This document shows positions 1-64,000 of a stretch of DNA of 64,000 bases, one piece after another. Below the pieces are notes generated by a model that saw nothing but the letters and a program-made list of their open reading frames with translations, ran no database searches and was not told where the DNA came from. Location of the stretch: contig SDAL01000001.1 of assembly GCA_004153385.1 (NCBI GenBank), positions 744,001-808,000 on the forward strand, given 5' to 3'. The DNA is from Paracoccaceae bacterium (lineage in GTDB: Bacteria; Pseudomonadota; Alphaproteobacteria; Rhodobacterales; Rhodobacteraceae). The translations under genes were made by a program, and so were the position numbers. Positions within the stretch are counted from its first letter, which is position 1. Every line of letters begins with the position of its first letter.

Positions 1-1220
1 CAACGAATAGCAAGCCCCGGCCCCGGGAACGGATGGCGCCCGATAAAGCTTGCAGGCAGGCCCAGCTCGCGGCCAAGCACGCGCACTTCGTCCTTGAACA
101 ACTCACGCAGTGGCTCGACCAGCTTCAGTCCCATTTTTTCTGGCAAACCGCCCACATTATGGTGTGATTTGATCGTGACCGACGGACCACCAGAGAACGA
201 AACGCTTTCAATCACATCGGGGTAAAGCGTGCCTTGGGCCAGAAACTCCGCCCCGTCGATATCATTCGCGTATTTCTGGAAGACGTCAATGAACAGCTTG
301 CCAATGGTTTTACGCTTCACTTCCGGATCCGACACACCATCAAGCGCGCCGATAAACAGATCGCTTTCATCAGCCGCGATCAGCTTGATGTTATAGTTGT
401 CGCGGAACATGGCCTTGACCTCATCGGCCTCGCCCTGACGCAAAAGCCCGTGATCCACAAACACACACGTCAGCTGGTCGCCGATCGCTTCATGCAGCAA
501 GATCGCGGTCACCGAACTGTCGACGCCGCCCGACAGGCCACAAATGACCTGTTTGTCGCCCACCTGCTCGCGGATGGTGCGAATGGCTTCCTCGCGGTAG
601 GCCGCCATTGTCCAGTCACCCGTAAACCCTGCCTTGCGCACAAAGTTTTCAAGCAAAGCCTTGCCGTTGGGCGTGTGATGGACTTCCGGATGGAACTGCA
701 CCCCATAGAACTGGCGCTGTTCGTCTGCGATGATCGCAAAAGGCGCATTGGGCGAGGTTCCGATAACCTCGAAGCCCGGGGCAAGCGATGTGACGCGGTC
801 GCCGTGGCTCATCCATACCTGCTCGCGACCATTGTCCAAAAACAGCCCGGCAAAGATACCGTCCAGTTTGTGATCTTCGGTAGGTGAAACAAACGCGCGG
901 CCATATTCGGCGTGATGACCGGCCTCGACCGCACCGCCAAGCTGCGTCATCATGACCTGTTGGCCATAACAGATGCCGAAAATCGGCAGCCCCATTTCAA
1001 ACAGAGCTTGCGGCACGCGAGGGCTGCCCTCGCGTGTCACGCTGTCAGGTCCGCCCGACAAGATTACGGCCAAGGGCGCGATCTCGCGGATCACCTCTTC
1101 GGTGACCGACTGATAGGGACGGATTTCGCAAAAAATGCTCAGTTCGCGCAGACGACGCGCGATCAGCTGCGTAACCTGTGAACCGAAATCGATGATAAGA
1201 AGGGTCTGATGCTGTGCCAT
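1..1220 (-). CDS. guaA: GMP synthase (glutamine-hydrolysing), partial at left edge
   Basis: Converts XMP to GMP using glutamine and ATP in the cytoplasm. The reading frame opens at an ATG at 1220 with [18 protein letters not shown], the usual N-terminus of the family. A class I glutamine amidotransferase domain follows with the nucleophile in GICYGQQV (about residue 84). The ATP pyrophosphatase P-loop [10 protein letters not shown] lies near residue 230. About 406 residues are inside the window; the family is usually about 520 residues, so roughly the last 110 (dimerisation domain) lie beyond position 1. It is on the same strand as aroB, with a 184-base gap that holds nothing else I recognise. 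Confidence 0.96.
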
Positions 1221-1404
1221 ATTCGAGCGTTTAGGCAAGCCCATGATCAAAGGCAACAGAATTTCGCACCTCTGGGGCCATGTATTGGTGCAAGCAACCG
1301 ATCTGGCGGGGATTTAAGCCAGATCTGCGGATGCCCATTGCGGTTCACCGAAGGCGTGCAATGGGCATTCTTGTGTCAATCCGGCACCTTGGACAGGATC
1401 GGGA

Positions 1405-2508
1405 CTAACGCCCGCTGGCCTCTGTCAGCAACTGGTGCAGCACATCACGCGGCACATCGGCCGTCACGAACGCGTCGCCGATCCCGCGCGCAAGGATGAA
1501 CTGCAACTTTCCGTCCAGCACTTTCTTGTCTTGGCCCATCAAGGCAATCAGACCGTCGGCATCAGGCAGATCGCCCGCAATATCACCCAAGTCGGTTTTC
1601 ATACCCATCGCATGCAGATGCGCGCGCACACGGCCCGGGGTTTCCTGCGCGCAAAGGCCCAGTTTCTGGCTTAGCTCGAACGCCAGAACGCACCCGATGG
1701 CAACACCCTCGCCGTGCAGCAGCCTGTCGCTGTAGCTTGTCGCCGCCTCAAGCGCGTGTCCGAATGTATGCCCCAGATTTAAAAGCGCGCGCTCGCCCTC
1801 CTCGGTCTCGTCGCGCGCGACGATATCGGCCTTCATCTGGACAGACCGGCGCACCGCCTCAAGGCGCAGATCACGCCCGCCTGCCGCAGCCAGTGGCCCG
1901 TTCTGTTCAAGCCATTCAAAAAATGGCAATGATCCCAAAAGCCCGTATTTCACCACCTCACCGTAACCTGCGCGGAAATCGCGTGCCGTCAACGTGCCAA
2001 GCACATCGATATCGGCCAGCACCAAGGCCGGTTGGTGAAACGCCCCGATCAGGTTCTTGCCAGCGGTCGAGTTGATACCGGTTTTTCCCCCGACAGAACT
2101 GTCGACCTGCGCCAGAAGCGTCGTGGGGATTTGCACAAACCGCACACCACGGCGCAAGATCGCGGCGGCAAACCCCACCAGATCGCCGATCACGCCGCCG
2201 CCGAAGGCCACGACAATATCCTTGCGCTCCACCTTCTGCTCCAGCATCCACTCGACCGTACGCGTCAGATGGGGCCAGCTTTTTGTAGCCTCGCCTGCGG
2301 GCAATGTCAGGCTGACCATATCGATATCGCCCAAGCCCTTGCGCAGTCGTTCCAGATGCAGCGGACCGACCGTATCATCGGTGACCACAGCCACACGCGG
2401 GCGGCGCAACAGCGGGGCGATATGGTCATGGGCGTGATCTATAAGACCCGCCCCGATACGCACCTCATAGGACCGCGCGCCCAATTCGACATTGACGGTT
2501 TCCAGCAT
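1405..2508 (-). CDS. aroB: 3-dehydroquinate synthase
   Basis: Second step of the shikimate pathway: cyclises DAHP to 3-dehydroquinate with NAD and a divalent metal. The 367-residue product has the glycine-rich NAD segment (AFGGGVIGDLVGF), the family segment TTLLAQVDSSVGGKTGIN, and the metal-ligand regions GEVVKYGLL, NLGHTFGHALE and LLHGEGVAIG. I chose the ATG at 2508 because AGAAGG lies about 9 bases upstream. A TTG at 2526 would add six residues and overlap the aroK stop. It is co-directional with aroK, with only 14 bases between them, so the two form an operon. Confidence 0.96.
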   Translation of the reverse strand: MLETVNVELGARSYEVRIGAGLIDHAHDHIAPLLRRPRVAVVTDDTVGPLHLERLRKGLGDIDMVSLTLPAGEATKSWPHLTRTVEWMLEQKVERKDIVVAFGGGVIGDLVGFAAAILRRGVRFVQIPTTLLAQVDSSVGGKTGINSTAGKNLIGAFHQPALVLADIDVLGTLTARDFRAGYGEVVKYGLLGSLPFFEWLEQNGPLAAAGGRDLRLEAVRRSVQMKADIVARDETEEGERALLNLGHTFGHALEAATSYSDRLLHGEGVAIGCVLAFELSQKLGLCAQETPGRVRAHLHAMGMKTDLGDIAGDLPDADGLIALMGQDKKVLDGKLQFILARGIGDAFVTADVPRDVLHQLLTEASGR

Positions 2509-2522
2509 CTTGTTTGTCCTTC

Positions 2523-3113
2523 TCAATCACGCCCGCATTCAATCACATCAGGGGCTTTGGCCAGCGCTGCGGCCACTTTCAAGGCCATGGGGCGGATATT
2601 CAGCCCCGGCTCCGCCTCCACGCAGATCTGCGCCTGCGCATAGACAGGCTCGCGCTGCGCTTGCAGCTCGGCAAGGGTGGCCTTGGGATCAGCGGTGCGC
2701 AAAAGCGGGCGCGTGGTGCGATGACGCACCCGCGACCACAGCAAGGCCAGATCTGCCTTCAGCCAGACAGAAACGCCCGATCTGGCAATCAACGCGCGGT
2801 TGCGCTGCGATAGAAACGCACCGCCTCCGGTGGAGATGACCGCAGGCGGCCCTTGTAACAACCGCTCAAGCACTTCTGTCTCTCTGGCGCGGAAGAACGG
2901 CTCGCCGTCGCGGGCGAAAATCTCGCTCACACTCATTTGCGCGGCTTTCTCGATGGCCTCGTCACTGTCGAGAAACGGCACATCCAGCAATTGCGACAAG
3001 CTTTGGCCCACGGATGTCTTGCCACACCCCATCATACCAACCAAGACGACACTTTTGCTGAGTTTCCCCTCCGGTTTGTTGGTCACTTTAGCCTCTTTTG
3101 TTTCGCATTCCAT
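2523..3113 (-). CDS. aroK: shikimate kinase
   Basis: Phosphorylates shikimate at the 3-hydroxyl. The 196-residue protein has a Walker A loop GMMGCGKTSVG at about residues 26-36, the substrate aspartate in FLDSDEAIE, the substrate arginine in PFFRARETEV, and the STGGGAF segment, all diagnostic for AroK. The first 20 or so residues (MECETKEAKVTNKPEGK) are a polar extension before the core, so a slightly later start cannot be excluded. It is the first gene of an aroK-aroB operon. Confidence 0.95.
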   Translation of the reverse strand: MECETKEAKVTNKPEGKLSKSVVLVGMMGCGKTSVGQSLSQLLDVPFLDSDEAIEKAAQMSVSEIFARDGEPFFRARETEVLERLLQGPPAVISTGGGAFLSQRNRALIARSGVSVWLKADLALLWSRVRHRTTRPLLRTADPKATLAELQAQREPVYAQAQICVEAEPGLNIRPMALKVAAALAKAPDVIECGRD

Positions 3114-3330
3114 TCACCCGATATCGTGCAAAATGTGGGCGTTTCGGCCGGCTGAAATGCATCATCGTGATCTTTGCCCCCTGAATGGCGTGAACTTCCC
3201 GAAATTGCCAGTTATAATGTCAGTGTTTTGTGCATCGCATCATGCGCCCGCCTGCGGTATCGATGGCTGGCACCCGTGCGGATCATGCGATGCGCACGCA
3301 AACCGGGAAGAAAAGAAAGACGTGGGATTT

Positions 3331-3480
3331 ATGGGGCGTATCTTCAAGTTGATCGTGATTTTGCTGATTCTGGCTGTGCTGGGGGTTATCGGCTATGCCT
3401 ATATCGGTGACATGGGGCCCAAGCAGGAAGACCGTTCGGTCGATGTGACACTGCCGGAACTGGGCGACAGCAGTGAGTGA
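3331..3480 (+). CDS. small single-pass membrane protein, unknown function
   Basis: A 49-residue protein: a short basic N-terminus (MGRIFK), one strong transmembrane helix at about residues 6-25 (LIVILLILAVLGVIGYAYIG) and an acidic tail. It overlaps the next gene by a few bases (a GTG at 3473 lies inside it), so translational coupling is likely. A GTG at 3322 would give a three-residue extension; neither start has a strong Shine-Dalgarno, although a purine-rich stretch (GGAAGAAAAGAAAG) lies upstream. I do not recognise the family. Its place before a secreted protein suggests a shared envelope role, which is inference. Confidence 0.7.
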   Translation: MGRIFKLIVILLILAVLGVIGYAYIGDMGPKQEDRSVDVTLPELGDSSE

Positions 3481-3481
3481 G

Positions 3482-5095
3482 ATGACCCGCGCGATCGCCG
3501 GCGCATTGGTCTTTGCAAGCGTTGCCGGAGGGGCGCAGGCCAAAGATGGCGCGCCGATTTCCGCAATTGACTGGCTTTCGCATTCTGTGGTTACCCCTGC
3601 GGCCTTGCCCGCGCCGCGCAATCCGGCGCTTGAAAAGGGTCAGCATGCCCTGCCCGGTGGTAGCCGGCCCGTCATGCGCCCTATGGCGGGCGAGCCGCCG
3701 GTCAGCGCAGGCTATGGAATTGCGCCTATTGTGTTACGTTCGCTGGACGCGCCTGATGTAAACCAGATCGGGATGCTGCCTGCCGCACGTGCTGGCCTGC
3801 CACGCGATCTGTGGGGCAACACCCCCGAACTGGTCCTGATCGACCGGCTTCAACGCGAAGATCTGGGCAGCCTGCCTGCCATCCGCGCCCTGATGCAAAC
3901 CTTGCTGCTAAGCGAGCTGGATCCGCCCCGTGTGCCCAGCCCCGATCCCCATAAGACGCTGTTTTTGGCGCGCGTGGACAAGCTGCTGGATCTGGGCGCG
4001 CTGGAGCCTGCGCGGGCTTTGCTTGATCAGGTCCACACCCCCGATGCCCCCATCTTTCGCCGCCGCTTTGATGTGGCACTGCTTTTGGGCGAGGAAACCG
4101 CCGCTTGCAAAACGATGGAAAATGCCCCCGATGTGGCGCCCACATTTGCCGCGCGGATTTTCTGTCTTGCGCGCAACGGGGATTGGAACGCCGCCGCGCT
4201 ATCGCTGCAAACAGGCGAGGCGCTTGGACAATTCGATGCCGAAACGGCCACGCTTCTCGCGCGGTTTTTGGAACCGGAACTGTCGGAGGACGCAGAGGAC
4301 CTGCCCCCGCCTGCGCGCATTACCCCCCTCAATTTCAGGATGATGGAGGCCATCGGCCGCTCCCTTCCCACAACCAACCTGCCGCTTGCGTTTGCCCATG
4401 CCGACCTTCGGGCCAATATCGGCTGGAAGGCCCAGATCGAGGCCGCCGAACGTCTCGCCCAGAACGGGGCGATAGATGCCAACCAGTTGCTTGGCCTTTA
4501 TACCGAACGCAAGGCCGCTGCATCGGGCGGCGTGTGGGACCGTGTGTCTGTGGTCAGCGCGCTTGATCGCGCAATCACGGCCCGCGACACGGCGGCGGTC
4601 GACACGCTATTGGTGCAGGCCTATAACGCCATGGAAGAACAGGAGCTGGAGCCGGTTCTTGCCACACTTTACGGCGCACAGCTTGAAAAGATGGACCTGT
4701 CGGGTCGCGCATCGTCCACCGCCCTGCGGCTTGGTCTGTTAAGCGATGCCTACGAGGATGTCGCCAAGACCCGGTCCCCCGAAACCCCCGATCAGGCGCT
4801 TTGGTTTGCCATAGCCAAAGGCGACACCGGCAAGGTCGAGGCCAAGGACCAGCTGGGGCTGGCGCTCAAGGACGTGTTCGATGCCCCAGACAGCAACACG
4901 CCCGAAGATTACCGCGAGATGATGCCCGATGAAATGGGGCTGGCGATTTTACAGGCCATGGAAGACGTAACGGAAGGCGCGCGCGGCGATTACCGGCGGA
5001 TGATCGGCGGGATGAAGATGCTGCGTCTTGTCGGACTGGAAGATACCGCGCGACGCACCGCGCTGGAGATGCTGCTGCTGGAGCGTCGCGGATGA
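3482..5095 (+). CDS. secreted or periplasmic helical-repeat-like protein, unknown function
   Basis: About 537 residues starting with a probable signal peptide (MTRAIAGALVFASVAGGAQA, predicted cleavage after AQA). The mature part has no catalytic motif I recognise. It is rich in alanine and leucine and looks alpha-helical throughout, with recurring A/L-rich helix pairs that suggest TPR- or HEAT-like packing. Two cysteines sit about 30 residues apart (in AACKTM and IFCLA). A GTG start at 3473 would add three residues. Its stop overlaps the xerD start in ATGA, so it is probably co-transcribed with xerD and the preceding 49-residue membrane protein. Confidence 0.75.
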   Translation: MTRAIAGALVFASVAGGAQAKDGAPISAIDWLSHSVVTPAALPAPRNPALEKGQHALPGGSRPVMRPMAGEPPVSAGYGIAPIVLRSLDAPDVNQIGMLPAARAGLPRDLWGNTPELVLIDRLQREDLGSLPAIRALMQTLLLSELDPPRVPSPDPHKTLFLARVDKLLDLGALEPARALLDQVHTPDAPIFRRRFDVALLLGEETAACKTMENAPDVAPTFAARIFCLARNGDWNAAALSLQTGEALGQFDAETATLLARFLEPELSEDAEDLPPPARITPLNFRMMEAIGRSLPTTNLPLAFAHADLRANIGWKAQIEAAERLAQNGAIDANQLLGLYTERKAAASGGVWDRVSVVSALDRAITARDTAAVDTLLVQAYNAMEEQELEPVLATLYGAQLEKMDLSGRASSTALRLGLLSDAYEDVAKTRSPETPDQALWFAIAKGDTGKVEAKDQLGLALKDVFDAPDSNTPEDYREMMPDEMGLAILQAMEDVTEGARGDYRRMIGGMKMLRLVGLEDTARRTALEMLLLERRG

Positions 5096-6036
5096 CATGC
5101 CCCCCACGCGATATGGACTGGCTTTCCATCTTCCTTGAGGCGCAGGCGGCAGAAGCAGGGGCTGCGCGCAATACGGTGCTGAGCTACGGACGTGACCTGA
5201 AAGACTTTCTTGCGTTTGCAAGTGCAAAGAGTTTGCGGCTGTCCGATATGGAACGCGCCGATATCGAAACCTATCTGATCCGCTGCGAGGCGCAGGGCCT
5301 TGCGCAATCGACCCGTGCGCGCCGCCTGTCGGCCGTGCGCCAGCTGTTCCGCTTTGCGTATGACGAGGGCTGGCGGGCTGAAAACCCCGCGCTGCGGATC
5401 ACTGGACCGGGTAAGGTGAAATCCCTCCCGAAAACCCTCAGCATCGACGAGGTGGACGAGCTACTTTGCGCGGCCAAAGCCCATGGGCGCAACGACGTGG
5501 AGCGCAGTCGGAACGCCTGTTTGATGGAGCTGCTCTATGCCACTGGCATGCGGGTAAGCGAGCTCGTCTCCCTGCCCGCCTCCGCTGCCCGTGGCAACCC
5601 GAACATGGTGCTGGTGCATGGCAAGGGCGACAAGGAACGGATGGTCCCGCTGTCGCACCCTGCGCGCGAGGCATTGGCCGCATGGCTGGAGGTGCGTGAT
5701 GCCCAGGAAGAAGAGGCGCGTGTCAAAAAACGCAAGGCCCCCTCACGCTATCTTTTCCCATCCTCCGGCAAGGAAGGATATCTGACGCGTCAGGCATTCC
5801 ACCGGATTCTCAAGGACTTTGCCGTGGATGCCGGGATCAGCCCCGCGCGTGTCACACCACATGTCTTGCGTCATGCTTTTGCCACGCATTTGCTGCAAGG
5901 TGGTGCAGATTTGCGCGCGATCCAGATGTTATTGGGGCATGCCGACCTTTCCACGACAGAAATATATACCCATGTGCTAGAGGAACGTTTGCGCGATCTG
6001 GTACTTGATCATCACCCGCTTGCCAAAGATATTTAG
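5092..6036 (+). CDS. xerD: site-specific tyrosine recombinase XerD
   Basis: Chromosome dimer resolution at dif together with XerC. The 314-residue protein has an N-terminal SAM-like core-binding domain (about residues 8-95) and a catalytic domain. All active-site residues are visible: R in ATGMRVSEL, K in GKGDKERM, H and R in HVLRHAFATH, H in LLGHADLSTT and the nucleophile Y in EIYTHV. The start overlaps the upstream stop in ATGA and has GGAGCG about 9 bases before it. Assignment to XerD rather than XerC rests on overall resemblance and its usual place near aroKB in Rhodobacterales, so that choice is less certain than the family. Confidence 0.92.
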   Translation: MTCPPRDMDWLSIFLEAQAAEAGAARNTVLSYGRDLKDFLAFASAKSLRLSDMERADIETYLIRCEAQGLAQSTRARRLSAVRQLFRFAYDEGWRAENPALRITGPGKVKSLPKTLSIDEVDELLCAAKAHGRNDVERSRNACLMELLYATGMRVSELVSLPASAARGNPNMVLVHGKGDKERMVPLSHPAREALAAWLEVRDAQEEEARVKKRKAPSRYLFPSSGKEGYLTRQAFHRILKDFAVDAGISPARVTPHVLRHAFATHLLQGGADLRAIQMLLGHADLSTTEIYTHVLEERLRDLVLDHHPLAKDI

Positions 6037-6068
6037 AGAACAGTTGTTCAGGAACAGAAAACACGACT

Positions 6069-7406
6069 ATGGAAAGCCCGAATTTTCTTGATATGGCGTT
6101 TTTCGCCTCTGCCATTGCTATTTTGGTACTGCTGGCGTGCTCGGCCTTCTTTTCAGGCTCTGAAACCGCTTTGACAGGCGCAAGCCGTGCCAAATTGCGC
6201 TCTCGGGCCGATAAGGGCGATAAAGGATCGGCCGCAGCGCTCGAGGTTACCGAAGACAGCGAGCGCCTGATCGGTGCCATTCTTCTGGGCAATAACGTGG
6301 TCAATATCCTTGCGACATCGTTGGCCACGGCTTTGCTCACCCGCGTGTTTGGCCAATCAGGCGTGGCGCTCGCAACTTTGGTTATGACGCTTTTGGTGCT
6401 GATCTTTGCCGAAGTGCTTCCCAAAACCTATTCCATTACCTTTCCCGAAGCGATGGCCAGCCGCGTGGCGCGCCCGATCCGGTTCCTGACCATCCTTCTT
6501 GGCCCGGTGGTTGCCGTGGTGCGTTTGATCGTGCGCGGCATATTGCGCCTGTGCGGGATGCGCACCGATTCAGACACGCATATGTTTTCGGTTCAAGAAG
6601 AGATCGCCGGCGCTTTGGCCTTGGGCCAGTCCGAAGGGACGGTGGACAAAGAGGACCGTGACCGTCTGCTTGGCGCGCTGGATCTGGGCAACCGCACGGT
6701 CGAGGAAATCATGCTGCATCGCAGCCAGATCGCGATGATTGATATTTCGGCAGCCCCTGATGAAATTCTCACAACCGTTCTGGGATCGCCTTACACACGA
6801 ATGCCGCTCTACGATGGTGAGCGCGAGAATGTGGTCGGCATCGTGCATTCGAAAGACCTTCTGCGCGCGGTGGAGAAAACGCTGCGCGCAGGCGAAGGTG
6901 CGCTGCAGGAAAGCCTGAGCAATCTGGATGTGCGCGACGTTATGATGAAGCCGTATTTCATCCCCGATACGACGCCTCTTGATGAACAGATGCGCGAGTT
7001 TCTGAAACGCCGTACCCATTTCGCTATGGTCGTTGACGAATATGGCGATCTCAAGGGCCTTTTGACGCTGGAAGATATCCTAGAAGAAATCGTGGGCGAG
7101 ATCACGGACGAACACGACCCCACTGCCCCGTCGCGGCTTTTGCCCAATGCCGCTGGCGACTATATCGTGGATGGCGGCATGACCATCCGCGACCTGAACC
7201 GCGAAACCGATTGGTCCTTGCCCGATGACGAGGCCAACACGGTCGCGGGGCTGGTCATCCACGAGGCGCAGACCATTCCGACCCAAGGTCAGGTGTTCAG
7301 CTTCCATGGCTTCAGGTTCGAAGTTCTGGCGCGCAAGGCCAATCGATTGGCCCGCCTGAAAATTCGCCCGCTTTTAAGCACGACCGAGACAACACAGAGC
7401 GAATAG
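6069..7406 (+). CDS. CNNM/CorC-type membrane protein (hemolysin-like), DUF21 plus CBS pair
   Basis: 445 residues. The N-terminal DUF21/CNNM domain has several transmembrane helices (first at about residues 8-28, with FFSGSETALTGASRAKLR). A CBS pair follows at roughly 205-330 (HRSQIAMIDI, YTRMPLYDG, MVVDEYGDLKGLLTLEDILEEIVGEI). The C-terminal CorC/HlyC transporter-associated domain spans roughly 345-430 (GDYIVDGGMTIRDLNRETDW). Such proteins act in magnesium or cobalt homeostasis at the inner membrane; the hemolysin name is historical. It follows xerD by 32 bases on the same strand, so read-through is possible. It converges on the mttB-like gene across a strong hairpin. Confidence 0.88.
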   Translation: MESPNFLDMAFFASAIAILVLLACSAFFSGSETALTGASRAKLRSRADKGDKGSAAALEVTEDSERLIGAILLGNNVVNILATSLATALLTRVFGQSGVALATLVMTLLVLIFAEVLPKTYSITFPEAMASRVARPIRFLTILLGPVVAVVRLIVRGILRLCGMRTDSDTHMFSVQEEIAGALALGQSEGTVDKEDRDRLLGALDLGNRTVEEIMLHRSQIAMIDISAAPDEILTTVLGSPYTRMPLYDGERENVVGIVHSKDLLRAVEKTLRAGEGALQESLSNLDVRDVMMKPYFIPDTTPLDEQMREFLKRRTHFAMVVDEYGDLKGLLTLEDILEEIVGEITDEHDPTAPSRLLPNAAGDYIVDGGMTIRDLNRETDWSLPDDEANTVAGLVIHEAQTIPTQGQVFSFHGFRFEVLARKANRLARLKIRPLLSTTETTQSE

Positions 7407-7416
7407 TTATGAAATG

Positions 7417-7444
7417 ACGCCACCCAAAGCGGTTTGGGTGGCGT
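7417..7444. terminator. hairpin between convergent genes
   Basis: A perfect 12-bp stem (ACGCCACCCAAA paired with TTTGGGTGGCGT) closes a four-base GCGG loop. It sits between the convergent CNNM-type gene and the mttB-like gene. There is no U-tract on either side, so it may act as an mRNA 3' stabiliser or a Rho-assisted terminator. The hairpin apex contains AAAGCGGTTT, the over-represented 10-mer described in the findings. Confidence 0.6.
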
Positions 7445-7465
7445 GGGCGCGTCATCTGCGAAGTG

Positions 7466-9013
7466 TTATGGAAGAAAGCTATCAGGCTCTTGGGCCTTGC
7501 GGTGCGTAACAAATGCCTCCAGTGCTTCAAGCCTTGCAGGATCAATGGGCGGTGCCTGATATTCACCCAACATCTTTTTGACCCGCGCATGTGCAAGCGC
7601 CATTGTATCGGGCGCACCTGCGGCATCCCACGCCTCGAACGGCCGGTAATCCAGCAGGTCACTGCGCCAGAAGGCATCCTTGTAATGCATCTGGGTGTGC
7701 TCTGCGCCAAGGAAATGCCCACCAGGGCCAACCTCTCGCAAAGCATCCATTGCCTGCGCGGCCTGTGACATATCAATGCCTTTGGCCAGCTTGCTCAGGC
7801 CCCCCAACTGGTCGGCATCCATGACGAATTTCTCGAAGGACGCAACCAGCCCTCCTTCCAGCCAGCCACAGGAATGCAGCATGAAGTTCACACCAGCCAG
7901 CAGGCCCGTGTTGAGCGAATTCGCGGTTTCATAGGCAGCCTGCGCATCGGGCAGTTTCGAACCGTTGAAGCTGCCCGCCGAGCGGTATGGCAAGCCAAGG
8001 CGGCGCGCCAACTGCCCCGCGCCCAAGGTGATTTGCGCAGCTTCGGGTGTACCGAATGTCGGCGCGCCGGAATGCATATCGATCGACGTGACAAAAGCCC
8101 CGAAAATCACCGGGGCACCCGGGCGAACAAGCTGCGCATAGGCCACGCCGGCCATGACCTCCGCCAGGACCTGGGTCAGCGTGCCCGCGACCGTCACCGG
8201 TGCCATCGCACCGCCAACAATGAACGGCGATATGATCGCGGCCTGCATGTTGGCCGCATAAACCTCAAGTGCGCCCATCATTGTCGCATCAAACGTCAAT
8301 GGCGAGTTGATATTGATAAGGGAGGTCATCACGGTCTTGTCGCCAAGATCCTGCTGGTCGAAAAGAACCTTGCACATCTCAACAGAATCGCGCGCCCGTG
8401 CAGGATCGGTCACAGACCCCATAAAGGGTTTATCCGACAACGTCATATGCGCCATCAGCATATCAAGGTGGCGCTTGTTCACCGCCACATCCGTAGGCTC
8501 GCAAACAGTGCCGCCAGAGTGGTGGATATGTTTGGACATCTGTCCCAAACGGACAAAATTCCGAAAATCCTCAAGGGTTGCATACCGGCGGCCACCATTC
8601 ATGTCATGCACAAAGGGCGGTCCGTAAACTGGTGCAAAAACAAGGTTTTTTCCACCGATCACGACATCACGATCCGGATTTCTTGCAACTTGTGTAAATT
8701 GGGATGGTGCGGTTTGGCACAGTTTGCGCGCAAGCCCGCGCGGAATATGCACCCGCTCGCCGCGCACATCTGCACCCGCGTCACGCCAACGCGCCAGTGC
8801 TTTGGGGTTTTCAACGAAATTTACGCCGATCTCTTCTAGAACCGTTTCGGCGTTCTGCTCGATGAGATCAAGCGCTTCTTCACCTAGAAGTTCAAGAGTT
8901 GGGATTTCTCGTTTCACAACAGGTGCGAATTCAGTGCGCACAGCAAGCCGCGCCGCGCGTTTTGCGGCACCACCACCGCGGCGTTTGGAACGATCAATTG
9001 GATGTTCGGACAT
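7466..9013 (-). CDS. MttB-family (trimethylamine/betaine-type) methyltransferase, non-pyrrolysine
   Basis: A 515-residue member of the MttB superfamily, cobamide-dependent methyltransferases that move methyl groups from quaternary or tertiary amines to a corrinoid protein. Family landmarks include VLEEIGVNFVENP near the N-terminus, the HHSGGTVCEPTDV region and the GAPVIFGAFVTSIDMHSGAPTFGTPE segment. There is no in-frame TAG, so it is the non-pyrrolysine type, whose characterised members include glycine betaine methyltransferase MtgB; the substrate here is unknown. The start at 9013 has GAGGAG upstream. It lies 66 bases after aglK on the same strand, an unusual neighbour for a sugar operon. 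No corrinoid protein gene is adjacent. Confidence 0.85.
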   Translation of the reverse strand: MSEHPIDRSKRRGGGAAKRAARLAVRTEFAPVVKREIPTLELLGEEALDLIEQNAETVLEEIGVNFVENPKALARWRDAGADVRGERVHIPRGLARKLCQTAPSQFTQVARNPDRDVVIGGKNLVFAPVYGPPFVHDMNGGRRYATLEDFRNFVRLGQMSKHIHHSGGTVCEPTDVAVNKRHLDMLMAHMTLSDKPFMGSVTDPARARDSVEMCKVLFDQQDLGDKTVMTSLININSPLTFDATMMGALEVYAANMQAAIISPFIVGGAMAPVTVAGTLTQVLAEVMAGVAYAQLVRPGAPVIFGAFVTSIDMHSGAPTFGTPEAAQITLGAGQLARRLGLPYRSAGSFNGSKLPDAQAAYETANSLNTGLLAGVNFMLHSCGWLEGGLVASFEKFVMDADQLGGLSKLAKGIDMSQAAQAMDALREVGPGGHFLGAEHTQMHYKDAFWRSDLLDYRPFEAWDAAGAPDTMALAHARVKKMLGEYQAPPIDPARLEALEAFVTHRKAQEPDSFLP

Positions 9014-9079
9014 CGTGCACTCCTCTTACACATAGAAAGATATAGAATAAACACGACATCAGATCGAACATATGCGACA

Positions 9080-10171
9080 TTATCGAGTGAGAAGCGACCG
9101 TCCTTCGGAAAACAGATGAAGTTTTTCAGCGTCCGCCCCCAGCGTAACCTCCTGATGACGCAAATCGGAATGCACCCCGGGCAGCTTTGCAATCACGGCT
9201 GGCTGGGCAGGTTCGTGACCGAAATACAGCAATGTAACCTCACCCAGAGCCTCAACAATCTCCACCTTACCGCGATAGACCGGGGCAAGACCGTCGGTCA
9301 CTGGCCTGAGGTCCTCGGGGCGAACCCCGACGTTGACATCCGCCCCTTCGTACATCTGTGAAGTGGCGATGCGCGCCGTCACCACCTCGCCGGAATGAAG
9401 TTTCACGACGGTTTCCGAACCGGTTTGGATGATCGTTCCCGGCAATAAATTCATCTGCGGGCTACCGATAAACTGTGCGACAAATTCGTTTTCGGGGCGT
9501 TCGTACAGTTCGAGCGGCGTACCGACCTGCGCAATCCCCTTGTTTGCCAGAACGACAATTCTTGTAGCAAGGGTCATTGCCTCAACCTGATCATGCGTCA
9601 CATAGATCATGGTGCGATCAGGCATCGCCTCTTTCAACTGGGCAATCTCAATACGCGTTGCCACCCTCAGCGCCGCATCCAAGTTGGAAAGTGGCTCATC
9701 AAACAGATAGACTTTCGGATCTCTGACGATCGCGCGCCCGATGGCCACACGTTGTCGCTGGCCACCTGAAAGCGCTTTGGGAAGACGGTCCAGATAGTCT
9801 GTCAACTGAAGAGAGGCCGCTGCCGCATCCACGGCACGCGCGACCTGCTGCTTTTTCTGCCCTGCCAGTTCCAGTGCAAATGCCATATTCTGGCGCACCG
9901 TCATGTGCGGGTAGAGCGCATAGGACTGAAACACCATCGCAATCCCACGCTGTGCGGGCGGCACATCATTCATGCGCTGCCCGTCGATGGTCAAAACACC
10001 GCCCGATATTTTTTCGAGCCCGGCGATCATGCGCAAAAGAGTGGACTTACCGCAGCCGGACGGGCCAACGAATACAATCAATTCGCCGGCCTTAATCTCA
10101 AGGTTTATGTCCTTGAGAACATTCACATCGCCATAGGATTTCCCTACATTGTTCAGCTGCAGATCGGCCAT
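9080..10171 (-). CDS. aglK: alpha-glucoside ABC transporter ATP-binding protein
   Basis: 363 residues of the MalK/UgpC class. Walker A GPSGCGKSTLL is near residue 37, the signature LSGGQRQRVA is followed by Walker B KVYLFDEPLSNLD, and the switch histidine is in YVTHDQVEAM. A C-terminal TOBE/OB regulatory domain follows from about residue 240. It energises the AglFG permease for uptake of alpha-glucosides delivered by AglE. It starts one base after the aglA stop, so the genes are translationally close. Identification as aglK rests on the gene order aglE-aglF-aglG-aglA-aglK, known from Sinorhizobium meliloti. Confidence 0.9.
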   Translation of the reverse strand: MADLQLNNVGKSYGDVNVLKDINLEIKAGELIVFVGPSGCGKSTLLRMIAGLEKISGGVLTIDGQRMNDVPPAQRGIAMVFQSYALYPHMTVRQNMAFALELAGQKKQQVARAVDAAAASLQLTDYLDRLPKALSGGQRQRVAIGRAIVRDPKVYLFDEPLSNLDAALRVATRIEIAQLKEAMPDRTMIYVTHDQVEAMTLATRIVVLANKGIAQVGTPLELYERPENEFVAQFIGSPQMNLLPGTIIQTGSETVVKLHSGEVVTARIATSQMYEGADVNVGVRPEDLRPVTDGLAPVYRGKVEIVEALGEVTLLYFGHEPAQPAVIAKLPGVHSDLRHQEVTLGADAEKLHLFSEGRSLLTR

Positions 10172-10172
10172 G

Positions 10173-11807
10173 TTAATCCCTTTGCAATATCAGAATACTC
10201 GGCTGCCACGGGCCGAGATGAAGACTGTGATCCGGATTTGGGCGAATTGACCCCATCTCGCCTGCGATCGTCACCCAGTTTCCAGCAGGCACTGTGGCGT
10301 TGATTGGCTGATCGGAGAGGTTGAAATAACACAAGATATCCTCGCTCCCATGGCGGCGCCGGAAAAACAGCAACCCGTTTTCCGCACTGACTTCCATGAT
10401 ATCGCCGATCCGCAGCGCCTTGTGTTGGCGACGAAAGGCAAATGCCTTGCGATAATGGTGAATAAGTGAGGCGCGATCACTATTGGCCGCGTCGGCGGAC
10501 AGGCGCTGATGGGTCGATGAAATTGGCAGCCAGGGTTTGGCACTCGAAAATCCCGCATAAGGGGCGTCTGCTTCCCACACCATTGGGGTACGCGCACCGT
10601 CACGCCCCTTGAATTCTGGCCAGAATTCAATGCCGTAGGGGTCACGCAGATCATCGAACTCCAGCTCTGCCTCTGGCAGACCCAGCTCCTCGCCCTGATA
10701 AACGCACAAGGTGCCGCGCATGCAGACCATCAAGGTCGTATAAAGGCGTGCGGTCGCAGGCGTCAGGTGCCAACGCGAGATATGGCGTTGGACATCATGA
10801 TTGCTGAACGCCCAGCAGACCCAACCGTCATGTGCGACCTCGTCAACCTTATCAAAAACCTCCCTGAATTTCTGCGCAGAAAGCGGCGCATGGCCCGAAA
10901 GGAAATCGAACGCATAGGACATATGCACCTTGTCTTCACCGCTGGTATACTCCCCCAGCAGTTCCAACCCGCGCTGGCTATCGCCGACCTCACCCAAAGC
11001 GGCCGCATTGAATCCATTCATTAGCGTTCGAAGTTTTCGAATGAATTCAAGATTTTTTGGATGGTTTTTATCATAAAGATGTAACTGGTGATTATACGGG
11101 TTTACCTTCGGCGCAGTGCTATCATTGCGTTGCTCAGGCGGCAGCGGCGGGTTATCGCGCAGCTGCTCGTCATGCATGTAGTAATTCACCACATCCAGCC
11201 TGAATCCGTCCACACCACGGTCCAGCCAGAAATGCGCTGTATCCAGCAAGGCTTGCTGGACGTCCGGGTTGTGGTGATTGAGATCTGGTTGCGAGGTAAG
11301 GAAATTATGCAGGTAATACTGCTCGCGCCGCGTGTCCCAGTGCCATGCCGATCCGCCAAACATCCCAAGCCAGTTGTTCGGCACAGTGCCATCCGGTTTC
11401 GGTTCCGCCCAAACATACCAATCCGATTTGGGGTTATCCCGACTGGAACGGCTTTCCTGAAACCAGGTATGCTGATCGGACGTATGGGAAAACACCAGAT
11501 CGATCATAACCTTCAAACCGAGGGCATGTGCTGTCTCGATCACTTGATCAAAATCGGCCAGACTGCCGAACATCGGATCGATATCGCGATAGTCTGCAAT
11601 ATCATAGCCGAAGTCTTTCATAGGCGATGTGAAGAAAGGCGAGATCCATATCGCGTCCGCACCCAAACCAGCGATATGCGGCAAACGCCGGACGATCCCC
11701 AACAGATCGCCGATGCCGTCACCATTGCTGTCTTGATAGCTGCGCGGATAAATCTGATAGATCACCGCTCCGCGCCACCAATCTGCTTCCTTTCGCATGA
11801 CACTCAT
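10173..11807 (-). CDS. aglA: alpha-glucosidase, GH13 family
   Basis: 544 residues, a cytoplasmic oligo-1,6-glucosidase-like enzyme that splits imported alpha-glucosides such as sucrose, trehalose or maltose. GH13 regions are clear: DLVFSHTSDQH (region I), DGFRLDVVNYY with the nucleophile aspartate (region II), the acid/base glutamate in AALGEVGD (region III) and FSNHDVQR (region IV). There is no signal peptide. The start at 11807 has a G-rich Shine-Dalgarno about 8 bases upstream and sits two bases after the aglG stop; an ATG at 11798 is an alternative. Fourth gene of the agl operon. Confidence 0.92.
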   Translation of the reverse strand: MSVMRKEADWWRGAVIYQIYPRSYQDSNGDGIGDLLGIVRRLPHIAGLGADAIWISPFFTSPMKDFGYDIADYRDIDPMFGSLADFDQVIETAHALGLKVMIDLVFSHTSDQHTWFQESRSSRDNPKSDWYVWAEPKPDGTVPNNWLGMFGGSAWHWDTRREQYYLHNFLTSQPDLNHHNPDVQQALLDTAHFWLDRGVDGFRLDVVNYYMHDEQLRDNPPLPPEQRNDSTAPKVNPYNHQLHLYDKNHPKNLEFIRKLRTLMNGFNAAALGEVGDSQRGLELLGEYTSGEDKVHMSYAFDFLSGHAPLSAQKFREVFDKVDEVAHDGWVCWAFSNHDVQRHISRWHLTPATARLYTTLMVCMRGTLCVYQGEELGLPEAELEFDDLRDPYGIEFWPEFKGRDGARTPMVWEADAPYAGFSSAKPWLPISSTHQRLSADAANSDRASLIHHYRKAFAFRRQHKALRIGDIMEVSAENGLLFFRRRHGSEDILCYFNLSDQPINATVPAGNWVTIAGEMGSIRPNPDHSLHLGPWQPSILILQRD

Positions 11808-11809
11808 AT

Positions 11810-12940
11810 TTAGCCCCCTTTCACGGACCCGGCCAAAAGGCCGCGTACAAGATATTTCTGCATCGCAAAAAACACGATAAGAGGGACAGAGATAGAGATG
11901 AAGGCCGAGGCGGCAAGAATTTCCCAGTCACCTCCGCGCGAGCCGAGGAGTTCGCGCAGCACGCCCGTCATCACCAGTTGGTCTTGTGAATTGCCTAAAA
12001 ATACGGTTGCCACCAGAAGATCATTCCACACCCAAAGGAATTGAAAAATCGCAAAACTGGCAAGCGCCGGAAAGCTGAGTGGCAAGATGATCCGGCGGAA
12101 GATTTGAAACTCGGTGGCTCCATCGACCCGCGCGGACTCGATCACTTCTTTTGGAAGGCCAACCATATAGTTGCGCAACAAGTAGATAGCGAGTGGCAGG
12201 CCAAAGGCCGTATGTGCAAGCCAGATGCCCATATACCCTTTTCCCAAACCGATCGCATTGTGCAGCTTCAAAAGGGGGATCAGTGATACCTGCAAAGGAA
12301 CAACAAGCAGCCCCACAACACAGGCGACCAATATTGCGCGTCCGGGAAATTGCATCCAAGCCAACGCATATGCAGCAAACGCGGCCACGAGTATGGGGAT
12401 AACTGTGGCGGGTATCGTTACCGTCATTGTATTTAAAAATGCGCGGCCCAAGCCTTCGGCGGTTACAACCCGGTCATAGTTTTCAAGAGTGAAGTCGGGC
12501 GGCACGGATGTGGTGAGGAAAATGCGCATTCCCCGGCGCCCTTCAAACCGGTTTGAAGACGTTATCCGGTAGCTGCCATCTTCCTGTACTGTGAGCTGCT
12601 GACCCTCATCGACATCCACCACTTCGCCGGGCTGATAGGCTGCTGGCGCGCGTGACGAGATACCCCAACTGGACAGCTTTCCATCCTGAAGCAGATCCCC
12701 CGCAATGACATAGGTGTCGCCCTCGCGGACCTGCGCATCGGCCCCCTCTGCCCGTTTGTAATCTACTGATTGGGTGGCAAATAATGCGTCCCACCAACCG
12801 GATGAGGCAATTTGATCCGCGTTTCTAAAGCTTGAAACCAGTAGACCAAATGTAGGGATGGTCCACAGCACAACCAGACATATAGCGGTCAGGTTGACCG
12901 CCCAAGTGAGCCGCGCCCGTGTGCCCGCGATATTATCCAT
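11810..12940 (-). CDS. aglG: alpha-glucoside ABC transporter permease
   Basis: 376-residue MalG-type permease. TM1 is at about residues 11-33. A long periplasmic stretch (roughly 34-140, containing the repeated polar segments DAQVREGDTYVIAG and VDVDEGQQLTVQEDGSYRI) comes before the five remaining helices. The EAA loop that contacts the ATPase is at ESARVDGATEFQIFRRIILP. The start has GAGGAT upstream. The operon position between aglF and aglA supports the name. The coding region contains a perfect 18-bp palindrome at 12541-12558. Confidence 0.9.
   Translation of the reverse strand: MDNIAGTRARLTWAVNLTAICLVVLWTIPTFGLLVSSFRNADQIASSGWWDALFATQSVDYKRAEGADAQVREGDTYVIAGDLLQDGKLSSWGISSRAPAAYQPGEVVDVDEGQQLTVQEDGSYRITSSNRFEGRRGMRIFLTTSVPPDFTLENYDRVVTAEGLGRAFLNTMTVTIPATVIPILVAAFAAYALAWMQFPGRAILVACVVGLLVVPLQVSLIPLLKLHNAIGLGKGYMGIWLAHTAFGLPLAIYLLRNYMVGLPKEVIESARVDGATEFQIFRRIILPLSFPALASFAIFQFLWVWNDLLVATVFLGNSQDQLVMTGVLRELLGSRGGDWEILAASAFISISVPLIVFFAMQKYLVRGLLAGSVKGG
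12541..12558. repeat. 18-bp perfect palindrome inside aglG
   Basis: CTTCAAACCGGTTTGAAG reads identically on both strands. Its core belongs to the AAASCGSTTT family found through the window and resembles LacI-family operator cores (central CG with A/T-rich arms). A similar core lies in aglF at 13313-13322. Whether a regulator binds here is unknown. Confidence 0.5.
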
Positions 12941-12951
12941 ATTTCAAATCC

Positions 12952-13947
12952 TCAGTTCATCTCGCGGCGCGCATTGCGGATATTCCAGATCATGATCGGA
13001 AGCACCAGAATCATGATCACCAAAGCGATTGCAGACCCCCGTCCGTAGTCAGGCGAGCCGCGAAACATCCAGTCGTACATGAAATTGGCAAGCACCTGAG
13101 TGCCCCATTGCCCGTTCGTCATGACGAAGACGATATCAAACACCTTCAGCACCACGATTGTGATTGTCGTCCAGACCACTGCAATCGTGCCCCATATCTG
13201 CGGCACCTTAATACGGAAAAACAGCTGCCAAGGGTTAGCACCGTCCAAAATTGCAGCCTCGATCGTTTCTTCGGAAATTCCGCGCAGAGCGGCAGACAAA
13301 ATAACCATAGCAAAACCGGTTTGAATCCAGATCAACACAGCCATCAGGAAGAAATTGTTCCAAAACGGAAGCGTTAGCCATGTTTGCGGATCAAATCCCA
13401 TGCCTGTCCAAAGCGCATTGAGAAGACCGATCTGCTCCTGATCCGCACCGCGATAATCATAAACAAACTTCCAGATCACACCTGCACCAACAAAACTGAT
13501 CGCCATCGGCATGAAGATCATGGATTTTGCAAAACTTCCCCAGCGCAATCGGTCAGTGATCTGTGCAACAAGCAAGCCGAAGAAGGTGGAGAGCGACGGC
13601 ACCACCACCAACCACATCAGGTTGTTTAAAATGGACTCACGAAATTTCGGATCACTCGCAAGCCATCGGTAATTGGCCATACCAACCCACTCCGCCCCAT
13701 CGGCATCATGCAAAGAGCGCCAGATGGAATCCGCAACCGGATAGACAAGATAAGTCCCCAAAATCAAAAGCGCAGGCCCCAAAAACAGCCATGGCCTGAT
13801 CAAGTTTGCCCGTTTTATATTACGGCCTGCATGCGCGCCGCGGGCCGGGTACATACTATCAAGAATAAAATTTGATCCCCAAAACCATGTAACACAGGCA
13901 AAAACACCAACGAGAATTGTACCTGCCGCATAGATGAACTGTTCCAT
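12952..13947 (-). CDS. aglF: alpha-glucoside ABC transporter permease
   Basis: MalF-type permease of about 331 residues. It has an N-terminal helix (EQFIYAAGTILVGVFACVTW), a second helix near LIRPWLFLGPALLILGTYLV, a cytoplasmic EAA loop (EAAILDGANPWQLFFRIKVP) and about eight predicted helices. I chose the ATG at 13947 because GGAGGAGG lies five bases upstream; the open frame continues to 13989 but that extension lacks a ribosome binding site. It pairs with AglG. The 11-base gap to aglG indicates one transcript. Confidence 0.9.
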   Translation of the reverse strand: MEQFIYAAGTILVGVFACVTWFWGSNFILDSMYPARGAHAGRNIKRANLIRPWLFLGPALLILGTYLVYPVADSIWRSLHDADGAEWVGMANYRWLASDPKFRESILNNLMWLVVVPSLSTFFGLLVAQITDRLRWGSFAKSMIFMPMAISFVGAGVIWKFVYDYRGADQEQIGLLNALWTGMGFDPQTWLTLPFWNNFFLMAVLIWIQTGFAMVILSAALRGISEETIEAAILDGANPWQLFFRIKVPQIWGTIAVVWTTITIVVLKVFDIVFVMTNGQWGTQVLANFMYDWMFRGSPDYGRGSAIALVIMILVLPIMIWNIRNARREMN

Positions 13948-14002
13948 CAGCCTCCTCCGGATGTGGATCGCGGCGCGCGCACTCGCCACCGCGTAACAGG
14001 CG

Positions 14003-15355
14003 TTATTTCAAGGTGTTCCACTGCTGCTGGATCTGCTGTGCTACGTCACGGGCCGATTTCCCGGATGCATAATCGACCATTCCGGTCCAGAAGGCACCTG
14101 CCCCGATCGAGCCCGGCATCAGATCAGACCCGTCAAAGCGGAAGGTGGTGGCAGAGGTCAAAATGTCGCCCATTTTTTTCAACGTCGGATCACCATACAC
14201 ATCCGCATTCGCTTTCGTGTAAGGGGTCAGAAAACCGCGCTGCGCCATCCATACCTCGTGGGCGATCGGGCTTTCCAGAAACTCGAAAAACGCCGCGTTG
14301 ACGGGATTATCGGTCAACTGTGCAAAGATCGTGCCAGCCCCCAAGACCGGTTGGCCGAGATCCTTATCAGCGTAAGCGGGCAGATAAAAGAAATCGACAT
14401 CTGTGCCGATTTCTACGCCATCCGGGAAGAAAGACGGAATAAAACTGGCTTGTTTATGGAGATAACATTGGGGCGGAAAGTCAAAAAGCCCCTTGGGGCT
14501 ATCCCTGAAATCAATGGATGCGATGGCCTGCGCGCCGCCCGAAACGAAATCGTCCTGACGTGAGAACCAGCCATAATCTTCGATTGCAGCAATCACTTTC
14601 GGATCATCGAAGGGCAGTTCGTTTTTCACCCACGCATCGTAATCTTCGGGCGAATTGTTGCGCAACATCATGTCCTCGACCCAGTCGGTCGCAGGCCAGC
14701 CTGTCGCCCCGCCGGAGCCAAGGCCGATGCACCACGGCGTTTCACCATCTTCGGCGATCTGCTCGGTCAGCGTCTTCAGATCCTCCATCGTTTCAGGAAC
14801 TTCATAGCCGGCATCTTCAAAATTCTCGGGCACATACCAAACGAGCGATTTTACATCAGCTTTGAACGGAAAACCGTACTGATGGGTTTCGCCATCCGGG
14901 CCAAGATAATTCCCATATTGGGCCCAGCTTTCACCGGCTGCGTAATTATCGACAATCCAGTGTTCTGTACCTTCTGCAAGCGGTTTGAGTTGGCCTTTAC
15001 GCGCAAGCTCCGCCGCTAGACCCGGCTGCGGGAATACACCGATATCAGGGGGCGAGCCGGCTTCCGCATCAATAACCACCTGTTGTTCGAAGCTGTCAGA
15101 CCCCGAATAATCCACAGTGATTCCCGTTGCTGCTTCAAAATAATCAATAACACTTTCGACCAAGACACGGTCCTGCCCTAACCAAGGTCCGAAGACGCGG
15201 ATACTCTGTCCGGCAAATTCATCTGATTTCAACGCGTTGTAACTGTCCCAATCAAATCGATCATCGTCGCCTGGTTCGAAAACAAGATCTTGAGAAAGCG
15301 CCACCGATCCGCTCAAGGCGCAGACAGCACAAGATAGTGTTAGTAGCTTCTTCAT
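14003..15355 (-). CDS. aglE: alpha-glucoside ABC transporter substrate-binding protein
   Basis: Periplasmic solute-binding protein of about 450 residues with signal peptide MKKLLTLSCAVCALSGSVALS. The mature domain is of the MalE-like class 1 fold (IRVFGPWLGQDRVLVESVID, YSGSDSFEQQV, GSGGATGWPATDWVEDM). The start at 15355 has GGGAGGA six bases upstream and places the signal peptide correctly; the open frame extends to 15376 but lacks support there. It is the first gene of aglEFGAK. Its promoter region carries one copy of a 14-base inverted repeat 28 bases upstream of the start codon, a likely regulator site. Confidence 0.92.
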   Translation of the reverse strand: MKKLLTLSCAVCALSGSVALSQDLVFEPGDDDRFDWDSYNALKSDEFAGQSIRVFGPWLGQDRVLVESVIDYFEAATGITVDYSGSDSFEQQVVIDAEAGSPPDIGVFPQPGLAAELARKGQLKPLAEGTEHWIVDNYAAGESWAQYGNYLGPDGETHQYGFPFKADVKSLVWYVPENFEDAGYEVPETMEDLKTLTEQIAEDGETPWCIGLGSGGATGWPATDWVEDMMLRNNSPEDYDAWVKNELPFDDPKVIAAIEDYGWFSRQDDFVSGGAQAIASIDFRDSPKGLFDFPPQCYLHKQASFIPSFFPDGVEIGTDVDFFYLPAYADKDLGQPVLGAGTIFAQLTDNPVNAAFFEFLESPIAHEVWMAQRGFLTPYTKANADVYGDPTLKKMGDILTSATTFRFDGSDLMPGSIGAGAFWTGMVDYASGKSARDVAQQIQQQWNTLK

Positions 15356-15382
15356 AGTTTTCCTCCCAGAAATCATACGAAT

Positions 15383-15396
15383 ATGGTCAATCGCTA
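15383..15396. promoter_or_regulatory. candidate regulator site upstream of aglE (copy 1 of inverted pair)
   Basis: ATGGTCAATCGCTA at this position recurs as its exact reverse complement at 15577-15590. The two copies flank the divergent aglE/aglR intergenic region, 181 bases apart. This copy is 28 bases from the aglE start codon, where a repressor would cover the promoter or transcription start. An operator for the adjacent LacI-type regulator is the simplest reading, but neither copy is itself a clean LacI palindrome. Confidence 0.55.
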
Positions 15397-15454
15397 TGCC
15401 AAGTTCACCTTGTTCCCTCTTGTGAGGCAGGGTGCGTCGCTAAAAATATATCCT

Positions 15455-15468
15455 TCAAGGTACCTTGA
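15455..15468. promoter_or_regulatory. 14-bp perfect palindrome in the agl intergenic region
   Basis: TCAAGGTACCTTGA is a perfect inverted repeat lying between the two ATGGTCAATCGCTA copies. It has a central TA rather than the central CG of LacI operators, so it may belong to another regulator or be chance. Confidence 0.35.
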
Positions 15469-15576
15469 TAGCTCAGGAGCCTCCCCGCTCCTCCCACCGG
15501 TGCAACATAACTCTACAGGTATTTTTACAATTCAACGGCTTTCGCAGGCAGGTTGTCAATGGAAGAACTCTCGTCT

Positions 15577-15590
15577 TAGCGATTGACCAT
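15577..15590. promoter_or_regulatory. candidate regulator site (copy 2 of inverted pair)
   Basis: TAGCGATTGACCAT, the exact reverse complement of 15383-15396, lies 48 bases upstream of the aglR start codon. Two identical sites in opposite orientation on either side of a divergent promoter region would suit a DNA-looping repressor. A weaker similarity (CATAGCTTGACG) follows at about 15605. Confidence 0.55.
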
Positions 15591-15638
15591 TACGCTATCT
15601 TCACCATAGCTTGACGATATCCAAAGCGGTTTGAACCT

Positions 15639-16676
15639 ATGACATTGAAAGATTTAGCCAAGCTTCTGCAGCTTTCACCCACTACCGTCAGCCGTGCGTT
15701 GAACGGCTACACTGAGGTGAGCGAGGCCACACGATTGCGGGTGGCAGAAGCGGCGAAGACCCATGGCTATCAGCCGAATGTTCAGGCGCGCAAACTTGCG
15801 ACCGGTCGCGCCATGGCCATCGGTCATGTGATCCCACTGAGCCAAACCCACGAGATGGTAAATCCGACCTTCACAGATATGCTTTCAGGTGCCGGAGAGA
15901 TTTATGCGGCACAGGGCTATGACATTCTAATGGCGATGGTGCCAGAGGCTGACCAGGAGGCAACCTATCGAAGCATGGTGCGCAAGCGCACTGTAGATGG
16001 TTTCATCGTTCATGGCGCACAGGTCGATGATCGGCGCATTGATCTGTTGCGCGAATTGGGCCTGCCGTTCGTGGTTCATGGGCGCGCGGGAGAGAACACG
16101 GATGCATATTCTTGGGTAGATGCCGATCACTATCGCGGTTTTCGCCGCGCGACAGAGCATTTGCTGGCACTCGGGCACCGGTGTATCGCGCTGGTCAACG
16201 GGGTCGAGACGATGGATTTTGCACACCGTCGGCGCCAAGGTTTCGAAGCCGCATTCATTATGCAAGGGCTTCCGGTACCACATCAATATATGACGTCAGG
16301 CGAGATGACGGAGCATCAGGGATATGACGCCGCTGCCGAAATGCTCAGTTGGGCCGACCGTCCCACAGCAATCGTCACCTCATCGTTGATCTCGGCCATG
16401 GGGGCCAGACGGGCGATTGAGGAGGCGGGCGAGGTCATGGGCAAAACCATCTCTGTGATTACCTTCGACGACGAGATCGGATTTCTGAAAAACGGCTATA
16501 AAACTCCGATGTTTAGCGCCATGCAATCGCCCGTTCGGGTCGCTGGCAGACGGGCCGCACAAATGTTGATCGACCAGATAGAAACGCGGGATTTTGCGCC
16601 GCGTCGTGTTCTGCTCGAACCCGTTTTGTTGCTGGGGCCATCTTGCGGCCCCGTTGCCCTTCACGACCAAAATTAA
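15639..16676 (+). CDS. aglR: LacI-family regulator of the agl operon
   Basis: 345 residues. An N-terminal helix-turn-helix (TLKDLAKLLQLSPTTVSRALNG, residues 2-23) and hinge helix (QARKLATG) are followed by a periplasmic-binding-like sensor domain. It is divergent from aglE and is likely to repress aglEFGAK and perhaps its own operon with the glucosidase and glucokinase genes. No convincing Shine-Dalgarno precedes the ATG; instead AAAGCGGTTT at 15623-15632 ends seven bases upstream. It is followed by the GH1 gene after nine bases. The aglR name is by synteny with rhizobial agl clusters. Confidence 0.85.
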   Translation: MTLKDLAKLLQLSPTTVSRALNGYTEVSEATRLRVAEAAKTHGYQPNVQARKLATGRAMAIGHVIPLSQTHEMVNPTFTDMLSGAGEIYAAQGYDILMAMVPEADQEATYRSMVRKRTVDGFIVHGAQVDDRRIDLLRELGLPFVVHGRAGENTDAYSWVDADHYRGFRRATEHLLALGHRCIALVNGVETMDFAHRRRQGFEAAFIMQGLPVPHQYMTSGEMTEHQGYDAAAEMLSWADRPTAIVTSSLISAMGARRAIEEAGEVMGKTISVITFDDEIGFLKNGYKTPMFSAMQSPVRVAGRRAAQMLIDQIETRDFAPRRVLLEPVLLLGPSCGPVALHDQN

Positions 16677-16685
16677 GAGGTTTTG

Positions 16686-18017
16686 ATGCTTCCAACGCGG
16701 TTTGATTTTCCCAAGAACTTTATTTTCGGGGCGGCGACCTCGTCCTATCAGATCGAGGGGCACCAGTTTGGCGGCGCAGGGTCCACGCATTGGGATAGCT
16801 TTGCCAGCGCCCCCGGCAATACGGCCTTTGGCCAGAACGGTGCGGTCGCATGCGATCATTATCATCGCTGGCCGGAAGATCTGGACTGGATCGCCGCCGC
16901 AGGATTTGACAGCTACCGTTTTTCCACATCCTGGGCCCGGATTATGCCCGACGGCCGCACACTCAATCCAGAGGGGATGGATTTTTATGACCGGTTGGTT
17001 GATGGCATGCTGGAACGGGGGCTGAAACCCGCCCTGACACTGTATCACTGGGAACTTCCCTCTGCGCTGTCCGATAAGGGCGGATGGCAAAACCGCGACA
17101 CAACGGCCCGTTTTGCGGATTACACCACGCATGTGGCACAAAAGCTGGGCGACCGTGTGTGGTCTTGGGCCCCTGTGAACGAGCCCTGGTGTGTCGCATG
17201 GCTATCGCATTTTCTGGGACACCACGCTCCGGGATTGCGTGACATCCGCGCAGCCGTTCGCGCGATGCATCACATCACCCTGGCCCATGGACGCGCAGTC
17301 GAGGCCCTACGTGCTGCTGGCCGGCACACTGTGGGGGCTGTCTGTAATTTCGAATATAGCCTGCCGGCAGATGACACCCCTTCTGCCGCAAAAGCCGCCC
17401 AACTTTATGATGCGATCTACAACCGATTTTTCATCGGCGGAATGATGAAAGGGCGCTACCCTGACCTATTGATGCCGGTTTTCGAGCCGCATATGCCGAC
17501 AAACTGGCAAGATGATATGTCCGTCATCCAGTCACCGCTCGACTGGTTCGGGCTTAATTACTATACGTGCAAACGGATTGCGGCTGATCCGGATTCTGTT
17601 TGGCCGCATCTGAAAGAAGTAAACGGCCATTTGCCCCAAACAGAAATGGGCTGGGAAATTTGCCCCGAAGGACTGTCGCATTTCCTGATCCGTACCGCAG
17701 CAGAATATACCGGCGATCTCCCTCTTTATGTGACCGAAAACGGCATGGCCGGACCGGAGCGCCTGATCGACGGGATATGCGATGATCCCGAACGGATCTC
17801 GTATTATCACCAACATCTGGACGCAGTCCGTCACGCAATCGCCCAAGATGTGAACGTTGCAGGCTACTACGCATGGTCACTCATGGACAATTACGAGTGG
17901 GCATTTGGCTATGAAAAGCGCTTTGGTTTGCTTCACGTCGATTTCGACAGCTTGCAGCGGACCCCCAAGGCGTCCTATCAGGCATGGGCCAACGCATTGG
18001 GAGCGCAAACATGCTAA
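16686..18017 (+). CDS. beta-glucosidase, GH1 family
   Basis: 443 residues, cytoplasmic (no signal peptide). GH1 hallmarks are the N-terminal FIFGAATSSYQIEG, the acid/base glutamate in PVNEPW, LTLYHWELP, and the nucleophile in YVTENG near residue 345, plus WSLMDNYEW near the C-terminus. It hydrolyses beta-glucosides to glucose, which the downstream glucokinase would phosphorylate. The ATG at 16686 has AGAGG seven bases upstream; a TTG at 16683 is less likely. It sits between aglR and glk, so the cluster handles both alpha- and beta-glucosides. Confidence 0.92.
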   Translation: MLPTRFDFPKNFIFGAATSSYQIEGHQFGGAGSTHWDSFASAPGNTAFGQNGAVACDHYHRWPEDLDWIAAAGFDSYRFSTSWARIMPDGRTLNPEGMDFYDRLVDGMLERGLKPALTLYHWELPSALSDKGGWQNRDTTARFADYTTHVAQKLGDRVWSWAPVNEPWCVAWLSHFLGHHAPGLRDIRAAVRAMHHITLAHGRAVEALRAAGRHTVGAVCNFEYSLPADDTPSAAKAAQLYDAIYNRFFIGGMMKGRYPDLLMPVFEPHMPTNWQDDMSVIQSPLDWFGLNYYTCKRIAADPDSVWPHLKEVNGHLPQTEMGWEICPEGLSHFLIRTAAEYTGDLPLYVTENGMAGPERLIDGICDDPERISYYHQHLDAVRHAIAQDVNVAGYYAWSLMDNYEWAFGYEKRFGLLHVDFDSLQRTPKASYQAWANALGAQTC

Positions 18018-18988
18018 ATCCGGCCCCGAACCATTATACATTGCTGGCCGACATCGGTGGAACGAACACCCGTGTCGCCTTAGCCGAGGGCAATCGTCTG
18101 GTCCCGCAATCGGTCGCGCGGTTTCCAAACCAAGGGCGCACCAGCCTTGAAGAGATTTTACGCGAATATATGATCACCGAGGGCGTTACCGATCTGACGG
18201 GCGCCTGTGTGGCCGTGGCAGGGCCGGTGGCCGTCGATGGGCAATCGGCACGCATGACCAACCTTGACTGGACCATTAACGCCGGTAGTTTGGCAGAGGT
18301 AACAAAAGCAGAAAAAATATCTGTTCTTAATGACTTACAAGCCCAAGGCCATGCGCTTGGAACACTGGATCGCGATAATCTGCGCCCTGTGCTGGCAGGC
18401 ATGCCGCCGCCGCCCGGTGCCAGCTCGCTGGTTGTCGGTGTAGGCACCGGCTTCAACGCAGCGCCTGTGCATGAAGGCCCCGGAGGGCGTGTGGTTGCGG
18501 CTTCCGAATGCGGCCACATCACCATGCCGGTGATCAGTGATGAAGATCTGGCGCTCAAACGCTATTTCGAGCAAAAGCATCGCTATGCAAGTGTCGAACA
18601 CGCTTGTGCCGGGCGCGGGTTGGAACGGATCTATGCGTTTGTAACGGGCAAGGAATCGGTCGAGGAAACCGGCGAGGAAATTCTGGCGCTGATGCATGCG
18701 GATAATCCTGATGCGATGCGTGCAGCCACGATTTTTACGCGCCTTCTTGGCATTGTTGCAGGCGATCTGGCCCTGACCCACCTGCCCTTCGGCGGTATCT
18801 ATCTGATTGGCGGAGCCGCACGTGCAATAGAACCGTGGCTTGATCGTCTGCAATTCGAGCAGGCCTTTACAGACAAGGGGAAATTCTCGGAAATGATGCG
18901 CCAGTTTCCGATATATGTCGTGAATGACGACTATGCCGCCCTTGCAGGATGCGCTGCGCATCTTGCTGCGCGCATCGCACGGGAATAA
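18011..18988 (+). CDS. glk: glucokinase (Glk type)
   Basis: 325 residues. ADIGGTNTRVALAEG is the phosphate-1 motif, and GVGTGFNAAPVHEG, ECGHITMP and the C-terminal GGIYLIGGAARAIEPWL match the bacterial Glk family rather than ROK kinases. It phosphorylates free glucose with ATP at the entry to the Entner-Doudoroff or glycolytic routes. Its ATG lies inside the last codons of the GH1 gene (7-base overlap) with GGGAGCG upstream, indicating translational coupling. It is the last gene of the aglR-bgl-glk unit and is followed by a hairpin. Confidence 0.92.
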   Translation: MLNPAPNHYTLLADIGGTNTRVALAEGNRLVPQSVARFPNQGRTSLEEILREYMITEGVTDLTGACVAVAGPVAVDGQSARMTNLDWTINAGSLAEVTKAEKISVLNDLQAQGHALGTLDRDNLRPVLAGMPPPPGASSLVVGVGTGFNAAPVHEGPGGRVVAASECGHITMPVISDEDLALKRYFEQKHRYASVEHACAGRGLERIYAFVTGKESVEETGEEILALMHADNPDAMRAATIFTRLLGIVAGDLALTHLPFGGIYLIGGAARAIEPWLDRLQFEQAFTDKGKFSEMMRQFPIYVVNDDYAALAGCAAHLAARIARE

Positions 18989-18998
18989 TTCACCGCCA

Positions 18999-19024
18999 TA
19001 CGGTCGCGATTTATTGCGACCGTA
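18999..19024 (+). terminator. hairpin after glk
   Basis: TACGGTCGC pairs perfectly with GCGACCGTA around an eight-base AT-rich loop, followed by AAACATATTTT. It separates the sugar operon from the chemotaxis operon. Confidence 0.6.
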
Positions 19025-19123
19025 AAACATATTTTAATAGAACGCGCGCTAAACCTCTTTCAATGTCGTATGAAAGGGGATCGATGTGCAAACTGCCCGT
19101 TTACCGCGAACAGGTGCGCGCCA

Positions 19124-19399
19124 ATGACGCGCCTCGTTCTGGATCCAAAGCTCGATTTGTCGAAAGTCGCCGCTTTAAATAAGTCTCTTCTCGCAGCCAA
19201 AGGCGATGATCTGGAGATCGACGCCGGCCAGGTTACCCTTTTGGGCGCGTTAGGGCTGCAAGTTCTGATCGCAAGCGCCAAGACGTGGCGCGATAGCGGT
19301 CAGACACTTACCATTTCTCCCCGTTCGGAATTCTTTGACGAGGCGCTCGAGCTGTTCGGCGTCACGGTTGACGATCTGCAATCAACGGAGGCCGTATGA
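19124..19399 (+). CDS. STAS-domain protein of the chemotaxis operon
   Basis: A 91-residue STAS domain (anti-sigma-factor-antagonist/MlaB-like fold): LSKVAALNKSLLAAKGDDLEIDAGQVTLLGALGLQVLIASAKTW is split here only by naming, with the usual serine/threonine position occupied by ..LGALGLQ. The classical phospho-serine (DSSG-type) is therefore absent, which argues against a phosphorylatable antagonist. It is the first gene of the chemotaxis operon and its stop overlaps cheY in ATGA. I chose ATG 19124 (AGGTG about 9 bases upstream). An ATG at 19070 in frame would add 18 residues rich in cysteine and is less likely. Confidence 0.75.
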   Translation: MTRLVLDPKLDLSKVAALNKSLLAAKGDDLEIDAGQVTLLGALGLQVLIASAKTWRDSGQTLTISPRSEFFDEALELFGVTVDDLQSTEAV

Positions 19400-19761
19400 G
19401 CCTGAAAGTCCTTGCGGTCGATGATAGCCGCACGATCCGCGATATGTTGAAACTGGCGCTGCTGGATGCCGGCATGGAGCTTCATGTGGCCGAAGACGGG
19501 GTGCATGGGCTGGAGGTCCTGGAGGGCCTGGAACCAGACGCAATTATCTCCGACATCAATATGCCACGGCTTGATGGTTTCGGATTTATCGAAGCGGTGC
19601 GCAGACAAGAGCAACATCGCGCGACGCCCATACTCGTGCTGACCACGGAATCCGCCCCAGAGCTCAAAGCCCGCGCCCGCGCGGCCGGTGCGAGCGGTTG
19701 GATCGTGAAACCGTTCGATCCACCAAAGCTTGTTAAGGCGCTGCACATGGTTGCAGGATAA
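19396..19761 (+). CDS. CheY-like single-domain response regulator (first)
   Basis: 121 residues forming one receiver domain: acidic pair D9-D10 in AVDDSRTIR, phospho-acceptor D53 in IISDINMPRLDG, the conserved threonine in LVLTTES and the lysine in WIVKPFDPP. No output domain. It is coupled to the STAS gene (ATGA overlap) and lies 11 bases before cheA, so it is likely phosphorylated by CheA. Whether it or the second CheY at 23286 controls the flagellar motor cannot be told from the sequence. Confidence 0.9.
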   Translation: MSLKVLAVDDSRTIRDMLKLALLDAGMELHVAEDGVHGLEVLEGLEPDAIISDINMPRLDGFGFIEAVRRQEQHRATPILVLTTESAPELKARARAAGASGWIVKPFDPPKLVKALHMVAG

Positions 19762-19772
19762 GGGAGGAATAC

Positions 19773-21947
19773 ATGTCAGATCCGATGGCAGAAATCCGCG
19801 CGAGTTTTTTCGTCGAATGCGAAGAACTATTGGAAAGCCTGCAAGACGCATTGGCGGCAATGGGCGACGGTGAATATGATGGCGAAACCATCAATGTCGT
19901 CTTTCGCGCAGTGCATTCCATCAAAGGAGGTGCGGGCGCATTTGGTCTCGATGCGCTAGTCGCATTTGCGCATCGCTATGAAACGGTGATGGATGCGGTC
20001 CGGTCGGGTCAGGTTGAACTTTCACCCGATGCGGTAAAGATGTTCTTTAACGCAGCCGATTACCTGCAAGATCACGTTCGTGCAGCACAAGAAGGCGATG
20101 CCGCTCCTGAGGGTGCCGATGAATGTCTTCAGGAACTTGAAGTCTTTATGGGCATGCCCATGGGCGCCGAAGCTGAGGAAGAGGTTTCGGATTTCCAGCC
20201 CATGGGACTGATGCTCGATCTTGATATAGGCGAGCTTGATGTAGGCGAGACTGTGCCTGCAAAAGAAACAGTGTTCACGGTAGATTTCACGCCACATTCA
20301 GCACTATTTGTTTCTGGAAACGAGCCATTGCATCTGCTGCGCGCCATTCGCGGACTTGGTGCCCTAATGGATGTGTCGCTCGATATTGATCGTATTCCGG
20401 ATCTTGATGCGCTGACTGCGGAACAGTCCTATCTGCATTGGAAAATTCGCCTTGCAGGTGATTTGCGCGAAGAGGACATTCGCGAAGCATTCGATTTCAT
20501 CGAAGATGTATGCGACCTCGGCATTAATCGCGAGGCAGGCGAGGAAGCGCCGCTTTTTAGTTCGGCCGGACCCGATACAACTGGGCAAAACCCGTCGCGC
20601 CCGGCAGATACACAACCCGAAGATAGCAGCGTAGCGCCCCTCACAGACTCCGCAAATACCGCCCCACCTAAGGTAATGTCCAGTCCAGCTAACAAACCAT
20701 CCGCCACATCAGGTGGAGCAGCTGGCGGTCAGAAGTCCGGAAGCGAACCATCGCCCACAGTCCGTGTCGACCTAGATCGGATCGACAGATTGGTTAATCT
20801 AGTCGGAGAACTGGTCATCAACCAGGCGATGTTATCGCAAAGTGTCACGGAATCGGGTTTTCCGCCCAACTCTGCCGTGATGACCGGGCTAGAAGCCTTT
20901 ATGATGCTGACGCGTGACATCCAAGATTCCGTCATGATGATCCGCGCGCAGCCCGCCAAACCACTGTTTCAGCGTATGGGGCGTATTGTCCGTGAAGCTT
21001 CTGCCGCTGTGGGCAAAGAAGTGCGTCTGAAAGTTGAGGGAGAGACAACCGAAGTCGACAAGACAGTCATCGAGAGATTGTCTGACCCGCTAACACACAT
21101 GATCAGAAACTCCGTGGATCACGGGCTAGAGATGCCGGAGCAACGGCGCGCCGCTGGAAAGCCATCCGAGGGCGTGATTACGCTTTCCGCACAGCATCGC
21201 TCCGGTCGCGTTGTGATTGAGGTCGAAGACGATGGTGCTGGTATCAATCGTCCCAAGGTTCTGCAAAAAGCGATCGACAAAGGACTAATCGCGCCGGACG
21301 CACAACTCAGCGACACTGAAATAGACAATCTGTTGTTCCTACCGGGGTTTTCCACAGCGGATCAAGTTTCGGCACTTTCCGGCCGCGGCGTAGGAATGGA
21401 CGTTGTTCGCAGTGCCATCCAATCCTTGGGCGGTCGCATTACCATACAATCGGAACCCGGGAAGGGATCAATCTTCTCGATCTCGCTTCCGCTTACACTT
21501 GCGGTTCTTGACGGCATGGTGGTGAGCGTTTCGGGTGAGACTTTGGTCGTGCCGCTCAACGCGATTTTAGAAACGCAAACACTTACCGGCGCCGATCTTC
21601 GAAAGCTTGGCCCTAATACCAATGTCATCCACGTGCGTGGTGAGTTTGTGCCACTTTATGATCTTGGTGCTGAACTGGGATATCGTGGCGCAATGGAAAC
21701 ATATGAAGGATGCATTGTTTTGCTCACCGCTCAGGAAAACGGTCAGCGCAACGCCTTGATTGTAGATCAGATTATAGAGCAACGGCAGGTTGTCATCAAA
21801 GGCCTGCAACAAGCTTATGGACATATTCCAGGCGTCGCTGCGGCGACAATCCTGGGGGATGGTCAGATCGCCCTGATCTTGGATCCAGCGGATCTTGTTC
21901 AGAATGCTACCGGATACACCCGGTCCGATTTTTCGCTTGCAGGATGA
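19773..21947 (+). CDS. cheA: chemotaxis histidine kinase CheA
   Basis: 724 residues. The Hpt domain carries the phospho-accepting H48 in AVHSIKGGAGAFG. A P2-like region (about 175-260) and a Pro/Ser/Thr-rich linker (about 265-325) follow. The dimerisation domain begins at about residue 328 with VRVDLDRIDRLVNLVGELVI, and the ATPase boxes are HMIRNSVDHGLE (N), EDDGAGI (G1), PGFSTAD (F) and GRGVGMDVV (G2). The CheW-like domain fills the C-terminus from about residue 580. A strong Shine-Dalgarno (GGGAGGA) precedes the start. It is the core kinase of this operon. Confidence 0.95.
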   Translation: MSDPMAEIRASFFVECEELLESLQDALAAMGDGEYDGETINVVFRAVHSIKGGAGAFGLDALVAFAHRYETVMDAVRSGQVELSPDAVKMFFNAADYLQDHVRAAQEGDAAPEGADECLQELEVFMGMPMGAEAEEEVSDFQPMGLMLDLDIGELDVGETVPAKETVFTVDFTPHSALFVSGNEPLHLLRAIRGLGALMDVSLDIDRIPDLDALTAEQSYLHWKIRLAGDLREEDIREAFDFIEDVCDLGINREAGEEAPLFSSAGPDTTGQNPSRPADTQPEDSSVAPLTDSANTAPPKVMSSPANKPSATSGGAAGGQKSGSEPSPTVRVDLDRIDRLVNLVGELVINQAMLSQSVTESGFPPNSAVMTGLEAFMMLTRDIQDSVMMIRAQPAKPLFQRMGRIVREASAAVGKEVRLKVEGETTEVDKTVIERLSDPLTHMIRNSVDHGLEMPEQRRAAGKPSEGVITLSAQHRSGRVVIEVEDDGAGINRPKVLQKAIDKGLIAPDAQLSDTEIDNLLFLPGFSTADQVSALSGRGVGMDVVRSAIQSLGGRITIQSEPGKGSIFSISLPLTLAVLDGMVVSVSGETLVVPLNAILETQTLTGADLRKLGPNTNVIHVRGEFVPLYDLGAELGYRGAMETYEGCIVLLTAQENGQRNALIVDQIIEQRQVVIKGLQQAYGHIPGVAAATILGDGQIALILDPADLVQNATGYTRSDFSLAG

Positions 21948-21952
21948 AATAG

Positions 21953-22423
21953 ATGACAGAACAACCCAAAACGCCGCAAAGCTCTTCTGAAATCGAACTA
22001 TTGTCATTTCGACTAGCCGACGAAGAATATAGCGTGGAAATCATGTCTGTTCGCGAAATTCGCGGCTGGGCGCGTGCCACCCCTCTGCCCCATGCTCCGC
22101 CTCATGTTCGGGGTGTAATAAACCTGCGCGGTACGGTGTTACCAGTCGTGGATCTATCGGTGCGCTTAGGAATGGCACCTGTAGAGGGTGACCCAAGGAA
22201 CGTCATAATCGTTGTACAGTTCGGCACCCAAACTGCAGGATTGTTGGTCCATGCCGTGTCCGACATACTGTCGATACCCCGAGAAGAGCTGCAATCACCG
22301 CCAGATCTGGCCGCCGATCACACACACAACTTTATTTCATCTTTAACTATTGTAGAAGGACGCATGATACGCGTTCTTGATTTGGCTTCGGTTTTGCCTG
22401 AAGACACGGTTGAGGCCGCATGA
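21953..22423 (+). CDS. cheW: chemotaxis coupling protein CheW
   Basis: 156 residues, one CheW domain: LSFRLADEEYSVEIMSVREIRGW near the N-terminus, the conserved VRGVINLRGTVLPVVDLSVRLG and a C-terminal half ending in MIRVLDLASVLP. It couples receptors to CheA. It starts five bases after cheA and its stop overlaps cheR in ATGA. Confidence 0.94.
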   Translation: MTEQPKTPQSSSEIELLSFRLADEEYSVEIMSVREIRGWARATPLPHAPPHVRGVINLRGTVLPVVDLSVRLGMAPVEGDPRNVIIVVQFGTQTAGLLVHAVSDILSIPREELQSPPDLAADHTHNFISSLTIVEGRMIRVLDLASVLPEDTVEAA

Positions 22424-23286
22424 AGACACTGCCCAGACATACGCCACAAATTGCGCCCAATAGTGCTGAGCTTAGCGAAATTGCGGCGATGCTTAATGAG
22501 TATTCCGGCATCGTTATTTCGTCTGAAAAAAGCTCTATGGTTCAATCAAGGTTACAAAAACGCCTTCGAGAACTCGGAATAGGAAGCTATCGCCAATATC
22601 TCGATTTCGTTAAAACAGATGACGGCCAAGACGAGCGGCAGAAAATGGTTTCTGCCCTTACCACGAATGTTACACACTTTTTTCGTGAAAAGCACCACTT
22701 TGAAACTTTACGCGAAAAGGCCATGCCCGAACTGCTCAAGCGGTTGCGCGAGCGCGGTCGGGTGCGCATCTGGTCCGCAGGCTGTTCAAACGGGCAAGAA
22801 GCCTATTCTATATTGATGACAATCGCGGAAATGGCAGAGGATTTTGACGCACTTGATTTGCGTCTCCTGGCGACAGACATTGATCCCGCGATGCTAATAA
22901 CCGGGACTGACGGCATGTATCCTTCACAAGCGGTAGAAGCAGTACCTGATAATCTGCGTTTGAAATACTTTACGCAACAAGAAAATGCGTTTCAAATCAG
23001 CGCCTCCTTACGTCGGAAGGCTGTTTTCAAAAAGCTGAACATCCATGCAGATTGGCCGATCAAAGGTCCATTTGACATTATCTTTTGTCGAAACATGATG
23101 ATCTATTTCTCACCGGAGGCACAAGCCCAGCTTTGGAAACGGTTCGAAACATTAATGGCACCGGGTGGCTGGCTTTTTGTAGGGCACTCTGAGCGTGTCC
23201 CACTCGACACAGGCAGCCGCTTAAAGGCTGCAGGAATCACCACATATCGTCTGCCGCAAAAGTCCACAGGCAAGGAGGTCAGCTAA
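22420..23286 (+). CDS. cheR: chemotaxis protein methyltransferase CheR
   Basis: 288 residues. A helical N-terminal domain (YSGIVISSEKSSMVQSRLQK) comes before a SAM-dependent methyltransferase domain with the AdoMet motif RIWSAGCSNGQEAYS, the LLATDID aspartate and FCRNMMIYFSPE. It methylates receptor glutamates with S-adenosylmethionine. No cheB methylesterase follows, so the demethylation partner must be elsewhere or missing. Its stop shares a base with the next start (TAATG). Confidence 0.93.
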   Translation: MKTLPRHTPQIAPNSAELSEIAAMLNEYSGIVISSEKSSMVQSRLQKRLRELGIGSYRQYLDFVKTDDGQDERQKMVSALTTNVTHFFREKHHFETLREKAMPELLKRLRERGRVRIWSAGCSNGQEAYSILMTIAEMAEDFDALDLRLLATDIDPAMLITGTDGMYPSQAVEAVPDNLRLKYFTQQENAFQISASLRRKAVFKKLNIHADWPIKGPFDIIFCRNMMIYFSPEAQAQLWKRFETLMAPGGWLFVGHSERVPLDTGSRLKAAGITTYRLPQKSTGKEVS

Positions 23287-23672
23287 TGGCATTGAGAGAC
23301 CAGTTGAAAGTCATGGTGGTGGACGACATGTCCACCAGCCGCGGACTGATCCTTCAGGCGCTTGACGCAATGGGGGTGCGTCAAGTCGCATATGCAGTAG
23401 ATGGGCAAAGTGCGCAAACGATGTTGGAAAAAGCCCCCGTCCACTTAGTCATATCAGACTATAACATGCCGGGTATGGACGGTTTGCAACTGCTACACGC
23501 CCTGAGAAAAAGCCCAAAAACACAGCGGGCCGGCTTCATTCTTATCACCGGTCGCGCGGATAAGGAAATTATCGAAACAGGTAAAAAGCTTGGCATGAAT
23601 AACTTCATCAAAAAGCCTTTCACACCCCAAGATCTCCGCAATTGCATTGAGGCGGTGGTGGGGCGCCTATGA
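23286..23672 (+). CDS. cheY: CheY-like response regulator (second)
   Basis: 128 residues, a single receiver domain with D13-D14 (VVDDMSTSR), phospho-acceptor D58 (VISDYNMPGMDG), threonine in ILITGRAD and lysine in FIKKPFTPQ. The MSTSR motif after the acid pair is typical of flagellar CheY proteins, so this is the better candidate for the motor-binding regulator. It overlaps both neighbours by one to four bases. Confidence 0.9.
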   Translation: MALRDQLKVMVVDDMSTSRGLILQALDAMGVRQVAYAVDGQSAQTMLEKAPVHLVISDYNMPGMDGLQLLHALRKSPKTQRAGFILITGRADKEIIETGKKLGMNNFIKKPFTPQDLRNCIEAVVGRL

Positions 23673-24061
23673 TCACTTGTACGGCACAAGACACCGTTCC
23701 CCCCGAACATAAAGATCTCCCATTGGATATCCTAGCGGCTCGGGTTGGTGATGAACTTGCAACTTTGGCACAGCTTTCGGCCGATGTTCAAAAGGCAATA
23801 TCCGCTTGCGAATTTGTGAGCACCACACAATCTGAAGCGATCCGCGGCATGCAAGGGATTGACAGGATAACACAATCGCTTGAGGATTTGGGCCGGTTAA
23901 TGGCGGCTGTTTCTGGTGAAATGCCACGAGGTGTTTATGTGCATGCCGTGCCGATTTTGTCACGCCTGCGGCTTCATGAACTTACAGCAAACCTTGATCC
24001 AAAACAAAAGAAAACAGAACTGAGCGCGGCAGAGGCAGATGGTCAGATCGAGTGGTTTTAA
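23669..24061 (+). CDS. small chemotaxis-operon protein, possible CheZ-like phosphatase
   Basis: 130 residues, mostly alpha-helical, and not a family I can name with confidence. Residues 61-70 read MQGIDRITQS. The D65-x3-Q69 spacing, with a preceding glutamine, matches the catalytic Asp/Gln pair of CheZ-type CheY phosphatases, which also sits on a long helix. The protein ends in an acidic segment and GQIEWF, comparable to the C-terminal CheY-binding peptide of CheZ. It is the last gene of the operon and overlaps the second cheY in ATGA, the expected partner. Function is inference; it is much shorter than enterobacterial CheZ (about 214 residues). Confidence 0.6.
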   Translation: MITCTAQDTVPPEHKDLPLDILAARVGDELATLAQLSADVQKAISACEFVSTTQSEAIRGMQGIDRITQSLEDLGRLMAAVSGEMPRGVYVHAVPILSRLRLHELTANLDPKQKKTELSAAEADGQIEWF

Positions 24062-24132
24062 TGTTTAATACGGCAAAACCATTTATCCAGATCCGATCTG
24101 ATATTTCAACCGCGCCCATAAGTAACACCCCT

Positions 24133-26496
24133 TTATGTGCGCTTCATGGCTTCGCGCAAAGCAACCCCTAAGGCGCCTTGTTCTTTCGTTTCAACGGATG
24201 GGCTTCGTTTAGGGTGTTTAGGCGGTTGTCCGGTCGTGCCGGATGCTTCGCCTCTTCGGTTACGCGCCTCGCTTCCAGAAACCTTAGGTTTGGCCGAAGA
24301 ACTCTTCGAAGCATCAGGCGAGACCGCGTTGGTTGATGCATCGGTTCGCATACTCAAAGCAATCCGCTTTCGGGTCACATCCACCTCTGTCACAGTGACG
24401 CGAACAACGTCACCGGCCTTCACAACCTCATGGGGGTCCTTCACAAACCTGTCTGCAAGCTGGCTGACGTGCACAAGACCGTCCTGATGCACACCGATAT
24501 CAACAAATGCACCGAACGCCGCGACATTGCTAACCGTGCCTTCCAATTTCTGTCCGGGTTTTAGATCACGTATGTCTTCTATCCCATCTGCAAAGGCCGC
24601 TGTTTTAAATGCGGGTCGAGGATCCCGACCGGGCTTTTCCAGCTCTTTGAGAATGTCGCGCACCGTGGGCAACCCGAAATCTGCCCTGACGAAATCCTCG
24701 GCGCGCAAGTTGCTCAATGCATCTGCCTTCCCCATAATCTCTCGAAGATCACGTCCGCATGCCCGAATTATATCACGGGCAATCCCGTAGGCTTCGGGAT
24801 GTACAGCGGATTGATCCAGAGGTTCACTTCCGTCTAGAATACGTAAAAAACCGGCGGATTGCTCAAACGCCCGCGGACCAAGACGGGGCACGTCCAGCAA
24901 AGCTTTGCGCCCGCTAAACGCACCGTGATGATCGCGGTATGTCACAATGGCTTCGGCCAAAGACGGGCCTAGGCCCGACACGTAGCTTAGAAGTGCTTTG
25001 GAGGCTGTGTTCAAATCAACGCCTACGGCATTCACTGCATCCTCCACGACCGCTTGCAAGGATCGGCCCAAGCGATGCTGGTCAACATCATGTTGATACT
25101 GACCCACACCAATGCTTTTGGGGTCGATTTTCACCAGCTCCGCCAAAGGATCCTGAAGTCTGCGCGCAATAGACACAGCGCCACGCAAGCTGACATCCAG
25201 ATCGGGGAATTCCTGCGCTGCCAGTTCAGAGGCGGAATAGACCGATGCGCCCGCCTCGGAGACGATAACCTTCGTCGGCATCGCGGTCCCTTCGGGCAGC
25301 GCCTTGATCACATCACCCACCAGGCGTTCTGTCTCGCGCGAGCCGGTGCCATTGCCAACCGCAACCAGCTGAATTTTATGGCGCTGGATCATTTCGGATA
25401 GCACAACCTGTGCACCGCGCACATCTTTTTTAGGTGGAAATGGGTAAATAGTATTTGTTTCCAAAACCTTACCAGTAGCATCTATCGCCGCCAGCTTAAC
25501 GCCCGTGCGGATACCAGGATCCAGTCCGAGCGTATTGCGCGCACCTGCCGGCGCCGCCAGAAGCAGATCGCGCAAGTTGCGCGCAAAGACATCGATCGCT
25601 TCCTCTTGGGCCTGCGTACGAAGCTCTGATAACAGATCAAGCGTCATGGACAGAGACAGTTTCACCCGCCATGTCCAGCCCGCGACGTCGCGCAGCCAGT
25701 CATCTGCCGCACCCTGACCACGCACCTGAAGGGCTGCAGCCACCATCTGTTGCCCCCGCTCCTTTTCGGCGTCCCGAGGACCGATATTGACGGTCACGAT
25801 CCCCTCGTTCGAGGCACGCAACATTGCCAGAAAACGGTGCGAACGGACTTTGGCCACAGGTTCAGCATGATCAAAATAATCGGAAAACTTTGCACCAGTT
25901 TCTGCCTTACCCGCAACAAGCGTCGATGTAATCACACCGTCCTTGCGCAACCAATCTCGCAGCTTTCTCAAAAGGTCCGCATCTTCGGCCAAGCTCTCGG
26001 CAATGATATCACGGGCCCCGTTCAAGGCCTCTTTCACGCCGGGCACTGCCGCATTCAGGTAGGACTTAGCCAGATCTTGCGGCGTGCTGTGGCGATTGTT
26101 CAGAATGGCTTGCGCCAACGGCTCTAGTCCGTTTTCTCGCGCAATCATCGCCTTGGTGCGGCGTTTCTTTTTATAAGGCAGATAGATATCTTCCAACTCG
26201 GCCTTGGTTTGCGCACCGCTGATCGCCCCCGACACAGACGCCGTCAGCTTCCCCTGCTCGTCGATCGCTTTGATAATGGTTTGGCGCCGGGCCTCTAACT
26301 CGCGTAGATAGATCAACCGATCCGACAGCTTGCGCAGCTGCGTGTCGTCCAGCCCGCCGGTCACTTCCTTGCGGTACCGTGCGACAAAGGGCACGGTCGC
26401 CCCTTCATCCAAAAGTGTCACAGCGGCGGTTACTTGCTCTGGTCGGGCACTGATATCTTGCGAAATCTGGCGAGCAATACGGGCGTTGAGATCCAA
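24133..26496 (-). CDS. tex: Tex-family RNA-binding transcription accessory protein
   Basis: 787 residues. Domains in order: Tex N-terminal helical region (ATVPFVARYRKEVTGGLDD), YqgF-like RNase H fold (about 320-450, TLGLDPGIRTGVKLA), helix-hairpin-helix (VGVDLNTASKALLSYVSGLG), and an S1 RNA-binding domain (LEGTVSNVAAFGAFVDIGVH) near residues 645-715, followed by a basic low-complexity tail. I assign a TTG start at 26496 because GGAGGA lies immediately upstream and the protein then begins MDLNARIARQIS; the frame open to 26568 lacks a ribosome binding site. It converges on the chemotaxis operon. Confidence 0.92.
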   Translation of the reverse strand: MDLNARIARQISQDISARPEQVTAAVTLLDEGATVPFVARYRKEVTGGLDDTQLRKLSDRLIYLRELEARRQTIIKAIDEQGKLTASVSGAISGAQTKAELEDIYLPYKKKRRTKAMIARENGLEPLAQAILNNRHSTPQDLAKSYLNAAVPGVKEALNGARDIIAESLAEDADLLRKLRDWLRKDGVITSTLVAGKAETGAKFSDYFDHAEPVAKVRSHRFLAMLRASNEGIVTVNIGPRDAEKERGQQMVAAALQVRGQGAADDWLRDVAGWTWRVKLSLSMTLDLLSELRTQAQEEAIDVFARNLRDLLLAAPAGARNTLGLDPGIRTGVKLAAIDATGKVLETNTIYPFPPKKDVRGAQVVLSEMIQRHKIQLVAVGNGTGSRETERLVGDVIKALPEGTAMPTKVIVSEAGASVYSASELAAQEFPDLDVSLRGAVSIARRLQDPLAELVKIDPKSIGVGQYQHDVDQHRLGRSLQAVVEDAVNAVGVDLNTASKALLSYVSGLGPSLAEAIVTYRDHHGAFSGRKALLDVPRLGPRAFEQSAGFLRILDGSEPLDQSAVHPEAYGIARDIIRACGRDLREIMGKADALSNLRAEDFVRADFGLPTVRDILKELEKPGRDPRPAFKTAAFADGIEDIRDLKPGQKLEGTVSNVAAFGAFVDIGVHQDGLVHVSQLADRFVKDPHEVVKAGDVVRVTVTEVDVTRKRIALSMRTDASTNAVSPDASKSSSAKPKVSGSEARNRRGEASGTTGQPPKHPKRSPSVETKEQGALGVALREAMKRT

Positions 26497-26603
26497 AGCG
26501 TTCCTCCAACAGTACGGGAGGACAGCTTTACCGTTCAAACCAGCCCGCGCCAAGGGGCAGGCCTGCAAATGATAAAGTGTCGGCCATTCTTCGCGCCCGC
26601 CCG

Positions 26604-27005
26604 CTAAAGGGCAGCAAACCGCCCTGACCGTTGAAGCACTTCGATCTTATAGCCGTCCGGGTCGGCAATAAAAAAGAAGCGCGCAACGTGTTTACCGTCT
26701 GGGGCAAAGTCGACAATCGTGCCGGGCCGCAAACCTGCCGCTTGCAAACGCAGATGTTCCTGATCCAGATCTGCCACTGATACGGCCAGATGGCCATAGC
26801 CATCACCCAGATCGTAAGGATCCACGCGCTCTTTGTTAACCGTCAGTTCCAGCTCAAAGCCGGTATCAGCATTGCTAAGGTAAACAAGGGTGAACGAGGT
26901 GAAATCGAGCCGATCCGCGACCGTCAGGTTGAAAGCGGTTTGATAAAATTTGACCGATCGCATCTCGTCAGATACGCGGATCATGCTGTGGATCATTCGT
27001 GCCAT
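26604..27005 (-). CDS. gloA: lactoylglutathione lyase (glyoxalase I-like)
   Basis: 133 residues, a vicinal oxygen chelate fold. Metal ligands are visible: the histidine in MIHSMIRV, the glutamate in FELELTV, the histidine in YGHLAVSV and the glutamate in YKIEVLQR, the arrangement of bacterial GloA. It converts the methylglyoxal-glutathione hemithioacetal to S-lactoylglutathione. ATG 27005 has GGAGAG upstream; the frame open to 27071 is a weaker start. It lies downstream of the MFS gene on the same strand. AAAGCGGTTT at 26932-26941 lies inside the gene. Confidence 0.88.
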   Translation of the reverse strand: MARMIHSMIRVSDEMRSVKFYQTAFNLTVADRLDFTSFTLVYLSNADTGFELELTVNKERVDPYDLGDGYGHLAVSVADLDQEHLRLQAAGLRPGTIVDFAPDGKHVARFFFIADPDGYKIEVLQRSGRFAAL

Positions 27006-27077
27006 GGCAATACTCTCCGATCTGGATACAGGAACGTGAGGCACGGCAAGTGTCGCACACTGCCGCGCCACGCAGGC

Positions 27078-28307
27078 TTAACCTTGATAGCAACGGATGT
27101 TGCGACGCCAATCGACGATTGCGAGCCCGAAAATCAGCAGGCCAGCCACACTGAGCGCGGCCCCGACATGCCCCGATACAGGAAAATCATACCCCGCATG
27201 GATCGCCCGCGCCGCCAGAAACGGGCCAAGCGCGTTCGCCAGATTGAAGGCCGCATGGTGCAACGCGGAGGCCAGCTGTTGCGCATCTTTGGACACATCC
27301 ATCAAACGCATCTGCAATGGCATGGAGATCCCGCCCACGATGCCCAGCAAAAAGACGCATGGCACAAAGCTCCACAAACTGCCCGTAGCGGCAGGATAGA
27401 GCAACAAGATCACGGCGCCCGCGCAGAGGCTGAAAATCGCGGCACCTGTTTGGTTTCGATCCGAGGCCCAGCCGAAAATCATGGTGAAAACGGTCATACC
27501 CAAACCAACCAGCATCAAAATAGCGGGTACATAAGATGCAGGTAAATCCATGGTCGAGGTCATGGTCGATGCCAGATAGGTGTAGACGGCGAAAAACCCG
27601 CCAAAGCCCACAGCCCCTGTTGCAAGCGTTAACCAGACCTGACGATTTTTCAATGCCCCCAGTTCCCGCAGCGGGCTTGCGTCGGGATCAGCAGGCACAC
27701 GCGGAGCGATCAGGAAAACCGACACGGACGTAATCAGCGCCATGAGACCGACGACTGAAAAGCTCCACCGCCACCCCACGGTTTGGGCCATGATATTGGC
27801 CAATGGCACGCCAAGCATGGTTGCAACAGTCAGCCCCAGAAACATTTTCGAAACGGCGGCTGCGCGTTTATTACGCGGCACGACGGCCGCGATGACCAAT
27901 GCCGCCACACCGAAATAGGCGCCGTGCGGCAAGCCAGAAAGAAAGCGCATCGCCATAAAACTGCCGAAATTCGGCGCAAAAGCGGACATGATGTTGAAAA
28001 GCGCAAAAGCCAGCATCAGCCAGGTCAGCAACAAACGCCGGCGCACCCGCGCGCCGAGCACTGCCAGTGTAGGCGCACCGATCACAACACCCAACGCATA
28101 TGCACTGATGGCATCGGCCGCTTTTGCTTCAGAAACGCCCAAATCATCGGCGAAAAAAGGCAGCAACGCCATAGAGGCAAACTCGGTCGTGCCGATGGCA
28201 AAGCCACCGATGGACAACGCAAGAATGACCAGTTTTGGCGAGGCGCTAAAAACTGCTGGTTCGATACCGGCGCCAATCGGGCCGGCTTCAGAGGTAACTT
28301 CTGACAT
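27078..28307 (-). CDS. MFS transporter, drug:H+ antiporter-1 type
   Basis: 409 residues with about 12 hydrophobic segments. It shows the AraJ/YdhP-like pattern: SIGGFAIGTTEFASMALLPFFADDLG in TM1, and motif A as GARVRRRLLLTWLMLAFALFN in the loop between TM2 and TM3. The substrate cannot be predicted; relatives export sugars, purines or drugs. It reads into the glyoxalase gene, with 72 bases between them. The start has no strong Shine-Dalgarno. Confidence 0.85.
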   Translation of the reverse strand: MSEVTSEAGPIGAGIEPAVFSASPKLVILALSIGGFAIGTTEFASMALLPFFADDLGVSEAKAADAISAYALGVVIGAPTLAVLGARVRRRLLLTWLMLAFALFNIMSAFAPNFGSFMAMRFLSGLPHGAYFGVAALVIAAVVPRNKRAAAVSKMFLGLTVATMLGVPLANIMAQTVGWRWSFSVVGLMALITSVSVFLIAPRVPADPDASPLRELGALKNRQVWLTLATGAVGFGGFFAVYTYLASTMTSTMDLPASYVPAILMLVGLGMTVFTMIFGWASDRNQTGAAIFSLCAGAVILLLYPAATGSLWSFVPCVFLLGIVGGISMPLQMRLMDVSKDAQQLASALHHAAFNLANALGPFLAARAIHAGYDFPVSGHVGAALSVAGLLIFGLAIVDWRRNIRCYQG

Positions 28308-28638
28308 ATTTTGGATCCCAAAGGCGTTCGGGGGGTCGAAACCCCGGTGTCCTCCCGTTCACGTCTAATATGGGGCATTTTTATGAAGAGCAAGCAACAC
28401 AGATCATAGCCGCTATGACCAACATCGGTTTTCAATAGTAAAAAACGCAAGGCGGACCATCGAACGCTTCAAGCAACTGATCAGAATGGTAAATACGGAT
28501 ATGAAAAAATCTGCAGGTAGGTCCGGAAATGCGTGAAGGCGACTGCGCACCTTGGTCACGGCAGCCCTGCCGCTCCGGCGCTGGAGCGTAAAGAAAAGGC
28601 GCCACAAGGGCGCCTTTTGGGATCTACGTGGGCGTGGC
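28308..28638. other. intergenic region between the MFS and glutamate-synthase-like genes
   Basis: No credible gene. It must contain the promoter of the leftward MFS gene. Its right end holds the terminator of the upstream glutamate-synthase-like gene (28594-28618). Short frames here lack ribosome binding sites. Confidence 0.6.
28594..28618 (-). terminator. terminator after the glutamate-synthase-like gene
   Basis: AAAAGGCGCC pairs with GGCGCCTTTT around a five-base loop. In the leftward direction the stem is followed by a T-rich run (TTTTCTTT), fitting an intrinsic terminator. Confidence 0.8.
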
Positions 28639-30255
28639 TTATACGCCGTCATCAATCGGGAAGAAGCTATCGGCACGCGCCCTGTGCCAGCGCGCCAGAT
28701 AGCCGAAGCGATCCTCTTCTTCGCGCAACAAAAACCCTTCTGGCATGTAGGGATACACCTCGCTGCCCACAACCATCTGCCTGTCTTTCTCTCGCATCAT
28801 CAGATGGTGGGGAAGAAATTTCGAAGGATCGTCCAGCCCTGCGGCACCGGTCATTTCCTTCAGTGCTTTCATGGTGTTGCGATGAAAGCTCGCAACGCGA
28901 GTGGCCTTGTCTTCTACAACCAGCGCGCGCTGGCGGGTAGGATCTTGCGTGGCCACACCCACCGGGCAACGGTTGGTGTGGCAGGCCTGCGCTTGGATAC
29001 AGCCGATCGAGAACATGAACCCGCGCGCAGAGTTGCACCAATCCGCCCCGAGCGCCAAGGTGCGTGCGATATCGAAGCTGGAAATGATTTTTGCCGATGC
29101 CCCGATTTTGATCCGGTCGCGCAGCCCTGCCCCGCGCAAGGCGTTATGCGCAAATGTCAGCCCCTCGACCAAAGGCATCCCCAAGCGGTTCGAAAACTCC
29201 AAAGGTGCCGCACCGGTGCCGCCTTCCTTGCCGTCGACCACGATGAAATCGGGGGTAATATCGGTTTGTATCATCGCTTTGACCATGCACATAAACTCGC
29301 GCCGGTGGCCGATACACAGCTTGAAACCCACAGGTTTTCCGCCGGAGAGATCCCGCAGCTCCTTGATAAAATAGCAAAGCTCCAAGGGTGTAGAGAATGC
29401 GGAATGCGCAGCAGGGCTGATGCAGTCCTGATCCATAGGAATATCGCGCGCCTCGGCAATTTCGGGTGTGATCTTGGCGGCAGGCAGCATCCCTCCATGA
29501 CCGGGTTTCGCGCCTTGGCTAAGCTTGATCTCGATCATCTTGACCTGCGGCTCGGCGGCGCGCGTCGCAAATGTATCGGGATTGAAGCTGCCATCATGGT
29601 TACGGCAGCCGAAATAGCCCGAGCCGATCTCCCAGATCAAATCCCCCCCGCCTGCGCGGTGGTAGCGTGAAATCGACCCTTCGCCGGTATCATGGGCAAA
29701 GCCACCCAATTTTGCGCCCGTATTCAACGCTTGGATAGCATTCGCTGATAGAGAGCCAAACGACATCGCGGAAATATTGTAGATCGAACAGGAATAAGGC
29801 TGCCGGCAATCGGGCCCGCCTATGGTGACCCGAAAATCATGGCTGGCAATTTCGCGCGGTTGCATGGAATGGGTCAGCCACTGATAGCCGGAATCATATA
29901 CGCGCTGTTTGGTGCCAAAAGGCCGTGCGTCTTCGATATCCTTGGCGCGCTGGTAGACCAAGGACCGTTCTTCACGCGAAAACGGCTCTTCGTCCTGATC
30001 CGCCTCAATCAGATACTGCCGGATTTCCGGACGGATACCTTCAAGAAGATAGCGCATATGGCCCATGATCGGGTAATTGCGCAAAATGGCATGGCGTCGT
30101 TGCAAGACATCCAGAATGCCGACCACGGACAGACCACCGAAAACTAGAAAACTGACTGCGAACCAATCCGAGAAAAACACCCCGACGAGCGACGCCAGTG
30201 CCAGAACTACACAGATCACGAACGGTAGATAGCGGGTCATATCTCTGAGAATCAT
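28639..30255 (-). CDS. FMN-binding glutamate synthase family protein
   Basis: 538 residues. Two N-terminal transmembrane helices (about residues 8-28 and 33-50) are followed by a stand-alone glutamate-synthase-like FMN (TIM-barrel) domain: YNISAMSFGSLSANAIQALN, GGDLIWEIGSGYFGCR, KPGHGGMLPAAKIT, FIVVDGKEGGTGAAPLEFSN, and the cysteine cluster GCIQAQACHTNRCPVGVATQ that would carry a 3Fe-4S centre in GltB. It lacks the glutamine amidotransferase and GXGXG domains of true GltB, so it is not a complete glutamate synthase; substrate and electron partner are unknown. ATG 30240 is an alternative start. Confidence 0.85.
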   Translation of the reverse strand: MILRDMTRYLPFVICVVLALASLVGVFFSDWFAVSFLVFGGLSVVGILDVLQRRHAILRNYPIMGHMRYLLEGIRPEIRQYLIEADQDEEPFSREERSLVYQRAKDIEDARPFGTKQRVYDSGYQWLTHSMQPREIASHDFRVTIGGPDCRQPYSCSIYNISAMSFGSLSANAIQALNTGAKLGGFAHDTGEGSISRYHRAGGGDLIWEIGSGYFGCRNHDGSFNPDTFATRAAEPQVKMIEIKLSQGAKPGHGGMLPAAKITPEIAEARDIPMDQDCISPAAHSAFSTPLELCYFIKELRDLSGGKPVGFKLCIGHRREFMCMVKAMIQTDITPDFIVVDGKEGGTGAAPLEFSNRLGMPLVEGLTFAHNALRGAGLRDRIKIGASAKIISSFDIARTLALGADWCNSARGFMFSIGCIQAQACHTNRCPVGVATQDPTRQRALVVEDKATRVASFHRNTMKALKEMTGAAGLDDPSKFLPHHLMMREKDRQMVVGSEVYPYMPEGFLLREEEDRFGYLARWHRARADSFFPIDDGV

Positions 30256-30692
30256 GCCGCATCTCTCTCCTTTTACAGAACGCCCTTAAAATAGGCGCTC
30301 AATCACCAAATCGCCCGAAAGATGTGCGTATGCGCATCTGAACTTGGGCCGCTCCCTAATTCCTCATACCGCCTTCAGAGTGCATAAACCACCATCGCTT
30401 TCCAACATCCCGCGAAGTTTTCATTTATGTAGCCCCACGTCCGGAACCGAGCATCGTCTGTTTGACGGGTGCGCCCTCGCCCCAAGGCAACCCGCCGCGA
30501 ACGGGACACAGATCGCCATATCTCACCCTAGGGCACCACCACGCGTTAACATTCAATTAACCCTTATTAGGTCAAGACCTGACGAAGAAGTGTAACCCGA
30601 GGAATTGGTAATGGAATGGTTGGAGTCTGATCTAGGTCAAATCCCGCAGGTTTTTGATACGCTACAGGTGCATGATTAACAGGAGATGTCTC
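30256..30692. other. divergent intergenic region upstream of nsrR
   Basis: 437 bases without a convincing gene, between the leftward glutamate-synthase-like gene and the rightward Rrf2 regulator. It must hold both promoters. The only clear site is the FNR-like dyad at 30627-30640. Confidence 0.6.
30627..30640. promoter_or_regulatory. FNR/FnrL-like box upstream of nsrR
   Basis: CTGAT-CTAG-GTCAA matches the TTGAT-N4-ATCAA consensus at eight of ten positions. It lies 53 bases upstream of the regulator start codon. Confidence is moderate because both half-sites carry a substitution. Confidence 0.45.
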
Positions 30693-31175
30693 ATGCGCCT
30701 AACAATCCGTACAAATCTGGCGATGCGCAGCTTGATGTTTTGTGCAGTCAACACCGAACGCACGGTGCGTAAATCCGAGATTGCCAGATCGTGCAATGCG
30801 TCGGAAAACCATCTTGCACAGATCGTCAACACGCTGGCTCAAAGTGGATTTATTACGACACGTCGCGGGCGGCAGGGCGGCATGCGGCTGGCCCGCGCCG
30901 CCGAAGATATTTCTGTAGGCGAGGTGTTTCGGACATTCGAGGCGGGTCTGCCATTCACAGAATGTTTTGACAGCGATAGCAACGATTGCCCGTTGAGTGA
31001 CGCCTGCCTGCTACGCGGCGCCTTGAGCAAAGCGCTGGAGGCATTTTTTGCCGAACTTGATCAGATATCACTTGCGGATCTGGTGCACGACAACACCCAA
31101 CTGGAGGCGCTGTTACGCCTGCCCGCACAGACAGCCACGCCAGGGTGCCACACCCCTTTTGCGAAAATTGCTTGA
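30693..31175 (+). CDS. nsrR: Rrf2-family regulator, NsrR-like
   Basis: 160 residues. A winged helix-turn-helix (SEIARSCNASENHLAQIVNTLAQ) and the wing RRGRQGGMRLAR are followed by three cysteines, C91, C99 and C105, in ECFDSDSNDCPLSDAC, which would ligate a 2Fe-2S or 4Fe-4S cluster as in NsrR, the nitric-oxide-sensing repressor. The LADLVHDN segment near the C-terminus is also typical of NsrR. ATG 30693 has AGGAGA seven bases upstream. No nitric-oxide detoxification gene is adjacent, so the regulon must lie elsewhere. Confidence 0.8.
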   Translation: MRLTIRTNLAMRSLMFCAVNTERTVRKSEIARSCNASENHLAQIVNTLAQSGFITTRRGRQGGMRLARAAEDISVGEVFRTFEAGLPFTECFDSDSNDCPLSDACLLRGALSKALEAFFAELDQISLADLVHDNTQLEALLRLPAQTATPGCHTPFAKIA

Positions 31176-31187
31176 GCTTGTGCACAA

Positions 31188-31221
31188 AAAAGCCGCCCCG
31201 GAATGTTCCGGGACGGCTTTT
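31188..31221. terminator. bidirectional terminator between nsrR and ndk
   Basis: A 16-bp stem with one mismatch (AAAAGCCGCCCCGGAA / TTCCGGGACGGCTTTT) and a two-base tip, flanked by A-rich sequence on the left and T-rich on the right, separates two convergent genes. Confidence 0.8.
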
Positions 31222-31253
31222 ATCTTTCGCGGTTGACCCCCGCGATATCGCGC

Positions 31254-31676
31254 TTAGCCGACCAGTTCGAGGCCAGCAAAGAAGAACGAGATCTCTTCTG
31301 CTGCCGTTTCGGGCGCGTCCGAACCGTGAACCGAATTTTCACCAACGGAAAGGGCGTATTCCTTACGGATCGTGCCTTCTACGGCGTCTGCTGGGTTGGT
31401 TGCGCCCATGACTTCGCGGTTTTTCAGAATGGCGCCTTCACCTTCGAGAACTTGCACAACAACTGGCTCGGATGCCATGAATTCGCAAAGTTCGCCGTAG
31501 AACGGACGGTCTTTGTGGACTTCATAGAACTTGCCAGCTTGCTCCATCGACAGTTTGATGCGCTTTTGCGCGATGATGCGCAGGCCTGCTTCTTCAAACT
31601 TGGCGTTGATTTTGCCAGTCAGGTTCCGGCGGGTTGCGTCCGGTTTGATGATCGAGAGTGTACGTTCGGTGGCCAT
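31254..31676 (-). CDS. ndk: nucleoside diphosphate kinase
   Basis: 140 residues, the normal length. [21 protein letters not shown] at the N-terminus, [14 protein letters not shown], and the catalytic histidine in [10 protein letters not shown] identify it. It balances NTP pools by a ping-pong phospho-histidine mechanism. ATG 31676 gives the standard N-terminus with AAAGGG upstream; the open frame to 31760 is spurious extension. Confidence 0.96.
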
Positions 31677-31914
31677 GTTATAGCCCTTTCTCTTGGTGTC
31701 CCGGCACAGCATTCCGTCCGGGCGAATTGATACTATCGCCCGCGTGCTATCACGCGCCACCAGACTTGGAAAGACCCTTGCCGTCAGCCAAGCTGGCCAA
31801 AATCCGGTGCGTCAGATGTGTCTTTGCTCACACACGCCCCCAAGCCGATCTATACACACGAAAAAAACAGTCATGACACGTGCCCATGGGTTGAAAGCTG
31901 CCACAACGACCTCT

Positions 31915-32225
31915 ATATCCAATCCTGTTCGGGGCTTGCCTCGGACTATGGACATAAACGCGCATGTAATAAGCGGTTCGGACCCGGGGGCGGTACCCGG
32001 CGGCTCCACCAATCATCCTATCGTTTGGGATCACGGGGCCGAAATAGGATCGACGAACGTCTAAAGATGTAGCTTTGTCTCGGTGAGCTACCACCGTTAT
32101 CGGTGCGAAACGTACAGTTGCAAACGACAACCGTGCTCCGGTGGCTCTTGCTGCGTAAGCAGTTCGAACACCGAAACTTAACTCCTTGCGCCTAGCAGCG
32201 TAAGGCGGGGCCCGCAGGAGCCTTG
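31915..32225 (+). ncRNA. ssrA: tmRNA, permuted two-piece form
   Basis: Circularly permuted alphaproteobacterial tmRNA. The acceptor piece comes first and ends with a T-arm (GGTTCGGACCC) and CGGCTCCACCA at 32001-32011. After a 23-base spacer the coding piece begins at 32035 with GGGGCCG, which pairs as a seven-base-pair acceptor stem with CGGCTCC; GGATCGACGAACG is the usual 5' region. The tag frame at 32120-32158 reads ANDNRAPVALAA then TAA. The spacer is presumably removed, giving two RNAs. The outer ends are estimates: acceptor about 31915-32011, coding piece 32035 to about 32225. A UCCUG/CAGGA pairing (31923 and 32215) supports these limits. C8-T6 follows at 32246-32259. Confidence 0.93.
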
Positions 32226-32545
32226 CAACAGAATCCTGCACTACTCCCCCCCCTTTTTTACTTTGAATTCAGGTCCTTCATACCGGCCTTTGTTTCAGGC
32301 TGTAATTTACAGCCCGATGAGCCGCCTCACAGATCTGTTGTATGTGATCGCGCGTCGGTTTTGCGGATGTTTTTCTGCCCGCATGTACATTAACAACACG
32401 TTGTCTTTGTGCGCAAAAATATGGGCCAGACATAGCATGCCTGCAGCCATTGCCGCGAACTTGTGTACCTCAAAGCCTCTTTCCAACCGTGCCAAATTCC
32501 TTATGCTGCACAAAGAGACCTGCAAAGGCACAAAGGACGACAAGA
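32226..32545. other. intergenic region between tmRNA and sspB
   Basis: No supportable gene. It contains C- then T-rich sequence at 32246-32259, probably the tmRNA transcript end, and a 17-base palindrome GGCTGTAATTTACAGCC at 32298-32314 of unknown role. The sspB promoter must lie here. Confidence 0.5.
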
Positions 32546-33022
32546 ATGAACCGCAGCATCGATTACGGCAACCTGATGCACCGTGCCATGCGCAGCCTGA
32601 TTCAGGATGTGCTTCAAGATGTATCAGAAAATGGCCTGCCCGGGGCGCATCACTTTTTTATCACCTTCGATTCCCATGCAGATGGTGTCGAGATGGCTGA
32701 CTGGCTACGGGACCGTTACCCCGAAGAAATGACCGTTGTTATCCAACATTGGTTCGACAATCTGAAGGTCGAGGATGATGGCTTCGGCGTTACCCTTAAT
32801 TTCGGTAACAATCCTGAAACCCTTTACGTGCCGTATGACGCGATCCAGACCTTTGTCGATCCGTCCGTTGAATTCGGCCTGCGGTTTGAAACCCAAGACA
32901 TGGATGATGACGACGAGGATACGGGCGATACGACCGACGCAGAAGACGAGGCGACCGATAAAGCCCCTGTCGAGCGTAAAGAGGCCGAAGTTGTCAGCCT
33001 CGACAAGTTCCGCAAACCCTGA
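32546..33022 (+). CDS. sspB: SspB-type ClpXP adaptor (alphaproteobacterial)
   Basis: 158 residues. The globular SspB domain (MHRAMRSLIQDVLQDV, HHFFITFDSHADGVEMADWLRDRYP, VIQHWFDNL, LYVPYDAIQTFVDPSVEFGL) is followed by a long acidic linker (DMDDDDEDTGDTTD) and a C-terminal basic ClpX-binding tail (EVVSLDKFRKP). It delivers ssrA-tagged proteins to ClpXP. ATG 32546 has AAGGA upstream; the upstream open frame to 32450 is not used. It lies about 320 bases downstream of the tmRNA gene that encodes the tag it should recognise. Confidence 0.92.
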   Translation: MNRSIDYGNLMHRAMRSLIQDVLQDVSENGLPGAHHFFITFDSHADGVEMADWLRDRYPEEMTVVIQHWFDNLKVEDDGFGVTLNFGNNPETLYVPYDAIQTFVDPSVEFGLRFETQDMDDDDEDTGDTTDAEDEATDKAPVERKEAEVVSLDKFRKP

Positions 33023-33058
33023 ACCGATCCTTCGGGCAATTTCCAAGGTCGACGATAG

Positions 33059-33095
33059 AACGCCGCCGCGCGCCTCAAGGCATGGCGGCGTTTTT
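33059..33095 (+). terminator. intrinsic terminator after sspB
   Basis: AACGCCGCC pairs with GGCGGCGTT around a 16-base loop and runs into TTTTT, 36 bases after the sspB stop. Confidence 0.85.
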
Positions 33096-33258
33096 GTGTC
33101 GTGTGCCCGGATATCTACATCAATCACGTATCACCTTGGTCAAAGCGCCCGTATGCAATCGCATACAGATTGCATTCCGTGAACGGGGGTTTTAGACCTT
33201 TGTGCATTCATGGCTGGATCATTTTCGTATCCAGAGCAGGTTATTACGGAGGCCCACA

Positions 33259-34653
33259 ATGACCGCGACCCGCACCGAAACCGACAGCTTTGGCCCATTA
33301 GAAGTCCCCGCAGACAAATATTGGGGCGCCCAGACGCAACGCTCGATCATGAACTTTCCCATCGGCTGGGAACGCCAACCCGTCGCGATCATCCGCGCGC
33401 TTGGTGTGATCAAGAAAGCCTGCGCGATGGCCAACAAAGACCTTGGCACCATCGAGCCTGAAATCGCCGATGCGATTATCGCGGCCGCAGGCGAGGTGAT
33501 TGAGGGCAAATTCGATGACAACTTCCCGTTGGTGGTCTGGCAAACCGGATCGGGCACGCAGTCGAACATGAACTCCAACGAGGTCATTTCCAACCGCGCG
33601 ATCGAAATGCTGGGCGGGGAAATGGGCTCCAAATCGCCCGTGCACCCTAATGACCATTGCAACATGGGCCAGTCGTCCAACGACACCTTCCCCACCGCGA
33701 TGCATGTGGGTATTGCGATGCATGCCCGTGATGTGTTGCTGCCGGGCCTGAAAAAGCTTCATGATGCGCTGGATGCGAAATCGGAAGAGTTCAAGGATAT
33801 CATCAAGATCGGTCGCACCCATACGCAGGATGCAACGCCGCTTACCTTGGGGCAGGAATTTTCCGGCTACACCCATCAGGTGAAAAAAGGCATCGAGCGG
33901 GTCGAGGCGTGCTTGGGCGACATCTATGAGCTGGCGCAAGGCGGCACAGCCGTGGGCACCGGCCTGAACACTTCGAAAGGCTGGGGCGAGAAGGTCGCGG
34001 CCAATATGGCCGAGATCACCGGTCTGCCGTTCGTCACGGCCCCCAATAAGTTCGAGGCCCTTGCAGCACATGACGCGATGGTCATGTTTTCGGGTGCGCT
34101 GAAAACCGTGGCGGGATCGCTTTTCAAGATCGCCAATGACATCCGTCTGCTTGGCTCTGGTCCGCGCTGTGGTCTGGGCGAGTTGGTGTTGCCGGAAAAC
34201 GAGCCGGGGTCCTCGATCATGCCGGGTAAAGTGAACCCGACACAGGCCGAAGCACTCACCATGGTGTGCGCCCATGTCATGGGCAATGACGCCGCCGTAG
34301 GGTTTGCAGGCTCACAAGGCCATTTCGAATTGAACGTCTACAATCCGATGATGTCCTATAACGTTCTGCAATCCATGCAGTTGCTGGGTGACAGCGCCTC
34401 GGCCTTCACCGATAACATGGTGGTGGGCATCACGGCCAACGAGCCGCGGATCGAGAAACTGCTTCACGAGTCGCTGATGCTGGTCACCGCACTTGCGCCG
34501 ACCATCGGTTATGACAATGCGACCAAGGTTGCCAAAACCGCGCATAAGAACGGCACAACCCTGAAACAGGAAGCCATCGCCCTTGGGTTTGTGGACGAGA
34601 AAACCTTCGACGAAGTGGTGCGCCCTGAAAAGATGATCGGCCCGAAAGACTGA
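33259..34653 (+). CDS. fumC: fumarate hydratase, class II
   Basis: 464 residues. Class II signature [15 protein letters not shown], the catalytic serine loop, [36 protein letters not shown] with the active-site histidine, and [23 protein letters not shown] are all present. It is an oxygen-stable TCA-cycle enzyme converting fumarate to malate. ATG 33259 has GGAGG upstream and gives [12 protein letters not shown]. It converges on the cytochrome bd operon across two hairpins. Confidence 0.97.
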
Positions 34654-34669
34654 TTGAGCGAAAATCCAA

Positions 34670-34693
34670 CCCCGCCAAAGCGCTTTGGCGGGG
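34670..34693 (+). terminator. terminator hairpin after fumC
   Basis: A perfect 24-base palindrome CCCCGCCAAAGC/GCTTTGGCGGGG, 17 bases after the fumC stop. No long U-tract follows. Its centre is AAAGCGCTTT, a member of the over-represented motif family. Confidence 0.7.
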
Positions 34694-34701
34694 CTATGTC
34701 A

Positions 34702-34730
34702 AAGGGGGCGGCCCGCAAGGCCGCCCCCTT
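34702..34730 (-). terminator. terminator hairpin after the cyd operon
   Basis: AAGGGGGCGGCC pairs perfectly with GGCCGCCCCCTT around CGCAA, just beyond the stop of cydX in the leftward direction. Together with 34670-34693 it insulates fumC from cydABX. Confidence 0.75.
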
Positions 34731-34756
34731 ATGTATTCGAAGATCACCCGATCAGG

Positions 34757-34879
34757 TCATCGGGCACCGGGATGCCGTTCGATAATCTTTTGATCTTCCT
34801 TCATCTCGGTCCACATCGCGTTCAACACCGCGAAGATTGCCGCCAATGGAAGCCCCAGAAGCCACGCGAAATACCACAT
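34757..34879 (-). CDS. cydX: cytochrome bd small subunit CydX
   Basis: A 40-residue protein found by reading the strand after cydB. It begins MWYFAWLLGLPLAAIFAVLN, continues AMWTEMKEDQ and ends in a charged tail, matching the CydX pattern MWYFxWxLGxxLAxxFxVxNAxWxE. One transmembrane helix at about residues 3-23. It stabilises the CydAB haem groups. The start is 15 bases after the cydB stop with GGAAGGA upstream, so it is in the same transcript. Confidence 0.93.
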   Translation of the reverse strand: MWYFAWLLGLPLAAIFAVLNAMWTEMKEDQKIIERHPGAR

Positions 34880-34894
34880 CAGAAAGATCCTTCC

Positions 34895-36055
34895 TTAATA
34901 AACCGAATGCGAATTATCGGTCACATCCTTTTCGGTGACCTTGCCCCAAAGAACCTTATATACCCACGAGGTATAAAGCAGGATCAGCGGCAAGAAGAGC
35001 GCGGTGCCAAACAGCATGATGAACAACGTCAGATGCGAGGAAGACGCGTTCCACACCGCAAGCGAGGAATTCAGCGCACTCGAGGAGGGCATAATGAACG
35101 GGAACATTGTCAACCCGACCGATGCGATTACCCCGAGGATTGAACATGCCGACGCGAGAAGCGTAGAAACCTCGCGCCCTGCCCGCAGGCCCGCAAATGT
35201 CAGCAAGGCCCCGACGATCCCCAAAGCGGGTGCGATTACGATCCACGGGCGATCCCCATAGGCCGAAAGCCAGCTTGCAGTTTGCACCACTGTGAAATGC
35301 AGCGGGTTCGACGGGCCGTCCACCGGCACCTCACCGCTAAAGCCGTATCCGGGGATAAACGCCAGCCACACACCGGCCAACACATAGGCCGCAACCGACA
35401 CAAGCGCAGCCTTACCACCGATGGCACGGGCGCGTGCCGCAACCACACCTTCGGTTTTGAGCGATATCCACGCCGCGCCATGCATCAACAGCATCGACAG
35501 CGACACCACGCCCGCCAGCAGCGAGAAGGGATCCAGAAGGCCTGCGAACTTCATGTACCACGCCCCTTCGTAGATCGTGTGAAGATCATCGGTCAGGTGG
35601 AACGGCACGCCCTGGATCACATTGCCCACGGCCACCCCGAACAAAAGCGCGGGGATCGCACCGGAGGCAAACAGCGCCCAGTCCCATGCGGTGCGCCATG
35701 TCTGGCTGTCACGTTTGGAGCGGTATTTGAATGCCACCGGCCGGACGATGAACGAGGCAAGCACCACGAACATCGCCAGATAGAACCCCGAGAAGCTGAC
35801 TGCATAAAGCGGCGGCCATGCGGCAAAAATCGCGCCGCCACCAAGAATAAACCAAACCTGGTTGCCTTCCCAGACCGGACCAACGGTGTTGATCACCACG
35901 CGGCGTTCAACATCACTGCGCGCGACAAATGGCAAAAGCGCGCCCGTTCCCATATCGAACCCGTCGGTGACCGCGAACCCGATCAGAAGGACGCCCAAAA
36001 GCCCCCACCAGATCACGCGCAGCACCTCATAGCTGATAAAATCGTGCAAGATCAT
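34895..36055 (-). CDS. cydB: cytochrome bd ubiquinol oxidase subunit II
   Basis: 386 residues with about nine transmembrane helices: VIWWGLLGVLLIGFAVTDGFDMGTGALLPF at the N-terminus (split by the usual GFDxG motif), VGPVWEGNQVWFILGGGAIFAAWP, and FPFIMPSSSALNSSLAVWNASSS near the C-terminus. It is the membrane partner of CydA. It starts five bases after cydA and is followed by cydX. Confidence 0.96.
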   Translation of the reverse strand: MILHDFISYEVLRVIWWGLLGVLLIGFAVTDGFDMGTGALLPFVARSDVERRVVINTVGPVWEGNQVWFILGGGAIFAAWPPLYAVSFSGFYLAMFVVLASFIVRPVAFKYRSKRDSQTWRTAWDWALFASGAIPALLFGVAVGNVIQGVPFHLTDDLHTIYEGAWYMKFAGLLDPFSLLAGVVSLSMLLMHGAAWISLKTEGVVAARARAIGGKAALVSVAAYVLAGVWLAFIPGYGFSGEVPVDGPSNPLHFTVVQTASWLSAYGDRPWIVIAPALGIVGALLTFAGLRAGREVSTLLASACSILGVIASVGLTMFPFIMPSSSALNSSLAVWNASSSHLTLFIMLFGTALFLPLILLYTSWVYKVLWGKVTEKDVTDNSHSVY

Positions 36056-36060
36056 GTGTT

Positions 36061-37671
36061 TTACTCCGCAGGTGCTGCAATAGGATCGGCCTCGTGCCGA
36101 CCGCTCAGGCGAGAATTATGCCGCGCCACCCATGCATCCGTTACGTCCACATCCTCGACCGGGCCTTTGCGGATGTACTTCAGCATCAATCCCATCTCGA
36201 TGATGAAAAGCACGGTATAGAACAGAACAAATCCGGCAATGGTGATCAAAAGTTCGGTGGCTGAAAGCGCACTCACCGACATCGCGGTGGGCAGCACCCC
36301 GTCCACGGTCCAGGGCTGACGCCCGAACTCGGCCACAAACCAGCCCATTTCGGCTGCGATCCATGGCGCAGGCAACATCCACAGCGCCAGACGCAGCATC
36401 GGACGCGGATATGTCATGCCCTTGAAGGACGAACGATAGAACATGTACCCCATAGTCGCGATCAACAAGAACCCGATGGCGGCCATTACGCGAAAGGCCC
36501 AGAACAACGGCCAGACATGCGGCAGGGTGTCATTGGCGGCCTGCACGATTTGCGCCTCGCTGGCGGTGCGTGGATCATCCACATATTTCTTCAGCAAGAA
36601 CGCGTAACCCAGATCATCGGAATGCTGCTCGAAGGTGGCTGTAACGTCGGGAGGCGTATTCTCGCGCTCGCTACGTACGGTCATAAGCGCATCATAGGCG
36701 ATGATCCCGGACCGAATGCGGTTTTCACTTTCCGCGATCAGATCGTCGATCCCGGGGATCTCTGTGGTCAGCGACCGCGTCCCGATCAGCCCCATGACAT
36801 AGGGAATATGCACGGCATAATGGGTTTCGCGCGCGTCCTGGTCGGGCAGACCAAAGGCCGTGAAGGCGGCAGGCGCCTGTTCGGTGTGCCATATGCCCTC
36901 GATCGCGGCCAGTTTCATTTTCTGGCTATGGGTTGCGTTATAACCGGATTCGTCACCCAAAAGCACAACCGAAAATGCCGATGCCAGACCAAAGGCTGCA
37001 GCCACCGTGATCGAACGGCGCGCCAGTTCCGTATGGCGTCCGCGCAGCAAGAACCATGCCGACACGCTGATCACAAAGACAGCCGCCGTCACATAGCCCG
37101 CCGATACGGTGTGCACGAATTTCGCCTGTGCGACCTCGTTGAACATCACGGCGAAGAAATCTGTCATTTCCATGCGCATGGTCATCGGGTTGAATTCAGC
37201 GCCCACCGGATGCTGCATCCAGCCGTTCGCGATCAAGATCCACAGCGCGGAAAAATTCGACCCCAGTGCAACAAGCCACGCCACCACCAGGTGCGCGCGT
37301 TTTGACAACTTGTCCCAACCAAAAAAGAACAGCCCCACAAATGTGGCTTCAAGGAAGAACGCCATCAGCCCTTCCAGCGCCAGAGGGGCACCGAAAATAT
37401 CGCCCACATAATGGCTATAGTAACTCCAGTTCATGCCGAACTGGAACTCCATGGTGATGCCGGTGGCGACCCCGATTGCAAAGTTGATGCCGAACAGCAT
37501 CCCCCAGAATTTGGTCATTTGCCGCCAGATCGGCCGGTTTGTCATGACATAGACCGTCTCCATGATCGCGACGAGGATCGATAAACCCAGCGTCAGCGGC
37601 ACGAAGAGGAAGTGATACATCGCTGTCAGGGCAAATTGCAGCCTTGAAAGCTCTACGATGCCGAAATCCAT
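36061..37671 (-). CDS. cydA: cytochrome bd ubiquinol oxidase subunit I
   Basis: 536 residues. Haem ligands are visible: H19 region (AMYHFLFVPLTLG), the b558 histidine in KFVHTVSAGYV and the methionine in FRVMAAIGF. The Q-loop contains QKMKLAAIEGIWHTEQAP with the quinol-site lysine and glutamate; GRQPW follows. The length matches the long-Q-loop (E. coli bd-I) type rather than the short cyanide-insensitive type. It is a high-affinity oxidase at the inner membrane, expected under low oxygen. A near-consensus FNR box lies about 86 bases upstream of its start. Confidence 0.97.
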   Translation of the reverse strand: MDFGIVELSRLQFALTAMYHFLFVPLTLGLSILVAIMETVYVMTNRPIWRQMTKFWGMLFGINFAIGVATGITMEFQFGMNWSYYSHYVGDIFGAPLALEGLMAFFLEATFVGLFFFGWDKLSKRAHLVVAWLVALGSNFSALWILIANGWMQHPVGAEFNPMTMRMEMTDFFAVMFNEVAQAKFVHTVSAGYVTAAVFVISVSAWFLLRGRHTELARRSITVAAAFGLASAFSVVLLGDESGYNATHSQKMKLAAIEGIWHTEQAPAAFTAFGLPDQDARETHYAVHIPYVMGLIGTRSLTTEIPGIDDLIAESENRIRSGIIAYDALMTVRSERENTPPDVTATFEQHSDDLGYAFLLKKYVDDPRTASEAQIVQAANDTLPHVWPLFWAFRVMAAIGFLLIATMGYMFYRSSFKGMTYPRPMLRLALWMLPAPWIAAEMGWFVAEFGRQPWTVDGVLPTAMSVSALSATELLITIAGFVLFYTVLFIIEMGLMLKYIRKGPVEDVDVTDAWVARHNSRLSGRHEADPIAAPAE

Positions 37672-37756
37672 TTCTTCAGCTCCAACTATGGAAAATATGC
37701 TTTCCCATTTTCATTAACGACGTGTGCACACCTAGGCGCGCCTATGGTTGAAATCC

Positions 37757-37770
37757 TTGATCTGCATCAA
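37757..37770. promoter_or_regulatory. FNR/FnrL box upstream of cydA
   Basis: TTGAT-CTGC-ATCAA is a perfect match to the FNR-type dyad. It lies in the 111-base gap between cydC and cydA, so cydABX probably has its own oxygen-regulated promoter in addition to read-through from cydDC. Confidence 0.85.
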
Positions 37771-37782
37771 AACGGGCATCAC

Positions 37783-39459
37783 TCATAAATTTTTCGTTAT
37801 ATGTATTACGTGATCGGCCACCTCGATCTCGGCCACGCGGTGCGATGCCATCAAAATAGCGGCCTGCGGCAGACGCTGGCGGACCGCGTGCAAAACAGCC
37901 ACTGCTGTGGTGTGATCAAGCCCCTCCGTCGGCTCGTCGAGCAGCAGCACTTGCGGCTTGCGCAAAAGTGCACGCGCCAGCGCGATGCGGCGAACCTCCC
38001 CCCCCGAAAACCCTTCGCCACGCGAGCCGACCCATAGATCCAACCCGCCGCGTGCCTCGATCAGCGGAGCAAGCTGGCAGGCGTGCAGTGCGGCCCATAA
38101 CTCCGCATCGCTGGCGGCGTCACATCCCATCCGCAAAACGTCGCGCAAAGTGCCCGCGATCAGTGTGCTGCGTTGGGGTAGAAGCGTCAGCATGTCACGC
38201 AGCGCGGCTTCGGGCATTGTGTGAACGTTTCGGCCATCAATCGTGATCTGACCACTACATGGGGCCTGCAGCCCGGCGGCCGCTAACAAAAGGGTCGATT
38301 TTCCCGCCCCGCTCGGACCGGTCAACGCCACCGTTTGGCCTGCACGCACCTGCAGATCAATCCCCTTCACCGCTATCGTTTGTGTCCCCGGACGCCGCAG
38401 CGACACATTGAACATTTGCAACGGCAGCCTTGGTGCAGGCGTGGCGGGTCTGGACATCTGATCCACCGCGTTTGGCATAATGACGTCTACGGGCGCAATG
38501 TCGCGCGTAACACGACGTGCGGCTTCGCGCATCCGGCCCAGATCACTGACGATCCGCCGCATCGGGCCCAGCGTTTCGGCCAGACCCAGCGCCGCAAAAA
38601 AACCAAGCGCGGCAAAGGCCGGGGTCACTGTGCCCGCACCCACCTGTGCCGCGCCAAGCCCCAATGCGCCTGCCGCCACACCTTGGATAAGCAGGTTCAG
38701 TGCGAACCCCGCGTTGCGTTCGGCGCGATCTTGGGCGGCAAGTTCGGCGCGCCTTCGCGTTTCCGCGTCCAGAACATGGGCCCTTTGCTGCGGCAGACGG
38801 CCATAAACGGCAAGATCGCGCCGCGCCCTGATCAGATCAACGAACCGGCTACGAAATGCCTGACCCGCCGCTTCGGCCTTGCGCGAAACCCCTGCACCGG
38901 CTTTTGCCATCCGCCAAAGAATAGTGCCCGCGCCGATGATGTAACCAACAAAAATCCAGGCCGCTATCTGCCAATTCACCAGCCACCACAGCACGGCAAA
39001 TACGATGATATGGGTGGCAGCTCCCGCCATCACCGGCAAAATTAAACGTAGTGTCACACCGTCAAGCGCATCCACATCCGCCGTTAACCGATTGAGCGCC
39101 TGCGCCCCCCGGATCTGTATCATCCGCGCATATGGGGCTTGAAGGAATCCCGACAACAACCGGTGGCGCACGACTTCAAGCCCGCGCAACGTGGCATCAT
39201 GGGTCAACAGCCGTTCCCCGTATCGCGCGGCCGCCCGGAACAGCGCTAAAAACCGCACCATGGCCGAGGGACGGAACACATCGAACACAGCCCCGGCCCC
39301 GGCCATCCCTGCCGCCGCCGCCGCGGTGATGAACCAGCCCGACAAGCCAAGTAGGGCCGCACCCATTGCCAACACGATCAGGCTCAATGCGCCGCCGCGC
39401 AAAAGGGACACCCGCTCTGCACACAGCAGCAGCCAAAACACCTTCCAAAGCGGTTTCAT
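37783..39459 (-). CDS. cydC: heterodimeric ABC exporter subunit CydC
   Basis: 558 residues: six-helix ABC exporter membrane domain (LLRGGALSLIVLAMGAALLG onwards) and a C-terminal ATPase with Walker A GPSGAGKSTLL, signature FSGGEVRRIALARALL and Walker B QVLLLDEPTEGLD. CydDC exports cysteine/glutathione (or a related reductant or haem) to the periplasm and is needed for cytochrome bd assembly. It overlaps cydD by four bases. AAAGCGGTTT at 39447-39456 covers its first codons. Confidence 0.9.
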   Translation of the reverse strand: MKPLWKVFWLLLCAERVSLLRGGALSLIVLAMGAALLGLSGWFITAAAAAGMAGAGAVFDVFRPSAMVRFLALFRAAARYGERLLTHDATLRGLEVVRHRLLSGFLQAPYARMIQIRGAQALNRLTADVDALDGVTLRLILPVMAGAATHIIVFAVLWWLVNWQIAAWIFVGYIIGAGTILWRMAKAGAGVSRKAEAAGQAFRSRFVDLIRARRDLAVYGRLPQQRAHVLDAETRRRAELAAQDRAERNAGFALNLLIQGVAAGALGLGAAQVGAGTVTPAFAALGFFAALGLAETLGPMRRIVSDLGRMREAARRVTRDIAPVDVIMPNAVDQMSRPATPAPRLPLQMFNVSLRRPGTQTIAVKGIDLQVRAGQTVALTGPSGAGKSTLLLAAAGLQAPCSGQITIDGRNVHTMPEAALRDMLTLLPQRSTLIAGTLRDVLRMGCDAASDAELWAALHACQLAPLIEARGGLDLWVGSRGEGFSGGEVRRIALARALLRKPQVLLLDEPTEGLDHTTAVAVLHAVRQRLPQAAILMASHRVAEIEVADHVIHITKNL

Positions 39460-41150
39460 TGTTCGCCTCCGATCTGGATAATCCTGTCCATCTGGCGCGC
39501 AAGATCCGCATCATGCGTCGCCACGATCAATGCGGTGCCGGCCGCACGTGCCGCCAGCAATCCACGCACCACCGTATCTGCCGTGTCGTGGTCCAGATCG
39601 GCTGTCGGTTCATCTGCCAACAGGATCTGGGGCTTTTTATAAAGCGCACGTGCCAGCATCAGGCGCCGCCCCTCGCCGCCTGAAAGCCCGCCCCCTGCCT
39701 CACCCAAACGCGTATCCAGACCGCGCGGGAGACCTGCCACAACATCATAGATTCCGGCTTGCTCGAGCGCCTCCGTCGGATCGTGATCTTTGGAAAACAT
39801 CAAAGCATGACGCAGGCTACCGCTAAGGAAATGCGGCGTCTGTGGCATCCATCCCAAGCGCGCGCGCCATGCGTCCGCATTCTGGTCTGTCAGCGGCTGA
39901 CCTGCCACCTCGACCCGGCCTTGCGCCGGACGGCTCAAGCCTGCAATCAGGCGCAAACACGATGTTTTGCCGCACCCCGAAGGGCCCATCAGCGCGACAC
40001 TTTCCCCCGCAGCGATCACCATATCCGGCAGGCGCTGATTGTTGAGCACGCAACCTTGCAAGCTGATGCCGGCATCGCCCGAACGCGCGACGGCAACCGC
40101 GCCCGTGCCCAGCATGTCTTCAGTGTCGACTGCCTCCCAAGCGTCGAGTTCCTGTGCCACCGCCTCGGCGGAGGCCTTGTCGTGCCACGCAGCAGACAGA
40201 TCGCGCAGTGGTTGGTAGAATTCCGGCGCGATCAACAATAGAAAAATGCCGCGCATCGGCGACAAGGGCTCCCCCCACGTGCCGAAGTTCAGCACGCCAA
40301 GCAAAGAAAACCCGACATAAACCGCGACCATCGCCACACCGATCGCGGCAAAAAGCTCCAAAACGGTCGAAGATAAAAACGCGACCCGCAAAACAGCCAT
40401 GCTGCGTTCGCGTAAATCACGCGTTTCGTCGGCAAAGCCGTCCATCACCTGATCACGCGCGCCCAGCAGGCGGATATCGACCAAGGCGCTTAGCCGTTCC
40501 ACCAGTAGATCGTTCAACGTGCCGATCCGTTGCAACTGGCGCTCGCTGGCTTCTTTCGCGGCCATGCCGACCAGCGCCATGAACACAGGAATAAGCGGCC
40601 CTGAAATCAGAAAAATAATCGCCACAACCCAAGATTGACTGGCCGCGATCCCGATAAGGATAAATGGCAGCACCATCACGCGGGTCCGGGCCGGGGCGTA
40701 TCGCATGATATAGGGTTTCAGAAGGTCGATCTTGTCATGCGCGAGGGCCGCGATCGCCCCTGCGCCTCCAAAGCGGTTTGAACTGGCGCGAACCGCCTCT
40801 TTCTCCACGATTTTATGGCGAATATCTTGGATCACCCCCTCCGCCGCTTTCTGTGTTTCGCGATCGACCAGCCAACCCAGCGCAGCCCTGAATGCCCCCA
40901 ATCCGGCAAAAATCGCCGCGGCGCTGTAGGGAGATACCATTTGGCCTTCCAAAAGCATGCCCAACACCCACGCAACGACCACTGCCTGAAGCGGCCAGAT
41001 CGCAGAGGCCAGAACCGACACCCACGCCGCGCGGCGCAACCGGGTGGCACCGGGGCGCAAACACATCGATAATCGCTGCGCTGCAGGCGATGATGGACGT
41101 CGTGATCGCGCTTGCGATTTTCGAAGGTGCTCTGTTGCTTGCTCTGTCAC
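39456..41150 (-). CDS. cydD: heterodimeric ABC exporter subunit CydD
   Basis: 564 residues with the same architecture as CydC: membrane domain (about 45-330), Walker A GPSGCGKTSCL, signature LSGGEGRRLMLARALY and Walker B QILLADEPTADLD. It is placed first in the cydDC pair. The N-terminal 35 residues are basic and polar, so a later start is possible. Its 3' end overlaps cydC. It lies downstream of an FNR-like box at 41209-41222 and diverges from a DUF4169 gene. Confidence 0.9.
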   Translation of the reverse strand: MTEQATEHLRKSQARSRRPSSPAAQRLSMCLRPGATRLRRAAWVSVLASAIWPLQAVVVAWVLGMLLEGQMVSPYSAAAIFAGLGAFRAALGWLVDRETQKAAEGVIQDIRHKIVEKEAVRASSNRFGGAGAIAALAHDKIDLLKPYIMRYAPARTRVMVLPFILIGIAASQSWVVAIIFLISGPLIPVFMALVGMAAKEASERQLQRIGTLNDLLVERLSALVDIRLLGARDQVMDGFADETRDLRERSMAVLRVAFLSSTVLELFAAIGVAMVAVYVGFSLLGVLNFGTWGEPLSPMRGIFLLLIAPEFYQPLRDLSAAWHDKASAEAVAQELDAWEAVDTEDMLGTGAVAVARSGDAGISLQGCVLNNQRLPDMVIAAGESVALMGPSGCGKTSCLRLIAGLSRPAQGRVEVAGQPLTDQNADAWRARLGWMPQTPHFLSGSLRHALMFSKDHDPTEALEQAGIYDVVAGLPRGLDTRLGEAGGGLSGGEGRRLMLARALYKKPQILLADEPTADLDHDTADTVVRGLLAARAAGTALIVATHDADLARQMDRIIQIGGEQ

Positions 41151-41208
41151 GGCGCGGGCCTTTCTTCATCACTCGCCTTGGCCATAGCGCTAGTTTTGCC
41201 AGCCTTTT

Positions 41209-41222
41209 TTGATCTGGATCAT
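41209..41222. promoter_or_regulatory. FNR/FnrL-like box upstream of cydD
   Basis: TTGAT-CTGG-ATCAT matches TTGAT-N4-ATCAA at nine of ten positions and lies about 60 bases upstream of the cydD start. It parallels the perfect box before cydA, so both halves of the bd locus look oxygen-regulated. Confidence 0.75.
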
Positions 41223-41319
41223 TCACGCGGAAAAATGTTGGTCTGAAATGCAAGTTTGAAAGCGCAAAGGACGCATGGTGCCGCTTTCCTTGGTCCGGCT
41301 TTCGTGGCATTCTCGGGTT

Positions 41320-41505
41320 ATGAACAACGTGACAAACCTAAACAAATTCAGGAAAGCGAAAGCGCGTGATGAAAAACGCGCGCAGGCCAAGACAAATGCG
41401 GTAAAGTTCGGACGCAGCAAATCAGAGAAACAGACAGAGAAATCCACTTTGGAGAAACAAAGTGATTTTCTGAATGCTCACCAGATTCCTCCGACCCGAG
41501 AATGA
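41320..41505 (+). CDS. DUF4169 family protein
   Basis: 61 residues, very basic: MNNVTNLNKFRKAKARDEKRAQAKTN is the conserved start of this alphaproteobacterial family (NLNRFRKxKAR pattern), followed by a charged helical stretch. Function is unknown. The stop overlaps the ribbon-helix-helix gene in ATGA. The frame continues upstream to 41275 but the conserved N-terminus fixes the start at 41320. Confidence 0.8.
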   Translation: MNNVTNLNKFRKAKARDEKRAQAKTNAVKFGRSKSEKQTEKSTLEKQSDFLNAHQIPPTRE

Positions 41506-41759
41506 GCCGTCCGCGCAAACATTCCCTGACACTTGGCGGGCATCGCACATCTGTGACGCTCGAGGACGAGTTCTGGCTGGCTTTTCGTGAAATCGCCTTG
41601 CATCATGACAAAGGGCTGAACCAGCTGGCAAGCGAGATTGACGTTGCCCGTGGCGTTGAAACCGGATTGGCGACGGCGATCAGGCTTTATGTATTGAACC
41701 ACTATCGGGAAGCTGCTGGTCAAACCGGTTTGAAGAGTCATCGAAACCGCTTTGAATGA
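41502..41759 (+). CDS. ribbon-helix-helix domain protein
   Basis: 85 residues of the RHH_4-like family: RKHSLTLGGHRTSVTLEDEFWLAFREIA (beta strand then helix) and GLNQLASEIDVARG. It probably binds DNA as a dimer; target unknown. It forms a two-gene unit with DUF4169. Its last 80 bases overlap the 3' end of olsA on the opposite strand, and this overlap contains two copies of the AAASCGSTTT motif. Confidence 0.8.
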   Translation: MSRPRKHSLTLGGHRTSVTLEDEFWLAFREIALHHDKGLNQLASEIDVARGVETGLATAIRLYVLNHYREAAGQTGLKSHRNRFE

Positions 41760-42555
41760 CAGCTTCGCATGTTGCGGCCAGTGTTTTACGGGTTTCGTGA
41801 GACCTCACCGCGATCGGTTCGTGAAATACCACAAGAATGCGGCCTTGGCGCGGAGCGCATAATACCTGCCAAAGGTGCGGACCAAACCCCATATCCCCCC
41901 ACCATCCATAAAAGCGCGGATCCTCGCCTTGCGGGGCCTGATAACGCAGGCTCACAGGTTGCACGCAAATGTCTTTTACAAAAGCAGGAGAGAAAAACGC
42001 GGCAAACAAAGTGGGTTTGAACGGCAAAACCCGCAGCGTATCACTTGAGGTACCTTCCGGAAAAAACAATAGCTTGTGCCCTGCCCCAAGCCGGTTTTCA
42101 AATATGCGGGTTTGTTCGCGCGCCTCGCGCCTGTCACGCTGGATGAAAACAGTGCCTGTCGCCCGTGCAAGGAGGCCGATGCCAGGCCATTTCGCGACCT
42201 CTGCTTTCGAAACGAAATAAACCTGCTGGGCCGCGTTTAAAACAAAGATATCCAGCCATGATCCGTGGTTGGCCACAACCGCCCCGCAGGTGGCCGAGGC
42301 GCGCCCCTGAATTTGGTACTCTAGCGCGAATATCCAAAGCGCGCCGCGGCAAACGGTTTGGGTGATCCAAGGCGTCCAAGGCCTGCGTTGCGCGAACAAC
42401 GGGCGTTCAATCGCCCGCAGCCCAAGCAAGACAAACAACCCGAAGCCGATGAGAATGACAAGGGCAATAGCACGCAACGCCGCGCGGATACGGTGCCAGA
42501 TCCTGGGCGGTAAGGGATGGTATTTTGCACCGCCTGCCCACGTTTGCTTGCTCAT
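41680..42555 (-). CDS. olsA: lysophospholipid/lyso-ornithine-lipid O-acyltransferase
   Basis: 291 residues, PlsC family. One transmembrane helix near residues 29-47 (AIALVILIGFGLFVLLGL), acyltransferase block I NHGSWLD (HX4D), block II GTVFIQRDRR, block III FPEGTSS and block IV CVQPVSLRY. Because it follows olsB with a four-base overlap I read it as OlsA, which adds the second acyl chain to lyso-ornithine lipid; it could also act on lysophosphatidate. The C-terminal 27 residues overlap the convergent ribbon-helix-helix gene. Confidence 0.85.
   Translation of the reverse strand: MSKQTWAGGAKYHPLPPRIWHRIRAALRAIALVILIGFGLFVLLGLRAIERPLFAQRRPWTPWITQTVCRGALWIFALEYQIQGRASATCGAVVANHGSWLDIFVLNAAQQVYFVSKAEVAKWPGIGLLARATGTVFIQRDRREAREQTRIFENRLGAGHKLLFFPEGTSSDTLRVLPFKPTLFAAFFSPAFVKDICVQPVSLRYQAPQGEDPRFYGWWGDMGFGPHLWQVLCAPRQGRILVVFHEPIAVRSHETRKTLAATCEAVIQSGFDDSSNRFDQQLPDSGSIHKA
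41722..41753. repeat. paired AAASCGSTTT motifs in a convergent overlap
   Basis: AAACCGGTTT (41722-41731) and AAACCGCTTT (41744-41753), each followed by GAA, lie 22 bases apart in the overlap of olsA and the ribbon-helix-helix gene. They are members of the window-wide motif family. Confidence 0.6.
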
Positions 42556-43334
42556 CGTGCAACGGCCCGTCGCGTGTAATAGCTGCGGTGCTTTTCACTC
42601 ATCGCTTTTGTGTCCATCAATAACAATACATCAGTTGTATTGAACGCATGGTCGATAAACGCCCCCTCGCCCACGAAACCGCCGAGCTTGAGATAGGATT
42701 TGATCAACCCCGGCAGCGCGGCGGATGCCGCCCGCCGATCCACGGCAGATGCTGGCATCAAATCCATCCGCTGGACATGCGCAGACCGCGCTGTGGCCCT
42801 CAGCGGCTCTGGGGCCAAATGGTTATGATGAAGCCACGCAAGCGGCATTCTAAGCCGCTGGATATCCGTACCATGAAAAGAGGCCACACCGAACAGAATC
42901 TCAATGTTTTTTGTCACAACATAGTCTGCCAAGCCGGACCAGAGTTGCAGCAATGCCGTGCCACCCCGATGCGCCGGATGCACGCAAGACCGACCTAATT
43001 CCAATAGTTTACGCCCGGTGTTGCGCAGCTTGTCCAGATCATATTCGGCGTCGCAGTAATATCGCCCGAACCTGTCGGCACGATCAGACGGAAGCACCCT
43101 GTAGGCCCCCACTACATGCTCCAGGGTGTCGGGATCGACATCGGGATCTATCAGCAAAAGATGATCACAAACCGGATCGAACGCGTCTGCCTCAAACCGA
43201 TTTGAGTGGTCCACAAGCGGACCTGACCCGCCCAATTCCTCGACAAAGACACGATATCTTAACCGCTGCGCGGCTTTTATATCCACATCGTCTGCGGCCA
43301 TGCGAAGCTGTAGAGAACCGGTATCTGCCGTCAT
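42552..43334 (-). CDS. olsB: L-ornithine N-alpha-acyltransferase
   Basis: 260 residues of the OlsB/hemolysin-like GNAT family: LRYRVFVEELGG near the N-terminus, VVGAYRVLPSDRA, LELGRSCVHPAHRGGTALLQLWSGLADY (acyl-ACP site) and DIEILFGVASFHGTD-like IEILFGVASFHGTD. It makes lyso-ornithine lipid from ornithine and acyl-ACP, an aminolipid that replaces phospholipids when phosphate is scarce. It overlaps olsA by four bases, giving an olsBA operon. Confidence 0.9.
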   Translation of the reverse strand: MTADTGSLQLRMAADDVDIKAAQRLRYRVFVEELGGSGPLVDHSNRFEADAFDPVCDHLLLIDPDVDPDTLEHVVGAYRVLPSDRADRFGRYYCDAEYDLDKLRNTGRKLLELGRSCVHPAHRGGTALLQLWSGLADYVVTKNIEILFGVASFHGTDIQRLRMPLAWLHHNHLAPEPLRATARSAHVQRMDLMPASAVDRRAASAALPGLIKSYLKLGGFVGEGAFIDHAFNTTDVLLLMDTKAMSEKHRSYYTRRAVAR

Positions 43335-43457
43335 TTGTTCTGCATCTCATTGGGTGTCAGTGTTTTAGATCGGCCAAACCAAATCTGACAAGCCTGATGG
43401 GCCTACGGCGTCCAGTTTCGATTTGACCAAGTCGCCAAAGATACCGTTAACTCTTTT

Positions 43458-43637
43458 TCAATGCTGATCTTCGATGATTGGAAGCAAAACAACCTGTCGG
43501 CCATCAATCACCTGTTTGCCTGCATCTTGAAAATTTACGGTGATTTTGTCGCCAATCCGCGATTGCACCTGCCCCACACCCCAATCCGGGGCTTTCGGGT
43601 TTCGGACCAACATGCCCGGTTCAAGGAATTCATTCAT
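43458..43637 (-). CDS. DUF3553 family protein
   Basis: A 59-residue protein read directly from the strand: MNEFLEPGMLVRNPKAPDWG, then VGQVQSRIGDKITVNFQDAG and VIDGRQVVLLP. This is the DUF3553 pattern, a small beta-barrel-like domain reminiscent of the CarD/UvrD tail class (position of NPxxPDWGxGQV). Function is unknown. It is divergent from chpT, and the two start codons share the sequence CATG at 43635-43638, so each gene's ribosome binding site lies in the other gene's first codons or leader. Confidence 0.85.
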   Translation of the reverse strand: MNEFLEPGMLVRNPKAPDWGVGQVQSRIGDKITVNFQDAGKQVIDGRQVVLLPIIEDQH

Positions 43638-44289
43638 GACTGCTGCCTTATCCTCGTCATCTTTATCTGCCGAATCTCTATCTGCCGAACAGGATACCGC
43701 TGATCTGGTCGCCCTGGTCGGCTCTCGCCTGTGTCATGACCTTATCAGCCCTTTGGGCGCAATCGGCAACGGGGTAGAGTTGATGGAGATGTCGGGCGGG
43801 ACAATGAGCCCCGAATTACGGCTGATTGCGGAAAGTGTGACGGCGGCGAGCGCGCGTGTGAAGTTTTTCAGGATTGCGTTCGGGCAGGCCTCCCCCCAGC
43901 AACAGGTCTCCGCTAGCGAATTACGTGCCCTGTGTGGCGATCTGTCACAAAGCGGACGTCTGAGTGTGGAGTGGCAGATCGATGCGGCCAAACCGCGTTC
44001 CATGGTCAAGCTTGCCTTGCTCGCAGTGTTGTGTCTGGAGACCGCTCTGCCGCGTGGCGGACATCTGACAATTACCGAAGATCAGGGAGTATGGCGTATC
44101 TGTGCCACGGATGTACGCACCACATGCGACCATACACTTTGGGATATTCTGGACGGGGCGAGCGCCGGAGAAATCAAGCCTGCGCAAGTGCAGTTCCTGT
44201 TGTTGCCCAGTGCCGCCCGCACATTTGCGCAGGCGGTCAGCTGGTCAATCGATGAAACGCAGGCCGAGATCTGCCTCAGCGCAGTATAG
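43636..44289 (+). CDS. chpT: histidine phosphotransferase ChpT
   Basis: 217 residues. LVGSRLCHDLISPLGAIGNGVELMEM carries the phospho-accepting H34, followed by a degenerate HATPase-like C-terminal domain, as in Caulobacter ChpT. It relays phosphate from the CckA kinase to CtrA and CpdR. ATG 43636 has AAGGAA about nine bases upstream; the first 22 residues are Ser/Ala-rich and probably disordered. It converges on proA with only five bases between the stops, and it starts back-to-back with the DUF3553 gene. Confidence 0.9.
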   Translation: MTAALSSSSLSAESLSAEQDTADLVALVGSRLCHDLISPLGAIGNGVELMEMSGGTMSPELRLIAESVTAASARVKFFRIAFGQASPQQQVSASELRALCGDLSQSGRLSVEWQIDAAKPRSMVKLALLAVLCLETALPRGGHLTITEDQGVWRICATDVRTTCDHTLWDILDGASAGEIKPAQVQFLLLPSAARTFAQAVSWSIDETQAEICLSAV

Positions 44290-44294
44290 AGCGA

Positions 44295-45560
44295 TCAGTC
44301 ACGAACGGTCCCATCCCCGGTCACAAGATATTTGAACGAGGTCAACTGCTCTGCACCCACAGGGCCGCGCGCATGCAGCTTGCCAGTTGCAATCCCGATT
44401 TCCGCGCCCATACCAAACTCTCCGCCATCGGCGAACTGGGTCGAGGCATTGTGCATTAATATCGCACTATCAAGGCGCTGGAAGAACCGTGCGACCACAG
44501 CCTCATCTTCGGCAACAATGGCGTCGGTATGGTTCGAGCCGAAAGTTCGGATATGATGGATTGCATCATCCACACCGTTGACGATCTTGGCCGCACAAAT
44601 CATATCCAGAAATTCGTGGCCATAATCGTCGTCGCCAGCCTGTACAACGCCGTTGATGGAGGTCAGCGGACCATCCCCGCGCACCTCGACACCCGCCGCC
44701 AGCAGATCGTCCACCACAACGCTCCCATGTTTGGCCCAAAATGCCTGATCGATCAGAAGGCATTCCATCGAGCCACAGATACCGGTGCGGCGGGTTTTCG
44801 CGTTCATGACAATCTTGCGCGCCTTATCCAGATCGGCGCTGCCATCCAGATAGATGTGGCAAATCCCTTCGAGATGGGCAAACACAGGCACGCGGGCTTC
44901 GCGCTGAACCAGACCAACAAGCCCCTTACCGCCCCGCGGCACGATCACATCGATATGATCCACCGCCTGCAACATCGCACTCACCGCGGCGCGGTCGCGT
45001 GTCGGGACAAGCTGGATCGAGGCCTCTGGCAAACCTGCGGCCTGCAAGCCTTGTAACAAACAGGCGTGGATCGCGTGGCTGGAATGGAAACTTTCAGACC
45101 CGCCGCGCAAAATAACCGCATTGCCGGATTTCAGGCACAGGGCCCCTGCATCGGCGGTCACGTTCGGACGCGATTCGTAGATCACGCCGATCACGCCAAT
45201 CGGTGTGCGCACACGCTTGATGTTGAGGCCGGTGGGCCGCTCCCACTGTGCCATCACCGCACCGACCGGATCGTCTTGGTCCGCAATCGCGCGCAGGCCG
45301 CCGATGATCCCGTCAATCCGGTCATCATCCAGCATCAGCCGGTCCATCATCGCCGCGCTCAGACCTTTTTCTTTGCCATAGGCCATATCTTTTAGGTTGG
45401 CGGCCAAAATATCGGCACGTTGCGCCGAGACAGCATCAGCGGCCGACCGCAACGCGGTGTTTTTCGCCTCTGGTGGTGCAAAAGCCAACTCCGCACTGGC
45501 CGCGCGCGCTTGGGCGCCCATCGTTACTACCAGATTTTTTGCGTCGAGTTCGTCTTGCAT
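44295..45560 (-). CDS. proA: gamma-glutamyl phosphate reductase
   Basis: 421 residues. Catalytic cysteine in [47 protein letters not shown]-like [13 protein letters not shown] and [22 protein letters not shown] identify it. It reduces glutamyl-5-phosphate to the semialdehyde in proline synthesis. ATG 45560 has GGAGGA seven bases upstream. The frame is open back to 45752 but that part is antisense to tRNA sequence. proB is not adjacent; two tRNA-Asp genes lie upstream. Confidence 0.95.
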
Positions 45561-45652
45561 CGCCTGTCCTCCAAGGTCGTTGGCGTTCCTGATATCAGTC
45601 ACAAGATACAGGGTCCATACGAACCAAGCCGGAACGGGGATGCATAAACAAC

Positions 45653-45677
45653 AAAAGCGCCCCTTGGGGCGCTTTTT
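45653..45677 (-). terminator. hairpin between tRNA-Asp and proA
   Basis: AAAAGCGCCCC pairs with GGGGCGCTTTT with only TT between them (a four-base effective loop) and T-runs on both outer sides. In the leftward direction it ends the tRNA transcript. Confidence 0.75.
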
Positions 45678-45690
45678 GTCAAAGAAAAAA

Positions 45691-45767
45691 TGGCGCGGTT
45701 GACGGGGCTCGAACCCGCGACCTCCGGCGTGACAGGCCGGCACTCTAACCAACTGAGCTACAACCGC
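45691..45767 (-). tRNA. tRNA-Asp (anticodon GTC), copy 1
   Basis: 77 bases including the encoded CCA. The acceptor stem GCGGTTG/CAACCGC, D-arm AGCTCAGTTGGTTAGAGT, anticodon loop CTGTCAC with GTC, and T-arm GCGGGTTCGAGCCCCGT are all present. Identical to copy 2. Confidence 0.97.
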
Positions 45768-45805
45768 GCATTTTTCTTTCGTCTTTGCGTCACTTTGGTG
45801 GATGG

Positions 45806-45882
45806 TGGCGCGGTTGACGGGGCTCGAACCCGCGACCTCCGGCGTGACAGGCCGGCACTCTAACCAACTGAGCTACAACCGC
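45806..45882 (-). tRNA. tRNA-Asp (anticodon GTC), copy 2
   Basis: A 77-base exact repeat of the preceding tRNA gene, 38 bases away in the same orientation. A tandem duplication transcribed together is likely. The antisense of this sequence gives a spurious reading frame (see rejected list). Confidence 0.97.
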
Positions 45883-46221
45883 TTATCCATCCGTTCCGGT
45901 GACGCCCAGAACGTGTGGTGCGTAATACGGGTGCTGAACGGCCCCGTCAAGCAGCGTTTCGTGAAGTTTTTAAAAAAAGTGCAAAGCTGCTCCTACGTCA
46001 CCTATAAAACGTCAATTTTTATTGGAATTCAGCGCCTTATGGATCAAAAAACTTCCCTAGGGTCACCGCCTGCCTCTCCGCTTTGGCGCATGATCTGGCC
46101 CTGTGGGCCAGTGAAACAACCGCATTCCCGTGACGCTGACAGGATCCAAATTGTAGAATCTTCGGTGTTCCATCTGTTCGGTGCGCACGGGGCAGCCAGT
46201 CGCGCAGGCGGCGTTTCGGGC
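45883..46221. other. intergenic region upstream of the tRNA-Asp pair
   Basis: 339 bases in which I see no gene. The tRNA promoter must lie at its left side. The sequence is comparatively AT-rich near 45960-46030. Confidence 0.5.
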
Positions 46222-47163
46222 TTATTTATCGGGCAACGGGATAAACTCGCCATCATCCGAGGGCGGCAGGCGAAAACGGCCATGCATCCAGTCGCCCCCA
46301 CGCCATGCCTCTTTTGCAGCCTCGATACGCTCTTGCGAGGAGGCTACGAAATTCCACCACAGATATCGCGGTCCTTCCAATGTGGCGCCGCCCAAAATCA
46401 CCAGGCGTGCCCCCTGCCCGCCGGCGCGTACTGAAATACGATCACCGGGACGAAATACCAGCATCCGGCCGGCGTCATAGGATTGCCCGCCCACCTCGAC
46501 CGAGCCACGCAAAACATAGACGCCGCGATCCTCGTGGTTATCGGGCAACGGGATGGCCGCGCCGGCATCAAGATCGGCATCAGCGTAAAAAAGTTCTGAC
46601 GGCATAGCCAAAGGCGCCTGTTCACCCCATGCATTGCCCAGCACCAAACGCAGACGCTTGCCTTCCGCCTCAAGCAGCGGAAGCGTATCTGCACCCGCAT
46701 GCGCAAAACTGGCCACACCGTCTTCGGCGTCCTTGGGCAAGGCCACCCATGTCTGGACACCAAACATCTTGTTGCCCTGCGGGGTGAAAGGCGCGTCCGT
46801 ACGTTCGGAGTGGGTGATACCATGGCCGGAGTTCATCCAGTTGACCGCACCCGGCGTGATCCATTGATCGGTACCAAGGGAATCGCGGTGATGGAGCCGC
46901 CCCTCCAACAGATAGGTGACCGTCCCCAAACCGATGTGGGGGTGGGGGCGGATATCTATACCTTTTTGCCCGGACAAAAACTCCACCGGTCCGATCTGGT
47001 CGAAAAAGATAAATGGCCCGACCATCTGGCGCTTGGCCGATGGCAGCGCGCGGCGCACCTCGAACGACCCCAGATCGCGTGCACGGGGCACAATCACAGT
47101 ATCCACCAGATCCACAGCGTCGCCAATCGGGATATCGACATCAAGAATGGGGTTCCAGCTCAT
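46222..47163 (-). CDS. pirin family protein
   Basis: 313 residues, a double cupin. Metal-binding residues are in RPHPHIGLGTVTYLLEG (two histidines) and the second His/Glu pair in SGHGITHSERTD. The pirin C-terminal cupin follows (VLRGSVEVGGQSYDAGRMLVF). Bacterial pirins include quercetin dioxygenase-like enzymes and regulators; the role here is unknown. It diverges from the following membrane-protein gene. Confidence 0.88.
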   Translation of the reverse strand: MSWNPILDVDIPIGDAVDLVDTVIVPRARDLGSFEVRRALPSAKRQMVGPFIFFDQIGPVEFLSGQKGIDIRPHPHIGLGTVTYLLEGRLHHRDSLGTDQWITPGAVNWMNSGHGITHSERTDAPFTPQGNKMFGVQTWVALPKDAEDGVASFAHAGADTLPLLEAEGKRLRLVLGNAWGEQAPLAMPSELFYADADLDAGAAIPLPDNHEDRGVYVLRGSVEVGGQSYDAGRMLVFRPGDRISVRAGGQGARLVILGGATLEGPRYLWWNFVASSQERIEAAKEAWRGGDWMHGRFRLPPSDDGEFIPLPDK

Positions 47164-47477
47164 GTTCCAGCTCCTTGCTTTTTTTCATAATTGGCAGCTT
47201 TTGCGGGATCATAAATGCCAAAGCGCGCGCAGGGTATGTGCACCAACGGCCACACTGCCCCTCACAGCCGATCACAGCTCAGTTAGAAAAATTCATATTT
47301 TTCCGTGACAGCGCGGCAATATGCCTTAATTTTGAAACACTGGCTGCAATCAGGTACATTCCCCCGTCGCAGACATGGCAGAACACCCATTATGGCCCCT
47401 CTGTCGAGTTCGATGGTCACGATCCGATCCGGCCATCAAATGCATATTGAAGACATGCCTATTCAAGGAGAGAATCC
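47164..47477. other. divergent intergenic region, pirin / membrane protein
   Basis: 314 bases between divergent starts. A Shine-Dalgarno (AAGGAGAG) precedes 47478. I see no other feature. Confidence 0.5.
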
Positions 47478-47846
47478 ATGTCGAGCTCCCCTAAAAATAC
47501 AGCCCCCTTGGTGCTGTTCGCGGGCGCAGCAGGCGGCTGTGCGGTCGCGATCTATAATTTCCTCACCCCTCTGACCGGTGTAAACGGCACCTTCGGGGCG
47601 GGATTGGTGATTTTCTCAACCGCACTTATGGCCCTTGCAACGCTCGCTTTGCCGGTGATCCACAGCCGCGGTTTGCGCAACCTGTTCAGGATCCTTTTGC
47701 TGCTGGATGTGCTGTGCACCGCTGCGGCCGGCTATTTCTTACATGAATGGTGGCTGATTGTGGCCATGGCAATCGCGCTGGTTGGCGTATTGATGGATAT
47801 GGCGACACCGGCGCGCCGCCGCACCACGATGGGAGCCACGACATGA
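47478..47846 (+). CDS. four-helix membrane protein, unknown family
   Basis: 122 residues with four predicted transmembrane helices (about 9-29, 39-59, 66-86 and 88-107) and a short basic tail. I do not recognise a named family with confidence. Its stop overlaps the PQQ dehydrogenase start in ATGA. Membrane-bound PQQ glucose dehydrogenases carry an N-terminal multi-helix anchor fused to the enzyme, so this may be the same module as a separate protein. That is inference. Confidence 0.8.
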   Translation: MSSSPKNTAPLVLFAGAAGGCAVAIYNFLTPLTGVNGTFGAGLVIFSTALMALATLALPVIHSRGLRNLFRILLLLDVLCTAAAGYFLHEWWLIVAMAIALVGVLMDMATPARRRTTMGATT

Positions 47847-50155
47847 CGCAAAAAACATTAACCACCCTGATGCTGTCCACCTGCCTGTCATTGAGCCTGC
47901 CGATGCTGGCCATGGCCCAAGACACCCCCGCGCAAGACGCGGCACCGGATATGGAGGCGCAGGCCCAGACGCCCGCCCCCGGCGCAGACCCTCAATCGCA
48001 AGCAAGCGACGCACCCGAGCAATCCGCCGCCCCTGACGCCACATCTGATGAGGGTGCCCCAACCGCCCCCGGCTCTACAGATGCCGACGCGCAGGAGACC
48101 ACCGATCGGGATGCGGATCCAACAGGCACGCCAACGGCCGACCAACCCGCAGATAACGCCGTTGGCACAGCCCCCGCCCAGACTGAAGCACCCGCCCAGA
48201 CTGAAGCACAGGCCCAGACTGAACCACCGGCCCAAGATCTGGTGCCAGGGGTCGCAGATCCAGTTCTGGCCGAGGCAAACCGCGCCAAAGGAAACATTCC
48301 GTTGGTGCCAGAGACACCCACATGGGACAGTTTCCACGGCCAGCTGAACGCCCAAAAATACTCCCCCCTGACGCAGATCACCGCAGATAACGTGGGCGAT
48401 CTGGAAAAGGTCTGGGATATCTATACCGGCGATGTGTCGGATGGCTCTGGCGATGTGCCAGCGACCGTGTGGTCGGCCACGCCGGTTTTTGCCAATGACA
48501 CGCTTTATATCGGCACGCCTTTCTATCGCATATTGGCGCTGGATCCGGCCACGGGCGAAGAAAAATGGAGCTTTGATTCGAAATCACGGCTGGAGGCATT
48601 GACCCAACCTGCCTTGAAAAACCGCGGCGTGGCCTATTGGCAGGCAAAGACCCCCGAAGGCGATGCGCCGTGCCAGAAAATCGTATATCTCGGCACGATG
48701 GATGCACAGCTGTTTGCTGTGGATGCCGATACGGGCGCGCAATGTGAAGGTTTTGCCGATAACGGTGTTCTGGATGTGAACCAGTGGAACACAACCAACA
48801 ACCGCTGGCCGCTGTCGATGCTGCAACCACCAACCGTGGTAGGCGATCACCTGATCTTTGGCTGGGCCGGCAAGGACTGGGCATTCGAGCAGGCCCCGCC
48901 CGGCTCTGTCTTTTCGGTAAATGCCCAAACCGGCGAACTGGAATGGACGTTCGAGACCCTGCCCACAGAGATGCGCGACCGTTCCGGCACCGCCAACATC
49001 TGGACGCATATGTCTGCAGACGAGGATATGGGGCTGGTATATCTGCCGGTCTCGTCGCCCTCGCCCAACTATTGGGGTGGCAACCGCAAGGAAGAAGCCC
49101 CCTATGCGACGTCCACCACCGCGCTTGATATAGAAACAGGCGAGGTCGTCTGGTCGCGTCAATGGGTGCATCACGACATCTGGGACTATGATATAAACTC
49201 TGCCCCGACATTGATGGATATTACCGTTGACGGTGAGGAAATCCCCGCATTGATTCAGGCAACCAAAATGGGGTTCCTGTTTGTGGTCAACCGCGAGACC
49301 GGCGAGGATGTCTGGCCGATCGAGGAACGTCCGGTACCTGCGGGCGACGGATCGGTTGATGACGAATACTACGCCCCCACCCAGCCGTTCCCGACCAAAC
49401 CCGCGCCGCTTCTTGATCAGGCCGAAAAGCCCGAAGTATGGAATATCGCCGATCTTGTGGGCATGGGATCGTGCTCGAAACTGTTCGACGACCTGTGGTA
49501 TGAGGGCATGTACACCCCCCCCACCACCAAAGGCGAAGGCGTGCTGACCTATCCCGACAGCTCGGGTGGCGTGCAATGGGGCGGCGTGGCGTTTGATCCC
49601 GAAAACCAGATTGCGGTCGTGAACACCTCCCATATCGTGCAATATATCAAACTTTATTCGCGCGAAGACTATGACAAGATCGAAGGCAGCTCCGGCAACG
49701 AAAGCGGGTTTTACGCCCAAGAGGGCGCGCCCTATGGCATGTCGCTGATGGTCGCACGCAACTGGTTGGGTATGCCCTGCTGGAAGCCGCCGTTCGGTGA
49801 ACTGGTCGCACTCGACATGCATACCGGTGATGTGAAATGGCGCAAACCCATCGGCTCGTCACAGCAATACGGCTTTTTCATGCCCGAAAGCATGGGCTCG
49901 CCCACGATCGGTGGTCCGGCTGTAACCGCAGGCGGATTGATCTTCATCGGTGCCACTATGGATGCGAAAGCGCGCGCCTATGATATCAACACGGGCGAGG
50001 AGCTTTGGGCCGACCAGTTGCAGGCCCCTGTGGTCGCAAACCCGGCTGTGTACGAATATCAGGGGCGTCAATATGTCGCCTTCGTCGCCGGCGGCAACTC
50101 GATTTTGAAAGATCAGGTCGGAGACCAGGTTGCGGTCTACGCGTTGCCGGATTAA
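47843..50155 (+). CDS. PQQ-dependent dehydrogenase (membrane-bound glucose/quinate type)
   Basis: 770 residues. A signal peptide (MTQKTLTTLMLSTCLSLSLP, cleavage near AMAQ) is followed by a roughly 125-residue Ala/Gln/Thr/Pro-rich low-complexity linker. The eight-bladed PQQ propeller starts at about residue 150 (TWDSFHGQLNAQKYSPLTQI) with QWVHHDIWDYDINSAPTLMD and a C-terminal YQGRQYVAFVAGG. No CXXCH haem motif, so electrons would pass to quinone. Blade motifs fit the mGDH/quinate class, substrate unproven. ATG 47843 is supported by GGGAG and coupling to the membrane gene; the frame back to 47747 is not used. Confidence 0.88.
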   Translation: MTQKTLTTLMLSTCLSLSLPMLAMAQDTPAQDAAPDMEAQAQTPAPGADPQSQASDAPEQSAAPDATSDEGAPTAPGSTDADAQETTDRDADPTGTPTADQPADNAVGTAPAQTEAPAQTEAQAQTEPPAQDLVPGVADPVLAEANRAKGNIPLVPETPTWDSFHGQLNAQKYSPLTQITADNVGDLEKVWDIYTGDVSDGSGDVPATVWSATPVFANDTLYIGTPFYRILALDPATGEEKWSFDSKSRLEALTQPALKNRGVAYWQAKTPEGDAPCQKIVYLGTMDAQLFAVDADTGAQCEGFADNGVLDVNQWNTTNNRWPLSMLQPPTVVGDHLIFGWAGKDWAFEQAPPGSVFSVNAQTGELEWTFETLPTEMRDRSGTANIWTHMSADEDMGLVYLPVSSPSPNYWGGNRKEEAPYATSTTALDIETGEVVWSRQWVHHDIWDYDINSAPTLMDITVDGEEIPALIQATKMGFLFVVNRETGEDVWPIEERPVPAGDGSVDDEYYAPTQPFPTKPAPLLDQAEKPEVWNIADLVGMGSCSKLFDDLWYEGMYTPPTTKGEGVLTYPDSSGGVQWGGVAFDPENQIAVVNTSHIVQYIKLYSREDYDKIEGSSGNESGFYAQEGAPYGMSLMVARNWLGMPCWKPPFGELVALDMHTGDVKWRKPIGSSQQYGFFMPESMGSPTIGGPAVTAGGLIFIGATMDAKARAYDINTGEELWADQLQAPVVANPAVYEYQGRQYVAFVAGGNSILKDQVGDQVAVYALPD

Positions 50156-50716
50156 ACCCCGATCAGCGCGGGAAAAGACCCACAGAAAGGCGCCCTCATA
50201 CGGCGCCTTTTTTTATAGCGGCCGCCGGAATTTTTTATCGTGGCCGCCTGAAACAAAAACGCAGCATATTCGGTGATTTACTTCCCCGAGCCGGCCGCGA
50301 CTCAACGCTCTACCCCAAAGTCAAGAACAACATGATGTTGACGTATGAATGACAAACTGGTCTATATGTAGTTGCTTTCAGCACATAGAGCGTTCACGCA
50401 ACCATACATTCCGAACCTGATATATCGGTGTGGAACGGGTGCGTTTTTCGTCGCAAACAGGCCGGTAGATACGTCAAAGATCCTCCTTGCTTTCGGGCTG
50501 CAAACTGGGGGATAGGGGGTGCTTCTAGACAAGTGGGTGTTTGCGCCGGTCACGCAGGTGACGTTCTAGTGCTGCCAAGCGCCATATAATGACCACGAAC
50601 AACCGGGGTCGCGACACAACGACAGGATCTGGCCCGCGCGCTGTTGCGCCAAAGATCGCGAACATGTCCGTGTGCCCGCGAACACGCGCCCCTGCATATA
50701 TATATTGAGGACTGCC
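50156..50716. other. intergenic region between the PQQ dehydrogenase gene and nrdH
   Basis: 561 bases. The left end carries the dehydrogenase terminator. The rest contains no credible gene; the AT-rich stretch CATATATATATTG at 50695-50707 lies just before the nrdH ribosome binding site. The nrdHIEF promoter must be here. I could not identify a convincing NrdR box pair or other operator. Confidence 0.5.
50186..50214 (+). terminator. intrinsic terminator after the PQQ dehydrogenase gene
   Basis: AAAGGCGCC / GGCGCCTTT stem with a seven-base loop, continuing into TTTT, 31 bases after the stop codon. Confidence 0.9.
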
Positions 50717-50941
50717 ATGACGATCACCGTCTATTCAAAACCCGCCTGCGTGCAATGCACCGCAACCACCCGCGCGCTTGAAGCCAAGGGAATCGAATAT
50801 GATGTTGTCGATCTGACCAAGGACGCCGCCGCCCTCGAACAGGTGACCGAGCTGGGATACCGTCAGGCACCTGTGGTGATTGCAGGCGAAACCCATTGGT
50901 CGGGCTTTCGCCCCGATCTGATCGGGCAGCTCGCCTCCTGA
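50717..50941 (+). CDS. nrdH: glutaredoxin-like protein NrdH
   Basis: 74 residues. The redox motif CVQC lies in SKPACVQCTATTRALE and the C-terminal GYRQAPVVIAGETHWSGFRPDLI is the NrdH-specific thioredoxin-reductase contact segment. It reduces the class Ib ribonucleotide reductase. ATG 50717 has GAGGA six bases upstream. First gene of nrdHIEF. Confidence 0.95.
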   Translation: MTITVYSKPACVQCTATTRALEAKGIEYDVVDLTKDAAALEQVTELGYRQAPVVIAGETHWSGFRPDLIGQLAS

Positions 50942-50964
50942 TCCACAGCCAGGGGACCAATCCA

Positions 50965-51378
50965 ATGGGCGGGCTTGTGTTTTATTCCTCGTCAAGCGGC
51001 AACACAGCGCGGTTTGTGGAACGGCTCGGATGTGATGCCGTACGCATCCCGATCTCCATGAAGGCCGAAATCCCCCCTGTGCCGGATACATTTGTACTGA
51101 TCTGCCCGACCTTTGCTGATGGCGAAGGTCGCGGCGCGGTCCCCAAACAGGTGATCCGGTTCCTAAATGCCCCCGAACGTCGCGCCGGATTGCGCGGCGT
51201 GATTGCCACGGGCAATCGCAATTTCGGCACAACCTATGCGCTGGCTGGCCGTGTGATCGCGGCCAAGTGTAATATTCCGCTGCTTTACAGTTTTGAACTG
51301 GCAGGCACTGAAACCGACCTCGCCCGCGTTAAAAACGGGCTCGACGCCTTTTGGGAGACCCCATGCTTGACCACCTGA
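50965..51378 (+). CDS. nrdI: flavodoxin-like activase NrdI
   Basis: 137 residues. [16 protein letters not shown] is the FMN phosphate loop and [18 protein letters not shown] the flavin loop of the family. NrdI supplies the oxidant needed to build the dimanganese-tyrosyl cofactor of NrdF. It overlaps nrdE by 16 bases. Confidence 0.94.
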
Positions 51379-53486
51379 GTGAAACGCTGGATTACCACGC
51401 GCTCAATGCGATGTTGAACCTCTATGATGCCGAGGGCAAAATCCGCTTCGACGCGGACCGCATGGCTGCACGTCAGTATTTCTTGCAGCATGTGAACCAG
51501 AATACGGTGTTTTTCCATTCGCTGGACGAGAAGCTGGGCTATCTCGTGGACGAAGGATATTACGAAAAGGAAGTGCTGGAACAGTATTCCACCGAGTTCA
51601 TCCATAAGCTCTGGAACGCCGCGTTCGGCAAGAAATTCCGCTTTCCGACCTTCTTGGGCGCGTTCAAATATTACACGTCCTACACGCTGAAAACACGCGA
51701 CGGCCAACGCTATCTGGAACGGTACGAGGACCGCGTGGCGATGGTGGCGCTCGCGCTGGCGCGCGGCGACGAGGCGCAGGCGATGTCGTTTATGGAAGAG
51801 ATTCTGGCAGGCCGGTTCCAACCTGCAACGCCGACCTTCCTGAACGCGGGCAAGAAAAGCCGTGGCGAGTTGATCTCGTGTTTCCTGTTGCGCATCGAAG
51901 ACAACATGGAATCGATCGGGCGCGCCATCAACTCAGCGCTGCAGCTGTCCAAACGCGGTGGTGGTGTGGCCTTGATGCTGACCAACATCCGCGAAACAGG
52001 TGCCCCGATCAAAGGGATCGAGAACCAGTCGTCTGGCGTTATTCCGGTGATGAAGCTTCTTGAAGACAGCTTCTCCTACGCCAACCAGCTGGGCGCGCGC
52101 CAAGGTGCGGGGGCCGTCTACCTGAACGCCCACCATCCAGACATCCTGCGTTTCCTTGATACAAAACGCGAAAATGCCGACGAGAAAATCCGCATCAAGA
52201 CACTGTCGCTGGGCGTGGTGATTCCGGATGTGACGTTCGAGCTGGCCAAGCGGGACGAGGATATGTATCTGTTCTCGCCCCATGACGTGCAAAAGGTATA
52301 TGGCGTCCCGTTCTCGGAAATCTCGGTCACCGAGAAATACGACGAAATGGTCGATGACAAGCGGATCCGCAAGCGCAAGATCAACGCACGCGATTTCTTC
52401 CAGACATTGGCGGAGATCCAGTTTGAAAGCGGCTATCCGTATATCATGTTCGAAGACACCGTGAACCGGATGAACCCGATCGAGGGCCGGATCACCATGT
52501 CGAACCTCTGTTCGGAGATCTTGCAGGTCAACGAGGCGTCGGAATTCAATGACGATTTGAGCTATTCGCATATGGGCACGGATATTTCGTGCAACCTGGG
52601 CTCGCTCAACATTGCCAAGACGATGGACGGTCCGGATTTCGGGGCAACGGTCGATGCCGCGATCCGCGCGCTGACCGCTGTGTCCGAAATGTCGGCCATC
52701 GATTCCGTCCCCTCGATCCGGCGCGGGAATGACGAAAGCCACGCCATCGGTCTGGGGCAGATGAACCTGCACGGCTATCTGGCGCGCGAACGGGTGCATT
52801 ACGGCAGTGCCGACGGGGTGGAATTTACCTCTGTCTACTTTGCGGCCATTGCCTATCACGCAATCAAGGCATCGAACGCCTTGGCCCGCGAGCGCGGCCA
52901 CAGCTTCAAAGGGTTTGCGCAATCCGACTATGCCTCCGGTGCGTTTTTCGACAAATACACCGACCGCGACTGGCTGCCGCAATCCGAAACGGTCAAGGCC
53001 CTGTTTGCCGATATCACCCTGCCCACCCGCGAGGATTGGGCCGCGTTGAAAGAGGCCGTGATGAAAGACGGTCTTTACAACCGCAACCTGCAGGCGGTGC
53101 CGCCGACCGGTTCGATCAGCTATATCAACAACTCCACCTCCTCGATCCACCCGATCGTCTCGAAGGTAGAGATCCGCAAGGAAGGCAAGATCGGACGCGT
53201 CTATTATCCGGCGGCCTATATGAACAACGACAACCTCGAATATTACCGCGATGCGTATGAAATCGGGCCGGAGGCGTTGATCGACACCTATGCCGCGGCC
53301 ACCGAACATGTGGATCAGGGCCTGTCGCTTACGCTGTTTTTCCCGTCAGAGGCCACCACTCGTGACATCAACCGCGCCCAGATCTACGCGTGGAAGAAAG
53401 GGATCAAGACGATCTACTATATCCGGCTTCGCCAAACCGCTTTGGAAGGCACCGAGGTCGAGGGGTGCGTTTCTTGCACCCTGTAA
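51363..53486 (+). CDS. nrdE: class Ib ribonucleoside-diphosphate reductase alpha subunit
   Basis: 707 residues, the normal NrdE length. [22 protein letters not shown] (first active-site cysteine), NLCSEI with the radical cysteine, [26 protein letters not shown] and a C-terminal redox pair in EGCVSCTL are visible. There is no N-terminal ATP cone. It reduces ribonucleoside diphosphates. The start has GGGAG upstream. AAACCGCTTT lies at 53434-53443, near the 3' end. Confidence 0.96.
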
Positions 53487-53529
53487 GGGGCAAGACCTGT
53501 GCGGCTTGACGAAAGAGAGCGGGAGATGA

Positions 53530-54585
<1,056 letters not shown>

Positions 54586-54616
54586 GCCATACATTTCCGG
54601 CTTGGGTTGATCCAAC

Positions 54617-54647
54617 AAAGGGCGCGGCGTCAGGCTGCGCCCTTTTT
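54617..54647 (+). terminator. intrinsic terminator after nrdF
   Basis: AAAGGGCGC pairs with GCGCCCTTT around an 11-base loop and runs into TTTTT-type sequence, 31 bases after the nrdF stop. Confidence 0.85.
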
Positions 54648-54809
54648 ATATTGACCGCTTCGATAGTCCAGCAACGGGCCTGCAACCCCGCCCCCGGGAT
54701 GTGAATTCATCTGATCGTCACCGCTGCGTAACAGGGCTGTCATATCCATCCCTCACATCTGCGCCGAGAGCTGCACAGCTGTGCAGTCCGATCGCAACAG
54801 GTGGGGCAC

Positions 54810-55907
54810 ATGGGCGCGATAGACATCAACGGGCTGAACAAATCCTTCGGACAGACGCAGGTTTTGCAAGATGTTTCACTTGCCATCAATGCGGGCGAGT
54901 TTGTGGCGGTGCTCGGCCCGTCGGGCTGCGGAAAAACCACGTTGTTACGCTGTCTGGCCGGATTCGAGCAGATCGGCTCCGGCACCATCCATGTAGGTGG
55001 CCGGGCCATGTCGGGCCCGCGGATGCACATGGCGCCCGAAGATCGCGGCATCGGGGTTGTGTTTCAAAACTATGCGCTGTGGCCACATATGACGGTTGCG
55101 CAGAATGTGGCCTACGGGCTGAAAATCGCGGGGATGTCGCGCCGTGATCGCCATGCGCGCGTCACCCATGCGCTGGCACTGGTCGAGATGGGCGCTTTGG
55201 CCGAACGCCGGCCCGCCGATCTGTCGGGCGGCCAGCGCCAGCGGGTGGCATTGGCGCGGTGTTTGGCGATGCAGGCGCAGGTGGTTTTGCTCGACGAGCC
55301 GCTGGCCAATCTGGATGTGCACCTGCGCGGCGCGCTAGAGGATGAATTTGCCGCCTTCCACGCCCGCACCGGCGCCACGATGTTTTATATAACACATGAT
55401 CAGTCCGAAGCCTTTGCACTGGCAGATCGTGTGGCGGTGATGGATCGGGGCCGGATCATCCAGTTCGACCGCCCCGAGGCATTATTTCGCCAGCCCCGTT
55501 GTGAAACGGTTGCAGGTTTTATTGGCGAGGGCCGCGTGATCGAGGCCGAAGACATCGTGCCCATCGGCGCAGGGCGGGCGCGGGCCCGTGTGCTGGGCGC
55601 GGAGGTTGAGCTGCGCTGTGCCCCGTCCGAAACGCGTCGCAAAACCGCGCGCATTTCGTTTCACCCTGATGATCTGGATATCCTTGCAGACCCGCACCGG
55701 ACGACAGCCTCGGGGATTGGTGCCGATATCACCCGCGCCACCTATCGTGGTGGATATCTGCGCACACAGATGACGGCGGGTCCGCAAAACCGTGTGGCGC
55801 TGACGATGAATATCGCAGCCCATGCGGGCATCGAACCCGGTCAACATATCACGGTGACGCTGAAGGACGGATGGGTCATCCCCGAAGCCCGTCAAGCCAC
55901 CGGATAA
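54810..55907 (+). CDS. ABC importer ATPase of the ferric/phosphonate/sugar-phosphate class
   Basis: 365 residues: Walker A GPSGCGKTTLL, Q-loop VVFQNYALWPHM, signature LSGGQRQRVALARCL, Walker B VVLLDEPLANLD and switch histidine in ITHDQSEAF. A C-terminal TOBE-like domain follows (about 240-360). ATG 54810 has AGGTGG six bases upstream; GTG 54801 is an alternative. It is the first gene of the cassette 54810-61450. The class (FbpC/PotA/PhnT-like) does not fix the substrate. Confidence 0.88.
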   Translation: MGAIDINGLNKSFGQTQVLQDVSLAINAGEFVAVLGPSGCGKTTLLRCLAGFEQIGSGTIHVGGRAMSGPRMHMAPEDRGIGVVFQNYALWPHMTVAQNVAYGLKIAGMSRRDRHARVTHALALVEMGALAERRPADLSGGQRQRVALARCLAMQAQVVLLDEPLANLDVHLRGALEDEFAAFHARTGATMFYITHDQSEAFALADRVAVMDRGRIIQFDRPEALFRQPRCETVAGFIGEGRVIEAEDIVPIGAGRARARVLGAEVELRCAPSETRRKTARISFHPDDLDILADPHRTTASGIGADITRATYRGGYLRTQMTAGPQNRVALTMNIAAHAGIEPGQHITVTLKDGWVIPEARQATG

Positions 55908-55991
55908 TGCCCTCGGGGCAGCTTGACCTCTGCCCGATGCGTTCACGCCCTTCCCTTAGTTTTTCCCAAACCCAACATCAGGACAGATGAC

Positions 55992-56960
55992 ATGCGCTTT
56001 CTTCCCATGACGCTTGCCGCCCTTCTTTGCTCCGGCGCGGCCTATGCCGAAACCGACCTTACGCTTTACACCAGCCAGCCCCCCGAACAGGCACAGCAAA
56101 CCGTTGACGCCTTCGAGGCGGCCCACCCCGACATCAAGGTCAACTGGACACGCAACGGGACCTCGGCACTGATGAATGTGATGCGCGCCGAGATCGAGGC
56201 CGGTCAGGTACAGGCGGATGTGCTTTTGGTGGCCGATGTCATCAACCTGGGCGCGTTGAAGGCCGGCGGCCATCTGATGGCCTACCCCGATGCACCGGTG
56301 GGCGGTTACGACAGTGCCGCCTATGACAAGGACATGATGTTTTTCGGCACCAAGGCAATTACCACAGGTATCGCCTACAATCCCCAGATCGCAGAGCCGG
56401 TCACGCATTGGAACGATCTGCTGACCGAAGAAAACCGTGGCCAGATTGCCGTGCCCTCGCCGCTGTATTCGGGGGCGGCCCTCAACCATCTGCAAGCGGC
56501 CATCAACAGCCCCGATATCGGCTGGGCTTTTTATGAAGGGTTGAACGATCTGGATATCGTGCCCGAGGGCGGCAATGGCCCCGCGACCAAAGCGGTTGCA
56601 TCGGGCATGGCGAAATATGCGATCATTGTGGATGCCAATGCGCTGCGTGCCAAGGCCGACGGCTCGCCGGTTGATTTCATCGTGCCCGAAGACGGCGTGT
56701 CCTTTGTCACAGAGCCTGTGGCGATCATGGCGGGCACCCAACATGAACAGGCCGCAAAAACCTTTGTTGATTTCCTGCTGAGCCCCGAAGGCCAGTCCCT
56801 TGTCTCCCAGCAGGGCAACCTGCCGCTTTTGGCGGATGTGCCTGCGCCCGAGGGCTTTCCCGCCCTGTCGTCAATGAAGCTGCTCTCCTTCGATGTCGAT
56901 CAGGCCGTGGAAAACAATGAAGACGTTCGCGCGAAATTTGCCGATATCTTCGGGCTATAA
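55992..56960 (+). CDS. ABC importer periplasmic binding protein, FbpA/AfuA/PhnS-like
   Basis: 322 residues with signal peptide MRFLPMTLAALLCSGAAYA. The mature domain begins ETDLTLYTSQPPEQAQQTVD, typical of the class that includes ferric-binding FbpA, hexose-phosphate-binding AfuA and 2-aminoethylphosphonate-binding PhnS. The adjacent tyrosine pair that FbpA uses for iron is absent: I find no YY anywhere in the protein. This argues against ferric ion and fits an anionic organic ligand. Confidence 0.85.
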   Translation: MRFLPMTLAALLCSGAAYAETDLTLYTSQPPEQAQQTVDAFEAAHPDIKVNWTRNGTSALMNVMRAEIEAGQVQADVLLVADVINLGALKAGGHLMAYPDAPVGGYDSAAYDKDMMFFGTKAITTGIAYNPQIAEPVTHWNDLLTEENRGQIAVPSPLYSGAALNHLQAAINSPDIGWAFYEGLNDLDIVPEGGNGPATKAVASGMAKYAIIVDANALRAKADGSPVDFIVPEDGVSFVTEPVAIMAGTQHEQAAKTFVDFLLSPEGQSLVSQQGNLPLLADVPAPEGFPALSSMKLLSFDVDQAVENNEDVRAKFADIFGL

Positions 56961-56964
56961 CCTC

Positions 56965-58704
56965 GTGGGCGCTCTTTCCCATATCCCAGCGGGACGCCCC
57001 TTTCGGGCGTTCCGGCTTTGGCGGCTTTTAACGGGCGAACGCGGGCTGGGTGGCGTGCTGTTTGTGTTCGTCGCACTGCTATCCATCGTGCCGCTGGCAC
57101 GGTTAAGCTATGCCGCGCTTGTTGTTCAGGGCAGCCTCGATCTGGACCGGATCGTGGATGTGCTCGCAGGCAGGCGGGTGATCGAGGCCACGATCAATAC
57201 CGTGTGGATTTCGGTTTCGGCCACCGTTCTGGCCACAGTTTTGGGCACGGGCGCGGCCCTTCTGGTGGGCTTGAGCGATATGCGCGCGCGCACGGTTTGG
57301 GTGTTCGGGTTCGTGCTGCCGCTGATGATCCCGCCACAGGTTACGGCACTGGCGTGGTTGCAGGCATTTTCGCCCGCCTCGCCCGTTCTGGGGCCGCTGG
57401 GGCTGTCACTTCCTCCCGGAACACGTCACCCGCTTTATTCGGCAGGCGGGATTGTGTTCCTGCTAGGGCTCTATAATGCGCCGCTTGTATTTTTATCTGT
57501 ACGCGCCTCGATCCAGCGCCTGCCCGCCAGCCTGATGGAGGCCGCCCGCGCCAGTGGTGCCCGCCCCGCACAGATGCTGCGTGACATCGTGTTGCCCCTG
57601 ATCCGCGGGGGCATCCTTGCAGGGGCGGCGCTGGCCTTTGTGTCGGCCATCGGCAATTTCGGGATACAGGCGATGCTGGGCATCCCCGCGCGTGTGCCAA
57701 CCCTGATCACGCTGATCTATCGCCAGCTCAATTCCTACGGGCCTTCGGCCCTCAACGATATGGCGCTTCTGGCGCTGGTGCTGGCGGGGCTGACTGTCGT
57801 GGGGATGAGTGTCACGGGCTGGCTGGGCCGGCGTGGCGACCAGCGCGTGGACGGCGCCGCCCACCCCCCGCGCCTGCCCTTGCGCGGTTGGCGTTGGCCG
57901 CTTGGCGTTCTGGCATGGGGCTATCTGGCCGTATGCCTTGTGCTGCCGCTCAGTGCGCTTTTGGGCACCGCACTTGTCACCGGATACGGACAGGTTCTGT
58001 CATTGGACACCATCACATTCGACAATTTTACGAATGCGCTTTTTCATCATCAGGGGCTGAGGCAGGCTTTTATCACCTCGCTCTGGCTTACCGTGCTCAG
58101 CGTCGTGGTTTTGATCCCTGTCGCGGTCGCGTTGGGCTATGTTCTGACATGGCGGCGCACTTGGATCGCCCGCGCGCTACGGCTTGCATCCGAAATGGCC
58201 TATGCCCTGCCCGGTATCATCATCGGCGTGGCAATGATCCTGTTTTTCCTGCGTCCCATGCCGCTTATCGGCACCGCCGCCTATGGCACGGTCTGGGTGA
58301 TCCTTGCCGCCTATCTTTCAAACTTTCTGGCGCTCGCACTCAGGCCGATCCTTGGCGCCTATGGCCAGATCGACCGCGCACTGGACGAGGCGGCACAGCT
58401 GACAGGGGCCACCCTTTTCCAGCGCCTGCGCGACATCATCCTGCCCGCACTGGCACCGGCGGCTATGGCCTCGGCGATATTGGTGTTCATGACCGCGATC
58501 AACGAGATCCAGACATCGGTTCTTCTGGTGTCATCGCGCGCACAGACCATCGGGCCGATGATCATTTTTCTGGAGGAGGCAGGCTCGTCCACACTGGCCG
58601 CCGCCGTGGGCTGCCTGATGGTGGGCTTGGTCCTTCTGCTGATGGGGATCAGCCTGATCTTCGCGAAACATCTACCACAAGGGGTCCTGCCATGGCGCGA
58701 TTGA
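56965..58704 (+). CDS. fused double ABC permease (two BPD_transp_1 domains)
   Basis: About 579 residues with some 12 transmembrane helices, two permease domains in one chain. Each carries an EAA loop: EAARASGARPAQMLRDIVLP and EAAQLTGATLFQRLRDIILP. This fused layout is usual for Fe3+/phosphonate-class importers. The start is uncertain: GTG 56965 follows the binding-protein stop by four bases but lacks a Shine-Dalgarno, whereas ATG 56917 lies inside the preceding gene. Its end overlaps the MBL-fold gene by 13 bases. Confidence 0.85.
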   Translation: MGALSHIPAGRPFRAFRLWRLLTGERGLGGVLFVFVALLSIVPLARLSYAALVVQGSLDLDRIVDVLAGRRVIEATINTVWISVSATVLATVLGTGAALLVGLSDMRARTVWVFGFVLPLMIPPQVTALAWLQAFSPASPVLGPLGLSLPPGTRHPLYSAGGIVFLLGLYNAPLVFLSVRASIQRLPASLMEAARASGARPAQMLRDIVLPLIRGGILAGAALAFVSAIGNFGIQAMLGIPARVPTLITLIYRQLNSYGPSALNDMALLALVLAGLTVVGMSVTGWLGRRGDQRVDGAAHPPRLPLRGWRWPLGVLAWGYLAVCLVLPLSALLGTALVTGYGQVLSLDTITFDNFTNALFHHQGLRQAFITSLWLTVLSVVVLIPVAVALGYVLTWRRTWIARALRLASEMAYALPGIIIGVAMILFFLRPMPLIGTAAYGTVWVILAAYLSNFLALALRPILGAYGQIDRALDEAAQLTGATLFQRLRDIILPALAPAAMASAILVFMTAINEIQTSVLLVSSRAQTIGPMIIFLEEAGSSTLAAAVGCLMVGLVLLLMGISLIFAKHLPQGVLPWRD

Positions 58705-59723
58705 CCGCGATCAGCGGATTTGGTGCAAAATCCGCTGCGATATTCCTGCTCGAACTTCACGGGCGCCGTGTGCTGTTCGATCTGGGCTGCGCGCTGGAGG
58801 CCGGCCCACGCCCCGACCTGTCCGCCATCGGCGTGGTGGATGCCGTGCTGTTGAGCCATGCCCATATCGATCATGCAGGCGGGTTGGACCGTCTTGACGA
58901 AGTCGGCGCGCCGCTCGTGTATATGACACAGCGCACCGCCATGGCCCTGCCGCACGCGATTTCCGAAACCCAAATCCGGCGCCTGCCGGAGCGGGGCCAC
59001 GCGCAGGTGGCAGGCCTTGATCTGCATGTCGGACGGGCGGGCCACGCACCGGGCGGGATCTGGTTTCATCTGCCAACCCCCGCAGGCGGGTTTGTCTATA
59101 GCGGGGATTTCAGCCTTGAAAGCCGCAGCCTGCCGTTCGATCCGTTTCCGGCGGCGGCAAGCATGGTGGTGGATGCCTCCTACGGGGATCGCGATGACCT
59201 TCTGGCCACGCAAGCCACCCGTATCGCACTGGCCGCAGCCCAAGGTGCGGTGCTGCCGTGCCCTGATGCCGGTCGCGGCCCCGACATGGTGATGGAGCTG
59301 CGCGCACAGGGGCTGGATGTGCATGCCTGCGCCCGCATCGTGGCCGAATGCGCAACCATCATGCCCGCGCGTGATCTGCCGCCCGTCGTAGATATGCATA
59401 CCGCACACCCCCGCCACGTGATCGTGGCCACAGGCCCCAACGCGGATCACGGGCTGTGTGCGCAGCTGCATACGCGCGAGGGGTTCCGCTTTATATTCTC
59501 AAGCCATGTGCCCGAAACCAGCCCCGCCGCCGCGATGATCGCCACTGGCCGCGCAAAATGGATGGGCTGGAATGTACATCCTCGCGCCCGCGACCTGATC
59601 GCGCTTCTGGATCTACCGGAACTGCGCCAGATCATGCCAGCGTTTGTCGATCCGGCAACCGCCCCGACCCTGTGCCGCACGCTTGGCCCGAAATGCATCA
59701 CCACACCGGTCATGGCGGTATGA
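58692..59723 (+). CDS. metallo-beta-lactamase-fold hydrolase, beta-CASP-like
   Basis: 343 residues, no signal peptide. The metal motif HAHIDH (residues 56-61) sits in VLLSHAHIDHAGG, and FVYSGDFSLESRSLPFDPFP with VVDASYGDRDD resembles the GDF and ESTYGDR motifs of beta-CASP nucleases (CPSF-73, RNase J). The C-terminal HPRARDLIALLDL resembles the final beta-CASP histidine motif. It could therefore be a phosphodiesterase or nuclease-like hydrolase acting on a small imported substrate. It overlaps the permease by 13 bases, so it is coupled to transport. The frame upstream of 58692 belongs to the permease in another phase. Confidence 0.8.
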   Translation: MARLTAISGFGAKSAAIFLLELHGRRVLFDLGCALEAGPRPDLSAIGVVDAVLLSHAHIDHAGGLDRLDEVGAPLVYMTQRTAMALPHAISETQIRRLPERGHAQVAGLDLHVGRAGHAPGGIWFHLPTPAGGFVYSGDFSLESRSLPFDPFPAAASMVVDASYGDRDDLLATQATRIALAAAQGAVLPCPDAGRGPDMVMELRAQGLDVHACARIVAECATIMPARDLPPVVDMHTAHPRHVIVATGPNADHGLCAQLHTREGFRFIFSSHVPETSPAAAMIATGRAKWMGWNVHPRARDLIALLDLPELRQIMPAFVDPATAPTLCRTLGPKCITTPVMAV

Positions 59724-59759
59724 CCTCCAGCCCGCATCATGAATGAAAGGCCCACCCAT

Positions 59760-60392
59760 ATGGTTCACCCGCCTGCCTCCGATACGATACGCCATTTCCT
59801 GCCGCACGACACACCCGATACAGAGGCCCGCGAAGACGACCGGCCGCTCTTGATAAAGGTCCATGATCTGGCGACCAGCGGCCCGCCAAGCGGTGTGGAT
59901 GCGCTGTGGCTGGGCAATCTGCGCGGGGTCGAGGATCCGCAGGCCTTGGCGCAGGCAGGCATTACCGCCAGCCTCAATCTGGCAATGAATATTTTCCCCG
60001 GGCCGCTTGTTCTGCCCGATGGCACGTCAATGCGCCGCTATCAGTTGGGCCTGCTCGACGGGGCGGGAAATATGCCACAGATGCTTGCGGCAGCCGTGTT
60101 ATGTATAGATGCACAAACGGCGGGCTACACCACGCCCAAACCCCACTATCCGCCCCATGCGCGTGGCGGATTGGTTGTGCATTGCCGTGGCGGGCGTTCG
60201 CGCTCTGTCACGGCGCTGGCGCTGTGGCTGTGCCAGCGGTGCCCTGTCGCGTATGGTGAGTTCGGGCAGACACTGGCGCGCCTGCGTCAGATACGGGGGC
60301 TGGATGACACCTATCCGCTGCGCCCGATGATCGACTTGGGCAAGGCGGTTCTGGCCGATTTTCCGCTGCCCGCGCGCGCCGGCCCTGTCTGA
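59760..60392 (+). CDS. dual-specificity/tyrosine-phosphatase-like protein
   Basis: 210 residues from ATG 59760 (AAAGG about nine bases upstream; ATG 59739 would add seven residues). The CX5R signature is HCRGGRSRSVTAL, with the catalytic cysteine at about residue 142 and the arginine six residues on. The fold before it (DALWLGNLRGVEDPQALAQAGITASLNL) matches dual-specificity phosphatases. No signal peptide, so it would act in the cytoplasm on imported phospho-substrate or on a protein. It is unusual beside an ABC importer. The stop lies in the first unit of a short tandem repeat. Confidence 0.82.
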   Translation: MVHPPASDTIRHFLPHDTPDTEAREDDRPLLIKVHDLATSGPPSGVDALWLGNLRGVEDPQALAQAGITASLNLAMNIFPGPLVLPDGTSMRRYQLGLLDGAGNMPQMLAAAVLCIDAQTAGYTTPKPHYPPHARGGLVVHCRGGRSRSVTALALWLCQRCPVAYGEFGQTLARLRQIRGLDDTYPLRPMIDLGKAVLADFPLPARAGPV

Positions 60393-60426
60393 TGGGCCGT
60401 GTCTGATGGGCCATATGTGATGGGGC
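60386..60426. repeat. short tandem repeat, 14-base period
   Basis: TGTCTGATGGGCC at 60386-60398 and 60400-60412, then a degenerate third copy ending TGTGATGGGGC at about 60416-60426. It covers the phosphatase stop codon and the leader of the LacI-type regulator gene. Slippage could change the spacing between these genes. Confidence 0.7.
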
Positions 60427-60430
60427 GCAC

Positions 60431-61450
60431 ATGACAGGCCGTGCAAAACAGGCTGTGTCAGCGGCCGATGTGGCGCGTGCGGCAGGTGTCTCGCGCTCTG
60501 CGGTGTCGCGCGCGTTCACGCCGGGGGGATGCGTCTCTGCACAGGCGCGCCGCCGTATTCTGCAAGCGGCCGAGGATATGGGCTACAAGGTCAACCGGCT
60601 GGCCCGCAGCCTGCATCAGGAGCGGTCCGATCTGGTGGGCGTGGTGGGCAGCAATTTTTCCAACCCCTATATATCGGCGCAAATCGATGCGCTCAGCCAT
60701 GCGCTGCGCGAGGCTGGCTTGCACTGCCTGCTTTTGAACGCAGCCGATGATCAGGACGATCTGGCGGGATTGCTTGAATACCGTGTGCGCACGGTGGTGA
60801 TGCTGTCAGGTGCGGCCCCGGACAAATTGATCCGGCTGTGTGCGGCCAATGGCGCGCGCATGGTGCTGATCAACCGCCCCGCCCCGACATGCCGCGCGCA
60901 GGCAGACCTGATTATGGCCGATAGCGCGGGGGGTGGAAAAATGGCCGCACAGCGGTTGCGCAAGGCCGGCTGCCGCCATGTGGCCGTGGTGAGTTCAGGC
61001 GCGCGCACCAGCGCCAAACGCGCCCGCGCCACCGCCTTCTGCCAAGAGATGCAGCGCCATTCGATCCCTGTCGAGGTCTGGGCGCGCGGCCCCAACAGCT
61101 ATGAAACCGGCGTCCATGCAGCGCGCCATCTGCTGGGCGGGCCGCAGGGCCAAACCCCGAAGATAGACGGTATTTTCGGGGTCACCGACGAGATCGCGCT
61201 GGGTGTGCTGAATACCGCGCGCCACGAGATTGGCCTGCGCGTGCCCGAAGACCTCGCGGTGATCGGCTTTGATGATGCACCGATCTCGCAATGGTCCTCA
61301 CACGGGCTGACCACCATCCGTCAGTCGCTGCCCGCGCTGACCCGCGCCACATTGGAGGCAATCGCCCGCGAACCGGATGCCCCACCCAGCCTTATCCAGA
61401 TCCCTGTTGAACTGGTCGAGCGTTCAAGCGTCGCGCGCAGCGTGGATTAA
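60431..61450 (+). CDS. LacI-family regulator of the organophosphate-type cassette
   Basis: 339 residues. Helix-turn-helix VSAADVARAAGVSRSAVSRAF at residues 9-29, hinge region VNRLARSLHQ, and a sugar-binding-type sensor domain (SNFSNPYISAQIDALSHAL, FGVTDEIALGVLN, IGFDDAPISQWSSHGLTTIRQ). It is the last gene of the block and its 3' end overlaps cobF by four bases on the opposite strand. The sensor class usually binds sugars or sugar phosphates, supporting a sugar-like inducer. Confidence 0.87.
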   Translation: MTGRAKQAVSAADVARAAGVSRSAVSRAFTPGGCVSAQARRRILQAAEDMGYKVNRLARSLHQERSDLVGVVGSNFSNPYISAQIDALSHALREAGLHCLLLNAADDQDDLAGLLEYRVRTVVMLSGAAPDKLIRLCAANGARMVLINRPAPTCRAQADLIMADSAGGGKMAAQRLRKAGCRHVAVVSSGARTSAKRARATAFCQEMQRHSIPVEVWARGPNSYETGVHAARHLLGGPQGQTPKIDGIFGVTDEIALGVLNTARHEIGLRVPEDLAVIGFDDAPISQWSSHGLTTIRQSLPALTRATLEAIAREPDAPPSLIQIPVELVERSSVARSVD

Positions 61451-62226
61451 TCCGTGCGCCCGCCTTGGGCGGTCATTTCACGGCGCAGCAGATAGATATC
61501 CATCACCCAGCCATGACGGGCGCGGGCCTCGGCGCGCGCCTCGAGGATACGGGGCCCCACCTGCGACAGCGGCCCGCACAACCTGATTTCCTGTGCCATA
61601 CCCGCATAGGCCGACCACCAGATATCGATGCCTTGGGGGGCAATCGCGGAAAACGCCCCGCCCTGATCAAGCATCACCACCACCGTTTGCGCCCCCTCGG
61701 GCCAGCCGTCGGCGCGCAACCTGCGCCCCGTGGTGATCGTCACACTCCCCCCCACATCATTGAGCGCGATCGCATGTCCCGCCGTCAACGCGGCGATGGC
61801 TGTGATGCCAGGGATCACCTGCAACGTGACCGCCATCACCGATTGCAACCGCTCTGCAATACGCAAGGTGCTGTCATAGAGCGACGGGTCCCCCCACACC
61901 AGAAACCCCACGCGCCCGCCTTGCGGCAGACATGCGCAAATCTCGCGCTGCCAGACGCGGGCAATTGCGTCATGCCAGTGGGTGACGCGCGCCGTGTAAT
62001 CGGCAATCTGCGGATCACGTTCGGGCAGTGCGAACTCGTGCAGGCGCGGTCCGTCACCGTCCAGAACGCGGGCGCAAATCGCGCGTCTTGCTTGTGCCAG
62101 ATCGTCTTTTTGCGCACCCTTGTGCGGGATCAAGATCACATCGCACCGCCCGATCGCGTCAATTGCCTGCAGGCTCAGATGCTCGGGATTGCCCGCGCCG
62201 ATCCCGATAAGTGACAGATGGATCAT
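61447..62226 (-). CDS. cobF: precorrin-6A synthase (deacetylating)
   Basis: 259 residues of the tetrapyrrole methylase superfamily: MIHLSLIGIGAGNPEHLSLQ at the N-terminus (AdoMet loop), VGFLVWGDPSLYDSTLRIAE, and LQVIPGITAIAALTAGHAIALN. The CobF subfamily is indicated by this GDPSLYDST and by the pathway context; it methylates C-1 of precorrin-5 and removes the acetyl group, an aerobic-pathway step. ATG 62226 is chosen for the N-terminal motif; the ribosome binding site is weak. Confidence 0.85.
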   Translation of the reverse strand: MIHLSLIGIGAGNPEHLSLQAIDAIGRCDVILIPHKGAQKDDLAQARRAICARVLDGDGPRLHEFALPERDPQIADYTARVTHWHDAIARVWQREICACLPQGGRVGFLVWGDPSLYDSTLRIAERLQSVMAVTLQVIPGITAIAALTAGHAIALNDVGGSVTITTGRRLRADGWPEGAQTVVVMLDQGGAFSAIAPQGIDIWWSAYAGMAQEIRLCGPLSQVGPRILEARAEARARHGWVMDIYLLRREMTAQGGRTD

Positions 62227-62352
62227 CTTGCTATGTGCCTTATGGAACGAAAACCGCAAGGCCCGCCCCTTGGACCGGCGGACCTGCGTTCCGATATCAA
62301 TTCAGGGCCGCATTGAAAACCGAAAGCGACCCAGAACGCCCGCGCGCGCGGA

Positions 62353-63018
62353 TTAGCCCTGATAGACGCGTGACTGGATCAGCCCCGCACGCCCCAATGC
62401 CTTGGCCGCAGCCAGACAGGCCAGATCCACCAAAGGCTCGATCAGGACAACAGACATGTAGGCCACCCCGAAACTTGCCACCTGCGCCACAGTGGTGGCC
62501 GCCAGCCCCTCGCCATAAAACGCCCAGAACGCCACCCAGACCACAACACCGCCCTGATAGGCCATAGACAGTGCCAAGGCTTGTTTGTAGCTGATATCGA
62601 CGTAGGCTGTGCGCGGTGCGATGAGTTTACGCGCCAGCGTGCTCAAGGCGATCAGCGGCATCAGGATGGTGGTCACGTTCATGGCATATTGCGGCAGATC
62701 GAAGGGCGCGAAAAACACGCCCTGTATCAGCAATCCCAGCGCCAGCCCTATGGCCGCAGGCACCATCCCCAACAGCAAAAACAGCGTCGATCCAAGGATG
62801 AAATGCACCTCGGATACGCCCACGGGGAAATGCGGCATGACCTCGAAGAAAACAAACGTGGCCGCGGTGGCGATGGCGGCGCGGGCCGCAGTCACCCCGA
62901 TCGCGCCCACAGGGACCGTGCGCCACGCCTCGCGCGCAATATAGGTGGCCGCACCTGCCGCCGTGGCATAGCTTAGCAGAAGTTTTGCGCCAGTGACGAC
63001 GCCCGGTTCGATATGCAT
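62353..63018 (-). CDS. cbiM: cobalt ECF transporter substrate-specific component, CbiM-like
   Basis: 221 residues with six or so transmembrane helices. The N-terminal MHIEPGVVTGAKLLLSY matches the CbiM MHI start needed for metal binding, and EVMPHFPVGVSEVHFILGST is the conserved metal and membrane motif. It imports cobalt for cobalamin synthesis. ATG 63018 has GGGGGAGAG upstream. The larger open frame starting at 63273 runs back through the riboswitch. No CbiQ or CbiO is visible in the window. Confidence 0.88.
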   Translation of the reverse strand: MHIEPGVVTGAKLLLSYATAAGAATYIAREAWRTVPVGAIGVTAARAAIATAATFVFFEVMPHFPVGVSEVHFILGSTLFLLLGMVPAAIGLALGLLIQGVFFAPFDLPQYAMNVTTILMPLIALSTLARKLIAPRTAYVDISYKQALALSMAYQGGVVVWVAFWAFYGEGLAATTVAQVASFGVAYMSVVLIEPLVDLACLAAAKALGRAGLIQSRVYQG

Positions 63019-63109
63019 GGAAATCTCTCCCCCGTCGCCGACCCCGACGACGTGACAAGTGGTCCGGCCCTGCCCGGAGTGATCCCCGGAGATATACACG
63101 GGCCAGACG

Positions 63110-63139
63110 AAAAACGCCGCAGCCCAAGGCATAGCGGCG
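63110..63139 (-). terminator. terminator stem between the cobalamin riboswitch and cbiM
   Basis: On the minus strand CGCCGC pairs with GCGGCG, with an inner GCC/GGC stem, and runs directly into TTTTT. It lies between the aptamer and the cbiM start, in the position of an expression-platform terminator. Confidence 0.85.
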
Positions 63140-63151
63140 CAGGTGAACGAT

Positions 63152-63330
63152 GGCAGGTCTCCTGACTTCGCGGGTCCGGGCCGATGTCCCGTCCTACCTT
63201 CCCGGCGTAAAATTCTGGGCCAGTGGCATAAACGAACGGGCGGCTCGCCGCTTACAGTTGCGGGGGCAGTCACGGATTTGGCGCCTGATGGCTACACCGC
63301 ACCGTGTTCCCTTTTCACCCAAGCACCTGT
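63152..63330 (-). promoter_or_regulatory. adenosylcobalamin riboswitch upstream of cbiM
   Basis: Read leftward the conserved segments appear in order: GGTGCTTGGGTGAAAAGGGA, GACTGCCCCCGCAACTGTAA, the core GCCACTGG, GCCGGGAAGG and AGTCAGGAGACCTGCC. These match the cobalamin (AdoCbl) aptamer. It lies after cobA and before cbiM, with a terminator stem after it, so high cobalamin should switch off cbiM (and perhaps cobF). Confidence 0.95.
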
Positions 63331-63364
63331 TCATGGTGCTTTTCGGGAACCATCACACGCAAGA

Positions 63365-64000
63365 TCACACGCGTGTGATCGCGCTGTCAATACTGCAAAG
63401 TGCGCCATAGAAAATCAACGCGGGCTTGAGCACACCTTGTGCGGTGTCTTGCGACAAGTGTTCGGCCATGTCCTGCACGCTTGCGCGCCAGATCACCTGA
63501 TCGGGCTGTGACACGCTTTCGGCCATCATCGCAGGCGTATCGGCGGGCAGTCCCGCCGCAATCAAAAGCCGTGCCAATTTCACGAATGTGCGCCGCCCCA
63601 TATAAACGGCTGTTACCGCATTGGGATCGGCAAGGGCTGGCATGTTCAACTCCTCAGGCAAGGCGCCGGTCACATCATGGCCGGTGACAAACTGCAACCG
63701 CCGTGCGGTCATCCGGCGGGTCAGCGGGATATCCGCCGCCGCCGCCGCCGCCGAGGCCGTGGTCACACCAGGGATAATCTCGAACCCGATATCGGCCTGA
63801 TGACAGGCCAGAATCTCCTCCTCCAGCCGTCCGAATATTCCGCTGTCACCGGATTTCAGCCGAACCACCCGCGCACCGGTGGCGGCATGATCCACCAGCA
63901 GCCTGCTCACATGATCTTGTTTCGGTGACGCACGCCCCGCACGTTTACCCACCCCGATCAGCTCTGCGGAGGGGGCCGCAAATTCAAGGATCGGGCCGGC
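63365..64000 (-). CDS. cobA: uroporphyrinogen-III C-methyltransferase, partial at right edge
   Basis: C-terminal 211 residues of a SUMT-family protein; the frame stays open to position 64000. LIGVGKRAGRASPKQ and VVRLKSGDSGIFGRLEEEI are the diagnostic SUMT segments, followed by FEIIPGVTTASAAAA and TRRLQFVTGHD-like ARRLQFVTGHD. It makes precorrin-2, the branch point into cobalamin and siroheme. It reads toward the riboswitch and cbiM. Confidence 0.92.
   Translation of the reverse strand, partial: AGPILEFAAPSAELIGVGKRAGRASPKQDHVSRLLVDHAATGARVVRLKSGDSGIFGRLEEEILACHQADIGFEIIPGVTTASAAAAAADIPLTRRMTARRLQFVTGHDVTGALPEELNMPALADPNAVTAVYMGRRTFVKLARLLIAAGLPADTPAMMAESVSQPDQVIWRASVQDMAEHLSQDTAQGVLKPALIFYGALCSIDSAITRV

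Follow-up and report, generated by a model that had tools for sequence, protein, structure and literature searches.

A Conserved Transporter Cassette with Two Hydrolases Proposed to Scavenge Phosphate from an Organophosphate in a Paracoccaceae Bacterium

Genes and borders of the locus

We analyzed a 64,000-nucleotide stretch of DNA, hereafter called the window, from a Paracoccaceae bacterium whose genome of 3.77 Mb carries an alpha tmRNA. As proposed in a preliminary description of this DNA, six co-directional genes lie on the forward strand between positions 54810 and 61450, and the proposed families were confirmed by profile matches. The first gene (54810-55907) encodes an ABC transporter ATPase of the PhnT2/PotA type (ABC_tran, 7.8e-37). 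It is followed by a gene for a periplasmic binding protein of the SBP_bac family (55992-56960), which has a signal peptide and an AfuA/P5PA-like fold. A tRNA-??? that ARAGORN called within this gene was rejected, since it had no Rfam support. The next open reading frame (56893-58704) encodes a fused double permease with two BPD_transp_1 domains in one protein. Its likely start is the GTG at 56965, since the permeases of relatives mostly begin just after the stop of the binding-protein gene. The best NCBIfam names of the binding protein, ATPase, and permease were PhnS2 (TIGR03261), PhnT2 (TIGR03265), and PhnU2 (TIGR03262), all matched far under their cut-offs (117/393, 308/458, and 113/593 bits, respectively).

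The remaining genes encode two hydrolases and a regulator. The gene for an MBL/beta-CASP-like hydrolase (58692-59723; Lactamase_B, 6.4e-14) overlaps the permease frame by 13 bases, and it is followed by those for a CX5R phosphatase of the DSP/PTP type with the P-loop HCRGGRSRS (59739-60392) and a LacI-family regulator with LacI and Peripla_BP_3 domains (60431-61450). The block is bordered downstream by cobF on the opposite strand. Its upstream neighbor is nrdB, and a terminator-like hairpin at 54617-54645 on the forward strand, with a 12-pair stem, a 5-base loop, and a T-rich tail, lies between nrdB and the ATPase gene and ends the nrdB unit.

Features of the binding protein and the two hydrolases

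The closest solved structures to the binding protein by sequence were VcA0625 (8x1a), AfuA (4r72), and P5PA (6wce). The fold neighbors of its model (pLDDT 92) were first the G6P binders VcA0625 and AfuA, and then metal-citrate and iron proteins. In AfuA, the phosphate is held in a cradle of Ser37, Ser148, and Gly149 at helix starts, and the sugar ring is read by H205, D206, and E229 (PMC4546632). P5PA has Thr37 at the Ser37 position (PMC8427247). Profile alignment showed that G56, T57, S160, and G161 match the AfuA/P5PA cradle, and T57, S160, and G161 were invariant in 34 relatives, while Ala162 occupies the position of AfuA Thr150. This numbering uses an offset of two residues between the AfuA chain and the paper, which fits Ser9, Thr11, Gly36, and Ser37. 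The sugar-reading triad of AfuA is replaced by A215, N216, and D234, so that only the acid at position 229 is retained. The adjacent iron-binding tyrosine pair of FbpA, already noted as lacking in the window protein, was absent from all 34 aligned rows, and the region reads D214-A-N-A-L. Because the cradle is kept while the sugar triad and the tyrosine pair are absent, we grouped the binding protein with phosphate-ester binders, among which it would have its own specificity; its membership in the organophosphate-binding AfuA/VcA0625/P5PA branch is supported. The absence of the triad also leaves the earlier suggestion of a sugar phosphate substrate, in the AfuA sense, unsupported.

The beta-CASP motif C histidine is a metal ligand and is V in some members of that family. 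The MBL model (pLDDT 94) matched CPSF73, TTHA0252, archaeal CPSF, and RNase J, and the best solved relatives by sequence were likewise beta-CASP nucleases; the fold TM was about 0.78 by query length. H56, H58, D60, H61, H118, and D139 of motifs 1 to 4 were invariant in 22 rows, and the invariant blocks comprised HxHxDH, GH, GD, DxSY, and PxxGR. As in the beta-CASP nucleases, the motif A acid is present (D161, invariant), and in the alignment H296 (motif B) corresponds to the SAH histidine in CPSF73. However, the CPSF73 segment LVHGE aligns with MPAFV (A317/F318), such that the motif C histidine is replaced. The enzyme further differs from those nucleases in its length of ~340 aa, its shortened beta-CASP part, and its place in an uptake operon. 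Judged from the model, it adopts a compact, RNase-like beta-CASP fold that lacks the histidine of motif C; the preliminary description named the fold correctly, but one metal-binding histidine typical of that family is missing. A diesterase would be the plain reading of this enzyme, although that activity is uncertain because the altered metal site may leave room for another reaction.

The P-loop and D107 of the CX5R phosphatase were invariant in 10 sequences, all 10 of which matched DSPc; the loop around D107 was conserved, and D107 is predicted to be the general-acid Asp. The enzyme shares the P-loop and the conserved D107 region with PTP-SAK and dual-specificity phosphatases. Nevertheless, the window enzyme matched DSPc at a sub-threshold score and fell just below the gathering score of 27 for PTP-SAK (PF22784; 26.0 bits, E 1.1e-5), and its partner is a transporter rather than RNA repair. 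Among 385 genomes sampled across the class, this CX5R family had five occurrences, all of them adjacent to an FbpA-type ABC transporter. The family is also located with other FbpA-type ABC genes next to either a calcineurin-like phosphoesterase with a Na/Pi carrier or an inositol-monophosphatase-family enzyme.

Recurrence of the gene set and its regulatory sites

The gene set is a conserved unit. It was seen again in ten other genomes of the Hyphomicrobiales and Rhodobacterales with differing neighbors, and the conserved set amid changing neighbors rules out a chance neighborhood. Eight loci recovered by a GTDB search with the MBL protein all showed the identical order of ATPase, binding protein, permease, MBL, and phosphatase, with protein identities of about 37-77%; the set was also found in G128 (locus L039) and G617 (L140). 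The LacI gene is downstream in the window and L031, and divergent upstream in L033, L035, L036, and L037. The MBL gene with an adjoining phosphatase gene was likewise present on annotated replicons from Alloyangia, Salipiger, Pannonibacter, and Paracoccus, and an annotated Alloyangia plasmid carried all six genes, flanked by unrelated neighbors. More widely, a transporter with two enzymes, the second of which is exchanged between unrelated kinds, was observed in more than 50 other bacterial genomes.

The proposed link between the transporter and two hydrolases held across a class of bacteria. In the class-wide sample, 32 genomes encoded the binding protein and 8 the MBL, whose gene adjoined that of the binding protein in seven cases and was at a contig end in the eighth. 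Of 293 sampled genomes of the order, 56 encoded the binding protein and 42 the MBL, and all 42 MBL genomes also had the binding protein (P about 1e-38). The MBL gene adjoined transporter genes in 56 of 58 loci, counted with the window left out, and was thus not scattered over unrelated loci. A phosphatase gene was downstream of it in 54 of these loci (53 within 400 bases, and SurE at 407 in L153). The exceptions were L074 and L086, which form the type E described below, L085 at a contig end, and L152, where the MBL has no transporter. The wider transporter family often occurs without the hydrolases, in 21 MBL-less loci, but in these cases the two enzymes are absent jointly: none of the 21 had any of these phosphatases (Fisher 9e-15 against the MBL loci, with 53 counted).

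The phosphatase slot was occupied, according to clade, by three unrelated superfamilies, namely CX5R, histidine phosphatase (mostly with a PNKP-like HAD), and SurE, and the regulator also varied among LacI, DeoR, and ROK. The window's arrangement, type A, has LacI and the CX5R phosphatase. Type B has a DeoR/GlpR-type regulator and the order SBP-permease-ATPase-MBL-histidine phosphatase, after which a PNKP-like HAD phosphatase usually comes next. Type C is ordered ATPase-MBL-histidine phosphatase-SBP-permease, and in L040 a ROK regulator lies upstream of these genes. The order in type D is SBP-permease-ATPase-MBL-SurE. Type E, confined to one genus, has MBL and SBP with no recognized phosphatase. 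In the binding-protein tree, A, B, C with E, and D fell into distinct clades that were interspersed with MBL-less ones. These locus counts and the tree indicated that the MBL and the phosphatase were gained or lost together and that the slot was refilled by unrelated superfamilies, which we regard as the strongest evidence that the task of the unit is phosphate release from an imported compound. A PhnN identity for the ~190-aa gene after the MBL gene in the DeoR type was rejected, as it encodes a histidine phosphatase, and so was an MBL-SBP fusion in G404 and G220, where the coordinates show two long overlapping frames. Comparison of flanks between genomes for conserved catabolic genes gave no substrate lead; the varying flanks included urocanase, TctA, a TonB receptor, mannitol dehydrogenase, and a second SBP.

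A perfect 16-base palindrome, CTGCACAGCTGTGCAG, at 54771-54786 is the proposed LacI operator. Its counterparts, TTGCAC-N4-GTGCAA, were found at the same place upstream of the ATPase gene in LacI-bearing relatives and also in L034, a locus without a visible LacI, and the motif was absent before the operons of L032, L038, and L039, whose loci have no LacI. A perfect TGCACA-NN-TGTGCA is present as a single copy in the window's genome, and the motif occurs once per genome in five relatives; a perfect copy in the genome of L034 lies elsewhere. Since the palindrome is practically confined to the cassette, no further regulated gene is available from which to read the substrate. The best NCBIfam names of the LacI protein were RbsR, UriR, GalS, and CytR, none above the cut-off. 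Its domains and the conserved site fit a local regulator, which is predicted to bind the palindromic operator.

A weak Pho-box-like site, GCGTAACAGGGCTGTCAT, is located at 54726-54743 on the forward strand (matrix score 8.3, shuffle P 0.013) and aligns with a strong site, CTGAAACAGAACTGTCAC, in L031. A Pho box consists of two 7-base direct repeats 11 apart, and the matrix was made by hand from the Escherichia coli consensus after the motif was seen. Nine sites in the 64 kb scored like that of the window, and the top-scoring site upstream of pstS in this genome reached 6.5. With this matrix, 17 of 18 MBL operons had such a site at shuffle P <= 0.05, where the Fisher value of 3e-19 overstates the case because of the kinship among the loci and the post hoc design of the matrix. 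In most relatives, the site is strong and lies ~15 to 35 bases upstream of the operator. A PhoB gene is present in the genome, and the pst operon was located through it; the PstS family TIGR00975 had no match there. Taken at face value, these predicted elements point to control by phosphate supply and a carbohydrate-type signal.

Proposed function and its alternatives

We consider it probable that the operon scavenges phosphate by importing a phosphodiester-type organophosphate and hydrolyzing it in two steps in the cytoplasm. The AfuA-like binding protein would catch the compound in the periplasm for intact import by the ATPase and fused permease, as expected of their families. In the cytoplasm, the MBL/beta-CASP-like enzyme would open it, with a phosphodiester bond as the most likely point of cleavage, after which the CX5R phosphatase would remove the remaining phosphate monoester. 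Considering the conservation of the site, the LacI protein may repress the operon from 54771-54786 until its ligand appears, which is probably the carbohydrate, polyol, or nucleoside moiety set free by hydrolysis. PhoB may activate the operons of most relatives, and perhaps that of the window, at low phosphate.

The substrate that fits best is a ribosyl/nucleotide-type or a glycerol/polyol phosphodiester. SurE is a nucleotidase family; together with the RNase-like fold, the PNKP-like HAD, the alpha-ribazole-phosphatase-like histidine phosphatases, and the RbsR/UriR/CytR names, it may hint at the former, as the LacI, DeoR/GlpR, and ROK regulators may hint at a carbohydrate or glycerol part. None of these hints is decisive.

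It is rather unlikely that a monoester (sugar phosphate, polyol phosphate, or nucleotide) is imported instead, from which the phosphatase frees phosphate while the MBL does another job, such as the opening of a lactone or cyclic ester. UlaG, for instance, acts on ascorbate-6-phosphate lactone. The closest characterized binding proteins, AfuA, VcA0625, and P5PA, do take phosphate monoesters, the MBL lacks the motif C histidine, and all three regulator families sense carbohydrates. However, the MBL is nearest, in both sequence and fold, to beta-CASP phosphodiesterases and not to UlaG-type lactonases, and a sister cassette pairs the phosphatase with a calcineurin-like phosphoesterase.

Two further readings take the transporter at its names, and we give both little credence. 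An importer of 2-aminoethylphosphonate or another phosphonate, of the PhnSTUV/AepX kind and with the hydrolases serving a later step, is very improbable. PhnSTUV, AepXVW, and AepSTU share the binding-protein superfamily with the window, and PhnS2, PhnT2, and PhnU2 were the top names, but all three scores were far under the cut-offs, phosphoester hydrolases are present in place of phosphonate enzymes, and no phnW, phnX, phnA, or C-P lyase was recognized in the flanks examined. Slightly more improbable still is a ferric-iron or metal-citrate importer with the hydrolases as bystanders: the fold is common to FbpA and MctA, and RefSeq gives the product name "iron ABC transporter permease", whereas the tyrosine pair is missing throughout the 34 relatives, the hydrolases are co-conserved with the transporter, and most relatives have Pho-box-like sites.

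Returning to the import and two-step hydrolysis of a phosphodiester, UgpBAEC-UgpQ is a PhoB-controlled ABC import system for glycerophosphodiester with an operon-encoded intracellular diesterase. Its logic is alike, in that phosphodiester import is joined to a diesterase encoded in the operon, but its binding protein is of another family, UgpQ is not an MBL, and the system is not known to have a partner phosphatase or LacI. AfuABC for hexose/heptose phosphate and P5PA for pyridoxal phosphate have the binding-protein fold and cradle positions in common with the window (PMC4546632, PMC8427247), but AfuABC differs in the sugar triad, and no dedicated hydrolase pair or LacI gene has been described for it. 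In its proposed function, the system of the window resembles Ugp with UgpQ, and the membership tests place it outside both AfuABC and the phosphonate importers. The initial view that no described system has exactly this set was upheld insofar as no description of the gene combination was found in open-licence papers, but the set itself recurs in other genomes. The parts are of known kinds, and the combination appears undescribed. We tentatively suggest, short of an even chance, a new modular phosphorus-scavenging system in which an FbpA-fold importer is combined with a beta-CASP-type enzyme diverted from RNA processing to serve as a small-molecule phosphodiesterase, a phosphatase slot filled from at least three unrelated superfamilies, and three unrelated regulators, and which would take up a new, possibly nucleotide-like phosphodiester.

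Dissolved organic phosphorus is a main phosphorus source where phosphate is scarce, and few importers for it are known. The MBL occurs in about one in seven genomes of the sampled order (42/293), nearly always in such an operon, whose transporter is publicly annotated as an "iron" transporter. The replacements of the phosphatase and regulator make the role in phosphate release directly testable. The MBL would be one of the few enzymes with an RNA-nuclease fold that act on small molecules.

A sister cassette and RNA element calls in the same genome

We observed a second, sister cassette in the genome from which the window derives, at L162:2180-11457 (a fetched locus corresponding to about 135679-144956 of contig C5). 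This cassette encodes a fused permease, a binding protein, an ATPase, a CX5R phosphatase, a calcineurin-like phosphoesterase, and a Na/Pi carrier with PhoU domains, and its LacI gene lies on the opposite strand. In contrast to the window cassette, another phosphoesterase, the calcineurin-like one, takes the place of the metallo-beta-lactamase/beta-CASP-like (MBL) hydrolase.

In the window itself, a cobalamin riboswitch was located at 63135-63369 (minus strand), upstream of the cob genes beyond the cassette. Within the binding-protein gene, ARAGORN also called a tRNA at 56728-56824 (minus strand), which it left unnamed and to which it gave an anticodon of four bases; this call was without Rfam support and is probably false.

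Irregular loci among the relatives

The cassette closest to that of the window was found at L031:5234-9631, in a record named Marinicella sp. W31. Its permease gene is split between two frames, as is its LacI gene. Possible explanations for this record are errors in sequencing, decay of the genes, and a wrong name given to the genome. The type B operon at L141 (genome G700) showed no binding-protein gene between those for DeoR and the permease, and the sole binding-protein match in this genome was on a different contig.

Relatives carried on plasmids

A type B cassette, ordered binding protein-permease-ATPase-MBL-histidine phosphatase, was also observed on a conjugative plasmid of Enterobacter hormaechei (L177:2204-7607), near an IS5-family transposase. 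Megablast gave no match to this cassette in 5,426 E. coli genomes.

Erwinia, Sinorhizobium, and Thioclava plasmids (L178, L179, and L180) carry a third relative, which combines an iron-type ABC transporter, an inositol-monophosphatase-family enzyme, and a CX5R phosphatase with a LacI-like or RpiR regulator. The inositol-monophosphatase-family enzyme adjoins the CX5R phosphatase or, in Erwinia, is apparently fused with it.
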